This document shows, piece by piece, positions 1 to 64,000 of a stretch of 64,000 bases of DNA. The stretch is taken from contig NZ_JAANOW010000001.1 in NCBI RefSeq assembly GCF_011758805.1, positions 2,480,001 through 2,544,000 of the forward strand, read 5' to 3'. The notes below the pieces were generated by a model, which worked only from the letters and a program-made list of their open reading frames with translations, did not search any database and was not told the DNA's origin. The stretch is from Mycolicibacterium fluoranthenivorans. Lineage in GTDB: Bacteria > Actinomycetota > Actinomycetes > Mycobacteriales > Mycobacteriaceae. The position numbers and the translations under genes are program-made. How positions within the stretch are numbered: position 1 is the stretch's first letter; every line of letters starts with the position of its first letter.

Positions 1-2
1 CG

Positions 3-698
3 GCCATCGCGGGTTTCGACGACCTGGACGCGCTCGTCGAGGCCGGCCGTACCTTCCGGGACACCGACGGCATCGCGGCGCTGGAACTGCTCGACGCCCG
101 TGCCGCCGCACTGACCGCCGAGCATCTGGGTGTCGCGGCGCCCGTCGGAGGTGCGTGGCTACTGCTGATCGAACTGGCCGCCGACCTGGATCCGACCGAG
201 CGATTGGCCGAGCTGCTCGACGTGCCCGGCGTGCGCGGGGAACCGGCCGTCGGTGTGGACACCCTTGCCCAGCAACGACTCTGGCAGGTGCGCGAGGCGG
301 TGGCGGACATCCTCGGTGTGTCCGGTCCGCCGCTGAAATTCGACGTGTCGCTACCGTTGCACGCCATCGCGAGCTTCGCCGAGGATGCCACCGCGCTGGT
401 GGCCGAGCACGCTCGCGATGCCATCCCGGTGCTGTTCGGCCATATCGGGGAGGGCAATCTGCATCTGAACCTGGTCCGCTGCACCCTCACCGGGGAACGG
501 GAGCGCACCCTCTACGCGGCGATGATGACCCTGATCGCGGCGCACGGCGGCAATGTGTCCTCAGAGCACGGCGTCGGCAGCCGCAAACGTGACTACCTGT
601 CCATGTCGCGCACCGACGCCGATATCGCGGCGATGCGGGCGGTGAAGACGGCTTTCGATCCGACCGGTTATCTCAACCCGGCGGTGCTTTTTCGTTGA
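3..698 (+). CDS. FAD-linked oxidase, C-terminal part (GlcD/D-lactate dehydrogenase type), 5' truncated by window edge
   Basis: The reading frame is open from base 3 to the TGA at 696-698, so the N-terminal FAD-binding half lies left of the window. The visible part matches the C-terminal substrate domain of the FAD-linked oxidases (glycolate oxidase GlcD, D-lactate and D-2-hydroxyglutarate dehydrogenases). It has the family signature HIGEGNLHLNL, then SSEHGVG followed by K/R residues, and it ends with the typical PTGYLNPAVLF. These enzymes oxidise a 2-hydroxy acid and pass electrons on from FAD. The substrate cannot be told from this half alone. The gene ends 14 bases before the stop of the convergent membrane protein gene. 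Confidence 0.88.
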   Translation, partial: AIAGFDDLDALVEAGRTFRDTDGIAALELLDARAAALTAEHLGVAAPVGGAWLLLIELAADLDPTERLAELLDVPGVRGEPAVGVDTLAQQRLWQVREAVADILGVSGPPLKFDVSLPLHAIASFAEDATALVAEHARDAIPVLFGHIGEGNLHLNLVRCTLTGERERTLYAAMMTLIAAHGGNVSSEHGVGSRKRDYLSMSRTDADIAAMRAVKTAFDPTGYLNPAVLFR

Positions 699-712
699 TC
701 CCGCTGACGCGG

Positions 713-967
713 TCAGCGGTACCAGCCGGCGCGGCGGGCCCACCAGTCGCGGGCCACCACGCCCAGGATGCCGATCGCGAAGAGGATCAGGAACACATCC
801 TCGACATGGCCGACGTGGTTACCGCGCAGCATGCACAGCAGGAAGATGGCCGACAGGATGCCGCCGATGTGGATCCAGGTGTGGTTCTCCTTCGACCAAC
901 CCCACGCGGCGGACGGAACTTCTTCCACGTCGACACCGGTGTGTCGCTCGACCTCGGTGTTGGCCAC
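713..967 (-). CDS. Small DUF2631 membrane protein (Rv2876-like)
   Basis: This 84-residue protein starts at GTG 967, with a GAGGAG ribosome site just upstream on the minus strand; a much longer open frame upstream is only high-GC read-through. The polar N terminus (about 30 residues) is followed by two hydrophobic segments, roughly residues 34-48 and 57-71, and a short Trp/Arg-rich tail. The arrangement fits the DUF2631 family of actinobacterial inner-membrane proteins, function unknown. In M. tuberculosis the homologue (Rv2876, from memory) sits beside mpt70/dipZ; here about 7 kb of other genes separates it from dipZ. Confidence 0.75.
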
Positions 968-1063
968 GGTTGCTCCTCGTCGGTCTACATCTGGTCCAGA
1001 CTTGTCTGATTCGACATTCTGGCACACCCGGGCGATCCGGCCCGACCGGCCGTCGATTGTGGG

Positions 1064-1069
1064 TACTTT
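1064..1069 (+). promoter_or_regulatory. -10 element TACTTT of leaderless permease gene
   Basis: TACTTT fits the mycobacterial TANNNT -10 consensus and ends 6 bases before ATG 1076, so transcription probably starts at or next to the A of the start codon. There is no Shine-Dalgarno sequence before this ATG, which agrees with leaderless translation. Confidence 0.5.
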
Positions 1070-1075
1070 CCCAAG

Positions 1076-2545
1076 ATGGCAGGCAGTCGAGTCAAATCCG
1101 TCGAGCAGTCCATCGCCGATACCGACCAGCCGGGAACCCGGCTGCGCAAGGACCTCACCTGGTGGGACCTCACCGTGTTCGGGGTGTCCGTCGTCGTCGG
1201 CGCCGGCATCTTCACGGTCACGGCCTCGACCGCGGCCAACATCACCGGCCCGGCCATCTCGGTGTCCTTCGTCATCGCCGCCGTCACCTGTGGCCTGGCC
1301 GCGCTGTGCTACGCCGAGTTCGCCTCGACGGTGCCGGTGGCCGGCAGCGCCTACACCTTCTCGTATGCCACCTTCGGCGAGTTCGTGGCCTGGATCATCG
1401 GCTGGGATCTGATCCTGGAGTTCGCGATCGGTGCGGCGGTGGTGGCCAAGGGCTGGTCCAGCTACCTGGGCACCGTGTTCGGGTTCGCCGGCGGTACCAC
1501 CGAGATCGGCGCGCTCACCCTGGACTGGGGTGCGCTGCTGATCGTCGCGGTGGTGGCCACCCTGCTGGCCTTCGGCACAAAATTGTCCTCGCATTTCAGT
1601 GCCGTCGTCACCGCGGTCAAGGTGGCGGTGGTGCTGCTGGTGGTGATCGTCGGTGCGTTCTTCATCAAGGCGGCCAACTACACGCCGTTCATCCCTGCCC
1701 AGGAATCGGCGGACGCGACCGGCACCGGCCTGGATCAGTCGGTGTTCTCCCTGCTCACCGGCGCCGCGGGCAGTCACTACGGCCTCTACGGCGTGCTGGC
1801 GGGGGCTTCCATCGTGTTCTTCGCGTTCATCGGCTTCGATGTCGTCGCCACCACCGCCGAGGAGACCCGCGATCCGCAGCGCGACGTGGCCAAGGGCATC
1901 CTCGCCTCGCTCGCCGTGGTCACCCTGCTCTACGTCGCGGTATCGGTGGTGCTGTCCGGGATGGCGTCCTACACCGACCTCAAGCAGGCCGGGAACGGCC
2001 ATCCCAACCTGGCCACGGCATTCGAGCTCAACGGCGTGCACTGGGCGGCGAAGGTCATCTCGATCGGCGCCCTCGCCGGGCTGACCACCGTGGTGATGGT
2101 GCTGCTGCTCGGACTGTCCAGGGTGCTGTTCGCGATGTCGCGGGACGGCTTGCTGCCGCGCCGGCTGGCCCACACCGGCACCCGCGGCACCCCGGTGCGC
2201 ATCACCATCCTGGTGGCCGTGCTGACCGCGGTGGCGGCGGCGGTGTTCCCGATCGGCAAGCTGGAGGAGATGGTCAACGTCGGCACCCTGTTCGCCTTCA
2301 TCCTCGTCTCGGCCGGCGTGCTGGTGTTGCGCCGGAGCAGGCCCGACCTGCCGCGCGGATTCCGCGTGCCGTGGGTGCCGCTGCTGCCGCTGGCCTCGAT
2401 CGCCGCGTGCGCCTGGCTGATGCTCAACCTCACCGGCCTGACCTGGCTGCGGTTCGGGATCTGGATGGCCGTCGGTGTGGTGGTCTATCTGGCCTACGGA
2501 CGGCACCATTCGGTGCTGGCGCAACGCGAGGCGGCGCTGCGCTGA
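1076..2545 (+). CDS. APC-superfamily amino-acid permease
   Basis: This is a 489-residue polytopic membrane protein. After a polar N terminus ending in a Trp-Trp-Asp motif, TM1 carries the helix break [13 protein letters not shown] that marks substrate-binding TM1 in APC transporters (cationic amino-acid/CAT type). About twelve hydrophobic segments follow, with the conserved YAEFAS in the TM3 area and a [13 protein letters not shown] loop near the middle. It would import an amino acid or related amine by proton symport; the substrate is not evident. The stop overlaps the start of the next gene by one base (TGATG), so it heads an operon with the LLM enzyme and the PuuE-like deacetylase. Confidence 0.88.
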
Positions 2546-3390
2546 TGCAGTTCTGGAGCGGCACCGCGTTCATGGACACCGCCGCCGCGTTGCGGCTGGC
2601 GCCGTTGCTCGACGACGCCGGGTTCGCCGGCTTGATCAGCGCCGACCATCTGGTCTATCCGCGCGACCTGAAATCGAAATACCCTTCCCCAGATGGGGTT
2701 CCGCCGTGGCAGCCGGAGACGGCGTGGCCCGACTCGTGGGTGCTCATCGGGGCGATGGCGGCGCTGACCAAGCGGCTGCGATTCTCCAACGCCGTCTACG
2801 TCGCCCCGTCACGACCGCTGGTGGCGGTGGCCAAACTGGTGGCCACCGCCTCGGTCATCTCGGCGGGCCGGGTGTCGCTGGCCGTCGGGGCGGGGTGGAT
2901 GCGCGAGGAATTCGAGCTGCTGGGCCAGGATTTCGGCACCCGCGGTGCTCGCCTGGACGAGATGATCCCGGCGCTGCGCGAACTGTGGCGCGGTGGGTGG
3001 GTGTCCTGGCACGGCGAGCACTACCAGGTGCCCGAGTTGATGCTCGAGCCGCATCCGCCCGCACCGGTGCCGATCCTGTGCGGCGGTGAGACCGAGGTGG
3101 CGCTGCGCCGCGCGGCCCGGCTGTGCGACGGCTGGGTCGGTACCGCCTACCGGCTCGACGAAGCGGTGCGTTACGTGGACCGGCTCACCGCGCTGCGGCG
3201 CGAGTACGGCCGGGAGAACGAGCCGTTCGAGATCATGCTGGCCCTGCTCGAGGTGCCCACGCTGGACGTGTTCCAGCGGGCCGAGGAGGCCGGCATCACC
3301 GCGGTGATGTGTGCACCCTGGTTCGGCTCGGATGACATATCAGGGGCGATCGCCCGCTTCGCCGACGAGGTCATCACCAAGATGCGCTGA
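2545..3390 (+). CDS. LLM-class (luciferase-like) flavin/F420-dependent oxidoreductase
   Basis: This 281-residue protein is of the bacterial luciferase-like (LLM) TIM-barrel family. It shows the early [10 protein letters not shown] segment, the [24 protein letters not shown] strand-helix region around residue 80-100, and the [13 protein letters not shown] motif with the following [16 protein letters not shown] helix, both typical of mycobacterial LLM enzymes. Members use FMN or F420 for oxidation or monooxygenation. The cofactor and substrate here cannot be decided by eye. The ATG overlaps the permease stop, so the two are translationally coupled, which suggests that the enzyme acts on something the permease brings in. 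Confidence 0.85.
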
Positions 3391-3417
3391 CGCCGCCCGG
3401 CGTGCGACATTACTTCC

Positions 3418-4320
3418 GTGACGTACCCCCGCGACATGGTCGGCTACGGGCCGCACCCACCCGACCCGCAATGGCCCGGCGGGGCCAACATCGCCGTCCA
3501 GTTCGTGCTCAACTACGAGGAGGGTGCGGAGAACTCCGTGCTGCACGGTGACGCGGGCTCGGAGACTTTCCTGTCCGATGTCGTGGGCGCACAGTCGTTT
3601 CCGAACCGGCACCTGAGCGTGGAGTCGTTGTACGAATACGGCTCGCGGGCGGGGTTGTGGCGGGTGCTGCGGACCTTCGATCGGCGTGGGCTGCCGTTGA
3701 CGATCTTCGGGGTGGCCATGGCGCTGGCCCGCAATCCCGAGGCCGTGGCGGCGTTCACCGCCCGCGGTGACGAGATCGCCTGTCACGGCCTGCGCTGGCT
3801 GAGCTACCAACTGACCGATGTCGACGTCGAACGCGACCACCTGGAACAGGCCGTCGCACTGATGACCGAGCTGACCGGCTCGGCGCCGCTGGGCTGGTAC
3901 ACCGGCCGGGACTCCCCGCAGACCCGGCAGCTGCTCGTGGAGCACGGCGGCTTCCTGTACGACTCGGATTCCTACGCCGACGACCTGCCGTACTGGACTC
4001 GGGTCGGCGGACGCGATCACCTGGTGGTGCCCTACACCTTGGACACCAACGATATGAAGTACGTCTCCACCAGTGGGTTTCCCAGTGGGACAGAGTTTTT
4101 CACCTACCTGCGGGATGCCTTCGATGTGCTCTACGCCGAAGGCGAAGCCGGTGCGCCGAAAATGCTGTCGGTGGGCCTGCACTGCCGGTTGGTGGGCCGG
4201 CCCGCCCGCATCGCCGCACTGGAACGGTTCCTCGACCATGTCCAGTCCCATGACTCGGTGTGGATCGCCCGCCGGGTGGACATCGCCCGGCACTGGATCG
4301 AGCGCTTCCCGGCTCAGTGA
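3418..4320 (+). CDS. Polysaccharide-deacetylase-fold hydrolase, allantoinase PuuE type
   Basis: This 300-residue protein starts with GTG 3418, 27 bases after the LLM gene. It has the NodB-homology fold seen in PuuE/cyclic-imide-hydrolase-like proteins: an N-terminal YGxHPPDPxWPGGANIAVQFVLNYEEG segment, RHLSVESLYEYGSRAGLWRVL, a CHGLRWLSY metal-site region around residue 120-130, GWYTGRDSPQTRQLL, and a DSDSYADDLPYW motif. Members hydrolyse cyclic amides such as allantoin, or act on N-acyl substrates. Length and motif order agree with PuuE-like allantoinase rather than with chitin deacetylases. Coupling to a permease and an LLM enzyme suggests a nitrogen-scavenging pathway; the actual substrate is unknown. 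Confidence 0.78.
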   Translation: MTYPRDMVGYGPHPPDPQWPGGANIAVQFVLNYEEGAENSVLHGDAGSETFLSDVVGAQSFPNRHLSVESLYEYGSRAGLWRVLRTFDRRGLPLTIFGVAMALARNPEAVAAFTARGDEIACHGLRWLSYQLTDVDVERDHLEQAVALMTELTGSAPLGWYTGRDSPQTRQLLVEHGGFLYDSDSYADDLPYWTRVGGRDHLVVPYTLDTNDMKYVSTSGFPSGTEFFTYLRDAFDVLYAEGEAGAPKMLSVGLHCRLVGRPARIAALERFLDHVQSHDSVWIARRVDIARHWIERFPAQ

Positions 4321-4335
4321 TTGACCGGCGCGGTG

Positions 4336-4366
4336 TTGACCCTCCCGCAGGGGGAGACCGCAGACT
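4336..4366 (+). promoter_or_regulatory. MerR-type promoter: -35 TTGACC, 19-bp spacer with dyad, -10 CAGACT
   Basis: TTGACC (4336-4341) and CAGACT (4361-4366) are separated by exactly 19 bases, the over-long spacing characteristic of MerR-controlled promoters. Inside the spacer lies the dyad CTCCC-N5-GGGAG (4342-4356). The -10 ends 6 bases before ATG 4373, so the regulator is probably leaderless and autoregulated, together with the SDR gene behind it. Confidence 0.7.
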
Positions 4367-4372
4367 GGCCAC

Positions 4373-5209
4373 ATGCCCGACTCCTCCGACACGGTATCCA
4401 TCGGTGACTTCTCCCGGATGACGCAGTTGAGCGTGAAGACGCTGCGGCACTATCACGACATCGGGCTGATGGCGCCCAGCCATGTCGACCCAGACACCGG
4501 ATACCGGTACTACTCGTACGACCAGCTGCCCACCGCGGCGGTGGTGCGCCGGTTGCGCGCACTCGACATGTCGATCGCCGACGTCAAGGCGGTGCTGGCG
4601 GCCGACCCCGCCGGTCGCAACGCGCTGATCGGCACCCACCTGCAGCGGCTGGAGGCGCAGCTGGCCGATACCCGGGCCGCGGTCGACGCGCTACGCGACA
4701 TCCTCGACCCTCCGCGGGGTGCGTGGAAGCTGGAGCATCGCAGCGTGCCCACGACCGCCGCGGTCGCGGTGCACGACAACGTGGACCGCGACGACCTGCC
4801 GACCTGGTGGGAGGGCGCCGTCGCTGAGCTCCAGGCGACCGTGCGCACCCAGCACCTGACCCAGACCGGCCCACCCGGAGCCCTTTTCGGTTTCGGGATC
4901 TTCGATCGTGACCACGGACCGGCCACCGTGTTCATCCCGGCGACCGGACCGGTCCGTCCGGTCGGGCGGGTGGCCGAATACACCGTGCCGGCCGCCGAGC
5001 TGCTGGTGGTGCGTCATGACGGACCCCATGACGACGTGGACCTCGCCTACACCGAACTGGGCAGTTACGCGACCCGGCACGAGATCAGCGTCGACGGACC
5101 CCTGCGCGAGTATTACGAGCGGTTCGCCTGGGACACCCCGGATCCGGCGCAGTGGCGAACCGACCTGTGCTGGCCGATCTTCCGGTCCGACCGCGGCGGC
5201 CGGCGATGA
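4373..5209 (+). CDS. MerR-family transcriptional regulator with GyrI-like effector domain
   Basis: This is a 278-residue regulator. The N-terminal winged-helix region (about residues 8-75) reads [39 protein letters not shown], the classic MerR DNA-binding signature. A helix rich in Leu/Arg (about 90-115) forms the antiparallel dimer coil. The C-terminal half, from roughly residue 120, has the size and pattern of a GyrI-like small-molecule binding domain, as in BmrR/TipA-type multidrug sensors, and no metal-binding cysteines are seen. It probably bends its own 19-bp-spacer promoter when bound to a ligand. It shares an ATGA overlap with the downstream SDR, its likely regulatory target. Confidence 0.88.
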
Positions 5210-5970
5210 CTGCGGGTCAGCGCCGGGCAGTCGTCACGGGTGCCACCAAGGGCACCGGGGCGGCGGTGGTGCACTGGCTACAGCAGCGCGGTGTCTCGGT
5301 GACCGCCGTGGCGCGACACCGCCCCGAGACCGTCACCGCCGACCATTTCGTCGCCGCCGACCTGACCACACCCGAGGGGGCGGCCGTCGTCGCCGACGAG
5401 GTCGGCCGCCGCGGCGGCACCGACATCCTGGTGCACGTCGCGGGCGGTTCCAGTGCTCCCGCCGGTGGGTTCGCCCATCTCGGTGACGAGGACTGGGCCC
5501 TTGAATTGCAACTCAATCTGATGGCCGCCGTCCGGTTGGACCGGGCCTTGCTGCCGGCGATGATCGCCGCCGGCGGCGGGGCGGTGGTGCACGTGGGATC
5601 CATCCAGAGCCGCATGCCCCTGTACGACGGCACCCTCGGCTACGCGGCGGCCAAGGCGGCGCTGCGCGCCTACAGCAAGGGATTGGCAAACGAGCTGGCG
5701 CCCAAGGGAATCAGGGTCAACACCGTCTCACCCGGATTCATCCGGACCGAGGCCGCAGACGCCCTGGTGGCCAGGATCGCGGAAGGGGAGGGTACCGACC
5801 GGGACGCGGCGCTGCAATCCCTGATGGTCGCACTCGGCGGCATACCGCTGGGCCGGCCGGCCCAGCCCGCCGAAGTGGCCGAGGTCATCGGCTTCCTGGT
5901 GTCGGATGCCGCCGGATCGGTCGTCGGTGCCGATATCGTCGTCGACGGCGGGACCGTCCGCACGGTGTGA
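5206..5970 (+). CDS. SDR-family oxidoreductase
   Basis: This is a 254-residue classical short-chain dehydrogenase. The nucleotide motif TGATKGTG lies at residues 11-18; the NxG-type strand is replaced by [12 protein letters not shown]; a catalytic Ser follows HVGSIQS and the YAAAK motif supplies Tyr and Lys; the C terminus ends in [16 protein letters not shown] as usual for the family. The start is ATG 5206, which overlaps the MerR stop (ATGA), rather than an in-frame ATG further upstream inside merR. It reduces or oxidises a carbonyl/alcohol with NAD(P)H; substrate unknown. Operon partner of the MerR regulator. Confidence 0.85.
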
Positions 5971-5972
5971 GC

Positions 5973-6416
5973 TCATCGGTCGTCGAGACGGAACACGGCC
6001 AGCCGCCCGGCCAGTGCCTCGAACTCCTCCGGTGTGCCGTGCACCACGAGCCCGGACCGTTTGGCGAACCCCACCCCGACCGGCACCTTCTGCGCGAACG
6101 CGCGCAACACGGGTCGGGACTGCTCGGCGGTCAGCTCGACGATGTGTACCCGGCGGGCGCGCCGGCCCCTGGTCAGCACGCCTGCGCCGGCGGCGCGGGC
6201 ATTGGCCGCCCAGTCCGCACCGGGGTAGCCGGCCACCGTGTACCACGCACCGCCGTACTCGAACGGCGTCATGGGTGTGCTGCGCGGTTGCCCGGTTTTG
6301 CGTCCCGGCACCGTGAGGACCTGCGACGGTCCGGTCGGCACCCCGAGCCGGCCCAGGGCGACCACCAGCTTGTTCATCGTCTTCAGCCAGCTCGGCGGTG
6401 TGGGGTCATCAGACAT
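5973..6416 (-). CDS. Deazaflavin (F420)-dependent nitroreductase family protein (DDN-like)
   Basis: This 147-residue protein starts at ATG 6416 and overlaps the end of the NmrA-like gene by 8 bases. It matches the mycobacterial DDN/split-beta-barrel family: VLTVPGRKTGQPRSTPMTPF (phosphate/F420 binding), then WYTVAGYPGADWAANARAAGAG, then a short LVVHGTPEEFEALAGRLAVFRLD end. Members use reduced F420 to reduce quinones, enones or nitro compounds, usually at the membrane. It is translationally coupled to the upstream NAD(P)H-binding protein, so both probably serve the same redox or detoxification task. It converges with the SDR gene, with 2 bases between the stop codons. Confidence 0.85.
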   Translation of the reverse strand: MSDDPTPPSWLKTMNKLVVALGRLGVPTGPSQVLTVPGRKTGQPRSTPMTPFEYGGAWYTVAGYPGADWAANARAAGAGVLTRGRRARRVHIVELTAEQSRPVLRAFAQKVPVGVGFAKRSGLVVHGTPEEFEALAGRLAVFRLDDR

Positions 6417-7263
6417 GTTCTGCTCCTTGATATTCGGTGAACAGGGCGAGGTTGGTGCCGACCCACCGGGCAAAGGTGGTGGCGGGCCGGCCGAGGATGC
6501 GCTGCACCTCGTCGGTGACCGGTGCCGGCCGGCCGACCCCGGCCTCGAGCAGGCCGATATAGGCGTCGGCGAACGCGGGGGGAAACCCGATGGCGGCGAA
6601 CCGCTCGCGCACCGCGTCGAGCGGCAGCTCGACATAGCGCAGGTCGCGGCCCAGTGCGGCGCCGATCACCTGCACCAGTTCGGTATTGGTCAGCGACTGC
6701 GGCCCGGTCAGTGGGATCCGCGTTCGGTCGAGGGTGTCGGTCAGCAGTGCGACGGCCGCCACCGCGGCGATATCGGCTTCGGCGATCACCGCGGTGCACG
6801 CCTGCGCGTACGGCCCGCTGACCACGTCGCCGGCTCTGATCTGCCCTGCCCACATCCCCGCGAAGTTCGAGGCGAACACCGTGGGCCGCAGGCTCACCCA
6901 GTCCAGGCCGGAGCCGACCGCGAGCTGTTCACACTCGCGGTTGCGATCACCGCGCACCCGCGAGGGCTGGCGCGCATCCTCGTCCTCGGCGTTGATCGCC
7001 GACAGCGCCACCAGCTTGCGCACCCCGTGCGACCGCGCCAGTTCCACGGTGGCCTCCAGTTCGCCGATGAGTGCGCGCGAGTTGAGGAGGACGGCGTCGG
7101 CGCCCGGCATCCCGGCCGCGGCGGTCGGCACCGCGGTGACCGACGGCGGGAAGGGCGAGGCCGAGCGGGTGACGGCGCGGACCGTCACCCCGGCGTCGAG
7201 TAGATGTGCGACGAGTGGGCGGCCGACATTACCGGTCGCCCCGGTGACCAGAATTGTTCTCAT
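6409..7263 (-). CDS. NAD(P)H-binding NmrA-like/atypical SDR protein
   Basis: This is a 284-residue protein beginning MRTILVTGATGNVGRPL, the extended Rossmann NAD(P) motif of NmrA/YtfG (quinone oxidoreductase or NADP sensor) proteins. Later segments include LVALSAINAEDEDARQ and WVSLRPTVFASNFAG, and a PLTGPQSLTNTELVQVIGAALGRDLRYVELPLDAVRERF region, all typical of the mycobacterial NmrA-like group. There is no classical YxxxK triad. It may be a quinone reductase or a redox sensor. The gene is divergent from the sigma-factor gene, and a perfect palindrome sits exactly between their start codons. Confidence 0.82.
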   Translation of the reverse strand: MRTILVTGATGNVGRPLVAHLLDAGVTVRAVTRSASPFPPSVTAVPTAAAGMPGADAVLLNSRALIGELEATVELARSHGVRKLVALSAINAEDEDARQPSRVRGDRNRECEQLAVGSGLDWVSLRPTVFASNFAGMWAGQIRAGDVVSGPYAQACTAVIAEADIAAVAAVALLTDTLDRTRIPLTGPQSLTNTELVQVIGAALGRDLRYVELPLDAVRERFAAIGFPPAFADAYIGLLEAGVGRPAPVTDEVQRILGRPATTFARWVGTNLALFTEYQGAEHV

Positions 7264-7290
7264 GCCCTCAAGGACGGAACCCCGGGGCGG

Positions 7291-7308
7291 AAAGTTACCC
7301 GTAACTTT
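7291..7308. promoter_or_regulatory. 18-bp perfect palindrome, candidate operator between NmrA-like gene and sigI
   Basis: AAAGTTAC-CC-GTAACTTT has two perfect 8-base arms with a 2-base centre. It is 27 bases from the NmrA-like start codon on one side and 26 bases from the sigI ATG on the other. Such symmetry and position fit an operator that controls both divergent genes. The binding regulator is not identified. Confidence 0.65.
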
Positions 7309-7334
7309 TTCCGGTGCGAGATCGTCATAACACC

Positions 7335-8174
7335 ATGACCGACTCGATCGACACCGCCTGGCGCGAGCAGCACGCCTACCTGGTGAACCTCGGCTACCAG
7401 CTGCTCGGCGATATCGGCGACGCCGAAGATGTTGCGCAGGAGGCGTTTCTGCGGCTGGCCCGGGCGGGCGAGCCCGTCGAGGACGTGCGGGCCTGGCTGA
7501 CGGTGGTGACGGGCCGGTTGTGTCTGGATCTGCTTCGCTCGGCGCGGGTGCGCCGCGTCCACCTCGGCGGGGACAGCGCCACGGCGACGGTCCCCGACCC
7601 CGCGCCGGGCCCCGCCGACCGGGTCACGCTGGACGACGAGGTCAGCGCGGCGCTGCTGGCGGTACTGCGCATGCTCAGCCCGGGGGAGCGGGTCGCGTTC
7701 GTGCTGCACGACGTCTTCGGGGCACCGTTCGAGGAGATCGCCACCACCGTGGGCCGGCCGGTGGGCACCTGCCGGCAGCTGGCCCGCCGGGCCCGGGCCA
7801 AGGTCACCGGGGCAGGACCCGGCCTGGTGGAGGTGACCCGGGCCGAGCACCGCCACGTCACCGAGGCGTTCATCACGGCCTGCGCCAACGGCGACCTGAC
7901 CGCGCTGACCGCGGTGCTGGACCCCGAGGTCTGGGGGGTGGGCACGGTGCTGGCCGATCCGCCCGTGCCCGCACAGGTGAATCACGGGCGGCACGATGTC
8001 GCGGTGAACCTGCTGCGCTACCTGGGGCCGGGCGCCACCGTGGTGTGCGCGGCCGAACCGGTGCTGCTGGCCTTCGACCGCGGCCGGTTGTTCGCGGTGG
8101 TGGTGCTGACGTTGCGCGGCGAGCGGGTCATGAAGATCGAAGCCACCGCCGACCCGGCCGCCCGTCAACCGTAG
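7335..8174 (+). CDS. sigI: ECF RNA polymerase sigma factor, SigI/SigJ type
   Basis: This is a 279-residue extracytoplasmic-function sigma factor with a C-terminal SnoaL-like extension (about residues 175-279). Sigma region 2 is seen at about residues 10-70 ([28 protein letters not shown] and the [12 protein letters not shown] helix ending in [13 protein letters not shown]). Sigma region 4 follows at about 110-160 ([49 protein letters not shown]). The wording resembles M. tuberculosis SigI more than SigJ, from memory. This class works without a classical anti-sigma factor; the SnoaL-like domain is thought to control activity. ATG 7335 is chosen because the upstream in-frame codons would run towards the palindrome. 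It converges with dipZ, overlapping its end by 10 bases. Confidence 0.85.
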
Positions 8175-9850
8175 GTGAACGAATACGCCTGCAGGCCCTG
8201 GGATAACGTCACGTCGAGATGGCCGGGCCCGGTGGAGTCGCCCGCGACGATCTGCCGCATGTTGGGTGGTCCGCGCACGGGGATGCGCCGGGTGCCGCCG
8301 GTGGTGGTCACCTCGACGGTGCCGGTGCCGCCGACGACGAGATAAACGTTGCGGGCGTGGTAGTTCAGCGCGATCTGGGCGCCGTAGGCCGCGGCGGTGG
8401 CGCCCTGGTAGTCGAGTCGCCACGGGCCGCGCAGGGCGAAGGTGTCGTCGGCCAGACGGGCCGGGAGATCGAAGGTCGCGGTGCCTTGGTCGTAGGTGCC
8501 GGTGCCGCCGTAGTTCACCACTTTCCCCACGCTGAGGTAGGTCTCCGGGGTGAGCTGCGAGCGGGGGGTGGTGTCGGGTGCGCCGGTCGGCGGGGGCAGG
8601 GTACGGTCCGGATGGGCCTGGGAGAGCAGCTCTCTGATGAGTTTCTCGGTGACGTCATAGTCGCCCTCTCCGAACTTCACGTGCCGGACGGTGCCGTCGG
8701 CGTCGATCAGGTAGTGGGCGGGCCAATAGCGGTTGCGGTAGTTGGTCCAGGTGGCGTAACCGTTGTCCAGCGCGACGGGGTAGGTGATGCCCAGATCGCG
8801 GGCCCCGCCCGCGACGTTGGCCGGAACCCGTTCGAAGGCGTACTCCGGGGTGTGGACACCGATGACGTCGAACCCGGCGTCCCGGTAGGCGCGGTACCAG
8901 TCGGTGACGTGCGGGATGCTGCGCTGGCAATTGATGCACGAATAGGCCCAGAAGTCGATGAGCACCACCTTGCCGCGTAGGGCCGCGAGGTCGACAGCGG
9001 AGTTCCCCGGTGTGTTCAGCCACGCCGTGATGCCCTTGATATCCGGTGCCGGGCCGCAACTTTCGAGTTCGGGTGCGCCGTCGGAGCAATTGGACAGCGC
9101 GGCATTCTGGTCGTTGACGATCCCGCCCAGGTTGAGTGTGTCGCGGATCTGCCGGTCGCCGCCGACGGCATCGGACAGCGCTGCCGCGTAGTCGGGTACG
9201 ACACGCTGCAGGTGGGCCGGAAGGTCGAACACCAGGGCCACCGCCAGCGCGAGGGTGACGAGGCCGGCCGAGACGCGGATGCCACGCTGGCGGCGGCGGA
9301 AGGCACCGACGCGTGCGCTCACCCGCCGCCCGGCCAGCGCGAAGAAGAGCAGCGGCAGTGCCGCGCCGATCGCGAACGAAGCGGTGAGCGCCACCGTGGG
9401 CAACCCGATATTGCCGGTGGCGCCGGCCAGGATGATCGCGGCCAGCACCGGCCCCGCGCAGGGCACGTACAACACGCCCAAGGCCAGACCGAGCCCGAAA
9501 CCCGAAGTTCCGGAACCGAATTGCCGTTGCGGCAGCCGGGCGAACGGTTTCTCCAGAATCGCCTCGAACCGGGGGAAGATCAACCCGATACCGATGGCTG
9601 TCAGGGCGGCCAGCGCCACCCATCGCAGCGCGTCCTGCGGGAGATTCAGCAGCGACAACACCGCCGAACCGGCCAGGGTCACGGCGGTGAAGCTCAGCAC
9701 CAGGCCGGCGATCACCAGATAGGGCCGGCGTGCGGAGGTGGGTCCACTCTGGGTGCCGGAGAAGAAGATCACCGGTAGTACCGGCAGGATGCACGGCGAG
9801 ATGCCGGTGATCAGACCGCCGAGAAGACCGATGGCGATGACGGTGAGCAT
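8165..9850 (-). CDS. dipZ: DipZ: CcdA-type membrane reductant carrier fused to thioredoxin domain
   Basis: This 561-residue protein starts at ATG 9850 with a hydrophobic helix containing SPC (residues 18-20), the first redox Cys of the CcdA/DsbD membrane domain. The partner Cys lies in [12 protein letters not shown]. About six TM helices fill residues 1-230. A periplasmic thioredoxin/TlpA-like domain follows ([17 protein letters not shown], CxxC near residue 305), then a C-terminal beta-rich domain (about 430-561). It transfers cytoplasmic reducing power across the membrane to exported thiol proteins or cytochrome c assembly. In M. tuberculosis dipZ lies between mpt83 and mpt70; here it lies directly behind the fasciclin gene in the same direction. 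Confidence 0.92.
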
Positions 9851-9876
9851 GCGCGCGACTTCCCGATCGATCCAGG

Positions 9877-9930
9877 CACGTGCGGCGCCCCGAGTGCCAC
9901 GGGGGGGTGCGAATCGGGACGCCGCACGTG
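9877..9930. repeat. Large inverted repeat (hairpin) between fasciclin gene and dipZ
   Basis: CACGTGCGGCG (9877-9887) and its exact complement CGCCGCACGTG (9920-9930) flank 32 bases. On the minus-strand transcript a G-U pair and three more C-G pairs lengthen the stem to about 15 bp with a 24-base loop. There is no U-tract, so an attenuator, RNA-stability or processing element is more likely than a simple terminator. Confidence 0.6.
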
Positions 9931-9954
9931 GGTTCTGTGGTGCTGCAGCGGGAC

Positions 9955-10632
9955 TCAGGCCGGTGGCATGAGCACGGTGTCGATCATGTAGACGGTGGCA
10001 TTGGCGGTCTTGACGCCGCCGCACACCAGGCCCGCGTCGTTGACCTTGAGCCCCGGACCCGATCCGGTCACGGTGACGGTGCCGCCCTGGAGCGTCTTGT
10101 GCTGTCCGGTGACCTGCATGGGGCTGGCCTGCCCCTCGACCACGTGATAGGTGAGGATCTTGGTCAGCAGATCCGAATCGGTTTTGAGCTTGTCCAGGGT
10201 GGCCGCGTCGATCTTGGCGAAGGCGTCATCGGTCGGCGCGAACACGGTGAGACCGGGGTTACTGTTCAGCGTGTCGACCAGGTTGACGTTCGGATTGAGC
10301 TTGCCCGACAACGCCGAGGTCAGCGTCGTGAGCATGGGGTTGTTCGAGGCGGCCACGGCAACCGGGTCCTGTGCCATCCCGGTGACCGAACCGGGCCCGC
10401 TGGGCACCTGCTGCGCGTAGGCGGCGCACCCGTTGCCGACCAGACCGGCGGCGGGATCGGCCATCGCCGAAGTCGCCGCGGGCGAGGTCATCGGAGTCAT
10501 GCTCGCCGAGGTGCTGGTTTCCGGTGCGGCACTGGCGTTCGTGGACGAATCCTTCGCACACGCAATACCGCCGAAGAGGGTGACCGCCGAAAGACCGATC
10601 ACCGCGAGTGTTTTCGATTGAGTTCTGTTCAT
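9955..10632 (-). CDS. Fasciclin-domain lipoprotein, MPT83/MPT70 family
   Basis: This is a 225-residue exported protein. Residues 1-25 form a signal peptide ending LFGGIAC, an imperfect lipobox with Cys at 26. A Ser/Thr/Ala/Pro-rich linker follows to about residue 60, then one FAS1 domain (about 85-222) with [26 protein letters not shown] and the H-box-like LTYHVVEGQ. Cysteines in VGNGCAAY and GLVCGG would make the disulfide typical of MPT70/MPT83. These surface proteins are linked to host or matrix binding and are produced under SigK. It lies upstream of dipZ, which may help to form that disulfide, and has a SigK-type promoter. Confidence 0.9.
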
Positions 10633-10689
10633 CACTGTTGTCACTCGAATCTGTTCCGGAGCGGTCTTTTGGGCCGCCCTCACCGATGT

Positions 10690-10716
10690 ATTCGGTGCGA
10701 TGTGCGGCCCGGATGG
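10690..10716 (-). promoter_or_regulatory. SigK-type promoter (CCATCC-N16-CGAAT) of the fasciclin gene
   Basis: On the minus strand CCATCC (10716 to 10711) is followed after 16 bases by CGAAT (10694 to 10690). This is the element known for the SigK regulon (mpt70, mpt83, sigK) in mycobacteria. It is about 57 bases upstream of the start codon at 10632. The sigK/rskA pair itself is not in the window. Confidence 0.75.
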
Positions 10717-10795
10717 GTGACCTGCCGAGCCGGCGTGACACGACGCATCCGGCGTCGATTCCGCCGGGGGTGATCCCACGCGGCACAATGGGACG

Positions 10796-11974
10796 GTGAC
10801 GAACGTCGGAGGGCAGGAACGCGTACGGGTGCTGCTGCTGGGCAGCACCGGTTCCATCGGCACCCAGGCGCTCGAGGTCATCGCGGCCAACCCGGATCGC
10901 TTCGAGGTGGTGGGTCTGGCCGCCGGCGGCGGCAACGCCGAGCTGCTGGCCCGTCAGGCCGCCGTGACGGGGGTGCGCAATGTGGCCGTCGCCGACCCCG
11001 ACGCCACCATCGAGGCCACCTACCGCGGGCCCGACGCGGCCACCCGCATCGTCGAGGACACCGAGGCCGACGTGGTGCTCAACGCCCTGGTCGGTGCGCT
11101 CGGACTGAAGCCGACCCTGGCCGCCCTGCACAGTGGGGCCCGGCTGGCACTGGCGAACAAGGAGTCACTGGTGGCCGGCGGCCCCCTGGTGCTGGCGGCC
11201 GCCGCGCCCGGGCAGATCGTGCCGGTGGACTCCGAGCATTCGGCGCTGGCGCAGTGCCTGCGCGGCGGTAGCGCCGACGAGGTCGCCGCCCTGGTGCTGA
11301 CCGCGTCGGGCGGCCCGTTCCGCGGTTGGTCGGCGGAGGCGCTGACCAGCGTCACCCCCGAACAGGCCGGTGCGCACCCGACCTGGTCGATGGGACCGAT
11401 GAACACCCTGAACTCGGCGTCATTGGTCAACAAGGGGCTGGAGCTGATCGAGACGCATCTGCTGTTCGGCATCGATTACGACCGCATCGAGGTCGTGGTG
11501 CATCCCCAGTCGATCGTGCACTCGATGGTGACGTTCACCGACGGCTCGACGCTGGCGCAGGCCAGCCCGCCCGATATGAAACTGCCCATCGCGCTGGCCC
11601 TGGGCTGGCCGGACCGGGTGGCCGGGGCCGCGCAGGCCTGCGACTGGAGCACCGCGTCGACGTGGACGTTCGAACCGCTGGACGCGCAGGTGTTCCCCGC
11701 GGTGGAGCTGGCCAGGGAAGCCGGGAGGCGGGGCGGTTGCCTCACCGCGGTCTACAACGCGGCCAACGAGGAGGCCGCCGAGGCCTTCCTCGCCGGGCGT
11801 ATCGCTTTCCCCTCGATTGTGCGAACTGTTGCCGACGTGCTGCACGCCGCAGACCAGTGGGCCGCCGCACCCGCTACCGTGGAAGAAGTACTCGACGCGC
11901 AGGACTGGGCCAAGGCCGAAGCCAGGCGCCTGATCCGCACCGAATCGACGCAGGAGGTCACCGCAGCCCGATGA
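10796..11974 (+). CDS. dxr: 1-deoxy-D-xylulose 5-phosphate reductoisomerase
   Basis: This 392-residue enzyme of the MEP pathway converts DXP to MEP with NADPH. It starts at GTG 10796, with the NADPH-binding [14 protein letters not shown] at about residues 13-26. The active-site segments are [18 protein letters not shown] (metal-binding Asp/Glu), the flexible-loop [16 protein letters not shown] and [18 protein letters not shown], all intact. CACAAT, a near -10 match, ends 6 bases before GTG, so the gene may be leaderless. It overlaps rip1 by 4 bases (ATGA). With ispG just downstream it makes a MEP-pathway cluster conserved in mycobacteria (Rv2870c-Rv2868c). Confidence 0.96.
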
Positions 11975-13206
11975 TGTTCGCTATCGGCATCGCGCTGTTC
12001 GCGCTGGCCATCCTGGTCTCGGTGGCCCTGCATGAATGCGGGCACATGTGGGTGGCCCGCGCCACCGGCATGAAGGTGCGCCGCTATTTCGTCGGCTTCG
12101 GTCCCACCCTGTGGTCGACCATGCGGCCGAACAAGCTCGGCTACACCGAGTACGGCGTCAAGGCCGTCCCGTTGGGCGGATTCTGCGATATCGCCGGCAT
12201 GACCTCGGTCGAAGAGCTCGCCCCCGACGAGCAGCCTCACGCGATGTACAAGCAGAAGGTGTGGAAGCGCGTCGCCGTGCTGTTCGCGGGCCCCGGGATG
12301 AACTTCGCCATCGGCCTGGCGCTCATCTACGCCATCGCCGTCATCTGGGGCCTGCCCAACCTGCACCCGCCGACCACCGCGGTCGTCGGTCAAACCGCTT
12401 GTGTGGCACCGCAGATCAGCAAAGGCGGGGACAACCCGTTCGGCCCGTGCCCGGAACCGGGCCCCGGCCCGGCCGCGCTGGCGGGCATCAAGGCAGGCGA
12501 CACAATCGTCAAGGTGAACGGCACCGATGTGGCGACCTTCGCGGATATGGCCGCCGCCGTCCGTAAGCTCTCCGGCCCGGTGCCGATCGTCTACGAACGC
12601 GACGGTGAGCGGATCGCCACCGTCGTCGACGTCACCCAGACCCAGCGCTTCGCCGACAAGGACGCCGACAAGACGATCGCCGTCGGCGCCATTGGGGTGA
12701 GTGCGGCGCTGCCGCCGGGCCCCACCCGGTACAACCCGCTGACCGCCGTCCCGGCCACCTTCTCGTTCACCGGTGACCTCGTCGTCGAACTCGGCAAGTC
12801 GCTGGCCAAGATCCCTACCAAGGTCGGCGCGCTGGTGCACGCCATCGGTGGCGGCGAGCGCGACCCCGAGACCCCGATCAGTGTGGTGGGCGCCAGCATC
12901 ATCGGCGGCGACACCGTCGACCACGGCCTGTGGGTGGCGTTCTGGTTCTTCCTGGCCCAGATGAACTTCGTGCTCGGCGCGATCAACCTGTTCCCGCTGC
13001 TGCCCTTCGACGGCGGGCATATCGCGATCGCGGTGTTCGAGAAGGTCCGCAACATGATCCGCACGGCGCGCGGCAAGGTGGCCGCCGCGCCGGTCAACTA
13101 CCTCAAACTCATGCCCGCCACCTATGTGGTGCTGGTCTTCGTTGTCGGATACATGTTGTTGACCGTCACCGCCGACCTGGTCAATCCCATCAGACTGTTC
13201 CAGTAG
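11971..13206 (+). CDS. rip1: Site-2 intramembrane zinc metalloprotease Rip1
   Basis: This is a 411-residue membrane protease. The zinc motif HECGH is at residues 21-25 in TM1 and the second metal site is LLPFDGGH near residue 347. A PDZ domain lies between the two (about 165-240, with [14 protein letters not shown]). It cuts transmembrane anti-sigma factors (RsdA, RskA, RslA, RsmA in M. tuberculosis) and so links envelope signals to sigma factors, including SigK, whose promoter signature occurs upstream of the fasciclin gene nearby. Two adjacent ATGs (11971, 11974) are possible; AGGAGG at 11952-11957 supports either. It is coupled to dxr by an ATGA overlap. Confidence 0.95.
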
Positions 13207-13231
13207 TCGGACCCTCAAGTTTGGAGATGAA

Positions 13232-14389
13232 GTGACATCCATCGGCCTGGGTATCCCAGCCCCACCGCCGCCCGTTCTGGCGCCGCGTCGCAAGACCCGC
13301 CAGCTCAAGGTGGGCGATGTGGGGGTGGGCAGCGACTCGCCGATCTCGGTGCAGTCGATGTGCACCACCAAGACCCATGACATCAACGCGACGCTGCAGC
13401 AGATCGCCGAGCTGACCGCGTCGGGCTGCGATATCGTCCGGGTCGCCTGTCCCCGGCAGGAGGACGCCGACGCGCTGCCGATCATCGCGAAGAAGGCGAA
13501 CATCCCCGTCATCGCCGATATCCATTTCCAGCCGAAGTACATCTTCGCCGCCATCGACGCCGGCTGCGCGGCGGTGCGGGTGAACCCCGGCAACATCAAA
13601 GAGTTCGACGGCCGGGTCAAAGAGGTGGCCAAGGCCGCGGGCGCGGCGGGCATCCCGATCCGGATCGGGGTCAATGCCGGGTCGTTGGACAAGCGGATGC
13701 TGGAGAAGTACGGGAAGGCCACCCCGGAGGCGCTCGTCGAATCCGCGCTGTGGGAGGCCTCGCTGTTCGAGGAGCACGGCTTCGGCGATATCAAGATCAG
13801 CGTCAAGCACAACGACCCGGTGATCATGGTGGCCGCCTACGAGCAGTTGGCCGCCCGGTGCGACTATCCGCTGCACCTGGGTGTCACCGAGGCCGGCCCC
13901 GCCTTCCAGGGCACCATCAAGTCCGCGGTCGCCTTCGGTGCGCTGTTGTCGCGCGGGATCGGCGACACGATCCGGGTGTCGCTGTCGGCGCCGCCGGCCG
14001 AGGAGATCAAGGTCGGCAACCAGATCCTGGAATCGCTGAACCTGCGTCCGCGCGGCCTGGAGATCGTGTCCTGTCCGTCCTGCGGGCGCGCCCAGGTCGA
14101 TGTGTACACGTTGGCCAACGCGGTGTCGGCGGGACTGGACGGGCTCGATGTGCCGTTGCGGGTGGCCGTGATGGGTTGCGTGGTGAACGGCCCCGGCGAA
14201 GCCCGCGAAGCGGATCTGGGTGTGGCGTCGGGTAACGGCAAGGGGCAGATCTTCGTCAAGGGTGAAGTGGTCAAGACGGTGCCCGAGGCGATGATCGTGG
14301 AGACCCTGATCGAGGAGGCCATGCGCATCGCGGCTGAATTGGACCCCGGGGCAAGTGCCACCGGTTCGCCGGTTGTCACCGTAAGCTGA
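13232..14389 (+). CDS. ispG: 4-hydroxy-3-methylbut-2-en-1-yl diphosphate synthase (flavodoxin)
   Basis: This 385-residue [4Fe-4S] enzyme, also called GcpE, reduces MEcPP to HMBPP in the MEP pathway. The TIM-barrel part starts with [25 protein letters not shown] and contains RVNPGNI and [12 protein letters not shown]. The iron-sulfur cysteines are in [11 protein letters not shown] and [11 protein letters not shown] near the C terminus. The start is GTG 13232, preceded by GGAGATGA. It lies 25 bases after rip1, in the same direction as dxr. Confidence 0.96.
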
Positions 14390-14446
14390 ATCAGGCCCCT
14401 GTGAGCGGGGTCACCCTCCGGCTCCGGTAGCTCAGAAAGAACCAAC

Positions 14447-15301
14447 ATGTCGGCTCCGCCCCTCTACCGCCTCACCGATGAGCGCCGTGTCTCGGTGGTG
14501 CGTGACCTGGATTCCGTACGTGTGGTTCTGGACGACGACCCGGTCGGCGCCTGTATGGTCGCGTGCCGGGTACTCGACTACGGTGTCGACCCGAACGCCA
14601 TCGGTGGTGAGTTGTGGACGCGGCGCCGGGTCACCGAATCCCTGTGTTACGCGGGGGCCAATCTCATTCCGCTGCGCGGCGGTCCGGACGATATCGCCGC
14701 GTTCGCCGACAAAGCCCTCAGCGCGCCGCGGCGATGTTCGTCACTGGTCGGACGGGCCGAGATGGTGTTGCCGCTGTGGCGGCGGCTCGAAGCCGGCTGG
14801 GGTTCGGCCCGCGACGTGCGCGACGAGCAACCGCTGATGGCGCTGTCGACTGCGCCGCTGTGCGCCGTCGACCCTGCGGTGCGGCCCGTCCGGATGGAAG
14901 AGCTGGACGCCTACCTGGTGGCCGCCATCGAGATGTTCATCGGTGAAGTGGGGATCGACCCGCGGATGGGCGACGGCGGACGCGGCTACCGGCGGCGCGT
15001 GGCCGGTCTGATCGCGGCGGGCCGGGCCTGGGCCCGCTTCGAGGACGGTCAGGTGGTCTTCAAGGCCGAGATCGGTTCGCAGTCGCCGACGGTGGGCCAG
15101 ATCCAGGGTGTCTGGGTGCATCCGCAGTGGCGTGGGCGGGGACTGGGCGCCGCGGGTACCGCCACCCTGGCCGATGCGGTGTTGCGCAGCGGGCGCATCG
15201 CCAGCCTCTACGTCAACGGTTACAACCATGTCGCGCGCGGCGCGTACGCCAAGATCGGCTTCACGCAGGTGGGCACCTTCGCGACCGTGCTCCTGGACTG
15301 A
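14447..15301 (+). CDS. GNAT-family N-acetyltransferase (Rv2867c-like, DUF4081 + GNAT)
   Basis: This is a 284-residue two-part protein. The N-terminal half (about 1-140) matches the DUF4081 partner domain; the C-terminal half is a GNAT fold with the acetyl-CoA site VWVHPQWRGRGLGAAGTATL (about 222-241) and a YVNGYNHVARGAYAKIGF ending. The acceptor is unknown. The gene is conserved directly behind ispG in mycobacteria and lies 57 bases from it here. Confidence 0.85.
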   Translation: MSAPPLYRLTDERRVSVVRDLDSVRVVLDDDPVGACMVACRVLDYGVDPNAIGGELWTRRRVTESLCYAGANLIPLRGGPDDIAAFADKALSAPRRCSSLVGRAEMVLPLWRRLEAGWGSARDVRDEQPLMALSTAPLCAVDPAVRPVRMEELDAYLVAAIEMFIGEVGIDPRMGDGGRGYRRRVAGLIAAGRAWARFEDGQVVFKAEIGSQSPTVGQIQGVWVHPQWRGRGLGAAGTATLADAVLRSGRIASLYVNGYNHVARGAYAKIGFTQVGTFATVLLD

Positions 15302-15384
15302 CAGAACCGCAGCTCGCGTCTCCGTCTCGAACCCATCACGGTCCGGTCTCGGTGCGCCTCCGGCCCAGCCGGTCGCCACAGTTT

Positions 15385-15390
15385 TAACAT
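15385..15390 (+). promoter_or_regulatory. -10 element TAACAT of leaderless PBP gene
   Basis: TAACAT ends 8 bases before ATG 15399 in a 97-base gap, and no ribosome site is present. This fits a leaderless transcript for the penicillin-binding lipoprotein. Confidence 0.45.
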
Positions 15391-15398
15391 TTGCCTCA

Positions 15399-17216
15399 AT
15401 GGCAACTATCACCACACCGGTCTCGCGCATTGCGGCGGCCGTCATGGCCGTCGTCGCGACGGCGACGACGCTGAGTGCCTGCACCCCGAAGCCCAATGGT
15501 CCCGAGCCCACCGCCGAAGCGTTCTTCGCCGCACTCGCCACCGGGAACACCACGGCCGCGGCAGATCTGGCCGATCACCCGGCGCAAGCCCAGGCCGCGC
15601 TGAACGAGGCGTGGTCGGGGCTGCAGGCCACCCGGCTGGACACCCAGATCCTGGGATCCAAGTACGCCGAGGACACCGGCACCATCAAATATCGCTACAG
15701 CTGGCACCTGCCCAAGGACCGGGTGTGGACCTACGACGGCGAACTGAACATGATCCGCGAAGAGGGGCACTGGCAGGTGCGCTGGAGCGCCACCGGGCTG
15801 CATCCCCAACTGGGCGAGAATCAGACCCTGGCGCTACGGGCCGACCCGCCCCGGCGGGCCTCGGTCAACGAGCGCGGGGGCACCGACGTCCTGGTTCCCG
15901 GCTACCTGTACCACTACGCGCTCGATGCCCGGGTGGCCGGTGCGGCTCTGATGCCGACGGCCCGCGCCGTGGTCGATGCGCTGCGACCGTTCGACAACAC
16001 CTTGGATCCGCAGCGGCTGGCCGAAGAGGCCAGCTCGTCGACCACCCCGCTGGACCTCATCACGCTGCGCACCGATGACAACGACCGGGTGTCGGCGGCG
16101 ATCGGCCGGCGCCCAGGGGTGGTCATCACCCCGCAGCCCGCGATGATGCCCACGGACGCGAAGTTCGCACCGGCCATCGTCTCGGAGGTCAAGAAGGCGG
16201 TGTCCACCGATCTGGTGGGCCAGGCCGGGTGGCGGGTGGTCAGCGTCAATCAGAACGGCGTCGATGTCGACGTCCTCAACGAGGTGCCGGGCACGCCGGC
16301 GCCTTCGGTGACGATCAGCCTGGACCGCGCGGTGCAGAACGCGGCGCAGGATGCGGTGAACATGGTCGGCAAGAAGGCGATGATCGTGGCGATCAAGCCG
16401 TCGACGGGCGAGATCCTGGCCGTCGCCCAGAACGCCGCCGCCGACGCCGACGGGCCCACCGCCACCATGGGCCTGTACCCGCCGGGATCGACCTTCAAGA
16501 TCATCACCGCCGGCGCCGTCGTCGACCGGGACATGGCCACGCCGAACACCTTGCTCGGCTGCCCGGGGTCACTGGATATCGGACACCGGACCATCAACAA
16601 CTACAACACCTTCGACCTGGGCACGGTGCCCATGTCGCGGGCGTTCGCCAACTCGTGCAACACCACGTTCGCCGAGCTGGCCAGTACTCTCCCGCCCCGC
16701 GGCCTGAACCAGGCCGCCGCCCAGTACGGCCTCGGTCCGGACTATGTGGTGGACGGCATCCCCACGGTGACCGGTTCGGTGCCCCCGACGGTGGATCTCA
16801 CCGAACGCACCGAGGACGGCTTCGGTCAGGGCAAGGTGCTGGCCAGCCCGTTCGGGATGGCCTTGGTCGCGGCCACCGTCGCGGCCGGGAAAACACCTGT
16901 GCCACAACTGATCCTGGGGCGCCCGACGCAGGTCAACGGGACGGCGGCGCCGATCTCGCCGAAGATGCTCGACGCGCTGCGGCCGATGATGCGGCTGGTG
17001 GTGACCAACGGCACCGCCAAGGAGCTCAACGGGCTGGGCGATGTCCGCGGCAAGACCGGTGAGGCCGAGTTCAACGGCGGGTCGCATGCCTGGTTCGCCG
17101 GCTACCGCGGGGATATGGCCTTCGCCGCGCTGATCGTCGGTGGTGGCAGCTCGGAATACGCGGTCCGGATGTGCCGGGACATGCTCAAAGGCCTGCCGCC
17201 GGACTACCTGGCCTGA
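15399..17216 (+). CDS. Penicillin-binding lipoprotein, class B transpeptidase (Rv2864c-like)
   Basis: This 605-residue DD-transpeptidase crosslinks peptidoglycan outside the membrane. A signal peptide ends with lipobox LSAC (Cys 28), so the protein is probably lipid-anchored instead of having the usual TM anchor. An NTF2-like MecA_N-type domain spans about 33-145, a dimerisation region follows, and the transpeptidase domain fills about 300-600. The active-site motifs are all present: S364-T-F-K367, S419-C-N421 and K552-T-G554. An in-frame extension upstream overlaps the GNAT gene and is not used. Length and layout fit Rv2864c of M. tuberculosis (603 residues, from memory). Confidence 0.92.
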   Translation: MATITTPVSRIAAAVMAVVATATTLSACTPKPNGPEPTAEAFFAALATGNTTAAADLADHPAQAQAALNEAWSGLQATRLDTQILGSKYAEDTGTIKYRYSWHLPKDRVWTYDGELNMIREEGHWQVRWSATGLHPQLGENQTLALRADPPRRASVNERGGTDVLVPGYLYHYALDARVAGAALMPTARAVVDALRPFDNTLDPQRLAEEASSSTTPLDLITLRTDDNDRVSAAIGRRPGVVITPQPAMMPTDAKFAPAIVSEVKKAVSTDLVGQAGWRVVSVNQNGVDVDVLNEVPGTPAPSVTISLDRAVQNAAQDAVNMVGKKAMIVAIKPSTGEILAVAQNAAADADGPTATMGLYPPGSTFKIITAGAVVDRDMATPNTLLGCPGSLDIGHRTINNYNTFDLGTVPMSRAFANSCNTTFAELASTLPPRGLNQAAAQYGLGPDYVVDGIPTVTGSVPPTVDLTERTEDGFGQGKVLASPFGMALVAATVAAGKTPVPQLILGRPTQVNGTAAPISPKMLDALRPMMRLVVTNGTAKELNGLGDVRGKTGEAEFNGGSHAWFAGYRGDMAFAALIVGGGSSEYAVRMCRDMLKGLPPDYLA

Positions 17217-17264
17217 TCTCGCGCCGCCCGCGCAGTAGCCTGACTGCTGGAGGATGCAGGGGCG

Positions 17265-17855
17265 ATGACAGGTATTGACGATTACGCGACCATGCGGGTG
17301 TCCGATGCGGACCGCAACGGCACGCTGCGGCGGCTGCACAATGCGGTGGCGCTCGGGCTGATCGATATCGGCGAGTTCGAGGAGCGCTCGGCGCTGGTCT
17401 CCCAGGCCCGGCTGCACACGGATCTGGACGCCCTCGTCGGTGACCTGCCCGGGCCCGGCGCCATCGTCACCTCGGCCGCCGACCGGGTGGAACTGCGCGG
17501 TGTGATGGGTTCGCTCAAGCGGCAGGGGGAGTGGGTGGTGCCCACCCGGCTGGCCCTGCACCGGCGGATGGGTTCGGTGGATCTGGACCTGACCCGGGCG
17601 CGCTTCGCCGGTCCGATGATCGTGGTCGAGCTCGACCTCAAGTTCGGCGGACTCGACATCCGGCTGCCCGACGGTGCCAGCGCCTCGATCGACGATGTGG
17701 AGGTGGTGGTGGGCAGTGCCAACGATCACCGCCGGGATGCGCCGGCCGAAGGTACGCCGCATATCGTCTTCACCGGCAAGGTGGTCTGCGGTTCGGTGGA
17801 TATCCGCGGACCGCGGCGCTCGTGGTCGCCGCCGCGGTTGCGGCGCCGCACCTAG
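17265..17855 (+). CDS. DUF1707 protein with LiaF-like C-terminal domain
   Basis: This 196-residue protein starts at ATG 17265. Residues 9-62 form a DUF1707 domain (MRVSDADRNGTLRRLHNAV, then GEFEERSALVSQARLHTDLDALVGDLP), common in actinobacterial envelope or regulatory proteins. The rest is a beta-rich LiaF/DUF2154-like part. No TM segment is seen. TAGCCT (17236-17241) is a possible -10. A four-codon ORF (ATG 17254, after GGAGG 17249-17253) stops at a TGA overlapping the gene's ATG, which could couple translation. The stop TAG overlaps the stop of the convergent thioesterase gene. It occupies the place of Rv2862c. Confidence 0.75.
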   Translation: MTGIDDYATMRVSDADRNGTLRRLHNAVALGLIDIGEFEERSALVSQARLHTDLDALVGDLPGPGAIVTSAADRVELRGVMGSLKRQGEWVVPTRLALHRRMGSVDLDLTRARFAGPMIVVELDLKFGGLDIRLPDGASASIDDVEVVVGSANDHRRDAPAEGTPHIVFTGKVVCGSVDIRGPRRSWSPPRLRRRT

Positions 17856-18229
17856 CGCGGCTCGAGCACCGCGAACGTCAGGGTGGCCCTGGCCGCCAGC
17901 CGGTTGCGGTCGAGATCGGTGACATCCACGGCGGTGACGATGAGCCGTCGGCCCGCCCGCACGATCGTCGCCTCGGCACGTGCCCTGCCCATGACCGGCG
18001 CCAGGAAATGGATGTTCAGATCGGCGGTGGTGACGTCGTGACCGACGCCGGTATGCCGCCCGGCGAGGATGCCCGCGGCGATGTCGATGAGGGTGGCCAC
18101 CAGGCCGCCCTGCAGCGCGCCGCGCACATTCGCCAGATCGGGACGGTTGTCCATCTCCATCACGAGCCGGTCCCCGGTCGACTCGACCTCGACGTAGTCG
18201 AGCCGGTGCAGGATGTGCTCGTCGTTCAC
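17852..18229 (-). CDS. PaaI-family hotdog thioesterase
   Basis: This 125-residue single hotdog-fold protein has the PaaI/YbgC-type core [24 protein letters not shown] (about residues 33-56), with the Gly-Gly turn and the acidic residue of the thioesterase II family, followed by [23 protein letters not shown]. It should hydrolyse an acyl-CoA thioester. GTG 18229 is preceded by TACCGT with a 6-base gap, so the gene is probably leaderless. Its last base pairs overlap the end of the DUF1707 gene. Confidence 0.82.
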
Positions 18230-18235
18230 CGCCGT

Positions 18236-18241
18236 ACGGTA
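18236..18241 (-). promoter_or_regulatory. -10 element TACCGT of leaderless thioesterase gene
   Basis: On the minus strand TACCGT ends 6 bases before GTG 18229 and no ribosome site is present. Confidence 0.45.
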
Positions 18242-18317
18242 ACACCATTACCGCGAGCGGAGAGTCCGCTTCTACCCGGGGTGTCCGGCCTGACCCCGGT
18301 GTCGGTCGCGATCTCGG

Positions 18318-18323
18318 TAGGCT
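18318..18323 (+). promoter_or_regulatory. -10 element TAGGCT of leaderless mapB
   Basis: TAGGCT is followed by 7 bases and then ATG 18331. The gap has no Shine-Dalgarno sequence, so mapB is probably read from a leaderless mRNA. Confidence 0.5.
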
Positions 18324-18330
18324 GACCGCC

Positions 18331-19188
18331 ATGCCTGTTCGCGCGCCCCTTCGGTCCGGCGAGTTGTCCCCGACCCTTCCGGTGCCCAAGTCGATCCCGC
18401 GCCCGGAGTACGCGTGGAAGCCGACCGCCGTCGAGGGCCACGAACCCTGGGTGCAGACGCCCGAGGTGATCGAGAAGATGCGGGTGGCCGGCCGAATCGC
18501 CGCGGGTGCGCTCGCCGAGGCCGGGAAGGCGGTCGCCCCCGGCGTCACCACCGATCACCTGGACCGGGTGGCCCACGAGTACATGATCGACCACGGCGCC
18601 TATCCGTCCACGCTGGGCTACAAGGGATTCCCGAAGTCCTGCTGCACCTCCCTGAACGAGGTGATCTGCCATGGCATCCCGGATTCCACCGTCATCGAGG
18701 ACGGTGACATCGTCAATATCGACGTCACCGCCTATATCGACGGGGTGCACGGGGACACCAACGCCACCTTCCTGGCGGGTGACGTGTCCGAGGAACACCG
18801 GCTGCTGGTGGAGCGCACGCACGAGGCGACCATGCGGGCCATCAAGGCGGTCAAACCCGGCCGCCAGCTCTCGGTGGTCGGCCGCGTCATCGAGGCCTAC
18901 GCGAACCGCTTCGGCTACAACGTCGTTCGCGATTTCACCGGACATGGGATCGGCACCACGTTCCACAACGGTCTGGTGGTGCTGCACTATGACCAGCCGG
19001 CCGTCGAGACGGTGATCGAGCCCGGTATGACGTTCACCATCGAGCCGATGATCAACCTCGGTGCGCTGGACTACGAGATCTGGGATGACGGCTGGACGGT
19101 GGCCACCAGGGACCGCAAGTGGACCGCGCAGTTCGAGCACACTCTGGTGGTCACCGCGGACGGCGCCGACATTCTCACCCTGGTGTGA
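18331..19188 (+). CDS. map: Type I methionine aminopeptidase MapB
   Basis: This 285-residue cytosolic enzyme removes the initiator Met. The five metal ligands of the pita-bread fold are in place: D131, D142, H205, E238 and E269, and H114 is the catalytic His in EVICHGIPD. An N-terminal extension of about 40 residues rich in Pro (PxxP-like) is the feature that separates mycobacterial MapB from the shorter MapA. It corresponds to Rv2861c by position. Its stop overlaps the GTG of cobQ (GTGA), so the two are co-transcribed. Confidence 0.96.
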
Positions 19189-20669
19189 GTGCACTGCTGG
19201 TCGCCGGGACCACCTCCGACGCCGGTAAATCGATGGTCGTCGCCGGCCTGTGCCGACTGCTGACCCGCCACGGGATACGGGTGGCCCCGTTCAAGGCGCA
19301 GAACATGAGCAACAACTCCGCCGTCACGGTCGAGGGCGGCGAGATCGGCCGGGCTCAGGCGATGCAGGCCCGTGCCGCAGGCCTGGCGCCCAGCATCCGG
19401 TTCAACCCGATCCTGCTCAAGCCCGGCAGCGACCGGACCTCCCAACTGGTGGTGCGCGGCCAGGTCGCCGGCACCATGGCTGCCGGCGATTACTTCACCC
19501 GCCGCAGCGAGCTCGCCGGTGTGGTCGCCGACGAATTGGCCTCACTGCGAGCCGAATTCGACGCCGTCATCTGCGAGGGTGCGGGTTCGCCTGCCGAGAT
19601 CAACCTGCGCGCCAGTGATCTGGCGAATATGGGCCTGGCGCGTGCGGCCGGGCTCGCGGTGCTGCTGGTCGGCGATATCGATCGCGGGGGCCTGCTGGCG
19701 CACCTGTTCGGTACGGTGGCGGTGCTCGAACCCGAGGACCAGAAATTGATCAGTGGGTTCCTGGTCAACAAGTTCCGCGGCGACCCCGCGTTGCTGGCCC
19801 CTGGACTGGACCAGCTCGAGGCGCTGACCGGACGGCCCACCTACGGCGTGATCCCGCACCTCGACTCGCTGTGGATGGACACCGAGGATTCGCTGTCGGT
19901 GACCGCCGGCGCGACCCTCGGTGAGCCGGTGCCACCGCGCGGGTCCGAATGGCTGCGGGTGGCCGCGGTCCGGTTACCGCGCATCTCCAACTCCACCGAT
20001 GTCGAAGCGCTGGCGTGTGAACCCGGTGTGCTGGTGCGCTGGGTCGCCGACCCCGGCGATATCGGCGACGCCGACGTGGTGGTCCTGCCGGGCAGTAAGG
20101 CCACGGTATCGGACCTGGCGTGGCTGCGGGAGCGTGGACTGGCCGCCGCGGTGGTGGGGCATGCCGCGGCCGGCCGGCCGGTGCTGGGCGTGTGCGGCGG
20201 ATTCCAGATGCTGTGCCGCCGGATCGACGACCCCGTCGAGTCGCGGTCCGGGACGGTCGAAGGCCTCGGACTGCTGGACGCCGATATCGTGTTCGATCCT
20301 GCGAAGACGTTGCGGCACTGGGAGACTCCGCTGCACGGGTACGAGATTCACCACGGGCAGGTGCGCCGGTCCGGTGAGCAGGACTGGCTCGGGGTGGGGA
20401 TCCGCCGCGGCGCGGTGTTCGGGACCCACTGGCATGGCCTGCTGGACAACGACGATGAGCGCCGGGCCTGGCTCACCGAAGCCGCCGCCGCGGCGGGTCG
20501 CACCGGATTCGTCGTGGCCGCGGACACCGACGTGCAGGCCCGGCGCGACGCCCAGCTGGACGTGATGGCAGATGCGCTGGCCGCGCATATCGACCTCGAG
20601 GCAGTTCTGGGTCTGCTCGGCGGTCCGCCGCGGCGCGCGGTCATCGCCAGCGCGCTCACCAGTGGTTAA
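19185..20669 (+). CDS. cobQ: Cobyric acid synthase
   Basis: This 494-residue glutamine-dependent amidotransferase amidates carboxyl groups b, d, e and g of adenosyl-cobyrinic acid a,c-diamide. It begins with a P-loop-like [21 protein letters not shown], then [13 protein letters not shown] and [11 protein letters not shown] of the ATP-dependent synthetase domain. The C-terminal class I glutaminase domain has the nucleophile in GVCGGFQML and His in HWHGLLDND. The start is GTG 19185, overlapping the mapB stop; the longer open frame upstream is inside mapB. In M. tuberculosis cobQ lies elsewhere (Rv0255c, from memory), so the link to mapB is a local difference. Confidence 0.95.
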
Positions 20670-20672
20670 TCT
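20667..20672 (+). promoter_or_regulatory. -10 element TAATCT of leaderless lipoprotein gene
   Basis: TAATCT begins in the cobQ stop codon (TAA 20667-20669) and ends 6 bases before ATG 20679. Confidence 0.45.
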
Positions 20673-20678
20673 GAGCCG

Positions 20679-21341
20679 ATGATCGCACGCCTGCTGGTCC
20701 CGGCGATGCTGATCGCGCTCATCCACAGTGGATGCGCCCACGTCGTGACGGGGACCGCCACCTGGCCGGGCGCACGGCTGGAGGCGGTACTGCTCACGTC
20801 GGCGGACTTCGCACCCGGAGTGCGCTATGACCGGATAGTCGAACGACCCGGCGAACCTGACGGCACTGGCGGACCGCCGGCGATGCTGTCCACCCCGCAA
20901 GGGTGCAGTGACGGTTTCACCCGGGTGATCGCCGCGACGGCCGAACGCGGCCCGGGTAGTGCGGCCAAGTACACCGTCAGCTACGACGGTGTCCGCATGC
21001 TCGTCACCGTGCTGAGCCGGCCACTCGATCTGGATGCGATCGCGGCGACGGCGCAGCGATGCGCGCACTACGAAACCTTCTTCGACCGGTCGTCGCCGGG
21101 AATACCGATGACCACCACCGGTCTGACCACCGAGCGGCCGGGCGCGCTCGTCTTCGAGCAGACCATGCAGCTCAGCGGCGAGCGCACCAGCGTGTACTCC
21201 TCGTTCGAAAACGTGGACGGGATGGCGGTTTTCGCGGTCGGCTTTCCGACGCCCGACCCAGCCATCACGGCCAAGGGCACCTTGCCGCAGACCTTCCTGC
21301 ACGTGACCGGCAAACAGGCCGCCCGCATCGGGCAGCGCTGA
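20679..21341 (+). CDS. Putative lipoprotein of unknown function
   Basis: This 220-residue protein has a signal peptide (residues 1-18) ending IHSGC, an acceptable lipobox with Cys 19. The mature part holds an LLTSADFAPGVRY opening and further Cys residues (in PQGCSDGF and QRCAHYE) that could pair. The pattern recalls mycobacterial sensor-type extracellular lipoproteins related to the PknH ectodomain or DUF5642, but I cannot place it firmly. The promoter lies within the end of cobQ. Confidence 0.68.
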   Translation: MIARLLVPAMLIALIHSGCAHVVTGTATWPGARLEAVLLTSADFAPGVRYDRIVERPGEPDGTGGPPAMLSTPQGCSDGFTRVIAATAERGPGSAAKYTVSYDGVRMLVTVLSRPLDLDAIAATAQRCAHYETFFDRSSPGIPMTTTGLTTERPGALVFEQTMQLSGERTSVYSSFENVDGMAVFAVGFPTPDPAITAKGTLPQTFLHVTGKQAARIGQR

Positions 21342-21391
21342 CGGCCGGTGCCAGACCGGCTAAAACGGCCGCGCCGGACCCGTACATGTCC

Positions 21392-21397
21392 TAGCGT
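21392..21397 (+). promoter_or_regulatory. -10 element TAGCGT of leaderless hydrolase-like gene
   Basis: TAGCGT is followed by 6 bases and then ATG 21404, with no ribosome site. Confidence 0.5.
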
Positions 21398-21403
21398 GAC
21401 GCA

Positions 21404-21967
21404 ATGCCCTCGACCATGGTGACCGTCGACGGGGTGCCTGTCGCTGTCGAGGTGGCGGGCCCCGACAAGGGCGGGGTGGTGGTGCTGCTCGGCGCCGCTG
21501 CGCCCGGTGCCCGCGCCTACGACGCCGTGTGCCAGCGCCTGCATACCGCCTCGCTCCGGACGATCGTCATCTATCCCGACCCTCAGTTGACGGCCAAAGC
21601 GGTGGTGGGGGTGCTCGATGCCCTCGGGGTGCGCTGGGGTCTGCTGGTGGGCGATCGGTTCGGCGGCGAACTGGCCTGGGAACTGGCGGCGACGCGGCTG
21701 GATCGGTTCATCGGGCTGGTGGTGATCGACCGGGGACATCCACGGGTCGCCGATCAGTCCGGCGTCGTCCGTAACGAACACTGTCCGCCGGTGGAACTGA
21801 ACACCACTGTGCTGGTGAGCAATCCGGCCGCGCGTGCGGTGGCACAGGCCAGCCAGCGCTACGTCTACGGTGAGTACCGGCAGGTGGAGCTGGTCAGCCG
21901 GCGGAACGCGGGCGAGTCCACCGCCCAGGTCGCCGCCGAGATCGTGATGCGCACCAGCACGTGGTAG
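21404..21967 (+). CDS. Short alpha/beta-hydrolase-like protein lacking the nucleophile Ser
   Basis: This 187-residue protein begins like an alpha/beta hydrolase (VDGVPVAVEVAGP, then VVVLLGAAAPGARAYDAVCQRL, then IVIYPDPQ). At the nucleophile elbow, where GxSxGG is expected, it reads GDRFGG, so Arg replaces the catalytic Ser. It is also about 70-100 residues shorter than usual and no clear catalytic His end is seen. It is probably a non-catalytic or remodelled family member. The frame is fully open with a leaderless promoter, so it does not look like a decaying gene. Confidence 0.6.
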   Translation: MPSTMVTVDGVPVAVEVAGPDKGGVVVLLGAAAPGARAYDAVCQRLHTASLRTIVIYPDPQLTAKAVVGVLDALGVRWGLLVGDRFGGELAWELAATRLDRFIGLVVIDRGHPRVADQSGVVRNEHCPPVELNTTVLVSNPAARAVAQASQRYVYGEYRQVELVSRRNAGESTAQVAAEIVMRTSTW

Positions 21968-21991
21968 GGGAATGATCCGTAGGCGGGCCGG

Positions 21992-23566
21992 TCAGACCCC
22001 GTCGTCGACCAGGGCCTCGCCGCTGAGGTCGACCTGCTTGACCGGTCCGGTGAACCAATGCCGCACCGACAGTTGCCAATAGATCGCGAGCAGCAGCAGG
22101 ACGACGCCCACCAGGATCGGGGTGTAGTTGACGAACTTCAACTCGAAACTGGGATCCCAGGGTGCGCCGCCGATCGAGGTCGGGAACATCGCGATGATCG
22201 AGGTGACGACGATCTCGGCCAGCGCCAGCGGCGCCATCCACTTGTGGTGACCGCGCAGGTTCCATTTGCCCAGCGGGAAGTCGTCGCCGGCCTTCCAGCG
22301 GTAGTAGATCGGCACCGCGAAGCACAGGTAGAGCCCGACCACACCGATGGACACCACGGCGAAGAACGCAACCGGGACCGGTGCGCCGTTGATGTCGACC
22401 TTGACCAGCGCGGGCAGCGTGATGATCGCGGCGATCACAGCGGTGACGATGACCGCGTTGGCCGGTACCCGCTTGGCGTTGACCTTGGACCACAGCTGGT
22501 GGCCGGGCACCGCACGGTCGCGGCTGAACGCGAACAGCATCCGCGATGCGCTGGTCTGGCAGGCGGTGGTGCAGAACAGCTGGCCCGCCGTGGAGATCAG
22601 CAGCACGATGCCGACCCACTTCGAATCCATGGCCTGGGTGAAGATGGTGGCGACCGCGCCGCCGCCCGCCGTCACCCCGTCGACGTCCTGGACCGCGAAA
22701 AGGAAGGTGAGCAACAGGATCCAGCCGCCGATGGCGGAGTAGAAGATCGAGCGCCAGATGCCTTTGGCGGCACCGTCGGCCGCGCTCTTGGTCTCCTCGG
22801 ACAGGTGGGCCGACGCGTCGTATCCGGTGATCGTGTACTGCGTGAGGATCGCCGACATCGGCAGCACGAAGAACAGGAACCCCAGCCCCGAGGTCGACCC
22901 GCCGAAGAAGCCGGTGTTGTTGACCGTGGTGGCGAACACGGTGGAGAGGCTGGCGTGCCGGGTGGGGATCAGCCACAGGATCGCGATGACGATCACCGCG
23001 CCCGCGACATGCCACCACACCGAGATGTTGTTGATCACGGCCAGCAGGTGCGAGGAGAAGATGTTGATGGTCGCGACGATCACCAGAATCACCAGGAACA
23101 TGACGAAGACCCTGGTCAGGCTGTATCCGGAGGCCCATGTCTCGCTGAAGGTGCTCAAGGTCAGGTCGAGGAAGGTGGCGCTGCCGTACGCCACCGACGC
23201 CAGGATGGCGATCAGGCCGACGAGATTGAGCCAGCCGGTGTAGTAACCGGCCTTGGGGCCACCGAGTTTGGCTGCCCACCAATAGATTCCACCGGATGTC
23301 GGGAATGCCGAGACCAACTCGGACATACACAGCCCGATCATCAGGATGAAGACCGAGATGATCGGCCAGCCCCAGGCGATGGCCGCCGGTCCACCGTTGT
23401 TCCAGCCGAGCCCGAACGAGGTGAAGCAGCCGGCCAGGATGGAGATGATCGAGAACGAGATGGCGAAGTTGGAGAATCCCGACCACGACCGGTGCAGTTC
23501 CTGGGCGTAACCCAGGCTGGCGAGATGCCTCTCGTCCTCATCGAGCAGTTCGTGGCCTTCGGGCAC
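21992..23566 (-). CDS. APC-superfamily amino-acid/amine permease
   Basis: This 524-residue transporter with about 12 TM helices starts at GTG 23566 with GAGGAG upstream. The N-terminal motif LGYAQELHRSWSGFSNFAISFSIISILAGCFTSFG and the following FPTSGGIYWWAAKLGGP are signatures of the amino-acid choline transporter/GABA permease group. TM6 has TGYDASAHLSEETKSA. It is divergent from glnA4 across 179 bases that hold a palindrome, so it is the likely importer of the amine handled by the gamma-glutamylation genes. I know of no permease at this place in M. tuberculosis. Confidence 0.88.
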   Translation of the reverse strand: MPEGHELLDEDERHLASLGYAQELHRSWSGFSNFAISFSIISILAGCFTSFGLGWNNGGPAAIAWGWPIISVFILMIGLCMSELVSAFPTSGGIYWWAAKLGGPKAGYYTGWLNLVGLIAILASVAYGSATFLDLTLSTFSETWASGYSLTRVFVMFLVILVIVATINIFSSHLLAVINNISVWWHVAGAVIVIAILWLIPTRHASLSTVFATTVNNTGFFGGSTSGLGFLFFVLPMSAILTQYTITGYDASAHLSEETKSAADGAAKGIWRSIFYSAIGGWILLLTFLFAVQDVDGVTAGGGAVATIFTQAMDSKWVGIVLLISTAGQLFCTTACQTSASRMLFAFSRDRAVPGHQLWSKVNAKRVPANAVIVTAVIAAIITLPALVKVDINGAPVPVAFFAVVSIGVVGLYLCFAVPIYYRWKAGDDFPLGKWNLRGHHKWMAPLALAEIVVTSIIAMFPTSIGGAPWDPSFELKFVNYTPILVGVVLLLLAIYWQLSVRHWFTGPVKQVDLSGEALVDDGV

Positions 23567-23657
23567 GGTGTTCTCCTCAACGTCGTCTTTCGGGGCAGGC
23601 CCCTTGATCTAGGGGGAGAATAGGCCGCTATTGGTCTGCTGTCCTACCTTTGGCGTG

Positions 23658-23675
23658 ACAGATGTGTAAATCTGT
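23658..23675. promoter_or_regulatory. Palindrome ACAGAT-N6-ATCTGT, candidate operator
   Basis: ACAGATGTGTAAATCTGT lies in the 179-bp divergent region between the permease and glnA4 and has two perfect 6-base arms. The FadR-type regulator at the end of the operon is the natural candidate to bind it. The gene for that regulator begins within the related string GACAGATGT (28024-28032). Confidence 0.5.
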
Positions 23676-23745
23676 AGGTGAATGATGCTGCCCTGCGCTA
23701 CTCACATGGCGGTAATGGTTGACTTCTCGTCGTAGAGAGGACGTC

Positions 23746-25107
23746 ATGCTGACGCAGATCGAACTCGAACGTCTCGTCGCCGACGGTGAGATCGACACCG
23801 TCATCGTCGCGTTCACCGACATGCAGGGCCGCCTCACCGGCAAACGGGTGTCGGCCCGGTTGTTCGTCGAGGACGTCGCCGCCCACGGCGCCGAATGTTG
23901 CAACTACCTGCTTGCCGTCGACGTGGACATGAACACCGTCGACGGGTACGCCATCTCCAGCTGGGAGACCGGCTACGGCGATATGGTCATGACGGCCGAT
24001 TTCAGCACCCTGCGACTGCTGCCCTGGCTGCCCGGCACCGCCTTGGTGATGGCCGATCTGTCGTGGGGTTCTGGTGGGCCCGACGGTCGTCCCGTGGTCC
24101 AGGCGCCGCGCACCATCCTGCGCGGGCAGCTCGACCGGCTCGCCGACCGGGGGCTGGCGGCCTTCGTCGGCACCGAACTGGAATTCATGGTGTTCGACGA
24201 CAGCTACCGGGCCGCCTGGGCGGCCGATTATCGCGGGCTGACGCCGGCGACCGACTACAACGTCGACTACGCGATGCTGGCCTCGACCCGGATGGAGCCG
24301 CTGCTGCGCGATATCCGGCGCGGGATGGAAGGCGCCGGGATGTACTGCGAGGGGGTGAAAGGGGAATGCAATCTCGGCCAGCAGGAGATCGCGTTCCGCT
24401 ACGCCGACGCGCTGGTCACCTGCGACAACCACACGATCTACAAGAACGGCGCCAAGGAGATCGCCGACCAGCACGGCAAGTCGCTGACGTTCATGGCGAA
24501 ATACGATGAGCGCGAAGGCAACAGCTGCCACATCCACCTGTCGTTCCGGGGGGCCGACGGCACCGCGGTATTCGCCGACGACGCCGACCCCGACGGCATG
24601 TCGGCGATGTTCCGCAGCTTCGTGGCCGGCCAGCTGGCGACCCTGCGTGAGCTGACGTTGTTCTACGCGCCGAACATCAACTCCTACAAGCGTTTCGTCG
24701 ACGGCAGCTTCGCGCCCACCGCGGTGGCCTGGGGTATGGACAACCGCACCTGCGCGCTGCGGGTGGTCGGGCACGGTCACGGGATGCGGATGGAATGCCG
24801 CGCGCCCGGCGGCGACGTGAATCAGTACCTGGCCGTCGCCGCCCTGATCGCCGGCGGGTTGCACGGTATCGAGCAGGGCCTGGAACTGGAACCGGCATGT
24901 ACCGGTAATGCCTACAGCGGTGGGGCCCCACGCCTGCCCACCACCTTGGCCGAGGCGGCCGATCTGTTCGCGGGATCGGCGGTGGCCCGGGCGGCCTTCG
25001 GCGACGACGTCGTCGACCACTACCTCAACAATGCGCGTGTCGAACTGACGGCCTTCAACGGCGCCGTCACGGATTGGGAAAGGAGACGCGGCTTTGAGCG
25101 GCTCTGA
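23746..25107 (+). CDS. glnA4: Glutamine-synthetase-family gamma-glutamylamine ligase (GlnA4)
   Basis: This 453-residue protein starts at ATG 23746 after AGAGAGG. It has the GS beta-grasp (about 1-100, TVIVAFTDMQGRLTGKRV) and catalytic domain (GTELEFMVFD with the metal-binding Glu; EGVKGECNLGQQEIAF; HGKSLTFMAKY; NSCHIHLSF; then NRTCALRVVGHG). It corresponds by order to Rv2860c, glnA4, not to the ammonia-assimilating GlnA1. Members of this group ligate glutamate to polyamines or ethanolamine as the first step of their breakdown. The genes behind it supply the later steps of such a pathway. Confidence 0.9.
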   Translation: MLTQIELERLVADGEIDTVIVAFTDMQGRLTGKRVSARLFVEDVAAHGAECCNYLLAVDVDMNTVDGYAISSWETGYGDMVMTADFSTLRLLPWLPGTALVMADLSWGSGGPDGRPVVQAPRTILRGQLDRLADRGLAAFVGTELEFMVFDDSYRAAWAADYRGLTPATDYNVDYAMLASTRMEPLLRDIRRGMEGAGMYCEGVKGECNLGQQEIAFRYADALVTCDNHTIYKNGAKEIADQHGKSLTFMAKYDEREGNSCHIHLSFRGADGTAVFADDADPDGMSAMFRSFVAGQLATLRELTLFYAPNINSYKRFVDGSFAPTAVAWGMDNRTCALRVVGHGHGMRMECRAPGGDVNQYLAVAALIAGGLHGIEQGLELEPACTGNAYSGGAPRLPTTLAEAADLFAGSAVARAAFGDDVVDHYLNNARVELTAFNGAVTDWERRRGFERL

Positions 25108-25843
25108 CGCCGGAATGAGACCCGTCATCGGGCTGACCACCTATCTGCAGCAGGCGCAGACGGGGGTGTGGGATGTGCAGGCCAGTTTCCTGCCGGCGAT
25201 CTACATCGAGGGCGTCAACCTCGGCGGCGGGACGGCGATGCTGCTGCCGCCGCAGCCGGCCGGCGCCGCGGTGGCCGAGCGGGTGCTCGACGGTGTCGAC
25301 GGACTGATCATCACCGGTGGTCGCGACGTCGACCCGCAAAGCTATGGCCAGCAACGGCATCCGGCCACCGACGAGCCGGCCGGTCCGCGCGACGAGTGGG
25401 AGTTCGCGCTGCTGGCGGTCGCCCTGCGCCGCGGTATGCCGGTGCTCGGCATCTGCCGCGGCGCCCAGGTGCTCAACGTGGCCCTCGGCGGCACCCTGCA
25501 CCAGCACCTGCCCGATGTGCTCGGCCACACCCGCCACCAGCAGGGCAACGCGGTGTTCTCCACCTCCGCCGTGCACACGGTTCCCGGAACCCGGCTGGCC
25601 GCCCTCATCGGCGAGTCCTCGCACGCCCAGTGCTATCACCACCAGGCCATCGACCGGCTCGGTGACGGGTTGATCATCAGCGCTCAGGAGACCGCCGACG
25701 GGGTGATCGAAGCGGTCGAGCTGCCCGGTGAGCAGTTCGTCGTCGCGGTGCAGTGGCATCCCGAGGAACGGCTCGACGACCTGCGCCTGTTCGCCGGCCT
25801 GGTGCAGGCCGCCACCAGTTATGCGTCGGAAAGGGTTTCATGA
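25094..25843 (+). CDS. Class I glutamine amidotransferase-like gamma-glutamyl hydrolase (PuuD type)
   Basis: This 249-residue protein, a homologue of Rv2859c by position, is a gamma-glutamyl-GABA hydrolase-type peptidase C26. The nucleophile Cys is in LGICRGAQVLNVALGGTLHQ; the catalytic His/Glu are in VQWHPEE near the C terminus. It should split gamma-glutamyl from the oxidised amine, freeing glutamate. The start is TTG 25094: AAGGAGA is 7 bases before it. An internal ATG at 25115 is a less likely start. It overlaps glnA4 by 14 bases and aldC by 4. Confidence 0.9.
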   Translation: MSGSDAGMRPVIGLTTYLQQAQTGVWDVQASFLPAIYIEGVNLGGGTAMLLPPQPAGAAVAERVLDGVDGLIITGGRDVDPQSYGQQRHPATDEPAGPRDEWEFALLAVALRRGMPVLGICRGAQVLNVALGGTLHQHLPDVLGHTRHQQGNAVFSTSAVHTVPGTRLAALIGESSHAQCYHHQAIDRLGDGLIISAQETADGVIEAVELPGEQFVVAVQWHPEERLDDLRLFAGLVQAATSYASERVS

Positions 25844-27210
25844 GCGTCACCGAGGTCGTCAACCCGGCCACCGAGGAGGTGCTGCGTACCGTCGATCTGC
25901 TCGACGTCGGCGCGGTCGATGACGCGGTGGCACGCGCGGTGTCGGCGCAGCGTCGCTGGGCCCGGCTGGCGCCCGCGGAACGGGCCGCGGGATTGCGCGC
26001 CTTCGCCGCGACCGTGGACGCCCATATCGACGAACTCGCGGCGCTGGAGGTCGCCAACTCCGGGCATCCGATCGGCCAGGCCGAGTGGGAGGCCGGCCAT
26101 GTGCGCGATGTGCTGACCTACTACGCGGCCAGTCCGGAACGCCTGTCCGGCAAGCAGATTCCGGTCGCCGGAGGCCTGGACGTGACCTTCCACGAGCCCC
26201 TCGGTGTGGTCGGGGTGATCACCCCGTGGAACTTCCCGATGACCATCGCGGCCTGGGGGTTCGCCCCGGCGCTGGCCGCCGGGAACGCGGTCGTGCTCAA
26301 ACCGGCCGAATGGACGCCGCTCACCTCGATCCGGCTCGGTCAGCTGGCCCTTGAGTCAGGGTTGCCATCCGGGCTTTTCCAGGTGCTGCCCGGCGCGGGA
26401 ACGGTGGTGGGGGAGCGATTCGTCACCCACCCCGAGGTGCGCAAGGTGGTGTTCACCGGTTCCACCCGGGTCGGCACCCGGGTGATGGCGGGGGCGGCCG
26501 CACAGATCAAACGGGTCACGCTGGAGCTGGGCGGCAAGAGCGCCAACATCATCTTCGACGACTGTGATCTGGAGCGCGCCGCCGCCACGGCACCCTACGG
26601 TGTGTTCGACAACGCCGGTCAGGACTGCTGCGCTCGCAGCCGGATCCTGGTGCAGCGCAACGTCTACGACCGGTTCATGGAACTCCTCGAACCCGCCGTC
26701 AAGGGTGTGGTGGTCGGCGACCCGACCGTCCGCACCACCGAGATGGGACCGTTGGTGTCCAGACCGCACTGGGAGTCGGTGTCCGCCTATGTTCCCGATG
26801 ACGCGCCGGTGGCCTTCCGCGGATCGGCCCCTGCGGGCGCCGGGTACTGGTTCGCGCCCACCGTGCTCACCCCGGAGCGCACCCACCGCACGGTGACCGA
26901 GGAAATCTTCGGGCCGGTGGTGACGGTGCTGCCGTTCGAGGACGAGGCCGATGCGATCGCCCTCGCCAACGCCACCTCCTACGGGCTGTCCGGGTCGATC
27001 TGGACCGACAACGTGTCGCGGGCCCTGCGGGTGTCGCGCGCGGTGGAGGCGGGCAACCTCAGCGTCAACTCGCACTCGTCGGTGCGCTACACCACCCCGT
27101 TCGGCGGCTTCAAACAGTCCGGCCTGGGTCGCGAGCTGGGCCCCGACGCGCCGCTGTCCTTCACCGAGACCAAGAATGTCTTCTTCGCCGTGAGTGAAGC
27201 GGACAGTTGA
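25840..27210 (+). CDS. aldC: NAD(P)-dependent aldehyde dehydrogenase (AldC-like)
   Basis: This is a 456-residue ALDH with TPWNFPMTIAAW and LKPAEWTP (NAD binding), FTGSTRVGTRVM, the catalytic Glu in LELGGKSANIIFDD and the nucleophile Cys in FDNAGQDCCARSRI. The C terminus has the family PFGGFKQSGLGRELG. In a gamma-glutamylation pathway it would oxidise the gamma-glutamyl-aminoaldehyde. ATG 25840 overlaps the preceding stop (ATGA). Position and relatives fit Rv2858c (aldC). Confidence 0.92.
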   Translation: MSVTEVVNPATEEVLRTVDLLDVGAVDDAVARAVSAQRRWARLAPAERAAGLRAFAATVDAHIDELAALEVANSGHPIGQAEWEAGHVRDVLTYYAASPERLSGKQIPVAGGLDVTFHEPLGVVGVITPWNFPMTIAAWGFAPALAAGNAVVLKPAEWTPLTSIRLGQLALESGLPSGLFQVLPGAGTVVGERFVTHPEVRKVVFTGSTRVGTRVMAGAAAQIKRVTLELGGKSANIIFDDCDLERAAATAPYGVFDNAGQDCCARSRILVQRNVYDRFMELLEPAVKGVVVGDPTVRTTEMGPLVSRPHWESVSAYVPDDAPVAFRGSAPAGAGYWFAPTVLTPERTHRTVTEEIFGPVVTVLPFEDEADAIALANATSYGLSGSIWTDNVSRALRVSRAVEAGNLSVNSHSSVRYTTPFGGFKQSGLGRELGPDAPLSFTETKNVFFAVSEADS

Positions 27211-27229
27211 GCCAGCAGAGGAGTGCCAG

Positions 27230-28003
27230 ATGGATCTGACCCAGCGACTGAAGGACAAGGTCGCCGTCATCACCGGGGGTGCGAGCGGTATCGGATTGGC
27301 GACGGCCAAGCGGATGCAGGCCGAAGGCGCCGTCGTCGTCATCGGTGATATCGACCCGGTCACCGGGCAGGCCGTCGCCGATGAGCTGAACGTCACGTTC
27401 GTGCAGGTCGACGTCTCGGACGAAGCCGCGGTGGATCGGCTGTTCGACACCGCCTTCGAGGTGCACGGGGGAGTCGACATCGCCTTCAACAACGCCGGGA
27501 TCAGCCCACCCGACGATGATCTGATCGAGAACACCGAGCTGCCGGCCTGGCAGCGGGTGCAGGACATCAACCTCAAGAGCGTGTATCTGTGCTGCCGGGC
27601 GGCCCTGCGCCATATGGTGCCCGCCCAGAAGGGCTCGATCATCAACACCGCGTCGTTCGTCGCGGTGATGGGTTCGGCCACCTCACAGATCTCCTACACC
27701 GCGTCCAAGGGTGGGGTGCTGGCCATGTCACGCGAACTCGGGGTGCAGTTCGCCCGCCAGGGCATCCGGGTCAACGCCCTGTGCCCGGGACCGGTGAACA
27801 CGCCGCTGCTGCAGGAGCTGTTCGCCAAGGACCCCGAGCGCGCCGCGCGCCGGCTGGTGCACGTGCCGGTGGGCAGGTTCGCCGAGCCCGAGGAGCTGGC
27901 GGCCGCGGTCGCGTTCCTCGCCAGCGACGACGCCTCGTTCATCACCGGATCGACCTTCCTGGTCGACGGTGGCATCAGTGGCCACTACGTCACTCCGCTC
28001 TGA
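27230..28003 (+). CDS. SDR-family oxidoreductase (Rv2857c-like)
   Basis: This 257-residue SDR begins at ATG 27230 after AGAGGAG. TGGASGIGLATAKRM is the cofactor loop, NNAGIS the structural motif, INTASFVAVMG the Ser strand and YTASKGG the Tyr-Lys pair; it ends FLVDGGISGHYVTPL. Its substrate is not known; as fourth gene of the glnA4 operon it may process an alcohol or keto product of the same pathway. Confidence 0.9.
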   Translation: MDLTQRLKDKVAVITGGASGIGLATAKRMQAEGAVVVIGDIDPVTGQAVADELNVTFVQVDVSDEAAVDRLFDTAFEVHGGVDIAFNNAGISPPDDDLIENTELPAWQRVQDINLKSVYLCCRAALRHMVPAQKGSIINTASFVAVMGSATSQISYTASKGGVLAMSRELGVQFARQGIRVNALCPGPVNTPLLQELFAKDPERAARRLVHVPVGRFAEPEELAAAVAFLASDDASFITGSTFLVDGGISGHYVTPL

Positions 28004-28026
28004 GCCGGCACAGTAAGTTTCGACAG

Positions 28027-28803
28027 ATGTCCGTGTCCGATCCGATGTCCGATCCGATGCCGGATCCACTGCCCGCACGTGAGCGCCCCGCCGCGGAGGC
28101 GGCGGCATCCTCACTGCTGCGCCCGGTCCGGCTGGGCAACGCCTTCGAGGACACCGTCGGGCGGCTGCTGGAGACCATCCGGCTCGGTGTGCTGGCGCCG
28201 GGGGAATCCCTGCCGCCGGAGCGGGAACTGGCAGCGCGGCTCGGGGTCAGCAGGGACACCGTCCGCGAGGCCATCAAGTCCCTGGCCGACGCCGGCTATC
28301 TGGTCTCCAAGCGCGGGCGTTACGGCGGCACCTTCCTGGCCACCGAGATGCCCGTCCTGCCCACCGGCGCCGAGCGGCCGGGGATCACCCGGGAGGAGAT
28401 CGACGACGCGGTGCGGCTGCGGGAGATCCTGGAGGTCGGCGCGGCGCGGATGGCGGCGGGGCGCAGCCTGACCGCCGTCGACAGGGAGAGACTCTGGTCC
28501 CGCCTGCGCGACGTGCGCGGCGCCGACCCCGACGACTACCGCAGGCTCGATTCCCGACTGCATCTGGCGATCGCCGAGGCCGCGGGATCACCGTCGCTGG
28601 TACCGCTGGTGGCCCAGAACCGGATGCGGATCAATGCCCTGCTGGACCAGATCCCGCTGTTGTCGCGCAATATCGCGCACTCCGACGAACAGCACGAGTC
28701 CATCGTGATGGCGATCCTGGCCGGGGACGCCGAGGGCGCCGGGGCGGCGATGGCGGCCCATATCGCCGGCTCGACCGCGCTGCTGCACGGTTTCCTGGAC
28801 TGA
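28027..28803 (+). CDS. FadR-subfamily GntR transcriptional regulator
   Basis: This 258-residue regulator has an N-terminal winged helix (about 40-110: LETIRLGVLAPGESLPPERELAARLGVSRDTVREAIKSLADAGYL) and an FCD effector domain with probable metal ligands in SRLHLAIAEAAGSP, EQHESIVMAI and MAAHIAG. It closes the gamma-glutamylation operon and is its likely local repressor. The first 13 residues contain SDPM-SDPM-PDPL, coded by a 12-base repeat (28035-28058), so ATG 28027 and two later ATGs are alternative starts. The start codon lies inside GACAGATGT, half of the palindrome at 23658. Confidence 0.88.
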   Translation: MSVSDPMSDPMPDPLPARERPAAEAAASSLLRPVRLGNAFEDTVGRLLETIRLGVLAPGESLPPERELAARLGVSRDTVREAIKSLADAGYLVSKRGRYGGTFLATEMPVLPTGAERPGITREEIDDAVRLREILEVGAARMAAGRSLTAVDRERLWSRLRDVRGADPDDYRRLDSRLHLAIAEAAGSPSLVPLVAQNRMRINALLDQIPLLSRNIAHSDEQHESIVMAILAGDAEGAGAAMAAHIAGSTALLHGFLD

Positions 28804-28810
28804 CGTTCAC

Positions 28811-28816
28811 TACGAT
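28811..28816 (+). promoter_or_regulatory. -10 element TACGAT of leaderless arsR-type gene
   Basis: TACGAT ends 7 bases before GTG 28824 and there is no ribosome site. Confidence 0.45.
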
Positions 28817-28823
28817 TCATCGG

Positions 28824-29153
28824 GTGACCGATACCGGGGACCCCGCCGTCGTGCAGCGCGCATCCGCCGCGCTGTCCGATGTCGACACCGGTGGCTGGGC
28901 CCGGCGCTTCGATCTGCTCTCCGATCAGCATCGCCTCGAGATCCTGCTGTCGCTGCACCGGGCTCCCGGCATCTGCGTCAGCGATCTCGCCGCGGCACTG
29001 GGCCGTTCGGAGAATGCGGTGTCGCAAGCCCTTCGAGTGTTGCGCGATCAGGGCTGGGTCACCAGCACCCGGGTCGGCCGGATGGTGACCTACCGGCTCG
29101 ACGACGATGTGGTGCACGATCTGCTGCACTGGATCGGCGCCCGGCATTCCTGA
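28824..29153 (+). CDS. ArsR/SmtB-family regulator, candidate nickel/cobalt sensor
   Basis: This 109-residue winged-helix protein has the ArsR core FDLLSDQHRLEILLSLHRAPGICVSDLAAALGRSENAVSQALRVLRDQGWV and a YRLDDD-type wing end. The C-terminal helix carries Asp and His residues (DDDVVHDLLHWIGARHS), like the alpha-5 metal site of NmtR/CzrA, though the spacing is not identical. It lies 48 bases upstream of nicT in the same direction, so it probably senses the metal that NicT brings in. An imperfect inverted repeat lies in the gap. Confidence 0.82.
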   Translation: MTDTGDPAVVQRASAALSDVDTGGWARRFDLLSDQHRLEILLSLHRAPGICVSDLAAALGRSENAVSQALRVLRDQGWVTSTRVGRMVTYRLDDDVVHDLLHWIGARHS

Positions 29154-29154
29154 T

Positions 29155-29176
29155 CATCTGTTCATCTGGACAGGTG
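29155..29176. promoter_or_regulatory. Imperfect inverted repeat, candidate ArsR operator before nicT
   Basis: CATCTGTTC (29155-29163) and GGACAGGTG (29168-29176) match in 7 of 9 pairs around a 4-base centre. CATCTG is also a direct repeat (29155 and 29163). The site lies just upstream of the nicT -10 element. Confidence 0.45.
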
Positions 29177-29189
29177 TGCCCGGGCGTCC

Positions 29190-29195
29190 TACGCT
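29190..29195 (+). promoter_or_regulatory. -10 element TACGCT of leaderless nicT
   Basis: TACGCT is followed by 6 bases and ATG 29202. A TTG (29199) is adjacent, but the -10 distance favours the ATG. Confidence 0.45.
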
Positions 29196-29201
29196 CCGTT
29201 G

Positions 29202-30272
29202 ATGGCCTCGCGCTTCGATCGCCCCGACGTGATCTCGATCGCCACTCTCGGCGGTGTGGTCCTCGCGCTCCACGTATTCGGCTGGGGCGTGCTCATTTTC
29301 GGGGTGGCACCCCAGCACATCACGTTGGGCTCGGCCGGTGTGTTCGGGGTCGGGCTCGGGCTGACGGCGTACCTGCTCGGGGTGCGGCACGCCTTCGACG
29401 CCGACCACATCGCGGTGATCGACAACACCACGCGCAAGCTGGTGGGTGAGGGAACCCGGACCTTGTCGTCCGGGTTCTGGTTCTCGCTCGGGCATTCCAG
29501 TGTGGTGTTCGGCCTGGCGTTCCTGCTGGCGCTCGGCGTGCGCGCCGTCGTCGGCCCGGTCCAGGACGAGAGCTCGGCGATGCTGCAGACCTTGGGCCTG
29601 ATCGGCTCGGTGGTCGCGGGCACCTTCCTGATCCTGATCGGGCTGACCAATCTGGCGGCGGTGGTCGGTATCGCCAAGGTCTTCCGGGCCATGCGCAGCG
29701 GTGCGCTCGACGAGACCGAACTCGAGCGGCAGTTGCACCGCCGCGGCTTCCTGGCGCGGTTGCTCGGCAGGGTGATGGACCGGGTCAGCAAGCCGTGGCA
29801 CCTGTACCCGGTCGGGTTGTTGATGGGTCTGGGATTCGACACCGCCACCCAGGTGGCGCTGCTGGTGCTGGCGGCCGGGGCGGCGGCGTTCACTCTGCCC
29901 TGGTATGCCGTCCTGGTGCTGCCGGTGCTGTTCGCCGCGGGGATGAGCCTGTTCGACAGCCTGGACGGGATCTTCATGGCCCGCGCCTACGGCTGGGCGC
30001 TGCTCAAGCCGATCCGCAAGGTGTACTACAACCTCACCGTCACCGTGCTCTCGGTCTTCGTCGCACTGGTCATCGGCGTGATCGTGCTGACCGGTCTGCT
30101 CGTCGACCGGCTGGGGATCACGTCGGGCCCGCTGGCCGCCGTCGGTTCGGCCGACCTGGAATTCGTCGGCTTCGTCATCGTCGGGCTGTTCGTGGTGACC
30201 TGGCTGGTCTCCCTCGGGATCTGGCGTTTCGGCCGGATCGAGGAACGCTGGGAGGCCGTGCCGGGAGCCTGA
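29202..30272 (+). CDS. nicT: NicT nickel/cobalt transporter (NiCoT/HoxN family)
   Basis: This 356-residue permease with about eight TM helices has the NiCoT signature RHAFDADHIAVIDN in TM2 (the HX4DH metal motif), then GFWFSLGHSSVVF, and LMGLGFDTATQVALL and GMSLFDSLDG further on. It imports Ni or Co for urease, hydrogenase or B12. It corresponds to Rv2856. The preceding ArsR gene and a likely operator suggest metal-controlled expression. It converges on mtr with 15 bases between the stops; CTGACC/GGTCAG (30269-30291) might form a weak terminator hairpin. Confidence 0.95.
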   Translation: MASRFDRPDVISIATLGGVVLALHVFGWGVLIFGVAPQHITLGSAGVFGVGLGLTAYLLGVRHAFDADHIAVIDNTTRKLVGEGTRTLSSGFWFSLGHSSVVFGLAFLLALGVRAVVGPVQDESSAMLQTLGLIGSVVAGTFLILIGLTNLAAVVGIAKVFRAMRSGALDETELERQLHRRGFLARLLGRVMDRVSKPWHLYPVGLLMGLGFDTATQVALLVLAAGAAAFTLPWYAVLVLPVLFAAGMSLFDSLDGIFMARAYGWALLKPIRKVYYNLTVTVLSVFVALVIGVIVLTGLLVDRLGITSGPLAAVGSADLEFVGFVIVGLFVVTWLVSLGIWRFGRIEERWEAVPGA

Positions 30273-30287
30273 CCACCTCGGTCGGGG

Positions 30288-31676
30288 TCAGAGCAGGCCC
30301 AGCAGCGCGTTCTCGATCACCTCCGGCAGGGCCGGATGGATCCAATACTGCTTGGTGGCAACCTCTTCGGCGGTCTGGCCGAGGCTCATCGCCTGGATCA
30401 AGGGCTGGATGATCGAGGAGGCCTGATACCCCAGGATGTGCGCACCCAGGATTCGGCCGGTGCCACGCTCGCCGATCAGTTTGGCGACACCGACGGTGTC
30501 CTCCATGGCCCAGCCGTACGCGGTGTCCCCGTAGCCCTGCACCTTGACCACGATGTCCAGACCGGCGTCTCGCGCCTCGGCTTCGGTGAGGCCGACCACG
30601 GCAATCTGCGGATCGGTGAACACCGCCGAGGGCACGAACCGGTGATCGCTGGCCACCATCGCCGCGGTGTCGTCCCAGTCCTGGAGCAGGTTGTGCCGGG
30701 TCACGCGCATTTCGTGATTGGCCACGTGTTTGAGCTGAAACGCCGATGACACGTCGCCGAGGGCGAAAACGCCGCGCGCGGTGGTGCGCTGGTACTCGTC
30801 GACCACCACGCTGCCGTCCTCGACGGCCACCCCGGCCGTCTGCGCGTCCAGCAGATCCCCGTTCGGGATCCGGCCGGTGGCGACCAGCAACACATCGGTG
30901 TCGATCTCGGACCCGTCGTCGAGTTCGAGCACCGTGCGCCCCGCCTCGGTGCGCGCTCCGGTCACGTTGACGTGAGTGCGCAGATCCCACTTCTGTTTCG
31001 CCAGATCGGTGAAGCGATGGCAGATCGTCTCATCGCAGTGCGTGAGCATTCCCGGCCCGCGCACCACGACGGTCACCCGCACCCCGAGTGCGGAGAACAC
31101 GTGCGCGAACTCGGCGGCCACGAAACCGCCGCCGACGATCACCAGATGCTCGGGGAGTTCCTCGATCCGCATGATGGTGTCGCTGGTGTGGTAGGCCACG
31201 CCGCAGTCGTGGATCGCCGGCGGCACCGAGGCACGCGATCCCGCCGCGATGACCACCTGATCCGAGCTGAACTCGTCACCGGCCTCGGTACGCAACAGAT
31301 AGCGGCCGTGCTGCACGCCGGTGAACCGGGTGTGGCTGTCGTAGACGTCGATATTGGACAGCCCCCGTTTGTAGGCCTCGCCGCCGGCTGCGATCGGGTC
31401 GATACGGCCGAAGACCCGGTCGACGATATCGGGCCAGCGGACCTCGTCGATATGCGCATCGATCCCGTAGCGTGCCGACGTCCGTACCGTGTGGGCGACC
31501 TCGGCCGCGTAGACGAACATCTTCGTCGGTATGCAGCCGACGTTGAGGCACGTGCCGCCGAAGGTGCCCTGCTCGCAGAGCGCGATGCGCATATCGCCGT
31601 AGCGGGCGTCATAGCCGGGGTCGGGGATGCTGTTGCCCGAGCCGGTACCGATGATGGTCAGGTCGTAATGCTGCAC
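30288..31676 (-). CDS. mtr: Mycothione reductase
   Basis: This 462-residue class I flavoprotein disulfide reductase recycles mycothione to mycothiol with NADPH, which defends mycobacteria from oxidants. Evidence: LTIIGTGSGNS (FAD), GTFGGTCLNVGCIPTKMFVYAAEV with the redox pair Cys-LNVG-Cys, the NADPH site VIVGGGFVAAEFAHV, the second FAD motif FALGDV, and the C-terminal HILGYQASSIIQPL and HPALPEVIENALL with catalytic His. It starts at GTG 31676 and corresponds to Rv2855. Confidence 0.95.
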   Translation of the reverse strand: MQHYDLTIIGTGSGNSIPDPGYDARYGDMRIALCEQGTFGGTCLNVGCIPTKMFVYAAEVAHTVRTSARYGIDAHIDEVRWPDIVDRVFGRIDPIAAGGEAYKRGLSNIDVYDSHTRFTGVQHGRYLLRTEAGDEFSSDQVVIAAGSRASVPPAIHDCGVAYHTSDTIMRIEELPEHLVIVGGGFVAAEFAHVFSALGVRVTVVVRGPGMLTHCDETICHRFTDLAKQKWDLRTHVNVTGARTEAGRTVLELDDGSEIDTDVLLVATGRIPNGDLLDAQTAGVAVEDGSVVVDEYQRTTARGVFALGDVSSAFQLKHVANHEMRVTRHNLLQDWDDTAAMVASDHRFVPSAVFTDPQIAVVGLTEAEARDAGLDIVVKVQGYGDTAYGWAMEDTVGVAKLIGERGTGRILGAHILGYQASSIIQPLIQAMSLGQTAEEVATKQYWIHPALPEVIENALLGLL

Positions 31677-31687
31677 GCGATGGCGCC

Positions 31688-32704
31688 CTATCCGGATTGT
31701 GTTGTGAACGACCGATTCTGGTTACTCAAGTACCAATCCAACCAGGCGTCGAGCTCCCGGTAGGCGGCGGCCCGCGGCTCGGCCAGGGACAGGAACACGT
31801 CGTGCTTGGCATCGGTGATCGGTACCACGGTGACGCGGCTGCCGACACAGCCGGCCCAGCGGGCGATCTGGGCGACATCGAGCACCGCGTCCCCCCGCTG
31901 GATGACGTCCGGGTCGGAGGACTCGGCGACGCTGTGCCCCGACCGCAGGATCAGCGAGGGCACCCCGACGTCCAGCCCGCGGTGCAAACGCGCCTGCGCC
32001 CGCCGGATGGCGTTGATCCAGCCGAACGTCACCGGGAACCCGCCCAGCGGTTTCCACTCCAGGTCGTAGTCGAATTCCCCCGCGTAGTCGCGATGCAGGG
32101 TGCTGCCGTAGCCGCCTTCGGCGACGGGCCTGCGGATCACCTGCATCTTGCGCAGCCGGGCCAGGGCGATCAGGGCTGCCGAGGTCGGCGCGCTGCGCAG
32201 GATCGCCGGTCCGTGCAGATCGAACCACGGGCTGTTGAGCACCAGACCCGTGATGCGCCCGTCGGCCCCGCGACGGCGCAGCCGGTCCAGCCACAGCGTC
32301 ACGATGAGTCCACCGGCCGAATGGCCGTAGACCAGCACCTCGGCGGCATCGACATGCCCCAGCGCGGCCTGCAGCGCGGTGTCGTAGCGGGCCAGGTCGG
32401 TGGTGAAGTGCGGGGTCTGCCCGTCCAGCCGGGACCGACCGCATTTGGGCAGGTCCAATGCGTAGACGTCGAACCCGCGGGCGGCGAAGCGGTCGGCGAG
32501 TTCGGTGTGGAAGAAGTAGTCGGTGAAGCCGTGCACCACCAGCACGGCCCGGGCACGTGGGTTGTCCCGCTCCCGGTGCACCAGGGTGGCCACCAGGTCG
32601 CCTTCGCCATCCGGGTCGGCCCCCAGCGCCAGAGTCAGTGCCCGGTAGCCGGGTAGGACGTCGGGCTGCCACTGCGCATGCGAATGGCTCTGCGATGCCG
32701 TCAC
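31688..32704 (-). CDS. Alpha/beta-hydrolase (serine aminopeptidase S33/lysophospholipase-like)
   Basis: This 338-residue hydrolase, a positional match of Rv2854, has VLVVHGFTDYFFHTELADRFAARGFDVYALDLPKCGRS, then the nucleophile elbow VYGHSAGGLIVTLW and, later, DVFLSLAE after a KHD His. It probably splits an ester or monoacylglycerol. GTG 32704 is leaderless: TAGGGT ends 6 bases upstream. It lies 11 bases ahead of mtr on the same strand, so the two probably form one unit. Confidence 0.88.
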   Translation of the reverse strand: MTASQSHSHAQWQPDVLPGYRALTLALGADPDGEGDLVATLVHRERDNPRARAVLVVHGFTDYFFHTELADRFAARGFDVYALDLPKCGRSRLDGQTPHFTTDLARYDTALQAALGHVDAAEVLVYGHSAGGLIVTLWLDRLRRRGADGRITGLVLNSPWFDLHGPAILRSAPTSAALIALARLRKMQVIRRPVAEGGYGSTLHRDYAGEFDYDLEWKPLGGFPVTFGWINAIRRAQARLHRGLDVGVPSLILRSGHSVAESSDPDVIQRGDAVLDVAQIARWAGCVGSRVTVVPITDAKHDVFLSLAEPRAAAYRELDAWLDWYLSNQNRSFTTQSG

Positions 32705-32710
32705 GGCTTC

Positions 32711-32716
32711 ACCCTA
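32711..32716 (-). promoter_or_regulatory. -10 element TAGGGT of leaderless hydrolase gene
   Basis: On the minus strand TAGGGT ends 6 bases before GTG 32704. It overlaps the first unit of a 12-base tandem repeat. Confidence 0.45.
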
Positions 32717-32748
32717 TTCGCACGCCTATCCGCACGCCTATCCGCACA
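32713..32748. repeat. 12-bp tandem repeat, three copies, between the hydrolase gene and mqo
   Basis: CCTATTCGCACG, CCTATCCGCACG and CCTATCCGCACA follow each other without gaps. Each copy differs by at most two bases. The array begins at the -10 element of the hydrolase gene and extends upstream over the region where its -35 would lie, so copy-number change could alter expression. Confidence 0.7.
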
Positions 32749-32869
32749 GGTGACCGAAAGCACCCGGCACGGCCCGTTACCCGGCAGACCCGTCGCGATA
32801 ACCTGAGAACCAGAAGAACCGTCGCGTACCACCTGCGGCGGGCCATGCGACACGAAGGACCAGCCAACG

Positions 32870-34363
32870 GTGTCTGACCCCAAGGTAGCCAAGACCGACG
32901 TCGTGCTCGTCGGTGCGGGAATCATGAGCGCCACCCTCGGCGCGCTGCTGCGACTGGTCGAGCCGAGTTGGTCGATCACGCTGATCGAACGCCTCGACGG
33001 CGCCGCTGCCGAGAGCAGTGACCCGTGGAACAACGCGGGCACCGGGCACTCGGCGCTCTGCGAGCTGAACTACACGCCGCAGAAGGCCGACGGCACCGTC
33101 GATATCGCCAAGGCCGTCACCGTCAACGAGCAATTCCAGGTCTCCCGCCAGTTCTGGGCCTACGCCGTGGAGAACGGCGTACTGCCCGACGTGCGCAACT
33201 TCCTCAATCCGATCCCGCATGTCAGCTTCGTGCACGGCGCGGCCAACGTCGGCTACCTCAAGGCCCGCCGGGAGGCCCTGGTCGGCAACCCGCTGTTCGC
33301 CTCCATGGAGTTCATCGACGACGCCGACGAGTTCGCCCGCCGGTTGCCGTTGATGGCGGCCAAGCGGGACTTCTCCGAACCGGTCGCGCTGAACTGGACC
33401 CAGTCCGGCACCGACGTGGATTTCGGCTCGCTGTCGCGCCAGCTCATCGGGTACGGCGCCGCCCAGGGCATGACGACCCTGTTCGGCCACCAGGTGCGCA
33501 ACCTGCGCAAGGAGTCCGACGGCACCTGGACCATCAGCTACATCAACCGGCGTACCCGCGAGAAGTACAAGATCAACGCCAAGTTCGTCTTCGTCGGCGC
33601 CGGCGGTGGCGCGCTGCCCCTGCTGCAGAAGGCCGGTATCCCGGAGGCCAAGGGCTTCGGCGGGTTCCCCGTCGGTGGCCAGTGGCTGCGCACCGACAAT
33701 CCCGAACTCGCGGCGGCGCACCAGGCCAAGGTGTACGGCGCGCCCCCGCTCGGCGCCCCGCCCATGTCGGTGCCGCACCTGGACACCCGGGTGATCAACG
33801 GCCGGTCCTATCTGTTGTTCGGTCCGTTCGCGGGCTGGTCGCCGAAGTTCCTCAAGCAGGGCAAGGTCACCGATCTGCCGCTGTCGGTCAAGCCGAACAA
33901 CCTGGCCTCGATGCTCGGCGTCGGCTTGACCGAGACGAGTCTGCTCAAGTACCTGATCGGCCAGCTGCTCTTGAGCGAGGCCGACCGGGTCGAGACGTTG
34001 CGCGAATTCGCACCCAGCGCACGCGATTCCGACTGGGAGCTCGATATCGCGGGCCAGCGTGTGCAGGTGATCAGGCGCCAGGGTGCCGGCGGCGTGCTGG
34101 AGTTCGGCACCACCGTGCTCTCGGCGGCGGACGGCTCCATCGCCGGTCTGCTCGGGGCCTCGCCCGGAGCGTCGACCGCGGTGCCCGCCATGCTGGAGGT
34201 GCTGGAGCGCTGCTTCGGGGACCGGTACCCGTCCTGGCAGCCCAAACTCAAGGAGATGGTGCCGTCGCTGGGAACCAAGCTGTCCGGCGAACCCGGCCTG
34301 TACCGCGAGGTGTGGGATTGGGGCACCAAGGTGCTGCAGCTCGACACTCCCGCAGCCGTGTGA
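32870..34363 (+). CDS. mqo: Malate:quinone oxidoreductase
   Basis: This 497-residue peripheral membrane flavoenzyme oxidises malate to oxaloacetate and reduces menaquinone, serving the TCA cycle and respiration. The FAD motif [23 protein letters not shown] begins at about residue 8; [36 protein letters not shown] and [12 protein letters not shown] are the Mqo-family segments. The start is GTG 32870, with AAGGA about 12 bases upstream. It corresponds to Rv2852c; the PE_PGRS gene found beside it in M. tuberculosis is absent here. Confidence 0.95.
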
Positions 34364-34376
34364 CGACGGTGCGCCG

Positions 34377-34844
34377 ATGACGGTCGCGCTGCGCCGGAGC
34401 TGGGCGCAGGATCTCGACGCCGCCACCCTCTATGAGCTTCTCAAGCTGCGCGTCGAGGTGTTCGTGGTCGAGCAGGCCTGCCCCTACCCGGAGCTCGATG
34501 GCCGTGATCTGCTCGCCGAGACCCGGCACTTCTGGCTGGAAAGCCCTGACGGACAGGTGATTTCGACGTTGCGTTTGATGGAGGAGCACCCCCGCGGGGA
34601 GAAGGTGTTCCGCATCGGGCGGGTCTGCACCAAACGCACCGAACGCGGCAACGGGCACACCGCCCGGCTGATGCAGGCCGCCATCGCGGAGGTCGGCGAC
34701 TATCCGTGCCGGATCGACGCACAGACCTACCTGCAGGAGATGTACAGCGCGCACGGTTTCGTCCGCGACGGTGACGAATTCCTGGAGGACGGCATTCCCC
34801 ACGTGCCGATGATCCGGCCGGGCTTGGGAGCGGGACAGCAATAG
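34377..34844 (+). CDS. GNAT-family acetyltransferase, ElaA type (Rv2851c-like)
   Basis: This 155-residue GNAT protein has the ElaA features [28 protein letters not shown] and [22 protein letters not shown] (acetyl-CoA loop), then [16 protein letters not shown]. The acceptor is unknown. It lies 13 bases after mqo and overlaps the next start by one base, so it starts or joins the corrinoid run. Confidence 0.87.
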
Positions 34845-36754
34845 TGACCTCGACAGTGAGCTCTACGATGGCGAACTACCCGTTCAGCGCGCTGGTGGGC
34901 CACGACCGGCTCCGGCTGGCGCTCATCTTGTGCGCGGTGCGCCCCGATATCGGTGGGGTGCTGATCCGCGGCGAGAAGGGCACCGCCAAATCGACCGCGG
35001 TCCGCGGCCTGGCGACCGTGCTGTCCCAGGTCGACGACGAGGCGCGGTTGGTGGAGCTGCCGATCGGTGCCACCGAGGACCGGGTGGTCGGATCACTGGA
35101 TCTGCAACGGGTGCTGCGTGACGGTGAGCAGGCCTTCCAACCGGGTCTGCTGGCCCGGGCCCACGGCGGGGTGCTCTACGTCGACGAGGTCAACCTGCTG
35201 CACGACCATCTGGTCGACGTACTGCTGGACGCCGCCGCGATGGGCCGCGTGCACATCGAGCGGGACGGTATCTCACACAGCCACGACGCCCGGTTCGTCC
35301 TGGTGGGCACCATGAATCCGGAGGAGGGGGAGCTGCGCCCGCAGCTGCTGGACCGGTTCGGGCTCACCGTCGATGTGGCCGCCTCACGTGATGTCGATGT
35401 GCGCGTCGAGGTGATCCGGCAGCGGCTGGCGTATGAAGCCGACCCGCGGGGGTTCGCCGACCGCTACTCCGACCAGGATGCCGCACTGGCGGCCCGGATC
35501 ACCGCCGCTCGGGCCGCGCTGGTCGATGTTGTGTTGCCGGACAACGAGTTACGGCGGATCGCCGCCCTGTGCGCGGCCTTCGACGTGGACGGGATGCGCG
35601 CGGATCTGGTGCTGGCCCGCACCGCGGTGGCGCACGCGGCCTGGCGGGGCAGCGCGACCGGGGCGAGCGCAGCGACGGGGAAGGTGACCGTGGCCGAAGA
35701 AGATATCCGGATCGCCGCGGAGCTGGCGCTGCCGCACCGCCGCCGCCGTGACCCGTTCGACGATCCGGGACTGGATCAGGACCGCCTGGACGAGGCGTTG
35801 GCCGCGGCCGATCAATCGGGACCGGAGCAGGAGCCGGAACCGGATCCCGACCCGCCGGGCGGCGGTGGGGCCGAAGCAGCCAATGGCGCCGAGGCGTCCG
35901 GTGGCGCCGAGAGCTCTGCGCCGCAGACGAATTCGGGTAACGGTGCGAGCCGTCCCAGCGCGCCGCCCGCGGCGACCTTCCGGACCAAGGCGTTGCTCGT
36001 CCCGGGTGTCGGTGAGGGCGCGCCGGGCCGCCGTTCGCGGGCGCGCAACCGCACCGGCGCCACCGTGGCGGCCACCGACGTGCCGGGCGACGGTCACGGG
36101 GTGCACGTCTTCGCCTCGGTGCTGGCGGCCGCGGGCAATCAGCGCCGGGCCGGCCGGCCGCGCATCGGGCCCGAGGACGTCCGGCGCGCGGTGCGTGAAG
36201 GCCGGGAGGCCAACTTGGTGATCTTCGTGGTCGACGCCTCCGGGTCGATGGCCGCGAGGGACCGGATGTCGGCGGTCAGCGGTGCCACGCTGTCGCTGCT
36301 GCGGGACGCTTACCAGCGTCGCGACAAGGTTGCGGTCGTGACCTTCCGTCAGGACCGGGCGCAGGTGCTGCTGCCCCCGACCTCCTCGGTATACATCGCC
36401 GGACGACGACTGGCGCGCTTCGACACCGGGGGGAAGACCCCGTTGGCGCAGGGCCTGCTGGCCGCACGCGACGTCGTGCTGCGGGAGAAGGCGCGGGACC
36501 GGTCCCGGCGCCCGCTGGTGGTCGTGCTCACCGACGGGCGGGCCACCGGCGGTGCCGATCCGCTGGGCCGCACCGAGACGGCCGCCCGGTTACTGGTGGC
36601 CGAGGGTGTCGCCGCCGTGGTGGTGGACTGCGAGACGTCCTACGTGCGACTGGGATTGGCCACCCGGCTGGCTCAGCAGCTCGATGCCCCCGCGGTCCGT
36701 CTGAGTCAGTTGCAGGCCGGCGAGCTGACCTCGCTGGTCAAATCAGCAGCCTAG
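34844..36754 (+). CDS. Magnesium/cobalt-chelatase-like AAA+ and VWA protein (Rv2850c-like)
   Basis: This protein of up to 636 residues fuses a ChlI-type AAA+ ATPase with a ChlD-type VWA domain. The Walker A region is [15 protein letters not shown], Walker B YVDEVNLL, sensor [23 protein letters not shown]. An acidic Pro/Gly/Ala linker covers about 310-385. The VWA domain has the MIDAS motif VDASGSM and later TDGRATGG. Starts: GTG 34844 overlaps the GNAT stop; ATG 34868 (628 residues) fits family length better. Beside cobO-cobB-cysG, it is likely a subunit of aerobic cobaltochelatase (with CobN elsewhere), but this is inference. Confidence 0.85.
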
Positions 36755-36764
36755 GAGATGTCTG

Positions 36765-37379
36765 ATGCCACAAGGGCAACCGCTCACGGTTCCGAATGAC
36801 GGGCTGACCACCAAGGCGCGCCGCAATGCCCCGTTGCTCGCGGTGCACACCGGCCCCGGCAAGGGGAAGTCGACCGCAGCCTTCGGGATGGCGCTGCGCG
36901 CCTGGAACCAGGGTTTCGATATCGCGGTGTTCCAATTCGTGAAGAGCGCCAAGTGGAAAGTGGGCGAGGAGAGCGCCTTCGCCGCCCTGGGCCGGATGCA
37001 CGACGAGCACGGTGTCGGCGGGCCGGTGCAGTGGCACAAGATGGGGTCGGGCTGGTCGTGGACGCGTAAGCACGGGTCCGAGGTCGACCATGCCGAGGCG
37101 GCCCGGGACGGCTGGGCCGAGATCCGCAGCCGGCTCGCGGAGGCGCGCCACGACTTCTACGTCCTCGACGAGTTCACCTATCCGCTCAAGTGGGGCTGGA
37201 TCTCCGTGGACGAGGTGGTCGAGGTGCTGGCCGACCGCCCCGGTAACCAGCATGTGGTGATCACCGGCCGCGACGCCCCGCAGCGACTGCTGGAGGCCGC
37301 CGATCTGGTGACCGAGATGACCAAGATCAAGCACCCGATGGACGCCGGCCGCAAGGGCCAGCGCGGTATCGAGTGGTAG
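36765..37379 (+). CDS. cobO: Cob(I)yrinic acid a,c-diamide adenosyltransferase
   Basis: This 204-residue CobA/BtuR-type enzyme attaches the 5'-deoxyadenosyl ligand to Co(I) corrinoid. A P-loop GPGKGKSTAAFG lies near residue 30, followed by FQFVKSAKWKVGEE, the WTRKHG loop and YVLDEFTYPLKWGW; the end has ITGRDAPQRLLEAADLVTEMTKIKHP. ATG 36765 is preceded by AGGAGATG. It is coupled to cobB. Confidence 0.95.
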   Translation: MPQGQPLTVPNDGLTTKARRNAPLLAVHTGPGKGKSTAAFGMALRAWNQGFDIAVFQFVKSAKWKVGEESAFAALGRMHDEHGVGGPVQWHKMGSGWSWTRKHGSEVDHAEAARDGWAEIRSRLAEARHDFYVLDEFTYPLKWGWISVDEVVEVLADRPGNQHVVITGRDAPQRLLEAADLVTEMTKIKHPMDAGRKGQRGIEW

Positions 37380-37384
37380 CGACG

Positions 37385-38743
37385 GTGAGTGCGGTGACAC
37401 CAGCCGTCATCATCGCCGCCCCCGCCTCGGGCAGCGGCAAGACCACGGTGGCGACGGGCCTGATGGGCGCGCTGCGCCGTGCCGGACACCGCGTCGCCCC
37501 GTTCAAGGTGGGCCCCGACTTCATCGACCCGGGCTATCACGCCCTGGCCACCGGGCTGCCGGGCCGGAACCTGGATCCCGTGCTCGTGGGGGAGGACCTG
37601 ATCGGCCCGCTGTACCGACACGGCAGCGCACACGCCGATATCGCGGTCGTCGAGGGCGTGATGGGTCTGTTCGACGGCCGTATCGCACCCGACCCCGGGC
37701 CGGCCCGCGGATCCACCGCCCAGGTCGCGGGCCTGCTCGGTGCGCCGGTGGTGCTGGTGGTCGACGCGCGGGGCCAGAGTCAGAGCATCGCCGCACTGCT
37801 GCACGGCTTCTCGACCTTCGACAGCGGGCTGCGCTTCGCCGGGGTGATCCTCAACCGGGTCGGCTCACCGCGCCATGAGCAGGTGCTGCGGCAGGCCTGC
37901 GAACAGGTCGGCATACCGGTGCTGGGCGCCATCCCGCGCGCGGGAGAACTCGAGGTGCCGTCCCGCCATCTCGGCCTGGTGACCGCCGTCGAGTATGGCC
38001 GGCATGCCGAACGGGCCGTGGCGGCGATGGCCGATCTGGTGGCCCGGCACGTCGACGTGGCCGCCGTGGTCGCCGCCGCCGGGTCCGGGGTCACCGCCGC
38101 GCCGTGGAGTCCCGCGGCGGCCGAACCGGTGCGCGGGGTGACCGTCGCCCTGGCCGCCGGGCGGGCCTTCAGCTTCGGCTACGCCGAACACCGTGAACTG
38201 CTCGTCGCGGCCGGCGCCGATGTCGTCGACTTCGACCCGCTGGCCGACGAACTACCTGCCGCGGCGACCGCCGTCGTCATCCCGGGCGGTTTCCCGGAGC
38301 AGTTCACCGCCGAGCTCTCGGCCAACGAGACGGTACGGGCCCAGATCCGGGCGCTGGCCGCCGCGGGCGCCCCGGTGCACGCCGAGTGCGCCGGGCTGAC
38401 CTATCTGGTCGACGATCTCGACGGGGTACCGATGTGCGGTGTGCTGGCGGGCACGGCGCGGTTCACCGAACGCCTGACGCTGGGTTACCGGGACGCGGTG
38501 GCGGTCACGGACTCGTCGCTGCACCGGGTGGGCGAGCGGGTCTCCGGGCACGAATTCCATCGCACCGCAGTCACTTTCGCCACCGACTATGACCAGGCCT
38601 GGGCCTATCGGGGCGGGCTGGGCCGCGACGGCGCGGTGCACCGCGGCGTCCATGCCGGCTACCTGCACACCCACCCGGCCGCGCACCCGCAGGCCATCAC
38701 CCGGTTCGTGGCCGCCGGCGCAACCTTTAAGCTCGCCGGGTGA
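37385..38743 (+). CDS. cobB: Cobyrinic acid a,c-diamide synthase / hydrogenobyrinate amidotransferase
   Basis: This 452-residue enzyme amidates the a and c carboxyls using glutamine and ATP. IIAAPASGSGKTTVATGLMGAL is the ATP loop; FKVGPDFIDPGYH and VEGVMGLFDG belong to the synthetase part; the glutaminase domain has AECAGLTYL (nucleophile Cys) and HTHPAAHP. The start is uncertain: GTG 37385 is given, while GTG 37373 (overlapping cobO) and GTG 37394 are also possible. It overlaps cysG by 4 bases (GTGA). Confidence 0.93.
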   Translation: MSAVTPAVIIAAPASGSGKTTVATGLMGALRRAGHRVAPFKVGPDFIDPGYHALATGLPGRNLDPVLVGEDLIGPLYRHGSAHADIAVVEGVMGLFDGRIAPDPGPARGSTAQVAGLLGAPVVLVVDARGQSQSIAALLHGFSTFDSGLRFAGVILNRVGSPRHEQVLRQACEQVGIPVLGAIPRAGELEVPSRHLGLVTAVEYGRHAERAVAAMADLVARHVDVAAVVAAAGSGVTAAPWSPAAAEPVRGVTVALAAGRAFSFGYAEHRELLVAAGADVVDFDPLADELPAAATAVVIPGGFPEQFTAELSANETVRAQIRALAAAGAPVHAECAGLTYLVDDLDGVPMCGVLAGTARFTERLTLGYRDAVAVTDSSLHRVGERVSGHEFHRTAVTFATDYDQAWAYRGGLGRDGAVHRGVHAGYLHTHPAAHPQAITRFVAAGATFKLAG

Positions 38744-39939
38744 GTTCAGAGAACGCCTACCTCGTCGGTCTGCGCCTGCAAGGGCGCAAAGTTGTCGTCG
38801 TGGGCGGTGGCAGCGTGGCCCAGCGCCGGTTGCCGCTGCTGATCTCGGTCGGGGCGGATGTGCATGTCGTCACCCGATCCGCCACCCCGGCGGTCGAGGC
38901 CATGCACCCGATCACCCTGACCCTGCGCGATTTCCGCGATGAGGATCTGGACGGCGCCTGGTACGTGCTGGCCGCCACCGACGATCCGGACGTCAACGCC
39001 GCCATCGTCGAAGGGGCCGAGCGCCGCCGCATCTTCTGCGTGCGCGCCGACGCCGCGCGTGACGGCACCGCGGTCACCCCGGCCTCCTTCGAGTTCGACG
39101 GCCTGTCGGTCGGCGTGCTCGCCGGCGGGCAGCACCGGCGGTCGGCGGCCATCCGCACCGCGATCCACGAAGCGCTGCTGCGGGGCCTGATCTCCGGGCA
39201 GGCGCCCGACACCGTGCACGAGGGGGTGGCACTGGTCGGCGGGGGACCGGGTGACCCGGAACTGATCACGGTGCGGGGACGGCGGCTGCTGGCCCACGCC
39301 GATGTCGTCGTCGCCGACCGGTTGGCCCCGCCGGAACTTCTCGCCGAACTGGCCCCGCACGTCGAGGTGATCGATGCCGCCAAGATCCCGTACGGGCGGG
39401 CCATGGCACAGGAGGCCATCAACGAGGTCCTCATCGACCGCGCCAAGGCTGGCAAGTTCGTGGTGCGGCTCAAGGGCGGTGACCCGTTCGTCTTCGCCCG
39501 CGGCTACGAAGAGGTGCTCGCGTGCGCCGAGGCCGGGATCCCGGTCACCGTGGTGCCGGGTGTGACCAGTGCCATAGCGGTTCCCGCGCTGGCCGGTACC
39601 CCGGTCACGCACCGCGCCGTCAACCATGAGTTCGTGGTGGTCAGCGGCCATGTCGCGCCTGAGCATCCCGAATCGTTAGTGAATTGGAATGCGCTGGCCC
39701 AGATGACGGGGACCATCGTGTTGCTGATGGCCGTCGAACGCATCGAACTGTTCGCCGACGTCCTGCTGGCGGGCGGCCGACCTGCGGATACGCCGGTCCT
39801 GGTGGTGCAGCACGGATCGACGGCCGCCCAACGGACGGTGCGCGCCCGGCTTTCCGACGTTGCCGAAACCGTCCGCAGCGAGGGAATCAGGCCGCCGGCG
39901 ATCATCGTGATCGGGCCCGTGGCCGGTTTCGGGAGTTAA
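38740..39939 (+). CDS. cysG: Bifunctional siroheme synthase / uroporphyrinogen-III C-methyltransferase
   Basis: This 399-residue protein begins with the precorrin-2 dehydrogenase/ferrochelatase domain (about 1-150: KVVVVGGGSVAQRRLPLL, LAATDDPDVNAAIVEGAERRRIFCVRAD) and continues with SUMT (about 155-395: VALVGGGPGDPELITVRGRRLLAHADVVVADRL, LKGGDPFVFARGYEEV, VVPGVTSAIAVPALAGTPVTHR). It makes precorrin-2 and siroheme, feeding B12 and sulfite/nitrite reductase. It corresponds to Rv2847c. Confidence 0.95.
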   Translation: MSSENAYLVGLRLQGRKVVVVGGGSVAQRRLPLLISVGADVHVVTRSATPAVEAMHPITLTLRDFRDEDLDGAWYVLAATDDPDVNAAIVEGAERRRIFCVRADAARDGTAVTPASFEFDGLSVGVLAGGQHRRSAAIRTAIHEALLRGLISGQAPDTVHEGVALVGGGPGDPELITVRGRRLLAHADVVVADRLAPPELLAELAPHVEVIDAAKIPYGRAMAQEAINEVLIDRAKAGKFVVRLKGGDPFVFARGYEEVLACAEAGIPVTVVPGVTSAIAVPALAGTPVTHRAVNHEFVVVSGHVAPEHPESLVNWNALAQMTGTIVLLMAVERIELFADVLLAGGRPADTPVLVVQHGSTAAQRTVRARLSDVAETVRSEGIRPPAIIVIGPVAGFGS

Positions 39940-39952
39940 AGGATTCTTAAGA

Positions 39953-39964
39953 TTACTGTAAGGT
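39953..39964 (+). promoter_or_regulatory. efpA promoter: -10 TAAGGT overlapped by palindrome TTACTGTAA
   Basis: TAAGGT (39959-39964) ends 7 bases before ATG 39972, so efpA is probably leaderless. The 9-base palindrome TTAC-T-GTAA (39953-39961) overlaps the -10 element and could hold a repressor. Confidence 0.45.
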
Positions 39965-39971
39965 AACCCGC

Positions 39972-41543
39972 ATGACGGCTCTCAACGACGCAGAGCGAGC
40001 ACGCGGGAACAACCGCGCGCTGCCTGTTCGCATCGAGCATGACGGGGCGCAGCGCTCAGGCCGGCTTCCGGCCTGGCTGCCGTCCTGGAACTTCATCGCC
40101 GCGGTCATCGCCATCGGCGGCATGCAGCTGCTGGCCACGATGGACAGCACCGTCGCGATCGTCGCCCTGCCCAAGATCCAGGACGAACTCGGGCTCTCGG
40201 ATGCCGGCCGCAGCTGGGTGATCACCGCCTACGTGCTGACCTTCGGTGGACTGATGCTCCTCGGCGGTCGTCTCGGCGACACCATCGGGCGCAAGCGCAC
40301 CTTCATCGTCGGTGTCGCGCTGTTCACCATCGCTTCGGTGCTGTGCGGTGTGGCCTGGGACGAGGCCACCCTGGTCATCGCCCGCCTGCTGCAGGGTGTC
40401 GGCTCGGCCATCGCTTCACCGACCGGCCTCGCGCTGGTCGCCACCACCTTCCCCAAGGGTCCGGCCCGCAACGCCGCGACCGCCGTGTTCGCTGCCATGA
40501 CGGGCGTCGGCTCGGTGATGGGTCTGGTGGTCGGTGGGGCACTCACCGAGGTGTCCTGGCGGCTGGCGTTCCTGGTCAACATCCCCATCGGTCTGGTGAT
40601 GCTCTACCTGGCGCACACCACCCTCAAGGAGACCGACCGCGCCCGGATGAAGCTCGATGCCGCCGGTGCCATCCTGGCCACCCTGGCGTGCACCGCCGCG
40701 GTGTTCGGCTTCTCGATGGGCCCGGAGCAGGGCTGGTTGTCGCCGCTCACCCTGGCCTCCGGCGCGGGCGCGGTGCTGTTCGGGTTCGCCTTCTTCTATG
40801 TGGAGCGCTCCGCGGAGAACCCCGTCGTGCCGTTCTCGCTGTTCCGGGACCGCAACCGCGTCGCGACCCTGGCCGCGGTGTTCCTGGCCGGCGGTGTGAT
40901 GTTCACACTGACCGTGCTGATCGGCCTGTATGTGCAGGACATCATGGGCTACAGCGCGCTCAAGGCGGGTATCGGTTTCATCCCGTTCGTCATCGCGCTC
41001 GGTATCGGACTCGGTGTCTCCTCGGTGCTGGTGTCCAAGTTCGCGCCGCGCTGGCTGGTCATCTCCGGTGGTGTGCTGGTGCTCGGTGCCATGATCTACG
41101 GCTCGACACTCAACGCCGGTATCCCGTACTTCCCGAACCTGGTGCTGCCCATCACGATCGGCGGTTTCGGGATCGGCATGATCGTCGTCCCGCTGACCGT
41201 CTCGGCCATCGCCGGTGTCGGTTTCGACGAGATCGGTCCGGTCTCGGCCATCGCCCTGATGCTGCAGAACCTCGGCGGGCCGGTCGTGCTCGCGATCATC
41301 CAGGCCGTGATCACCTCGCGCACCCTCTACCTGGGCGGTACCACCGGCCCGGTCAAGAACATGGACGCCGCCCAACACCACGCGCTGGACCAGGGTTACA
41401 CCTACGGTCTGTTGTGGGTGGCCGCGGTGGCCGTCCTGGTGGGTGCGGTCGCGTTGTTCATCCGCTACTCGGCCGAAGAGGTCGCCCACGCGCAGGAAGT
41501 CAAGGACGCGCTGGACGCCGGAGAGCTTCAGCTCGACAATTGA
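39972..41543 (+). CDS. efpA: MFS efflux pump EfpA (DHA2, 14-TM)
   Basis: This is a 523-residue 14-helix exporter of the QacA/EfpA family. After a polar 37-residue N terminus, TM1 contains MQLLATMDSTVAIVALP, followed by [29 protein letters not shown] (MFS motif A) and LLQGVGSAIASPTGLALVATTFPKG (motif C region). EfpA exports drugs and probably lipids and is essential or important in several mycobacteria. It corresponds to Rv2846c, just before proS; here an esterase, a second EfpA-like pump and a PCD/VOC fusion gene are inserted between efpA and proS. Confidence 0.93.
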   Translation: MTALNDAERARGNNRALPVRIEHDGAQRSGRLPAWLPSWNFIAAVIAIGGMQLLATMDSTVAIVALPKIQDELGLSDAGRSWVITAYVLTFGGLMLLGGRLGDTIGRKRTFIVGVALFTIASVLCGVAWDEATLVIARLLQGVGSAIASPTGLALVATTFPKGPARNAATAVFAAMTGVGSVMGLVVGGALTEVSWRLAFLVNIPIGLVMLYLAHTTLKETDRARMKLDAAGAILATLACTAAVFGFSMGPEQGWLSPLTLASGAGAVLFGFAFFYVERSAENPVVPFSLFRDRNRVATLAAVFLAGGVMFTLTVLIGLYVQDIMGYSALKAGIGFIPFVIALGIGLGVSSVLVSKFAPRWLVISGGVLVLGAMIYGSTLNAGIPYFPNLVLPITIGGFGIGMIVVPLTVSAIAGVGFDEIGPVSAIALMLQNLGGPVVLAIIQAVITSRTLYLGGTTGPVKNMDAAQHHALDQGYTYGLLWVAAVAVLVGAVALFIRYSAEEVAHAQEVKDALDAGELQLDN

Positions 41544-41595
41544 GCACCGGCGAGCTCGACGGTTGAGCGGTCAGTTGCCTCACAGGCAGCCGTTC

Positions 41596-41637
41596 TAGCC
41601 TGACGCCGTGACCCGTATGCCCGCGCCCGCCCTCTGA
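41596..41637 (+). other. Leaderless 9-codon upstream ORF and its -10 element
   Basis: TAGCCT (41596-41601) is followed by 6 bases and GTG 41608, which opens a reading frame of nine codons ending at TGA 41635-41637, three bases before the first base of the esterase start codon (GTG 41640). The -10 spacing is like that of leaderless genes in this window, so the short frame would be translated from the mRNA end and could couple to the esterase. Confidence 0.4.
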
Positions 41638-41639
41638 CG

Positions 41640-42959
41640 GTGTGGCACTTCCTCGGCACCGTCCCGCTGACACACGGTTTACTGCCGCATCTGATCGAGA
41701 TCGCTACGTTGGCCCTGGTAGTGCTGGCCGCGGTGCGTCGGGGCCGTCGGCTCATGCTCATGCTCGCCGCGGTCGGTGGGGTGGCGCTGGCGGTCGGTGC
41801 GCACGCCTATATCGCGGCCATCGGCATCGCCGGTGATCCGGCGCCACGGCCGCTGTGGCTGTGGATCGCGCTGACCGGATTCTGTGCTGTCGTCGCCGTC
41901 CTCGGCTGGGTGCGGGCACGGTGGTGGCGGCGACTGGTATCGGTGGCCACGGTGCCGGCCTGTGGGCTCTGTGCGGTGCTGATGATCAATGTCTGGGTGG
42001 GGTACTTCCCGACGGTGAACAGCGCGTGGACCAGGCTGGCAGCCCCCGCGGTACCGGATCAGGCCGACCGGATGACGGTCACCGAATTGCAGTTGGCGCA
42101 CGCACATCCGGCACACGGGGTGGTCCTGCCGGTGACGATCAGCGCGGCGGCCTCCCGTTTCGCCCATCGTGACGAGCTGGTCTACCTGCCGCCCGCCTGG
42201 TTCGCCAGCAATCCGCCGCCCAAGCTGCCGACGGTCATGATGATCGGCGCGCAGCTGAATACCCCGGCGGACTGGCTGCGGGCCGGCGACGCGGCCGCCA
42301 CGATCGACGCCTTCGCGAGCGCTCACGGCGGGAGGGCACCGGTTTTTGTCTTCGTCGACCCCACCGGAAGCTTCGACAACGACACCGAATGCGTCAACGG
42401 GACGCGGGGAAACGCTTCGCTGCACCTGACCAAAGATGTGGTGCCCTACATGATCTCGAACTTCGGGGTGAGCCCCGACCGGAGCAGGTGGGGCATCATG
42501 GGCTGGTCGATGGGCGGTACCTGCGCGGTCGAGCTGAGTGTGCGGCGCCCGGAGATGTTCAGCGCTTTCGTCGATATCGCCGGTGACCTCGGCCCCAACT
42601 CGGGCACCAAGGAGCAATCCATCGACCGCCTGTTCGGTGGCGACTCGGCCGCATGGGCCGAATTCGATCCGGCGACGGTGATGGCCCGCCACGGTCGGTA
42701 CACCAACCTGTCGGCACGGTTCGTGGTGCCCAGCGGGGGACCGGGGCATGACCCGTTGGCCAACCCCGAGGGGCAGGATGTCGCCGCGAACACGCTGAAC
42801 GCCCTCGCCCGCACCTACGGGATCGACGGCGCCGTGCAGACCTGGCCGGGCCGGCATGACTGGTTGTTCGCCTCCCGGGCATTTGCAGCGACGTTGCCGT
42901 GGCTGGCGGACCGGCTCGGCATCCCCGGGACGCCCAACCCCGCCACCCACGCCGCCTGA
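41640..42959 (+). CDS. Membrane-anchored esterase (PF00756-type alpha/beta hydrolase)
   Basis: This 439-residue protein has about four hydrophobic segments in its first 125 residues, then an extracellular esterase domain of the esterase D/mycolyltransferase type. The nucleophile is in WGIMGWSMGGTCAVELSVRRPEMFSAFVDIAGDLGPN (GWSMGG), after VFVFVDPTGSFDNDTECVNG; the catalytic His is in PGRHDWLFASRAFAATLPWLADRL. The fold is that of the antigen 85 family, but without a typical secretion signal. Between two EfpA exporters, it may act on an exported lipid or glycolipid. I recall no homologue at this spot in M. tuberculosis. Confidence 0.82.
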   Translation: MWHFLGTVPLTHGLLPHLIEIATLALVVLAAVRRGRRLMLMLAAVGGVALAVGAHAYIAAIGIAGDPAPRPLWLWIALTGFCAVVAVLGWVRARWWRRLVSVATVPACGLCAVLMINVWVGYFPTVNSAWTRLAAPAVPDQADRMTVTELQLAHAHPAHGVVLPVTISAAASRFAHRDELVYLPPAWFASNPPPKLPTVMMIGAQLNTPADWLRAGDAAATIDAFASAHGGRAPVFVFVDPTGSFDNDTECVNGTRGNASLHLTKDVVPYMISNFGVSPDRSRWGIMGWSMGGTCAVELSVRRPEMFSAFVDIAGDLGPNSGTKEQSIDRLFGGDSAAWAEFDPATVMARHGRYTNLSARFVVPSGGPGHDPLANPEGQDVAANTLNALARTYGIDGAVQTWPGRHDWLFASRAFAATLPWLADRLGIPGTPNPATHAA

Positions 42960-42991
42960 CGATCGTCCCGGTAGGCGGTGCGCGCCGCAGG

Positions 42992-42997
42992 TAGGGT
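42992..42997 (+). promoter_or_regulatory. -10 element TAGGGT of leaderless second efpA-like gene
   Basis: TAGGGT ends 8 bases before ATG 43006, with no ribosome site between. Confidence 0.4.
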
Positions 42998-43005
42998 CGG
43001 GTGGC

Positions 43006-44490
43006 ATGTCAGCGTCAGACCGTGGCATCGCGCGCCTGTCGGACAAGGTGATGGGTGTCGCCATCGTCGCCATCACCGGCATGCAGCTGATGTCGACCCT
43101 GGACGGCACCATCGTCATCGTCGCGCTGCCCCACATGCAGGCCGAACTCGGCATGACCGATGCGGCCAAGAGTTGGGTCATCACCGCCTATGTGCTCACC
43201 TTCGGTGGCCTGCTGCTGCTCGGCGGACGGGTCGGCGACGCGATCGGGCACAAGCGGGCGTTCATCTCGGGCGTGGGGGTCTTCACCATCGCGTCGCTGG
43301 TTTGCGGGCTGGCCACCGAGCCGTACACCCTCATCGCCGCGCGCGCGGTGCAGGGCGTGGGTGCCGCCGTCGCGGCGCCGACCGGACTGGCGCTGATCGC
43401 CACCACGTTCGCCGTCGGCCATGCCCGCAATCAGGCGCTGGCGGTGTCGGCGGCCATGCAGGGCCTCGGCTCGGTGCTGGGGCTGGTGCTCGGCGGTGCG
43501 CTGACCGGGCTGTCGTGGCGGCTGGCCTTCCTGGTCAACGTGCCGATCGGCATCGTCATCGTCTGGATCGCGGTGACCAGGCTCGCCGAGACCAGGCAGG
43601 AGCGGCTCAAACTGGACGTCACCGGCGCCCTGCTGGCGACCATGGCCTGCACCTGCGCCGTGCTGGTGTTCACCCAGGGTCCGCCGCTGGGCTGGACCGA
43701 CCCGTGGGTGATCGGCGCCGGGGTGGCGGCCGCGGTGTTCTTCCTGGCATTCCTGATCGACGAGCGGGGTGCCGACAACCCGCTGGTGCCGCTGTCGATG
43801 TTCGAGGACCGGAACCGGGTGGCCTCCTTCGCCGCCTATTTCCTGGCCGGCGGCGTGATGCTGACGCTGAGCGTGATGATCGGCCTGCTGGTCCAGGATG
43901 TGCTCGGCTACTCGCCGCTGCGGGCCGGGATCTGCTTCATGCCGTTCGCCCTCGCATTCGTGGTCGGGAATGTCGTCGCGACCCGGCTGGCGCCCCGGGT
44001 GGCCCCGCGATGGGTCATCGTCGGCGGCGGCCTGCTGGTGCTGGCCGCGATGCTCTTCGGATCCACCTTGGACAGGTCGATCCCGTACTTCCCGGACCTG
44101 TTCGTCCCGGTGGTGGTCGGTGGCGCCGGGATCGGCGTCATCTCGGTGATCCTGCCGCTGTGCACGCTGGCCAAGGTCGGACCGCGCGACATCGGGCCGG
44201 TGTCCTCGGTGACGTTGATGGTCTACAACCTGGGTGGCCCGCTGGTCCTGGTGGTCATCCAGGCGGTGCAGACCTCGCGCACCCTCTATCTCGGGGGCAC
44301 CACCGGGCCGGTCGGGGCCATGACACCGGCCCAGTTGGACGCGCTCGGCCACGGTTACACGTACTCGTTGCTGTGGGTGGCGGCCATCGCCGTACTGGTC
44401 GGGGTGGCCGCCCTGTTCATCGGATTCTCGGCCCGCGATATCGCCCAGGCACAGCACACCAAGGAAGCCGTGGACGCGGGGGAGCTATGA
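43006..44490 (+). CDS. Second EfpA-like MFS efflux pump (paralogue)
   Basis: This 494-residue 14-TM pump runs parallel to efpA over its whole length ([83 protein letters not shown] near the end), by eye well over half identical, but without the long polar N terminus. It is probably a tandem duplication product, now separated from efpA by the esterase. It shares an ATGA overlap with the next gene. Substrate unknown. Confidence 0.9.
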
Positions 44491-45170
44491 CCGACGCAGC
44501 ACTGCCCAGCCGTCAGCAGATCTCCGATGCGGTCAGCGCGCTGGGCTGGCGGTTGGTACTCGGGGCCCTCCACACCGAGGTGCGGGTGCCGTCGCTGACG
44601 GATGCCGCCGCCGTCGCGGTGACCGCGGCGTCGGCCGACGGCGCACAGGACCGCCTCGGCGTCGACATCAGGGCCGACCGGGCGGTGCTGCGAGTGCGCT
44701 CGGCGTGCGGGGTCACCACACAGGACATCCGGCTGGCGCAGGCGATCTCGGCGGCGGTGGCCGCGGGTGGCCGGGTCACGACGGTGGGTGCGGTGTCGGT
44801 GCAGGCCCTGGAGATCGCGATCGACGCGCTGGACATCCCGGCGGTGCGGCCGTTCTGGAAGGCGGTCACCGGGTATATCGACGAGTCCGGTCCCTCCGAC
44901 CTGACCGCCGGGCTGGTCGACCCCGCCGGTCGCGGTCCGGCGATCTGGTTCCAGCAGATGGCCGCGCCGCGGGTGCCGGGCGGGCAGCAGCCGCGGAATC
45001 GCCTCCACCTCGATGTGGACGTCCCGCACGACGAGGCGCCGGCCCGTATCGGGGCGGCGCTGGCGGCGGGCGGTGTGCTGCTCAGCGACCGCAGGGCGCC
45101 GGCGTTCACGGTGCTCGCGGATGCCGAAGGCAACGAGGTGTGTGTCTGCACGTGGCAGGGCCGCGATTAA
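44487..45170 (+). CDS. Fusion of a PCD/DCoH-like domain and a glyoxalase-like (VOC) domain
   Basis: This is a 227-residue protein. Residues 1-95 resemble 4a-hydroxytetrahydrobiopterin dehydratase ([21 protein letters not shown], then a helix [16 protein letters not shown]), but the catalytic His-His/Asn-Pro motif is missing. Residues 105-227 form a VOC domain of Glyoxalase_6 type ([14 protein letters not shown], then [28 protein letters not shown] and [10 protein letters not shown]). The His in RLHLDV and the Glu in GNEV fit its metal site. It is coupled by ATGA to the second efpA-like gene. Function unknown; a pterin or small-molecule-linked role is only inferred from the fold. Confidence 0.78.
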
Positions 45171-45173
45171 GCT
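45168..45173 (+). promoter_or_regulatory. -10 element TAAGCT of leaderless proS
   Basis: TAAGCT overlaps the stop codon region of the preceding gene and ends 8 bases before GTG 45182. Confidence 0.45.
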
Positions 45174-45181
45174 GGCCCGCT

Positions 45182-46924
45182 GTGATCACCCGGATGTCCG
45201 AACTGTTCCTGCGAACCCTGCGCGAAGACCCCGCCGATGCCGAGGTGCCCAGCCACAAGCTGCTCATCCGCGCCGGCTATGTCCGCCCGATCGGGCCCGG
45301 GCTGTACAGCTGGCTGCCGCTGGGCCTGCGCGTGCTGCGCAAGATCGAGGGCATCGTCCGTGAGGAGATGAACGCGATCGGTGGCCAGGAGATCCTGTTC
45401 CCGGCGCTGTTGCCGCGCGCCCCGTACGAGGCCACGAATCGGTGGACGGAGTACGGCGACAACCTCTTTCGCCTGCAGGACCGCCGTGGCAACGACTATC
45501 TGCTCGGCCCCACCCACGAGGAACTGTTCACCTTGACGGTCAAGGGCGAGTACTCGTCGTACAAGGATTTCCCGTTGCGGCTCTACCAAATTCAGACCAA
45601 GTACCGGGATGAGGCCCGCCCCCGGGCGGGCATCCTGCGTGGCCGCGAATTCGTCATGAAGGATTCGTACTCCTTCGACGTCGACGACGAAGGTCTCAAG
45701 AACGCCTACCACGCGCATCGCGAGGCCTATCAGCGCATCTTCGGCCGACTCGACATCAAGTACGTGATCGTGTCGGCGGTGTCGGGAGCGATGGGCGGCA
45801 GCGCCTCGGAGGAGTTCCTGGCCGAGAGCCCGATCGGTGAGGACACCTTTGTGCGCTGCCTGGAATCGGGGTACGCCGCCAACGTGGAGGCGGTGATCAC
45901 CGCGGTCCCGGAAGCCCTGCCGATCGACGGGCAGCCCGAGCCCGTCGTGCACGAGACTCCGGACACCGCGACCATTGCCGCGCTCGTGGACTGGGCCAAC
46001 CAGGCGCTGCCCGGTGCGACCACCGCGGCCGACACGCTCAAGAACGTGCTGCTCAAGGTGCGCGAGCCGGGCGGTGAGTGGGAACTGCTGGCCATCGGCA
46101 TCCCCGGTGACCGGGAGATCGACGACAAGCGCCTCGGCGCGGCGCTCGAGCCCGCCGAGTACGCGTTGCTCGACGATGCCGACTTCGCCGAGAACCCGTT
46201 CCTGGTGAGGGGCTACATCGGGCCGAAAGCGCTGCAGGCCAACGGTGTTCGGTATCTGGTGGACCCGCGGGTGGTGGACGGCACGGCTTGGATCACCGGT
46301 GCCGACGAGCAGGGCAAGCATGTGGTGGGTCTGGTCGCCGGCCGCGATTTCGTCGCCGACGGCACCATCGAGGCCGCCGATGTGCGCGACGGTGACCCGT
46401 CGCCGGACGGTGCCGGCCTGCTGACCTCGGCGCGCGGCATCGAGATCGGCCATATCTTCCAGCTCGGCCGCAAGTACACCGACGCCTTCGCCGCGGACGT
46501 GCTCGGCGAGAACGGCAAGCCGGTGCGGTTGACCATGGGCTCCTACGGCGTGGGGGTGTCGCGGCTGGTGGCGGTGATCGCCGAGCAGAACCACGACGAG
46601 ATCGGTCTGCGCTGGCCGGCCTCGGTGTCGCCGTTCGACGCCCACGTGGTGATCGCCAACAAGGACGCCGCCGCCCGGACCGGTGCGATCGAGCTGGCCG
46701 GCGAGCTGGATCGGCTCGGTGTCGAGATTCTGCTCGATGACCGCACCGCCTCGCCCGGGGTGAAGTTCAAGGACGCCGAACTGCTCGGCGTTCCGTGGAT
46801 CGTGGTGGTGGGCCGCGGTTGGTCCGATGGCGTGGTCGAGCTGCGCAACCGCTTCACCGGCGAGACCCGGGAGATCGCGGTGGACGGCGCGGCGGCCGAG
46901 ATCGCGGCCGCGCTCACCGGATAG
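45182..46924 (+). CDS. proS: Prolyl-tRNA synthetase
   Basis: This 580-residue class II synthetase has the motif-1 region [23 protein letters not shown], motif 2 [32 protein letters not shown], the INS-type editing insert (about 230-400) and motif 3 [18 protein letters not shown], ending with an anticodon-binding domain ([21 protein letters not shown]). The insert shows that it is the bacterial ProRS with mischarged-Ala editing. GTG 45182 is chosen from its leaderless -10. It corresponds to Rv2845c. Confidence 0.96.
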
Positions 46925-46927
46925 GCG

Positions 46928-47452
46928 CTACTCGGTGCCGCCCGGGAACGCGAGCGTGACCGGGGCGGTGCCGAGCACCTGACTCCAGCGTGCGGCCAGC
47001 ACCGCGCATTGGGTCAGGGCGGTCACCGCGAACGTGCGGTCCGCACCGGTGGTGGCCTGTTCGAGCACCGCCCGCCAGGCCACCGCCGCGTCCTCTTCCA
47101 TCCGGACGGCGAGCTGGGCGGCCTGGGTGGGATCGGAGACCTCCAGCGGCAGCTGATAGCCCACGGCGGGCTGCGGCGCCGGCACCGACCGCGCGGCGAG
47201 CAGGGCGATCGCCTGCTCGCGCCGCTCCCGGTGCTGGGCCATGGACTCGGCCACCAGGTCGTTGTCGTCGGGGGTGGAGTGCGCGGATACCACGCCGTAG
47301 CCGTAGATCACGCCGTGCTCGGTGGCGACCGCGTCGAACAGTGCGCCCTGGGCCGCGTCGGTCGGTCGATTCGGGTTTGGGGTGGGTGTCGAGCTGGTCC
47401 GGGCCGTTGTGGTGGTGGTGGTGGTGGTCGACGGCGGTTGTGGGGAGGTCAT
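46928..47452 (-). CDS. Ferritin-like DUF4439 protein with poly-Thr N terminus (Rv2844-like)
   Basis: This 174-residue protein starts at ATG 47452. The first 31 residues are a low-complexity Ser/Thr/Pro stretch with eight consecutive Thr, coded by a GGT repeat on the plus strand (47411-47428). The rest is a four-helix ferritin-like DUF4439 domain with EHGVIYGYG (helix 1) and SMAQHRERREQAIALLAAR (helix 2). No signal peptide is seen. It overlaps the upstream lipoprotein-like gene by 4 bases. Function unknown, perhaps metal or redox related. Confidence 0.75.
   Translation of the reverse strand: MTSPQPPSTTTTTTTTARTSSTPTPNPNRPTDAAQGALFDAVATEHGVIYGYGVVSAHSTPDDNDLVAESMAQHRERREQAIALLAARSVPAPQPAVGYQLPLEVSDPTQAAQLAVRMEEDAAVAWRAVLEQATTGADRTFAVTALTQCAVLAARWSQVLGTAPVTLAFPGGTE
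47411..47428. repeat. (GGT)6 trinucleotide repeat coding poly-Thr
   Basis: Six perfect GGT units on the plus strand read as Thr codons in the minus-strand DUF4439 gene. Such runs can change length by slippage in units of one residue. Confidence 0.7.
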
Positions 47453-47994
47453 CGGGCCTGTCCCGGGTCGGCGAGGGCCACCTGGTAAGACGCCGTGCAC
47501 GCCGCGGCGATCGAACCGAGGAGTCCGGCGCGATAGCCGGAGAGCTTCACCGCCAGGTGCGCGGCGTCCTCTGCCGAGGCCTGCAGGGCCGCGGTGACGT
47601 CGGCCACCGTGGCCACCGTGGGCGCCGGGGCGGCGCCGGATGCGGTCGACGTCGGGGCCGCCGATGTCGGTGCCGACGGCGTGGTGGGGGCCTGGCCGCC
47701 GGTGAGCCGGGTGATCTCGTCGCCGAGGGCCCTGGCGTGGGCGGCGCGTTCGGAGGCGACCGTGGTCAGGATGGGGGCGATCTGGGGTCGTGCGGTGGTG
47801 GCGGCCAGCCCCGCGAGCCGGCTGTCGGCGTGCGCGCGTTCGAATTGTCCTACCAGATCGGCGAGTTCGGGTGGCGGCGGCGGGGGCGCGCACGCGGCTG
47901 CCGAACCGAGCACGGTCAGGGCCATCCCCGCGGGCAGTGCCGTGGCCAACAGCCGCCGGCGGGTGATCGTGGGCAAGGCGCTCGGCACGCCCAC
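47449..47994 (-). CDS. Twin-arginine lipoprotein-like exported ferritin-like protein (Rv2843-like)
   Basis: This 181-residue protein has an N terminus [33 protein letters not shown]: the Arg run plus hydrophobic core is a Tat-type signal, and SAAAC a lipobox-like end. The mature part is helical with [26 protein letters not shown] and [30 protein letters not shown], similar to the DUF4439 partner and probably another ferritin-like bundle. Start GTG 47994 (GTG 47988 also possible). The coupled pair, one exported and one cytosolic, is divergent from rimP. Confidence 0.7.
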
Positions 47995-48074
47995 ATCCTG
48001 CCATGGTGTGCGGGGCCCTTCGCTGCACTGCGGTTCGTTTGGCCAAAGCGCGGCCGCGCCTGGCGTATCGTTTG

Positions 48075-48094
48075 GTAACCGATTACTCGGTCAC
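48075..48094. promoter_or_regulatory. Dyad GTAACCGA-N4-TCGGTCAC in the rimP-nusA-infB promoter region
   Basis: GTAACCGATTACTCGGTCAC matches in 7 of 8 pairs around a 4-base centre. TATCGT (48066-48071), a -10-like element, lies directly upstream, so the dyad would cover the transcription start, as an operator or as a 5'-end hairpin of the rimP operon mRNA. Confidence 0.45.
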
Positions 48095-48140
48095 AACCAG
48101 CCTGGAATGTGTCCGCACAACTCAAGATGAGGAGCTCGCC

Positions 48141-48677
48141 GTGGCACCGGACGTCCCGCTGCTGCCGACGCAGAAGCAAGTGCTCGAGCTACTCGACGGT
48201 GAGTTCGCGCGCGCGGGTTACGAAATCGAGGACGTCGTGGTCAACTCGTCGACCCGGCCGCCGCGGATCACGGTGATCGCCGACAGCGATGACGGTCTGG
48301 ACCTGGAAGCCATCGCCGCCCTGTCGCGGATCGCTTCGCCGCTGCTGGACGCCCTCGACAGTGCCGATACCGCACCGTACGTGCTGGAGATCACATCGCG
48401 CGGCGTCGATCGCCCGCTGACCGAGGAAAAACACTTCCGGCGGGCCCGCACGCGCAAGGTCGAAGTGGTGCTCGAGGACGGGTCCGCCGTCACCGGGCGG
48501 ATCGGCCATGTCGGCGATGGCGTCCTACGCCTCGTGATCGCCGATCGGGGCAAGCTGACGGTCCGGGAACTGAAATTATCTGAGATCGCCAAAGCTGTTG
48601 TACAAGTCGAATTTTCGCCACCCAATCAACGTGAATTGGATCTGGTGGAGCAGTCTGGAAAGGGGGGCGACGCGTGA
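48141..48677 (+). CDS. rimP: Ribosome maturation factor RimP
   Basis: This 178-residue protein is needed for 30S assembly. Start GTG 48141, after ATGAGGAG. It has the YhbC N-terminal alpha/beta domain ([70 protein letters not shown]) and the SH3-like C-terminal domain ([14 protein letters not shown]). It overlaps nusA by 4 bases (GTGA). First gene of the conserved rimP-nusA-ylxR-infB-rbfA operon. Confidence 0.95.
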
Positions 48678-49675
48678 ACATCGACATGGCGGCGCTGCAT
48701 GCCATCGAAACCGACAAGGGCATCTCGGTAGATGTTGTCGTCGAGACCATCAAGTCGGCGTTGCTGACGGCCTATCGGCATACCGAGGGCCACGAGGCGG
48801 ACGCTCGGATCGACGTCGACCGTAAATCCGGTGTGGTCAAGGTGATCGCCCGGGAGACCGACGATGACGGCAATCTCATCAACGAATGGGACGACACCCC
48901 AGAGGGATTCGGGCGTATCGCGGCGACCACCGCGCGCCAGGTGATCCTGCAGCGGTTGCGCGACGCCGAGAACGAGCAGATGTACGGCGAGTTCGCCGCG
49001 CACGAAGGCGATATCGTGGCCGGCGTCGTACAGCGCGACGCCCGGGAGAACGCCCGCGGCAACGTGGTGGTCCGCGTCGGCACCGAGGCCAAGGGATCCG
49101 ACGGCATGATCCGTCCGGCCGAGCAGGTGCCGGGGGAGCGCTACGAGCACGGCGACCGCTTGCGCTGCTATGTCATCGGCGTCAGCCGCGGCGTGCGCGA
49201 ACCCAAGATCGAGCTGTCCCGTACCCACCCGAATCTGGTGCGCAAGCTCTTCGCGCTCGAGGTGCCCGAGATCGCGGACGGATCGGTGGAGATCGTCGCG
49301 GTGGCCCGGGAAGCCGGCCACCGCTCCAAGATCGCCGTGGCGTCGAAGGTGTCCGGGCTGAACGCCAAGGGGGCGTGTATCGGCCCCATGGGGCAGCGGG
49401 TGCGCAATGTGATGAGCGAGTTGTCCGGCGAGAAGATCGACATCATCGATTTCGACCCCGACCCGGCGCGGTTCGTGGCCCATGCGCTGTCCCCGGCCAA
49501 GGTGGTGTCGGTGACCGTCATCGACGAGGCCACCCGCGCCGCCCGGGTGGTGGTACCGGACTTCCAGCTGTCGCTGGCGATCGGCAAGGAAGGGCAGAAC
49601 GCCCGGCTCGCGGCGCGGCTGACCGGCTGGCGGATCGACATCCGCAGCGATGCCGCCGAGCCCGGAACGGCCTGA
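48674..49675 (+). CDS. nusA: Transcription termination/antitermination factor NusA
   Basis: This 333-residue protein has an RNAP-binding N-terminal domain (about 1-115), an S1 domain (about 120-190, with [25 protein letters not shown]) and two KH domains ([62 protein letters not shown]). It lacks the C-terminal acidic repeats of E. coli NusA, which is normal in mycobacteria. It binds nascent RNA during pausing, termination and rRNA antitermination. Confidence 0.96.
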
Positions 49676-49722
49676 GGGCGAGCCACCCCGACACGCGATT
49701 CTGTCCGGGCGAACGGTGACGG

Positions 49723-49728
49723 TAGACT
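49723..49728 (+). promoter_or_regulatory. -10 element TAGACT before ylxR
   Basis: TAGACT ends 5 bases before GTG 49734. It would be an internal leaderless promoter giving ylxR-infB expression independent of rimP. Confidence 0.45.
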
Positions 49729-49733
49729 GAGCC

Positions 49734-50081
49734 GTGATCCAGCGCGAGACTCCGACTTCCCAGCCTCGTGCGCACCGAAGCCCTGATGGACCGGTGCGAA
49801 CGTGTGTGGGTTGCCGGAAGCGAGAGTTGGCCGTCGATCTGCTTCGGCTGGCCGCTGTCCTCGACGGGACCGGTAATTGCGCCGTAACCGTCGACTCAGC
49901 GGGTAGCCTGCCGGGGCGGGGTGCATGGTTGCATCCCGACCGGCAATGCCTCGAAGCGGCGATCCGGCGGCGGGCGTTCGTCCGAGCGTTACGGATCACC
50001 GGTTCACCGGAAGTTTCCGGGGTGGTCGAGTATGTCGAAGCAATTCGGCCGCCCGATCATCACGGTCAAGAGAACAGGTAG
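49734..50081 (+). CDS. YlxR (DUF448) RNA-binding/nucleoid-associated protein
   Basis: This 115-residue protein has the YlxR signature VRTCVGCRKRE at about 21-31 and GRGAWLHPDRQCLEAAIRRRAFVRALR further on. YlxR proteins bind RNA or act as nucleoid-associated regulators and almost always lie between nusA and infB, as here. The 101 bases to infB hold no ORF I trust; small frames there are chance. Confidence 0.88.
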   Translation: MIQRETPTSQPRAHRSPDGPVRTCVGCRKRELAVDLLRLAAVLDGTGNCAVTVDSAGSLPGRGAWLHPDRQCLEAAIRRRAFVRALRITGSPEVSGVVEYVEAIRPPDHHGQENR

Positions 50082-50182
50082 CGAAGAACATGAGCACACC
50101 GTGAAGTCCCGATGACCATGCGTCATAGCTAAACCCGAGGCGCGGCCCTACCACCGCTGTCGCCTCCAGATGAGGAGATGTA

Positions 50183-53035
50183 GTGGCAGCCCCAGGTAAG
50201 GCCCGTGTACACGAGTTGGCTAAGGAACTCGGTGTTACCAGCAAGGAAGTGCTCGCCCGACTGAGCGATCAGGGCGAATTCGTGAAATCGGCATCATCGA
50301 CGGTCGAGGCCCCCGTGGCCCGCCGTCTGCGGGAATCGTTCGGCGGCGGCAAACCCGCTAAGTCCGCGAGCCCCGCCGCTCGGCCGTCGTCGCCCACCGG
50401 TGGCACGCCGACCCCCGGACCCCGGCCCGGCCCCAAACCGCCGGCCCCGGCCGCCCCGGCCCCGGCCGCCCCGGCCCCGGCAGCTCCGCCGCCGGCACCC
50501 GCGGCTCCGCCCGCAGCTCCCGTCGAGGCCCCAGTGGCCGACGCGGCGCCTGCCCAGCGTCCGGGCCCCCGGCCCGGCCCCGCACCGGCCGCCCCCGAGG
50601 CGCCGGCCGCACCGGCCCCCGCTGCTCCGGCGGCGCCTGCCGCCTCGGCCGCCCCGTCTGATGCCCGTCCGGGTCCGCGTCCCGGTCCCAAGCCGGCTCC
50701 GCGGGCACCCCGCGTCGGCAACAACCCCTTCTCGTCCCAGCAGCCGGTCGAGCGTCCGGCCCCGCGTCCGCAGGCCGGCCCGGGCGGTCCGCGCCCCGGC
50801 CCCGGTGCCGGTGGCCCGCGTCCCGGCGCACCTCGTCCGGGCGGAGCCTCGCCCGGCAACATGCCGCCTCGTCCGCCCGGCGCCCGACCCGGCGCAACGG
50901 GTCGTCCCGGCGGTCCCCGTCCCGGTCCCGGCGGCGGTCCCCGCCCCGGTCAGGGTGCGCGTCCCGGTGGCGGCGGCGGTAACTACCGCGGCGGCGGCGC
51001 CGGCGGTGGTGCCGGTGCAGGTGCCGGTGCGGCCGGTGGATTCCGCGGTCGTCCCGGTGGTGGCGGTGCGCCCGGTGCCGGTGGTGGCGGCGGTGGCCGT
51101 CCCGGTCAGCGCGGCGGTGCCGCGGGTGCCTTCGGCCGTCCCGGTGGTGCGCCCCGTCGTGGCCGCAAGTCGAAGCGCGCAAAACGCGCCGAGTACGAGA
51201 ACATGCAGGCCCCGGTTGTCGGTGGGGTGCGGTTGCCGCACGGCAACGGCGAGACCATCCGGCTGGCCCGCGGCGCGTCGCTCTCCGATTTCGCCGACAA
51301 GATCAACGCCAACCCGGCCTCGCTGGTGCAGGCGCTGTTCAACCTCGGTGAGATGGTCACCGCGACGCAGTCGGTGGGTGACGAGACCCTGGAACTGCTC
51401 GGCAGCGAGATGAACTACGTCGTGCAGGTCGTGTCCCCGGAGGACGAGGACCGCGAACTGCTCGAATCCTTCGACCTCACCTATGGCGAGGACGAGGGTG
51501 GCGAAGAGGATCTCGAACAGCGTCCGCCGGTGGTCACCGTCATGGGTCACGTCGACCACGGCAAGACCCGCCTGCTCGACACCATCCGTAAGGCCAACGT
51601 CCGTGAGGGTGAGGCCGGTGGCATCACCCAGCACATCGGCGCCTACCAGGTCGCCGTCGAGCATGACGGCGCCGAGCGGCTCATCACCTTCATCGACACC
51701 CCCGGTCACGAGGCGTTCACCGCCATGCGTGCCCGTGGTGCCAAGGCCACCGATATCGCGATCCTGGTGGTCGCCGCCGACGACGGTGTCATGCCGCAGA
51801 CGGTGGAGGCCATCAACCACGCGCAGGCCGCCGATGTGCCGATCGTGGTCGCGGTCAACAAGATCGACAAGGAGGGTGCGGATCCGCAGAAGATCCGGGC
51901 CCAGCTGACCGAGTACGGGTTGGTCGCCGAGGACTTCGGTGGCGACACCATGTTCGTCGACATCTCGGCCAAGAACGGCACCAATATCCAGGCGCTGGAG
52001 GAAGCGGTGCTGTTGACCGCCGACGCGGCGCTGGATCTGCGGGCCAACCCCGATATGGAGGCCCAGGGTGTGGCCATCGAAGCGCACCTGGACCGCGGTC
52101 GCGGCCCGGTCGCCACGGTGCTCATCCAGCGCGGCACCCTGCGGGTCGGCGACTCGGTCGTGGCCGGCGACGCCTACGGACGTGTGCGTCGCATGGTCGA
52201 CGAGCACGGCGAGGACATCCACGAGGCGCTGCCCTCGCGGCCGGTCCAGGTCATCGGCTTCACGTCGGTGCCCGGCGCGGGCGACAACCTGCTCGTCGTC
52301 GACGAGGATCGCATCGCCCGGCAGATCGCCGATCGGCGCAGCGCGCGCAAGCGCAATGCACTGGCCGCCCGTAGCCGCAAGCGCATCAGCCTCGACGATC
52401 TCGATGCCGCGCTGAAGGAGACCAGCCAGCTGAACCTGATCCTCAAGGGCGACAACTCCGGCACCGTGGAGGCGCTGGAGGAAGCCCTGCTGGGGATCGA
52501 CATCGGCGACGAGGTCGAGCTGCGCGTCATCGACCGTGGTGTCGGTGGCGTCACCGAGACCAACGTCAACCTGGCGTCGGCCTCGAACGCGATCATCATC
52601 GGCTTCAACGTCCGGGCGGAGGGCAAGGCCACCGAGCTGGCCAACCGCGAGGGCGTCGACATCCGGTACTACTCGGTGATCTACCAGGCCATCGACGAGA
52701 TCCAGGCCGCGCTCAAGGGCATGCTCAAGCCGGTCTACGAGGAGAAGGAGCTCGGCCGCGCCGAGATCCGGGCGATCTTCCGGTCGTCGAAGGTCGGCAA
52801 CATCGCCGGCTGCCTCGTCACCTCGGGCATCATGCGGCGCAACGCCAAGGCGCGCCTCATCCGCGACAACGTCGTGGTGGCCGAGACGGTAACCATCTCG
52901 TCGCTGAAGCGGGAGAAGGACGATGCGACCGAGGTCCGCGACGGTTACGAATGCGGTCTGACGCTGACGTACAACGACATCAAAGAAGGCGATGTCATCG
53001 AGGCCTACGAACTGGTCGAAAAAGCGCGCGTCTGA
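50183..53035 (+). CDS. infB: Translation initiation factor IF-2
   Basis: This 950-residue GTPase brings fMet-tRNA to the 30S subunit. The N-terminal IF2_N motif [48 protein letters not shown] is followed by a linker of about 270 residues made of Pro/Ala and then Gly/Pro/Arg repeats (about 60-330). The G domain has GHVDHGKT (near residue 454), DTPGHEAF and NKID; domains II-IV end with [12 protein letters not shown] and [11 protein letters not shown]. Start GTG 50183 has AGGAGATG upstream. It corresponds to Rv2839c. Confidence 0.97.
50441..50484 (+). repeat. 15-bp tandem repeat in infB linker
   Basis: About three copies of CCGGCCCCGGCCGCC, each coding Pro-Ala-Pro-Ala-Ala, sit in the IF-2 linker. 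The third copy is slightly degenerate. Length change in multiples of five residues is possible without frameshift. Confidence 0.6.
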
Positions 53036-53071
53036 TGAGCGGAGCGAAGAAGACAGATAAGGCGGGGCTAA

Positions 53072-54539
<1,468 letters not shown>

Positions 54540-54544
54540 GCGAT

Positions 54545-55858
54545 TTGTCCGACCAGCCGGTCACCGCACGGCGCATCGCCGGTCTGGCGCTGCCCGCCCT
54601 CGGGGTGCTCGCCGCCGAACCGGTCTACCTGCTGTTCGATATCGCAGTCGTCGGGCGGCTCGGTGCGCTGAGCCTGGCCGGGCTCGCGATCGGCGGTCTG
54701 GTGCTGTCGCTGGTCAGCTCCCAGTTGACCTTCCTGTCGTACGGCACCACGGCACGCTCCGCCCGCTTCTTCGGTGCCGCCGACCGCCGCGCCGCGGTGG
54801 GCGAGGGCGTACAGGCCACCTGGCTGGCGCTGGGGCTGGGGCTGCTGGTGGTGCTCATCGTGCAGATCTTCGCGGTGCCGCTGTGCAATGCCATCTCCGG
54901 AGGCGGGGAGATCGCCGCCGCGGCGCTGCCCTGGTTGCGGATCGCAATCCTGGGTGCCCCCGCGATCATGGTGTCGATGGCCGGTAACGGCTGGCTGCGC
55001 GGCGTGCAGGACACCGCCCGCCCGCTGCGCTATGTGCTTGTCGGCTTCGCTGTTTCAGCGTTGCTGTGCCCGACCCTGGTGTACGGCCTCCTCGGGGCTC
55101 CGCGGCTCGGGCTGGCCGGGTCGGCGGTGGCCAACCTGGTGGGGCAGTGGCTGGCCGCCGGCTTGTTCGTGCGGGCCCTGCTGGTGGAGCGGGTACCGCT
55201 GGGCATCCGGCCGACGCTGCTCAAGGCCCAGCTGGTGATGGGCCGCGATCTGGCACTGCGGACGCTGGCGTTCCAGGCCTGTTTCGTCTCGGCGGGGGCG
55301 GTCGCGGCTCGCTTCGGCGCGGCCGCGGTGGCGGCCCATCAGGTGGTCCTGCAGTTGTGGAACTTCCTTGCGCTGGTACTGGATTCGCTGGCCATCGCGG
55401 CGCAGTCGTTGGTGGGTGCGGCGCTGGGGGCGGGCCGGCTGGGACACGCCAAAGGGGTGGCGTGGCGGGTGACGGTGTACTCGACGGTGGCCGCCGCGGT
55501 GCTGGCGTTGATGTTCGCGCTCGGGGCGCCGATGCTGCCCGGGTTGTTCACCTCCGATGCCGCGGTGCTCGACGAGATCGTCGCGCCCTGGTGGTTCATG
55601 GTGGGGCAGTTGACGGTTGCCGGGGTGGTGTTCGCCCTCGACGGTGTGCTGCTCGGCGCCGGGGACGCGAAGTTCATGCGCAACGCCACCCTGATCAGTG
55701 CACTGGTCGGGTTTCTGCCGCTGATCTGGTTGTCGCTGGCGTTCGGCTGGGGTTTGGTGGGGATCTGGTCCGGGCTGAGCACCTTCATGGTGCTGCGCCT
55801 GGTGTTCGTCGGCTGGCGCGCGTTCTCGGGACGATGGCTGGTGGCGGGCACCGGCTGA
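54545..55858 (+). CDS. dinF: MATE-family efflux protein DinF
   Basis: This 437-residue 12-TM transporter of the MATE/DinF group has ALPALGVLAAEPVYLLFDIAVVGRLGALSLAGLAIGGLVLS in TM1-2, AAHQVVLQLWNFLALVLDSLAIAAQSLVGAALGAGR in TM7-8, and AKFMRNATLISALVGFLPL further on. It would export cations or drugs in exchange for H+ or Na+. It starts at TTG 54545, 5 bases after nrnA, in line with the operon; no better ATG/GTG exists. It corresponds to Rv2836c. Confidence 0.9.
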   Translation: MSDQPVTARRIAGLALPALGVLAAEPVYLLFDIAVVGRLGALSLAGLAIGGLVLSLVSSQLTFLSYGTTARSARFFGAADRRAAVGEGVQATWLALGLGLLVVLIVQIFAVPLCNAISGGGEIAAAALPWLRIAILGAPAIMVSMAGNGWLRGVQDTARPLRYVLVGFAVSALLCPTLVYGLLGAPRLGLAGSAVANLVGQWLAAGLFVRALLVERVPLGIRPTLLKAQLVMGRDLALRTLAFQACFVSAGAVAARFGAAAVAAHQVVLQLWNFLALVLDSLAIAAQSLVGAALGAGRLGHAKGVAWRVTVYSTVAAAVLALMFALGAPMLPGLFTSDAAVLDEIVAPWWFMVGQLTVAGVVFALDGVLLGAGDAKFMRNATLISALVGFLPLIWLSLAFGWGLVGIWSGLSTFMVLRLVFVGWRAFSGRWLVAGTG

Positions 55859-55862
55859 GGCG

Positions 55863-56552
55863 TCAGTACGTGGTGTCCCCGCCGCCGGCGCTGGTCAGCA
55901 GCGCACGCGAGCCGGACACCCCCAGCCGGGTGGCCCCGGCGGCCATCATCGCCACGGCCTGTTCCATGGTGCGCACCCCGCCGGACGCCTTCACCTGCAA
56001 CCCGGCGTCGCGCACGGTGCGGTGCATCAACTCCACCGCGTGCACGCTCGCCCCGCCGGCGGGATGAAACCCGGTGGAGGTCTTGACGAAATCGGCGTCG
56101 GCGGCCACCGCGGCGCGGCACACCTCGACGATCTCGTGGTCGGTCAACGCCGCGGATTCGATGATCACCTTCAGGACGGTCGGTGCCGGCGCGGCCGCGC
56201 GCACGGCGGCGATATCGGCCTGCACCCGGTCGAATGCCCCCTCCTTGGCGGCGCCGACGTCGATGACCATGTCGATCTCGTCAGCGCCGTTGCGCACGGC
56301 CTCGGCCGCTTCGGCAGCCTTCACGGCCGAGGTGTGCTTCCCGCTGGGAAACCCGCATACCGCGGCCACTTTCAGGCGTGCGGGCACCGTGATCGGGAGC
56401 ATCGAGGGTGACACACACACGGAATAGGTGCCCAGTTCCTCGGCTTCGGAGACCAGTGCGGCGACGTCGGCGGCTGTGGCTTCCGGCTTGAGCAAGGTGT
56501 GGTCGATGACGGCCGCGACGGCGGGGGCGGTGGGCGTGGGGGAGATGCTCAT
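55863..56552 (-). CDS. deoC: Deoxyribose-phosphate aldolase
   Basis: This 229-residue class I aldolase splits deoxyribose 5-phosphate into acetaldehyde and glyceraldehyde 3-phosphate. [15 protein letters not shown] begins the barrel; [12 protein letters not shown] and [17 protein letters not shown] follow, with the Schiff-base Lys in [24 protein letters not shown] and [28 protein letters not shown] at the end. Start ATG 56552 has GAAGGAAC upstream. It converges on dinF. Confidence 0.95.
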
Positions 56553-56618
56553 CGGGTTCCTTCGGGTGTGGTCGTGAGGTGCGGTCAGGCCGCGATCAGG
56601 ATCAGGCCGGTGCAGCGG

Positions 56619-57380
56619 CTACGGGCGCACCTGCTCGCGGCCCCGCTCGAAGACCGATGCCCGGCTGGCGGCGATATCGTCGCCGGAGGTGTCCGACATC
56701 CAGGCCCGCGCCGACTCGGCCTCGATCCACAGACCGGCCTGGGTCTGCTCGGCATCGATTCGGTGATACGAATCCAGAAGGGCGCGAACGGCTTTCTGGT
56801 TGTTGCCGACGATCGAGGCGGCGACCTTGCGCGCCGCGGGCAGCAACTCGTCGTGGGCCACGACCTCGGTGACCAGTCCGGCGCGCAGCGCGTCGGCGGC
56901 GGACAGGTAGTCCCCGGTCAGGCTCATCCGCCGGGCCAGCCCGACGCCGACCTTCTGCGGCAGCCGCACTGACAGGCCCCAGGTGGGCAGCAATCCGACC
57001 CGGGCGTGGGTGTCGGCGAAGCGGGCCTGTTCGGAGGCGATGAGGATGTCGCAGTACAGCGCGAGCTCGAGTCCGCCGGTGACCGCGGCACCGTTGATCG
57101 CGCCGATGACCGGTTTCGTCATCGCCGGCCACTTGGGGGAGATATCGGGTAGTTCGGTGGTGTCGCCGAGCTCCTTGAGGTCCAACCCTGCGCAGAACAC
57201 CGGGTCGGCACCGGTGAGGATCACCACGTCGACGGCGGCATCGGCCTGGGCGGCGCGCAGCGCTGCGTAGAACGCGGTGCGCAGCTGCGCCGAGAGCGCA
57301 TTACGCGCCTGCGGGCGGTTCAACGTCAGTGTGCGGACACGGTCGGTCGTCTCGATGAGAAGGACGTCAGCAGAGGTCAT
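56619..57380 (-). CDS. Enoyl-CoA hydratase/isomerase-family (crotonase) protein, EchA16-like, catalytic Glu pair replaced
   Basis: This 253-residue crotonase-fold protein has TLNRPQARNALSAQL, the oxyanion-hole GADPVFCAGLDLKEL and NGAAVTGGLELALYCDILIASEQARFADTHARVGLLPTWGLSVRLPQ. By alignment to rat enoyl-CoA hydratase, the positions of both catalytic Glu (E144, E164) read His (in THA) and Arg (in ARRM), so hydratase chemistry is doubtful; isomerase or another activity is possible. Start ATG 57380, with TATGTT 6 bases upstream. Confidence 0.85.
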   Translation of the reverse strand: MTSADVLLIETTDRVRTLTLNRPQARNALSAQLRTAFYAALRAAQADAAVDVVILTGADPVFCAGLDLKELGDTTELPDISPKWPAMTKPVIGAINGAAVTGGLELALYCDILIASEQARFADTHARVGLLPTWGLSVRLPQKVGVGLARRMSLTGDYLSAADALRAGLVTEVVAHDELLPAARKVAASIVGNNQKAVRALLDSYHRIDAEQTQAGLWIEAESARAWMSDTSGDDIAASRASVFERGREQVRP

Positions 57381-57386
57381 CGCATG

Positions 57387-57392
57387 AACATA
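57387..57392 (-). promoter_or_regulatory. -10 element TATGTT of leaderless crotonase gene
   Basis: On the minus strand TATGTT ends 6 bases before ATG 57380. Its first two bases are shared with the plus-strand -10 element of the DUF2277 gene. Confidence 0.5.
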
Positions 57393-57396
57393 TCGT
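57391..57396 (+). promoter_or_regulatory. -10 element TATCGT of leaderless DUF2277 gene
   Basis: TATCGT ends 6 bases before ATG 57403 and overlaps the divergent -10 by two bases in a 22-base gap. Confidence 0.5.
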
Positions 57397-57402
57397 GGGG
57401 GT

Positions 57403-57669
57403 ATGTGCCGAAACATCACCGAGTTGCGCGGTCTGGAACCGGCCGCCACCGCTGAGGAGATCGAGGCCGCCTCCCGGCAGTTCATTCGTAAGGTCAGCGG
57501 AATCAGCCGGCCTACCGCCGCCAACGAAGCGGCGTTCGAGACGGCGGTCGCCGAGGTCACCGAGATCACCACCAGGCTGCTGCGGCAACTGCCGCCGCGC
57601 CGTCAACCGCCCAAGACGGTGCCGCCGCTGCGGCGTCCCGAGGTGCGGGCTCGCCTGGCGGCCAAGTGA
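57403..57669 (+). CDS. DUF2277 protein
   Basis: This 88-residue protein begins MCRNITELRGLEPAAT and has AASRQFIRKVSGISRPTAANEAAFETAVAEV, the complete signature of DUF2277, a family of short helical proteins of unknown function. The conserved MCRNI opening suggests that the Cys is functional. It overlaps the DUF1802 gene by 4 bases. Confidence 0.85.
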   Translation: MCRNITELRGLEPAATAEEIEAASRQFIRKVSGISRPTAANEAAFETAVAEVTEITTRLLRQLPPRRQPPKTVPPLRRPEVRARLAAK

Positions 57670-58235
57670 ATTCACCTGCGCTCAAGGAGTGGAGCGCCGC
57701 GGTGCGGGCCCTGCTCGACGGCCGCCAGACGGTGCTGCTGCGCAAGGGCGGTATCCACGAGAAGCGCTTCGCCCTCGATCCGGCGGCGGCGGCCGCGGCG
57801 CCGTTTCTGCTGTTTCCCACGGTGGCGCACAGCCACGCGCAGCGGGTACGCCCGGAGCACCGGGACCTGTTGGCCCCCGACGGTCAGGAGGCCGACAGCA
57901 CCGAGGAGGCGGTCGTGCTGCGGGCCGGGGCGAAGGTGGTGGCCGCGGTGCAGGTGAATCGGCCCGAGGCCATCGAAGAGATCGCCGACCTGCACATCTG
58001 GACCGCCGAGTCGGTGCGGGCCGATCGGCTGGATTTCCGCCCCAGACATCGCCTGACCGTGCTGGTGGTGCAGGCCCACCCGCTGGCGGTACCGATCCGG
58101 CTGCCCCGCACACCCGAACACGCGGGCTGCGCCAGTTGGGTACAGCTCGCCGCGCCGCAGGATTTCGGTGCGCCGGTGCACGATGCGCAGACGCTGGCGG
58201 CGATCGCCGGCCGGGTCCGCGATTCAGTCGGCTGA
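57666..58235 (+). CDS. DUF1802 family protein
   Basis: This 189-residue protein has LKEWSAAVRALLDGRQTVLLRKGGIHEKRF at the N terminus and FLLFPTVAHSHAQRVRPEHRDL after it, the DUF1802 pattern. Function unknown. Start GTG 57666 overlaps the DUF2277 stop (GTGA), so the two are coupled. Its end overlaps the end of the CocE hydrolase gene by 12 bases. Confidence 0.82.
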   Translation: MNSPALKEWSAAVRALLDGRQTVLLRKGGIHEKRFALDPAAAAAAPFLLFPTVAHSHAQRVRPEHRDLLAPDGQEADSTEEAVVLRAGAKVVAAVQVNRPEAIEEIADLHIWTAESVRADRLDFRPRHRLTVLVVQAHPLAVPIRLPRTPEHAGCASWVQLAAPQDFGAPVHDAQTLAAIAGRVRDSVG

Positions 58236-59876
58236 CGGGGTCGGGCGGCCCGTAGGCAGGATCAGCCGTGACCGATCGTCGTGGGTGATGGTGTGGGTCG
58301 CCGGGCGCAGCGTCTGACCGGTCTCGGTGGGTTCACCGGTGCCGAGGTTGCGGGCGAACCGCGGATGCGACCCGCCCGCCACCACGACCCGGATGCGGGT
58401 ACCGGCGGCGAAGCGGTGGGCGATCGCGTCGAGTTCGATCCGGACGACGTCCGCGGAGCGGCCGGTGTATCGCCGGAAACCGTCGGTGACGTTTCGTGAC
58501 CGCCCCCGTGCATCGACCTCGCTGACCCGGATGGACAGGTCGTGATGCGGATTGTCGGTGTGGTGGGCCAGTTCGATCACGGGAACTCCCACCGCATACA
58601 GATCCGCGGGCAGCGGGGCGCCGGTGAAGGTCAGGACGTCGGCGCGGGCGCCCAGCGCGGTGTCGTCACGGTAGCCGCCCTTGGCGGAGAGCAGCCGTCC
58701 GCCGACGGTGGGGGTGGGGTCGGCGGGATGGTAGGTGAAACTCGAGGTGAGACCACCCTGTCCGGGTGCGTCCGAGAGCCCGCCCGCGGCCTGCAGATAG
58801 AGCGCGTGGTCCGTCGATGCAGGCGGCCAGTCCGGCAGATCGACCCAGCCATCCCCGGGCGCACCGCCGTTGACGTGTATCCGCACCGGACTGCGAGGCG
58901 TGCTGGGCCGCCCCGCCAGATGGGTGCCCAGCCAGTCCAGCGTCTCGCGCAGGACAACCGAGGCGCCCCGCTGCATCAACTGGGTGTGCGTCCAGGACCC
59001 GACGGTCAGCGCGGTGTCGATGCCGCGCTCGCGGAGATGCCGGTACTGCGCCAGCGTCTGGTCCAGAAACAGATCCTGCCAACCGCTGATCAACAACACC
59101 GGGACGTCGACCCGGTCCAGCGCCTCGGTCACCGCGAGGCGGGCCCACTGCTCGGGGTCTGCGTCCGGCGGCTGTAGCCAGGACTCGTACCAGGGTGCAC
59201 CGTCGCCCAGGAGCCGCCGCCCGGCCGCGCCCACCGGCAGATCCATCGTCGCGGCGCCGACGCGCTGGCCGGCCTGGGCCTGACGCACGACCGCCCGCAC
59301 CAGGTTCGGGTCCTCCTGATGGGACATCATGTGGCTCCAGCCGAGGAAGTCGTTGAGCGAGAACGACCCGGTGCCCCAGGAGGATTGCGCGAAGTCATGC
59401 GGACCGACACTGATCACCGCGGTGACCAGTTCCGGTGGGGGATCGGTGAGCAGCGCCCACTGGGTGAAGCCCAGGTAGGACAACCCGATGGTGGCGAAGG
59501 TCCCCGTGAACCAGGGTTGTTCGCGCAACCAGGCGGCGGTGTCGATCCCGTCGGAGACCTCGTTGACCATCGGCGTGAACGTGCCACCGGATCCGAACGT
59601 CCCACGCACGCTTTGGAATACGACGTGGTAGCCGCGGGCGGCGTAGATACTGCCGAAAAATATGGTGAACGGGAATCGGCGTCCGTACGGGGCGCGAACC
59701 AGCAGGGTGCCAGCGGGGGTGGGGGTCAGTGGACGGTAATGGTCGGCCAGCAGCTCCACCCCGTCGCGCATGGGTACCGGCACCGCCCGACGCACGGCGT
59801 AGTCACAGATCGGCGGAGGGAGGTGAAGGGCGCGGCCGAGGGCGTGCCGGGACAGCTGCGAGAGTCTGGAGCTCAC
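58224..59876 (-). CDS. CocE/NonD-type X-Pro dipeptidyl-peptidase S15 family hydrolase
   Basis: This 550-residue hydrolase begins with VPMRDGVELLADHYRPL and has VVFQSVRGTFGSGG and the nucleophile elbow ATIGLSYLGFTQW (GLSYLG), followed by a C-terminal beta jelly-roll domain (X-Pro dipeptidyl-peptidase C-terminal, about 320-550: DLSIRVSEVDARGRSRNVTDGFRR). It hydrolyses esters or amides; the substrate is unknown. It resembles Rv2800. Start GTG 59876 with TAATGT 7 bases upstream. Confidence 0.9.
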   Translation of the reverse strand: MSSRLSQLSRHALGRALHLPPPICDYAVRRAVPVPMRDGVELLADHYRPLTPTPAGTLLVRAPYGRRFPFTIFFGSIYAARGYHVVFQSVRGTFGSGGTFTPMVNEVSDGIDTAAWLREQPWFTGTFATIGLSYLGFTQWALLTDPPPELVTAVISVGPHDFAQSSWGTGSFSLNDFLGWSHMMSHQEDPNLVRAVVRQAQAGQRVGAATMDLPVGAAGRRLLGDGAPWYESWLQPPDADPEQWARLAVTEALDRVDVPVLLISGWQDLFLDQTLAQYRHLRERGIDTALTVGSWTHTQLMQRGASVVLRETLDWLGTHLAGRPSTPRSPVRIHVNGGAPGDGWVDLPDWPPASTDHALYLQAAGGLSDAPGQGGLTSSFTYHPADPTPTVGGRLLSAKGGYRDDTALGARADVLTFTGAPLPADLYAVGVPVIELAHHTDNPHHDLSIRVSEVDARGRSRNVTDGFRRYTGRSADVVRIELDAIAHRFAAGTRIRVVVAGGSHPRFARNLGTGEPTETGQTLRPATHTITHDDRSRLILPTGRPTPSAD

Positions 59877-59883
59877 CTAACGA

Positions 59884-59889
59884 ACATTA
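59884..59889 (-). promoter_or_regulatory. -10 element TAATGT of leaderless CocE-type gene
   Basis: On the minus strand TAATGT ends 7 bases before GTG 59876 and there is no ribosome site. Confidence 0.45.
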
Positions 59890-59904
59890 CCCACGCTGGC
59901 GGGC

Positions 59905-60477
59905 TCAGAACTTGTAGTACGGAACCAGTTCGTTGGCGCGCTGCAGGTTGGTCTGCAGGCAGTCCGGACGATCCGGTGAATCGATCGGCGAGTAGAACAG
60001 CGATTGCTGCAGGACGCCGTAACTAGTCTTGAAGGCGATCATGCAGGTGATCCACCAGCGGTCGTTCCAGTCGGTGGGCTTCATGATCCAGAACTGCGCC
60101 GCGCGGTGGCCGCCGATGTTCAGTTCGACCGCATCGGCGGGCAGGGACTGTTCGTAGGTCCGCCAGACGAAGGCTTCGATGGCCATCTGATAGTTGCCGG
60201 CGTCGTAGTGGCAGCGCAGTCCGTCCTCCGGGGTGGGCGGCGTGAAGGCCAGCCCGATGCGCTGCACCACGTCCAGCGGAATGTCCCGGCAGGGGTCGAA
60301 CGGGGACGGATCGGTGGTCTCGATGACCGGCCACTTGATGGTCGTGGAGACGTTGGTCAGCGGCAGGTCTGCGGCGCGGACCTGCACAGGAGCGCCGGCC
60401 GGGTTGGCCTGCCACACCACGATCACCGCGGCCACCAGCGCGCACAGCGCCGACAGCAGACGCAGTTTGGCAGCCAT
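59905..60477 (-). CDS. Exported DUF3558 protein (Rv2799-like)
   Basis: This 190-residue protein starts at ATG 60477; the next upstream ATG would make a 209-residue form. A hydrophobic segment (about residues 6-23) would act as a signal or anchor; there is no lipobox. The mature part has the DUF3558-type DPSPFDPCRDIPLDVVQRIGL, then a Cys in GLRCHYDAGNY and WWITCMIAF. Cys pairs suggest an extracytoplasmic disulfide. A hairpin lies 18 bases upstream. Confidence 0.75.
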   Translation of the reverse strand: MAAKLRLLSALCALVAAVIVVWQANPAGAPVQVRAADLPLTNVSTTIKWPVIETTDPSPFDPCRDIPLDVVQRIGLAFTPPTPEDGLRCHYDAGNYQMAIEAFVWRTYEQSLPADAVELNIGGHRAAQFWIMKPTDWNDRWWITCMIAFKTSYGVLQQSLFYSPIDSPDRPDCLQTNLQRANELVPYYKF

Positions 60478-60494
60478 CACACCCCCTCGAACTT

Positions 60495-60521
60495 CGCAGT
60501 GCGTCCCAATCGAGCACTGCG
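60495..60521. repeat. Inverted repeat upstream of the DUF3558 gene
   Basis: CGCAGTGC (60495-60502) and GCACTGCG (60514-60521) are perfect 8-base arms around 11 bases. It lies in the likely 5' leader of the minus-strand DUF3558 gene; it may be a translation-control hairpin or an operator. Confidence 0.5.
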
Positions 60522-60562
60522 GGGGAGTGTACAAGGGTGCATCGGTCGTCCGGACAGGAAAT

Positions 60563-60576
60563 GAGAACAGGTTCTA
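60563..60576. promoter_or_regulatory. KstR-like box GAGAACAGGTTCTA
   Basis: The site agrees in 13 of 14 positions with the mycobacterial KstR consensus as I know it (TAGAACNNGTTCTA), with only the first base different. It lies between the divergent DUF3558 gene and pptH. KstR represses sterol-catabolism genes; regulation of either neighbour is inferred. Confidence 0.5.
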
Positions 60577-60620
60577 GTTGCTCGGCGCGTGCTGGCCCGG
60601 AGGGCCACGGGTGGCGCAAG

Positions 60621-60626
60621 TAGGCT
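60621..60626 (+). promoter_or_regulatory. -10 element TAGGCT of leaderless pptH
   Basis: TAGGCT ends 8 bases before GTG 60635, with no ribosome site between. The promoter would drive pptH-pptT-truB. Confidence 0.45.
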
Positions 60627-60634
60627 GATCCGTT

Positions 60635-61597
60635 GTGTCCGCGACGTCACGAGATCAGCGCCGGCCTGTGCTGTGGGCCATCAGCGACCTGCACACCGGT
60701 CACACGGGGAACAAGCCCGTCACCGAATCGCTCTACCCGTCCTCGCCCGAGGACTGGCTGATCGTGGCCGGTGACGTCGGTGAGCGCACCGACGAGATCC
60801 GCTGGGCGCTGGATCTGCTGCGCCGGCGGTTCGCCAAGGTGATCTGGGTGCCGGGCAACCACGAGTTGTGGACCACCAACAAGGACCCCATGCAGATCTT
60901 CGGGCAGTCCCGGTACGACTACCTCGTCACCATGTGCGACGAGATGGGCATCGTGACCCCGGAGCACCCCTTCCCGGTGTGGAACGAGGAGGGCGGCCCG
61001 GCCACCATCGTGCCGATGTTCCTGCTCTACGACTACTCGTTCCTGCCCGAGGGCACCGCGACCAAGGCCGAGGGACTGGCGGTGGCCCGGGAACGCAACG
61101 TGGTGGGGACCGACGAGTTCCTGCTGTCCGCCGAACCGTTCGCCACCCGCGACGCGTGGTGCCGGGACCGGGTGGCCCAGACCCGCAAGCGCCTGGAGGA
61201 TCTGGACTGGATGAACCCGACGGTGCTGGTCAATCATTTCCCGCTGGTGCGCGAACCCTGCGACGCCATGTTCTATCCCGAGTTCGCGCTGTGGTGTGGC
61301 ACCACGGCGACCAAGGACTGGCATACCCGATACAACGCCATCTGCTCGGTGTACGGGCATCTGCACATCCCGCGCACCACCTGGTACGACGGCGTGCGGT
61401 TCGAGGAGGTCTCGGTCGGCTATCCGCGGGAATGGCGGCGCCGCAAGCCATATCGCTGGTTGCGGCAGATCCTGCCGGACCCCAATTACGCACCCGGCTA
61501 CCTCAACGAATTCGGCGGGCACTTCGAGATCACCACGGAGATGCGCGAGAACGCCCAGAAGATGCAGGAACGCATCAAGACCCGGCGGGGGTACTGA
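60635..61597 (+). CDS. pptH: PptH, phosphopantetheinyl hydrolase (metallophosphoesterase)
   Basis: This 320-residue metallophosphoesterase has the dinuclear-metal motifs ISDLHTGH, VAGDVGE, WVPGNHELW, LVNHFPL and VYGHLHIPRTTWYDG. It corresponds to Rv2795c, which was shown to remove 4'-phosphopantetheine from carrier proteins and so oppose PptT. It lies 2 bases before pptT, and the pair gives both attachment and removal of the arm for fatty-acid, mycolate and siderophore synthesis. Confidence 0.92.
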   Translation: MSATSRDQRRPVLWAISDLHTGHTGNKPVTESLYPSSPEDWLIVAGDVGERTDEIRWALDLLRRRFAKVIWVPGNHELWTTNKDPMQIFGQSRYDYLVTMCDEMGIVTPEHPFPVWNEEGGPATIVPMFLLYDYSFLPEGTATKAEGLAVARERNVVGTDEFLLSAEPFATRDAWCRDRVAQTRKRLEDLDWMNPTVLVNHFPLVREPCDAMFYPEFALWCGTTATKDWHTRYNAICSVYGHLHIPRTTWYDGVRFEEVSVGYPREWRRRKPYRWLRQILPDPNYAPGYLNEFGGHFEITTEMRENAQKMQERIKTRRGY

Positions 61598-61599
61598 CC

Positions 61600-62259
61600 G
61601 TGAGTTTATTGCGTACGGTGGTGTCGGAGGTCGTGGTGACCGCCGAAACCTATGACGATCCTCCCGGCCTGGCGCCGTTACCGGAGGAGGAGCCGTTGGT
61701 GGCGCGTTCGGTGGCCAAGCGGCGCAACGAATTCGTCACGGTGCGCCACTGTGCCCGGCAAGCCCTCGGCGAACTCGGGCTGGCGCCCGTGCCGATCCTC
61801 AAGGGAGACAAGGGCGAACCGTGCTGGCCCGACGGGGTGGTCGGGAGTTTGACGCACTGCGACGGGTTCCGTGGCGCGGTGGTGGGCCGCAGCGCCGAGG
61901 TGCGCGCGCTGGGGATCGATGCCGAACCGCACGACACGCTGCCCAAGGGTGTGCTCGACGCGATCAGTCTGCCCGCGGAACGCCTCGCGCTCGGCGGCCT
62001 GCCGGGGGGACTGCACTGGGACCGGATCCTGTTCTGCGCCAAGGAAGCCACCTACAAGGCGTGGTTTCCCCTGACCCATCGCTGGCTGGGATTCGAGGAT
62101 GCGCACATCGAGTTCACCACCGACTCTTCGGGTTCGGCCGGCACCTTCGAGTCGAGAATCCTCATCGATCCCGCCGCCGAGTCCGGGCCGCCGCTGAAGG
62201 TGCTGGCCGGGCGGTGGACCGTGCGAGACGGTCTGGCGCTGACGGCGATCACGCTGTGA
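61600..62259 (+). CDS. pptT: 4'-phosphopantetheinyl transferase PptT (Sfp type)
   Basis: This 219-residue Sfp-type enzyme activates carrier proteins of type I polyketide synthases and non-ribosomal synthetases by moving phosphopantetheine from Co[53 protein letters not shown] (Mg ligands) and [24 protein letters not shown] are all present. Start GTG 61600; family members have a slightly longer N terminus. It overlaps truB by 4 bases (GTGA). Confidence 0.95.
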
Positions 62260-63188
62260 CCGGCACCGCGGGCAGCAGCGTGATCCCGCCGGGCCTGGTG
62301 ATCGTCGACAAGCCGGCCGGCCTGACGAGCCATGACGTGGTGGGCCGCTGCCGGCGGCTGTTCGGTACCCGCAAAGTGGGACATGCGGGGACGCTGGATC
62401 CGATGGCCACCGGCGTGCTGGTGGTCGGCATCGAACGGGCCACCAAGATCCTCGGGCTGCTCACCGCCACCGACAAGTCCTATGCCGCGACCATCCGGCT
62501 CGGCCGGACCACATCCACCGAGGATGCTGAAGGCGAAGTGCTCCAAGACATCTCCGCGACGCATCTCACCGATGAGCAGATCGAGTCGGCGGTGGCGGCC
62601 CTGCGCGGAGACATTTCCCAGGTGCCCTCGTCGGTCAGCGCCATCAAGGTCGACGGCCAGCGGGCCTACAAGCTGGCCCGGGAAGGGCAGACAGTCGAAC
62701 TGCCCGCGCGGCCGGTGCGCATCGACCGGTTCGAGGTGCTCGCCGTGCGCAGATCGGACGCTCAGGCCGCGGGGCCGGCGGCCGGCGAATTCGTCGATGT
62801 CGACGTCGAGGTGGACTGCTCGTCGGGTACCTATATCCGGGCGCTGGCCCGCGATGTCGGTGCCGCTCTGGGGGTCGGCGGGCACCTGACCGCGCTGCGG
62901 CGCACCAGGGTCGGGCGCTACGGACTCGACGAGGCCCGCACGCTCGACGAGTTGGGTGACGCCGCGCGGTTGTCCTACGGGTTGGACGCGGCCTGCCTGC
63001 TCGGGTTCCCGAGGCGTGATCTCACCGATGCCGAGACCGAGGACGCCCGGCATGGGCGGGCGCTCACGCCCGCGGGTATCGACGGGGTGTACGCAGCCAC
63101 CGCGCCGGACGGCCGGGTGATCGCGCTGTTGCAGGACGGTTCCGCCCGTACCAAATCGGTCGTCGTGCTGCGGCCGGCCACCCTGTAG
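62256..63188 (+). CDS. truB: tRNA pseudouridine55 synthase
   Basis: This 310-residue enzyme forms the pseudouridine at position 55 of t[50 protein letters not shown] has the catalytic Asp (in GTLDP), then [33 protein letters not shown] and [16 protein letters not shown]-terminal PUA-like domain closes it. Start GTG 62256 overlaps pptT. It corresponds to Rv2793c. Confidence 0.95.
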
Positions 63189-63338
63189 TCGGGGGATGGC
63201 TACCTGTGCGCGTGTTGATGTCGCCGGCGGTATTGGCTGAATCTCTGCCGGTCGAGTCGGTATTTGAGCTTCTGTAGTTCACCGCGGGCGCGTGCTCACC
63301 GTGTGCGCGATCCCCGCGCCTTGGATGTACATACCGTC

Positions 63339-63348
63339 CGAAACGTTT
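63339..63348. promoter_or_regulatory. Palindrome GAAACGTTTC, candidate TetR operator
   Basis: This perfect 10-base palindrome is 41 bases upstream of the tetR start codon and upstream of its -10 element. CCGT (63333-63336) and ACGG (63354-63357) add weak outer symmetry. Autoregulation by the TetR protein is likely but unproved. Confidence 0.45.
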
Positions 63349-63377
63349 CTTTCAACGGATCATGCGTCGATGCCGGT

Positions 63378-63383
63378 TAGCAT
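63378..63383 (+). promoter_or_regulatory. -10 element TAGCAT of leaderless tetR-type gene
   Basis: TAGCAT ends 6 bases before GTG 63390, with no ribosome site. Confidence 0.45.
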
Positions 63384-63389
63384 GTGTTG

Positions 63390-64000
63390 GTGAGTGCACC
63401 TGTCGATGGGCCGAACAGGCGGCGTACGCAGGCCGAGCGCAGCGCGGCGATGCGCACGCGACTGCTGGACGCGACGGTGGAGTGCCTGGTCACGTACGGA
63501 TACGCCGGCACCACTACGCAGCGTGTCGCGGAGGTCGCCGGGGTTACCCGTGGGGCCCAGGTTCATCACTTCCGGTCCAAGGAGGACCTCGTGGTGGCTG
63601 CTATCGAGCATCTTGCGGAACAGCGCGTGCAGGCGGCGGTGCGTGAATTCGGTCGGGTGTCGGAGGCGCCGGATGCTGCGTCGTTGGTTCTTGACTATCT
63701 CTGGGAGTCGCATCAAGGTCCGGTATTCGTTGCCACCCTGGAACTTTGGGTTGCATCACGTACCGATGCGGTGCTCGCGGCGCAGATCGAGCGAGTTGAG
63801 CCCATCGTTACCGGCGCGCTGATTGGCGCATTGGCTCAGATGGTCCCGGATCAAGCGGCTCAGAAAAATCTCCGCGATCTGGCGTTCACCGCGATGGACG
63901 CATTGCGAGGGATCCTGCTGTCCAGCTTTGCCGACCGTGATCCCGAGCGGGCGCGTAAGCGATGGGACCGGGTATGCGGACAGCTGCGCGATCTACTCGC
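63390..64000 (+). CDS. TetR-family transcriptional regulator (3' end beyond window)
   Basis: The frame from GTG 63390 stays open to the window edge (at least 203 residues), so the stop is not seen. It starts with a short Pro/Arg-rich part, then the TetR helix-turn-helix at about 20-70: RTRLLDATVECLVTYGYAGTTTQRVAEVAGVTRGAQVHHFRSKEDLVVAAIEHL. The ligand domain continues with DALRGILLSSFADRDPERARKRWDRV. The ligand is unknown. The start is supported by TAGCAT with a 6-base gap. Confidence 0.87.
   Translation, partial: MSAPVDGPNRRRTQAERSAAMRTRLLDATVECLVTYGYAGTTTQRVAEVAGVTRGAQVHHFRSKEDLVVAAIEHLAEQRVQAAVREFGRVSEAPDAASLVLDYLWESHQGPVFVATLELWVASRTDAVLAAQIERVEPIVTGALIGALAQMVPDQAAQKNLRDLAFTAMDALRGILLSSFADRDPERARKRWDRVCGQLRDLL

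Follow-up and report, generated by a model that had tools for sequence, protein, structure and literature searches.

The question raised by this locus is what a perfect 18-bp palindrome is doing between two divergent genes, one for an NmrA-like protein and the other for the ECF sigma factor SigI. The palindrome, AAAGTTAC-CC-GTAACTTT, occupies positions 7291-7308 of the window (the whole 64-kb stretch of DNA that was analysed), 27 bases from the ATG of the NmrA-like gene (7263, minus strand) and 26 bases from that of sigI (7335, plus strand). A preliminary description of the locus gave this sequence and these distances, and both were confirmed. It took the palindrome for a symmetric site of a regulator; in our opinion, the arms are instead most likely -35 elements, one for each of two ECF-type promoters that diverge from here. 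The features concerned are the following.

5973..6416, minus strand: DDN-like F420H2-dependent quinone reductase family protein (Pfam F420H2_quin_red)
6409..7263, minus strand: NmrA-like NAD(P)-binding protein (Pfam NAD_binding_10, NmrA, Epimerase)
7273..7276, minus strand: -10 element CGTC of the predicted NmrA-like operon promoter, 9 nt before the ATG
7291..7298, minus strand: -35 element GTAACTTT of the predicted NmrA-like operon promoter (84/89 loci at N17, L038 at N18)
7291..7308, no strand: 18-bp palindrome, predicted to consist of the -35 elements, facing each other, of two divergent ECF-type promoters (sequence and conservation)
7301..7308, plus strand: -35 element GTAACTTT of the predicted sigI promoter (GTAAC-N17-CGTC in 88/88 readable orthologue loci)
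7323..7326, plus strand: -10 element CGTC of the predicted sigI promoter, 17 nt past GTAAC and 8 nt before the ATG
7335..8174, plus strand: sigI, ECF sigma factor (NCBIfam NF007213; Pfam Sigma70_r2, r4_2)

The identity of SigI follows from the NCBIfam SigI equivalog NF007213 (339.5 bits, above the curated cut-off of 317). Pfam reported no SnoaL domain in the protein; its structure model (pLDDT only 64.5) matched the structures of SigG1 and SigJ as well as NTF2-like folds. The domains are those expected of an ECF41 factor, namely sigma2 and sigma4 followed by a SnoaL/NTF2-like C-terminal extension, the extension being recognised by fold match only, at the pLDDT just given. In a sequence search, the nearest relative with a solved structure was M. 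tuberculosis SigJ (PDB 5xe7; E 2.4e-31). On the other side of the palindrome, the DDN-like gene overlaps the end of the NmrA-like gene and the two therefore probably form one operon. The neighbours of sigI in the window are the NmrA/Epimerase and F420H2_quin_red proteins and a DsbD/redoxin protein. The latter, a DsbD/redoxin fusion, lies next to sigI together with a fasciclin-domain protein (8168-10773), an arrangement that we take to be reminiscent of the dipZ/mpt83 group.

Symmetry alone is no proof of function, because the frequency of such palindromes in the window does not exceed chance: nine inverted repeats (arms of 8 or more, loop no longer than 2) were counted, against 8.1 ± 2.6 in 30 first-order Markov simulations of the 64 kb. 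No further copy of the exact palindrome was found elsewhere in the window, even with up to three mismatches allowed. What goes beyond chance is the sequence following each arm, and its conservation. Read outwards, both arms continue as GTAAC, 17 bases and CGTC, on the plus strand at 7301-7326 and on the minus strand at 7298-7273. Each arm on its own strand therefore reads GTAACTTT-N14-CGTC, rightwards into sigI and leftwards into the NmrA-like/F420 operon, and GTAAC-N17-CGTC is, as far as sequence can tell, the layout of ECF sigma promoters. Neither sigma-70-like promoters nor terminators were found within 7200-7400. A functionless chance palindrome would fit the background frequency in the window, and it is hardly credible in view of the recurrence of both promoters across orthologues of 57-84% protein identity.

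This recurrence was followed in loci picked by SigI protein similarity, with no use of the motif. All eight named mycobacterial loci (L006-L013) contain GTAAC-N17-CGTC on both strands; such promoters were not found in four more distant Actinomadura relatives (L014-L017). Within the genus, SigI relatives (E <= 1e-40) were present in 93 of 198 genomes at 101 places, all of which were retrieved and divided into 89 orthologues (at least 55% identity) and 12 paralogues. The sigI-side GTAAC-N17-CGTC stands in all 88 readable orthologue loci; L108 is a partial gene and unreadable, and its genome (G134) has the promoter pair on another contig. The opposite promoter was found in 85 of the 88, at N17 in 84 of them (GTAAC or GTCAC) and at N18 in L038. 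By arithmetic from the density in G000, the window's own genome (77 sites over three spacings and both strands), the chance of a given spacing per upstream stretch is well under 1%. NmrA and/or DDN-like genes lie upstream in 83 of the 84 loci with the left promoter; in the other, L036, the contig starts too near for genes to be in view. At L101-L103, a DDN-like gene was found and NmrA was not, and the left promoter is kept in its GTCAC form. The combined pattern GACG-N17-GTKAC-N0-30-GTMAC-N17-CGTC matched 206 of 396 genomes, against 14 for the reversed control. In a search beyond the genus (E <= 1e-60), SigI was found in seven of 201 family genomes, all of them of its own genus (one of 31 genera).

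Within the orthologue loci, the three T behind GTAAC on the sigI side carry 1.6-1.8 bits each, and conservation of the bases between the arms and of most spacer positions is weak. The first ATG comes 8 nt past CGTC in 58 of the 88 loci, a distance which suggests that the sigI mRNA is leaderless or nearly so.

Conservation of the palindrome in relatives had been named in the preliminary description as a check on the regulator site, and the palindrome does not pass it: its arms vary while both promoters recur at nearly every SigI orthologue locus. In nine of the 84 loci, all of one clade (the GTCAC type), the left arm on the plus strand reads GTGAC instead of GTTAC, so that the symmetry as such is not kept. 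A gap of 2 bp, on which the perfect palindrome depends, was seen only in G000, G234, G255 and G377, or three of 297 genus genomes plus G377. Over 181 SigI-type pairs, gaps of 2 (4 pairs), 4 (5), 10-13 (143) and 20-25 bp (29) were observed, and none of 5-9 or 14-19. Of these pairs, 85 are anchored on SigI, and 96 were found by motif alone and read by eye, one per genome, in genomes G198 and above; second-site pairs were left out.

These data bear on the original view of the palindrome as the operator of a dimeric regulator, be it repressor or activator, whose gene lies elsewhere. The symmetry is indeed perfect in the source species, and the stepped gap could fit a protein sitting between the promoters. 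A fixed half-site spacing is, however, lacking, with 2 bp in 4 of 181 pairs and 4, 10-13 or 20-25 in the others; moreover, the arms diverge independently (GTGAC vs GTTAC), a lone arm is kept with its CGTC where the partner gene is gone, and a dimer site needs no CGTC 17 nt outward on each side. An operator of this kind is very unlikely in our estimation. The nearby MerR was also considered as the binder and rejected. A MerR relative occurs in two of the eight named mycobacterial loci (L009, L011), a weak count because the 3-kb flank may cut off MerR in the remaining ones, and a MerR operator is unnecessary since the promoter reading suffices. Common control of the two genes by one regulator, as first proposed, probably does hold, tied to the SnoaL-extended ECF factor; it is the separate, unlinked regulator that most likely falls away. 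Nor, most likely, does the palindrome lack an adjoining regulator gene, as had been stated, the most likely regulator being SigI itself.

Loci where sigI and its putative target are apart are instructive. The left promoter was not found in L058, L084 and L095, and these three have no NmrA or DDN-like gene in the upstream stretch. In the three genomes concerned (G189, G060 and G186), the NmrA gene sits elsewhere, and GTAAC-N17-CGTC precedes the relocated gene in all three cases (L133, L134, L144). In G060 and G189 the relocated NmrA gene is followed by the DDN-like gene, again in a back-to-back promoter pair, in which the partner promoter reads towards genes for a small protein and a multicopper oxidase. 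The sigI gene of G060 (L084, L125), apart from NmrA, is situated downstream of type VII secretion EccE and EccA (by Pfam, in G060 alone). NmrA relatives were detected in 78 of the 198 genomes, 76 of them with SigI. A SigI-type promoter was found neither at the NmrA relatives of the two SigI-less genomes (G154, G158) nor at second NmrA copies in SigI-containing ones (G035 C17, G159 C19). At least the G154 relative, whose upstream sequence is similar to the one preceding the second NmrA gene of G035, seems to be a paralogue.

The multicopper oxidase was found in 12 of the 198 genomes, all SigI-containing, and in eight of the 12 GTAACTTT-N14-CGTC lies within about 650 bp upstream on the same strand. 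At the oxidases of G017, G131 and G163 (69-73% identity) no SigI-type promoter was present in the stretch read, and that of G103 was unreadable for promoters. The three negative cases argue against a universal link of this operon to SigI.

A second SigI-type back-to-back pair was seen at L133, L134, L122-L124 and L141 (genomes G060, G189, G118, G265, G238 and G062), with the small protein and the multicopper oxidase on one side and, where genes could be named, NmrA/DDN-like or DoxX-like genes on the other. Opposite the multicopper oxidase promoters, DDN-like genes (L124, L141) or a DoxX-like gene (L122) were identified. Since open reading frames at second sites were picked mechanically, those that were unconvincing as genes were not used (the minus sides of L122, first frame, L123 and L135, as well as L136, L138 and L140); L147 and L151 were of insufficient length for a reading. 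Single SigI-type sites occur in the SigI-containing genomes G017 (L136), G116 (L139) and G051 (L140), and the second open reading frame past the site at L139 encodes a distant NmrA relative with 31% identity.

Across the 198 genomes, GTAACTTT-N14-CGTC is present in 87 of 89 genomes with SigI (179 sites) versus 22 of 109 without it (26 sites), and a reversed-pattern control gave 24 sites in the whole set. This association is partly built in, since most of the 179 sites belong to the sigI locus; what is informative is the trans sites and the lack of pairs in SigI-less genomes. No GTAACTTT pair was found in these 109 genomes; only G174 and G181 have sites on both strands, and these are on different contigs. 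Two genomes with SigI, G019 and G053, lack the strict 8-mer, yet in both of them GTAAC-N17-CGTC precedes sigI. A recurring GTAACTTTACCTTGAAG...CGTC match is shared by the SigI-less genomes G016, G022, G073, G078 and G086 and likewise by G101, G130, G150, G174 and G181, and probably represents some unrelated sequence that is conserved.

The idea of a large SigI regulon in G000 found no support. The strict motif matches only the two arms there, and GTAAC-N16-18-CGTC, the looser form, shows no enrichment (77 sites on both strands vs 90 in the control), so that the predicted regulon in this genome is the palindrome locus alone. Wecke et al. came to a similar view of ECF41 factors, each of which in general governs just one target gene or operon (PMC3426412).

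SigI has been given, together with SigJ, as an example of ECF41 in the part of a review accessible to us (PMC8999054). In the accessible text of PMC3426412, the ECF41 promoter TGTCACA-n16-CGTC precedes the ECF gene and genes for a carboxymuconolactone decarboxylase, an oxidoreductase or an NmrA/epimerase, the epimerase class being recognised there by an NmrA (PF05368) or Epimerase (PF01370) domain. The same text counts 55 ECF41 loci (15%) of the <ECF< >COE> layout; the motif precedes the ECF gene in 36 of them and the COE gene in 41. As far as that source goes, the SigI locus shares with ECF41 loci an ECF factor with a C-terminal extension, a target of NmrA/epimerase or oxidoreductase type and one bipartite promoter type before both genes with CGTC at equal register. 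By its domains, the NmrA-like protein belongs to the NmrA/Epimerase class of targets as defined there. A COE-type target stands beside sigI, no anti-sigma gene is adjacent, and CGTC falls within the spacer of 16 ± 1 from the -35 that is expected of ECF41-type promoters (GTMAC-N17-CGTC, counted from the GT.AC core). The -35 element differs: GTAACTTT in place of the TGTCACA of PMC3426412, and all 88 readable loci have GTAAC in the promoter facing sigI. The SigI locus also departs from ECF41 loci in that its -35 elements nearly touch and their gap seems stepped, and the word "palindrome" is absent from the accessible text of PMC3426412. The ECF41 signatures WLPEP (linker) and NPDKL (extension) did not turn up in any of the 100 SigI orthologue rows (at least three of them duplicates); among 16 paralogue rows, some partial, WLPEP occurs in three and NPDKL in none. 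The recognition part of region 4 is nearly invariant among the orthologue rows.

SigG1, an ECF56 factor (PDB 7qh5), is the structure that the SigI model (pLDDT 64.5) matches best, with SigJ nearly equal. In the portion of PMC7730460 available, SigG1 resembles SigI in having a SnoaL_2 extension and in the lack of NPDKL, and differs from it in having an adjacent anti-sigma gene and no clear ChIP peak by its own promoter. SigJ of M. tuberculosis (PDB 5xe7) has the overall architecture of SigI and is a separate factor.

The main rival explanation keeps the same two promoters and has them read mainly by another, SigJ-like factor of ECF41 type, with SigI downstream in a cascade. M. tuberculosis SigJ is reported as a regulator of sigI in the accessible part of PMC4821874, which makes cross-recognition possible; the TGTCACA and GTAACTTT promoters have register and -10 element in common; and the GTCAC-type left arm of one clade (9 of 84 loci) points the same way. 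Against it stand the paralogue loci: ten of 12 (L110-L117, L119, L120) have TGTCACAT or GTCACACT upstream by eye, whereas SigI loci have GTAACTTT; no such upstream element was seen by eye at L118 and L121. These paralogues, 38-50% identical to SigI and not identified as SigJ, are mostly behind TGTCACA-like promoters. Further counter-evidence comes from the 109 SigI-less genomes without any GTAACTTT pair and from the two SigI-less NmrA relatives without the promoter. Because the promoter type goes with SigI and is distinct from the TGTCACA-like elements at ten of 12 paralogue loci, SigI is the economical choice of sigma factor, and we regard the rival as improbable.

It is highly likely, in our judgement, that the palindrome belongs to a divergent pair of promoters through which SigI regulates its own gene, a variation on the layout known from ECF41 loci. 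RNA polymerase with SigI, rather than with a related ECF factor, would recognise GTAACTTT as the -35 element and CGTC, 17 nt past GTAAC, as the -10 element. Since the two -35 elements are immediate neighbours and point in opposite directions, a single stretch of 54 bp (7273-7326) could drive transcription to either side. Rightward firing would transcribe sigI and amount to positive autoregulation, and leftward firing would make the NmrA-like/F420-reductase operon the SigI target. Kept inactive, presumably by its SnoaL-like extension, SigI would leave both sides quiet; its release by some signal would raise sigI and the target operon together.

A bolder idea, which we hold as possible and rather doubtful, is that the opposed -35 elements are constrained to spacings which differ by roughly one helical turn (2-4, 10-13 and 20-25 bp at sigI), the pair being one bidirectional device. 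Two SigI holoenzyme sites would then keep a set rotational relation instead of acting as independent promoters, possibly through contact of sigma or SnoaL domains or through mutual exclusion at a set face. In a quick SigI tree of 96 rows, in which two long branches meet, 12 changes are required to explain the gap classes; the 20-25 class by itself takes nine, of which well-supported branches force six. Gap 4 apparently derives from 11 by a 7-bp step. Rough phasing probabilities were 4.5e-3 (7 events) and 9.3e-5 (12), with allowed gap values chosen after the data had been seen. The second-site gaps are 8 (G118, G265), 10 (G001, G036, G062, G080, G224, G248), 11 (G060) and 12 (G189, G238), and the two pairs with gap 8, in the range avoided by sigI pairs, lower the odds for phasing. 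Phasing is loose in at least 33 TGTCACA-type pairs, for which gaps of 1 (10 pairs), 2, 5, 7, 9 (2), 11 (7), 12 (2), 13 (2), 14 (2), 23, 25, 27 and 28 (2) were found among the matches listed, those looking coding or accidental having been set aside by eye.

Two further observations concern the gap. Between the -35 elements of G092 and G310, which are 21 and 22 bp apart, there is one more copy of GTTAC or GTAAC, as if the longer gap had come about by duplicating an arm. TGTCACA-type ECF41 promoters standing back to back with a 1-bp gap (GTGAC-N-GTCAC) give near palindromes at other loci, among the matches listed at G142:C32, G239:C3, G273:C2, G246:C10 and others.

In a literature search largely without subscription papers, no description of the GTAACTTT promoter for SigI was found, and its absence is unproven. 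Summarizing, SigI, the control of which the preliminary description called poorly understood, gains a predicted promoter, GTAACTTT-N14-CGTC, a predicted target operon and a small predicted regulon. Back-to-back sigma promoters can be mistaken for the palindrome of a transcription factor. If the stepped spacing is true, coupling between divergent alternative-sigma promoters would become testable.
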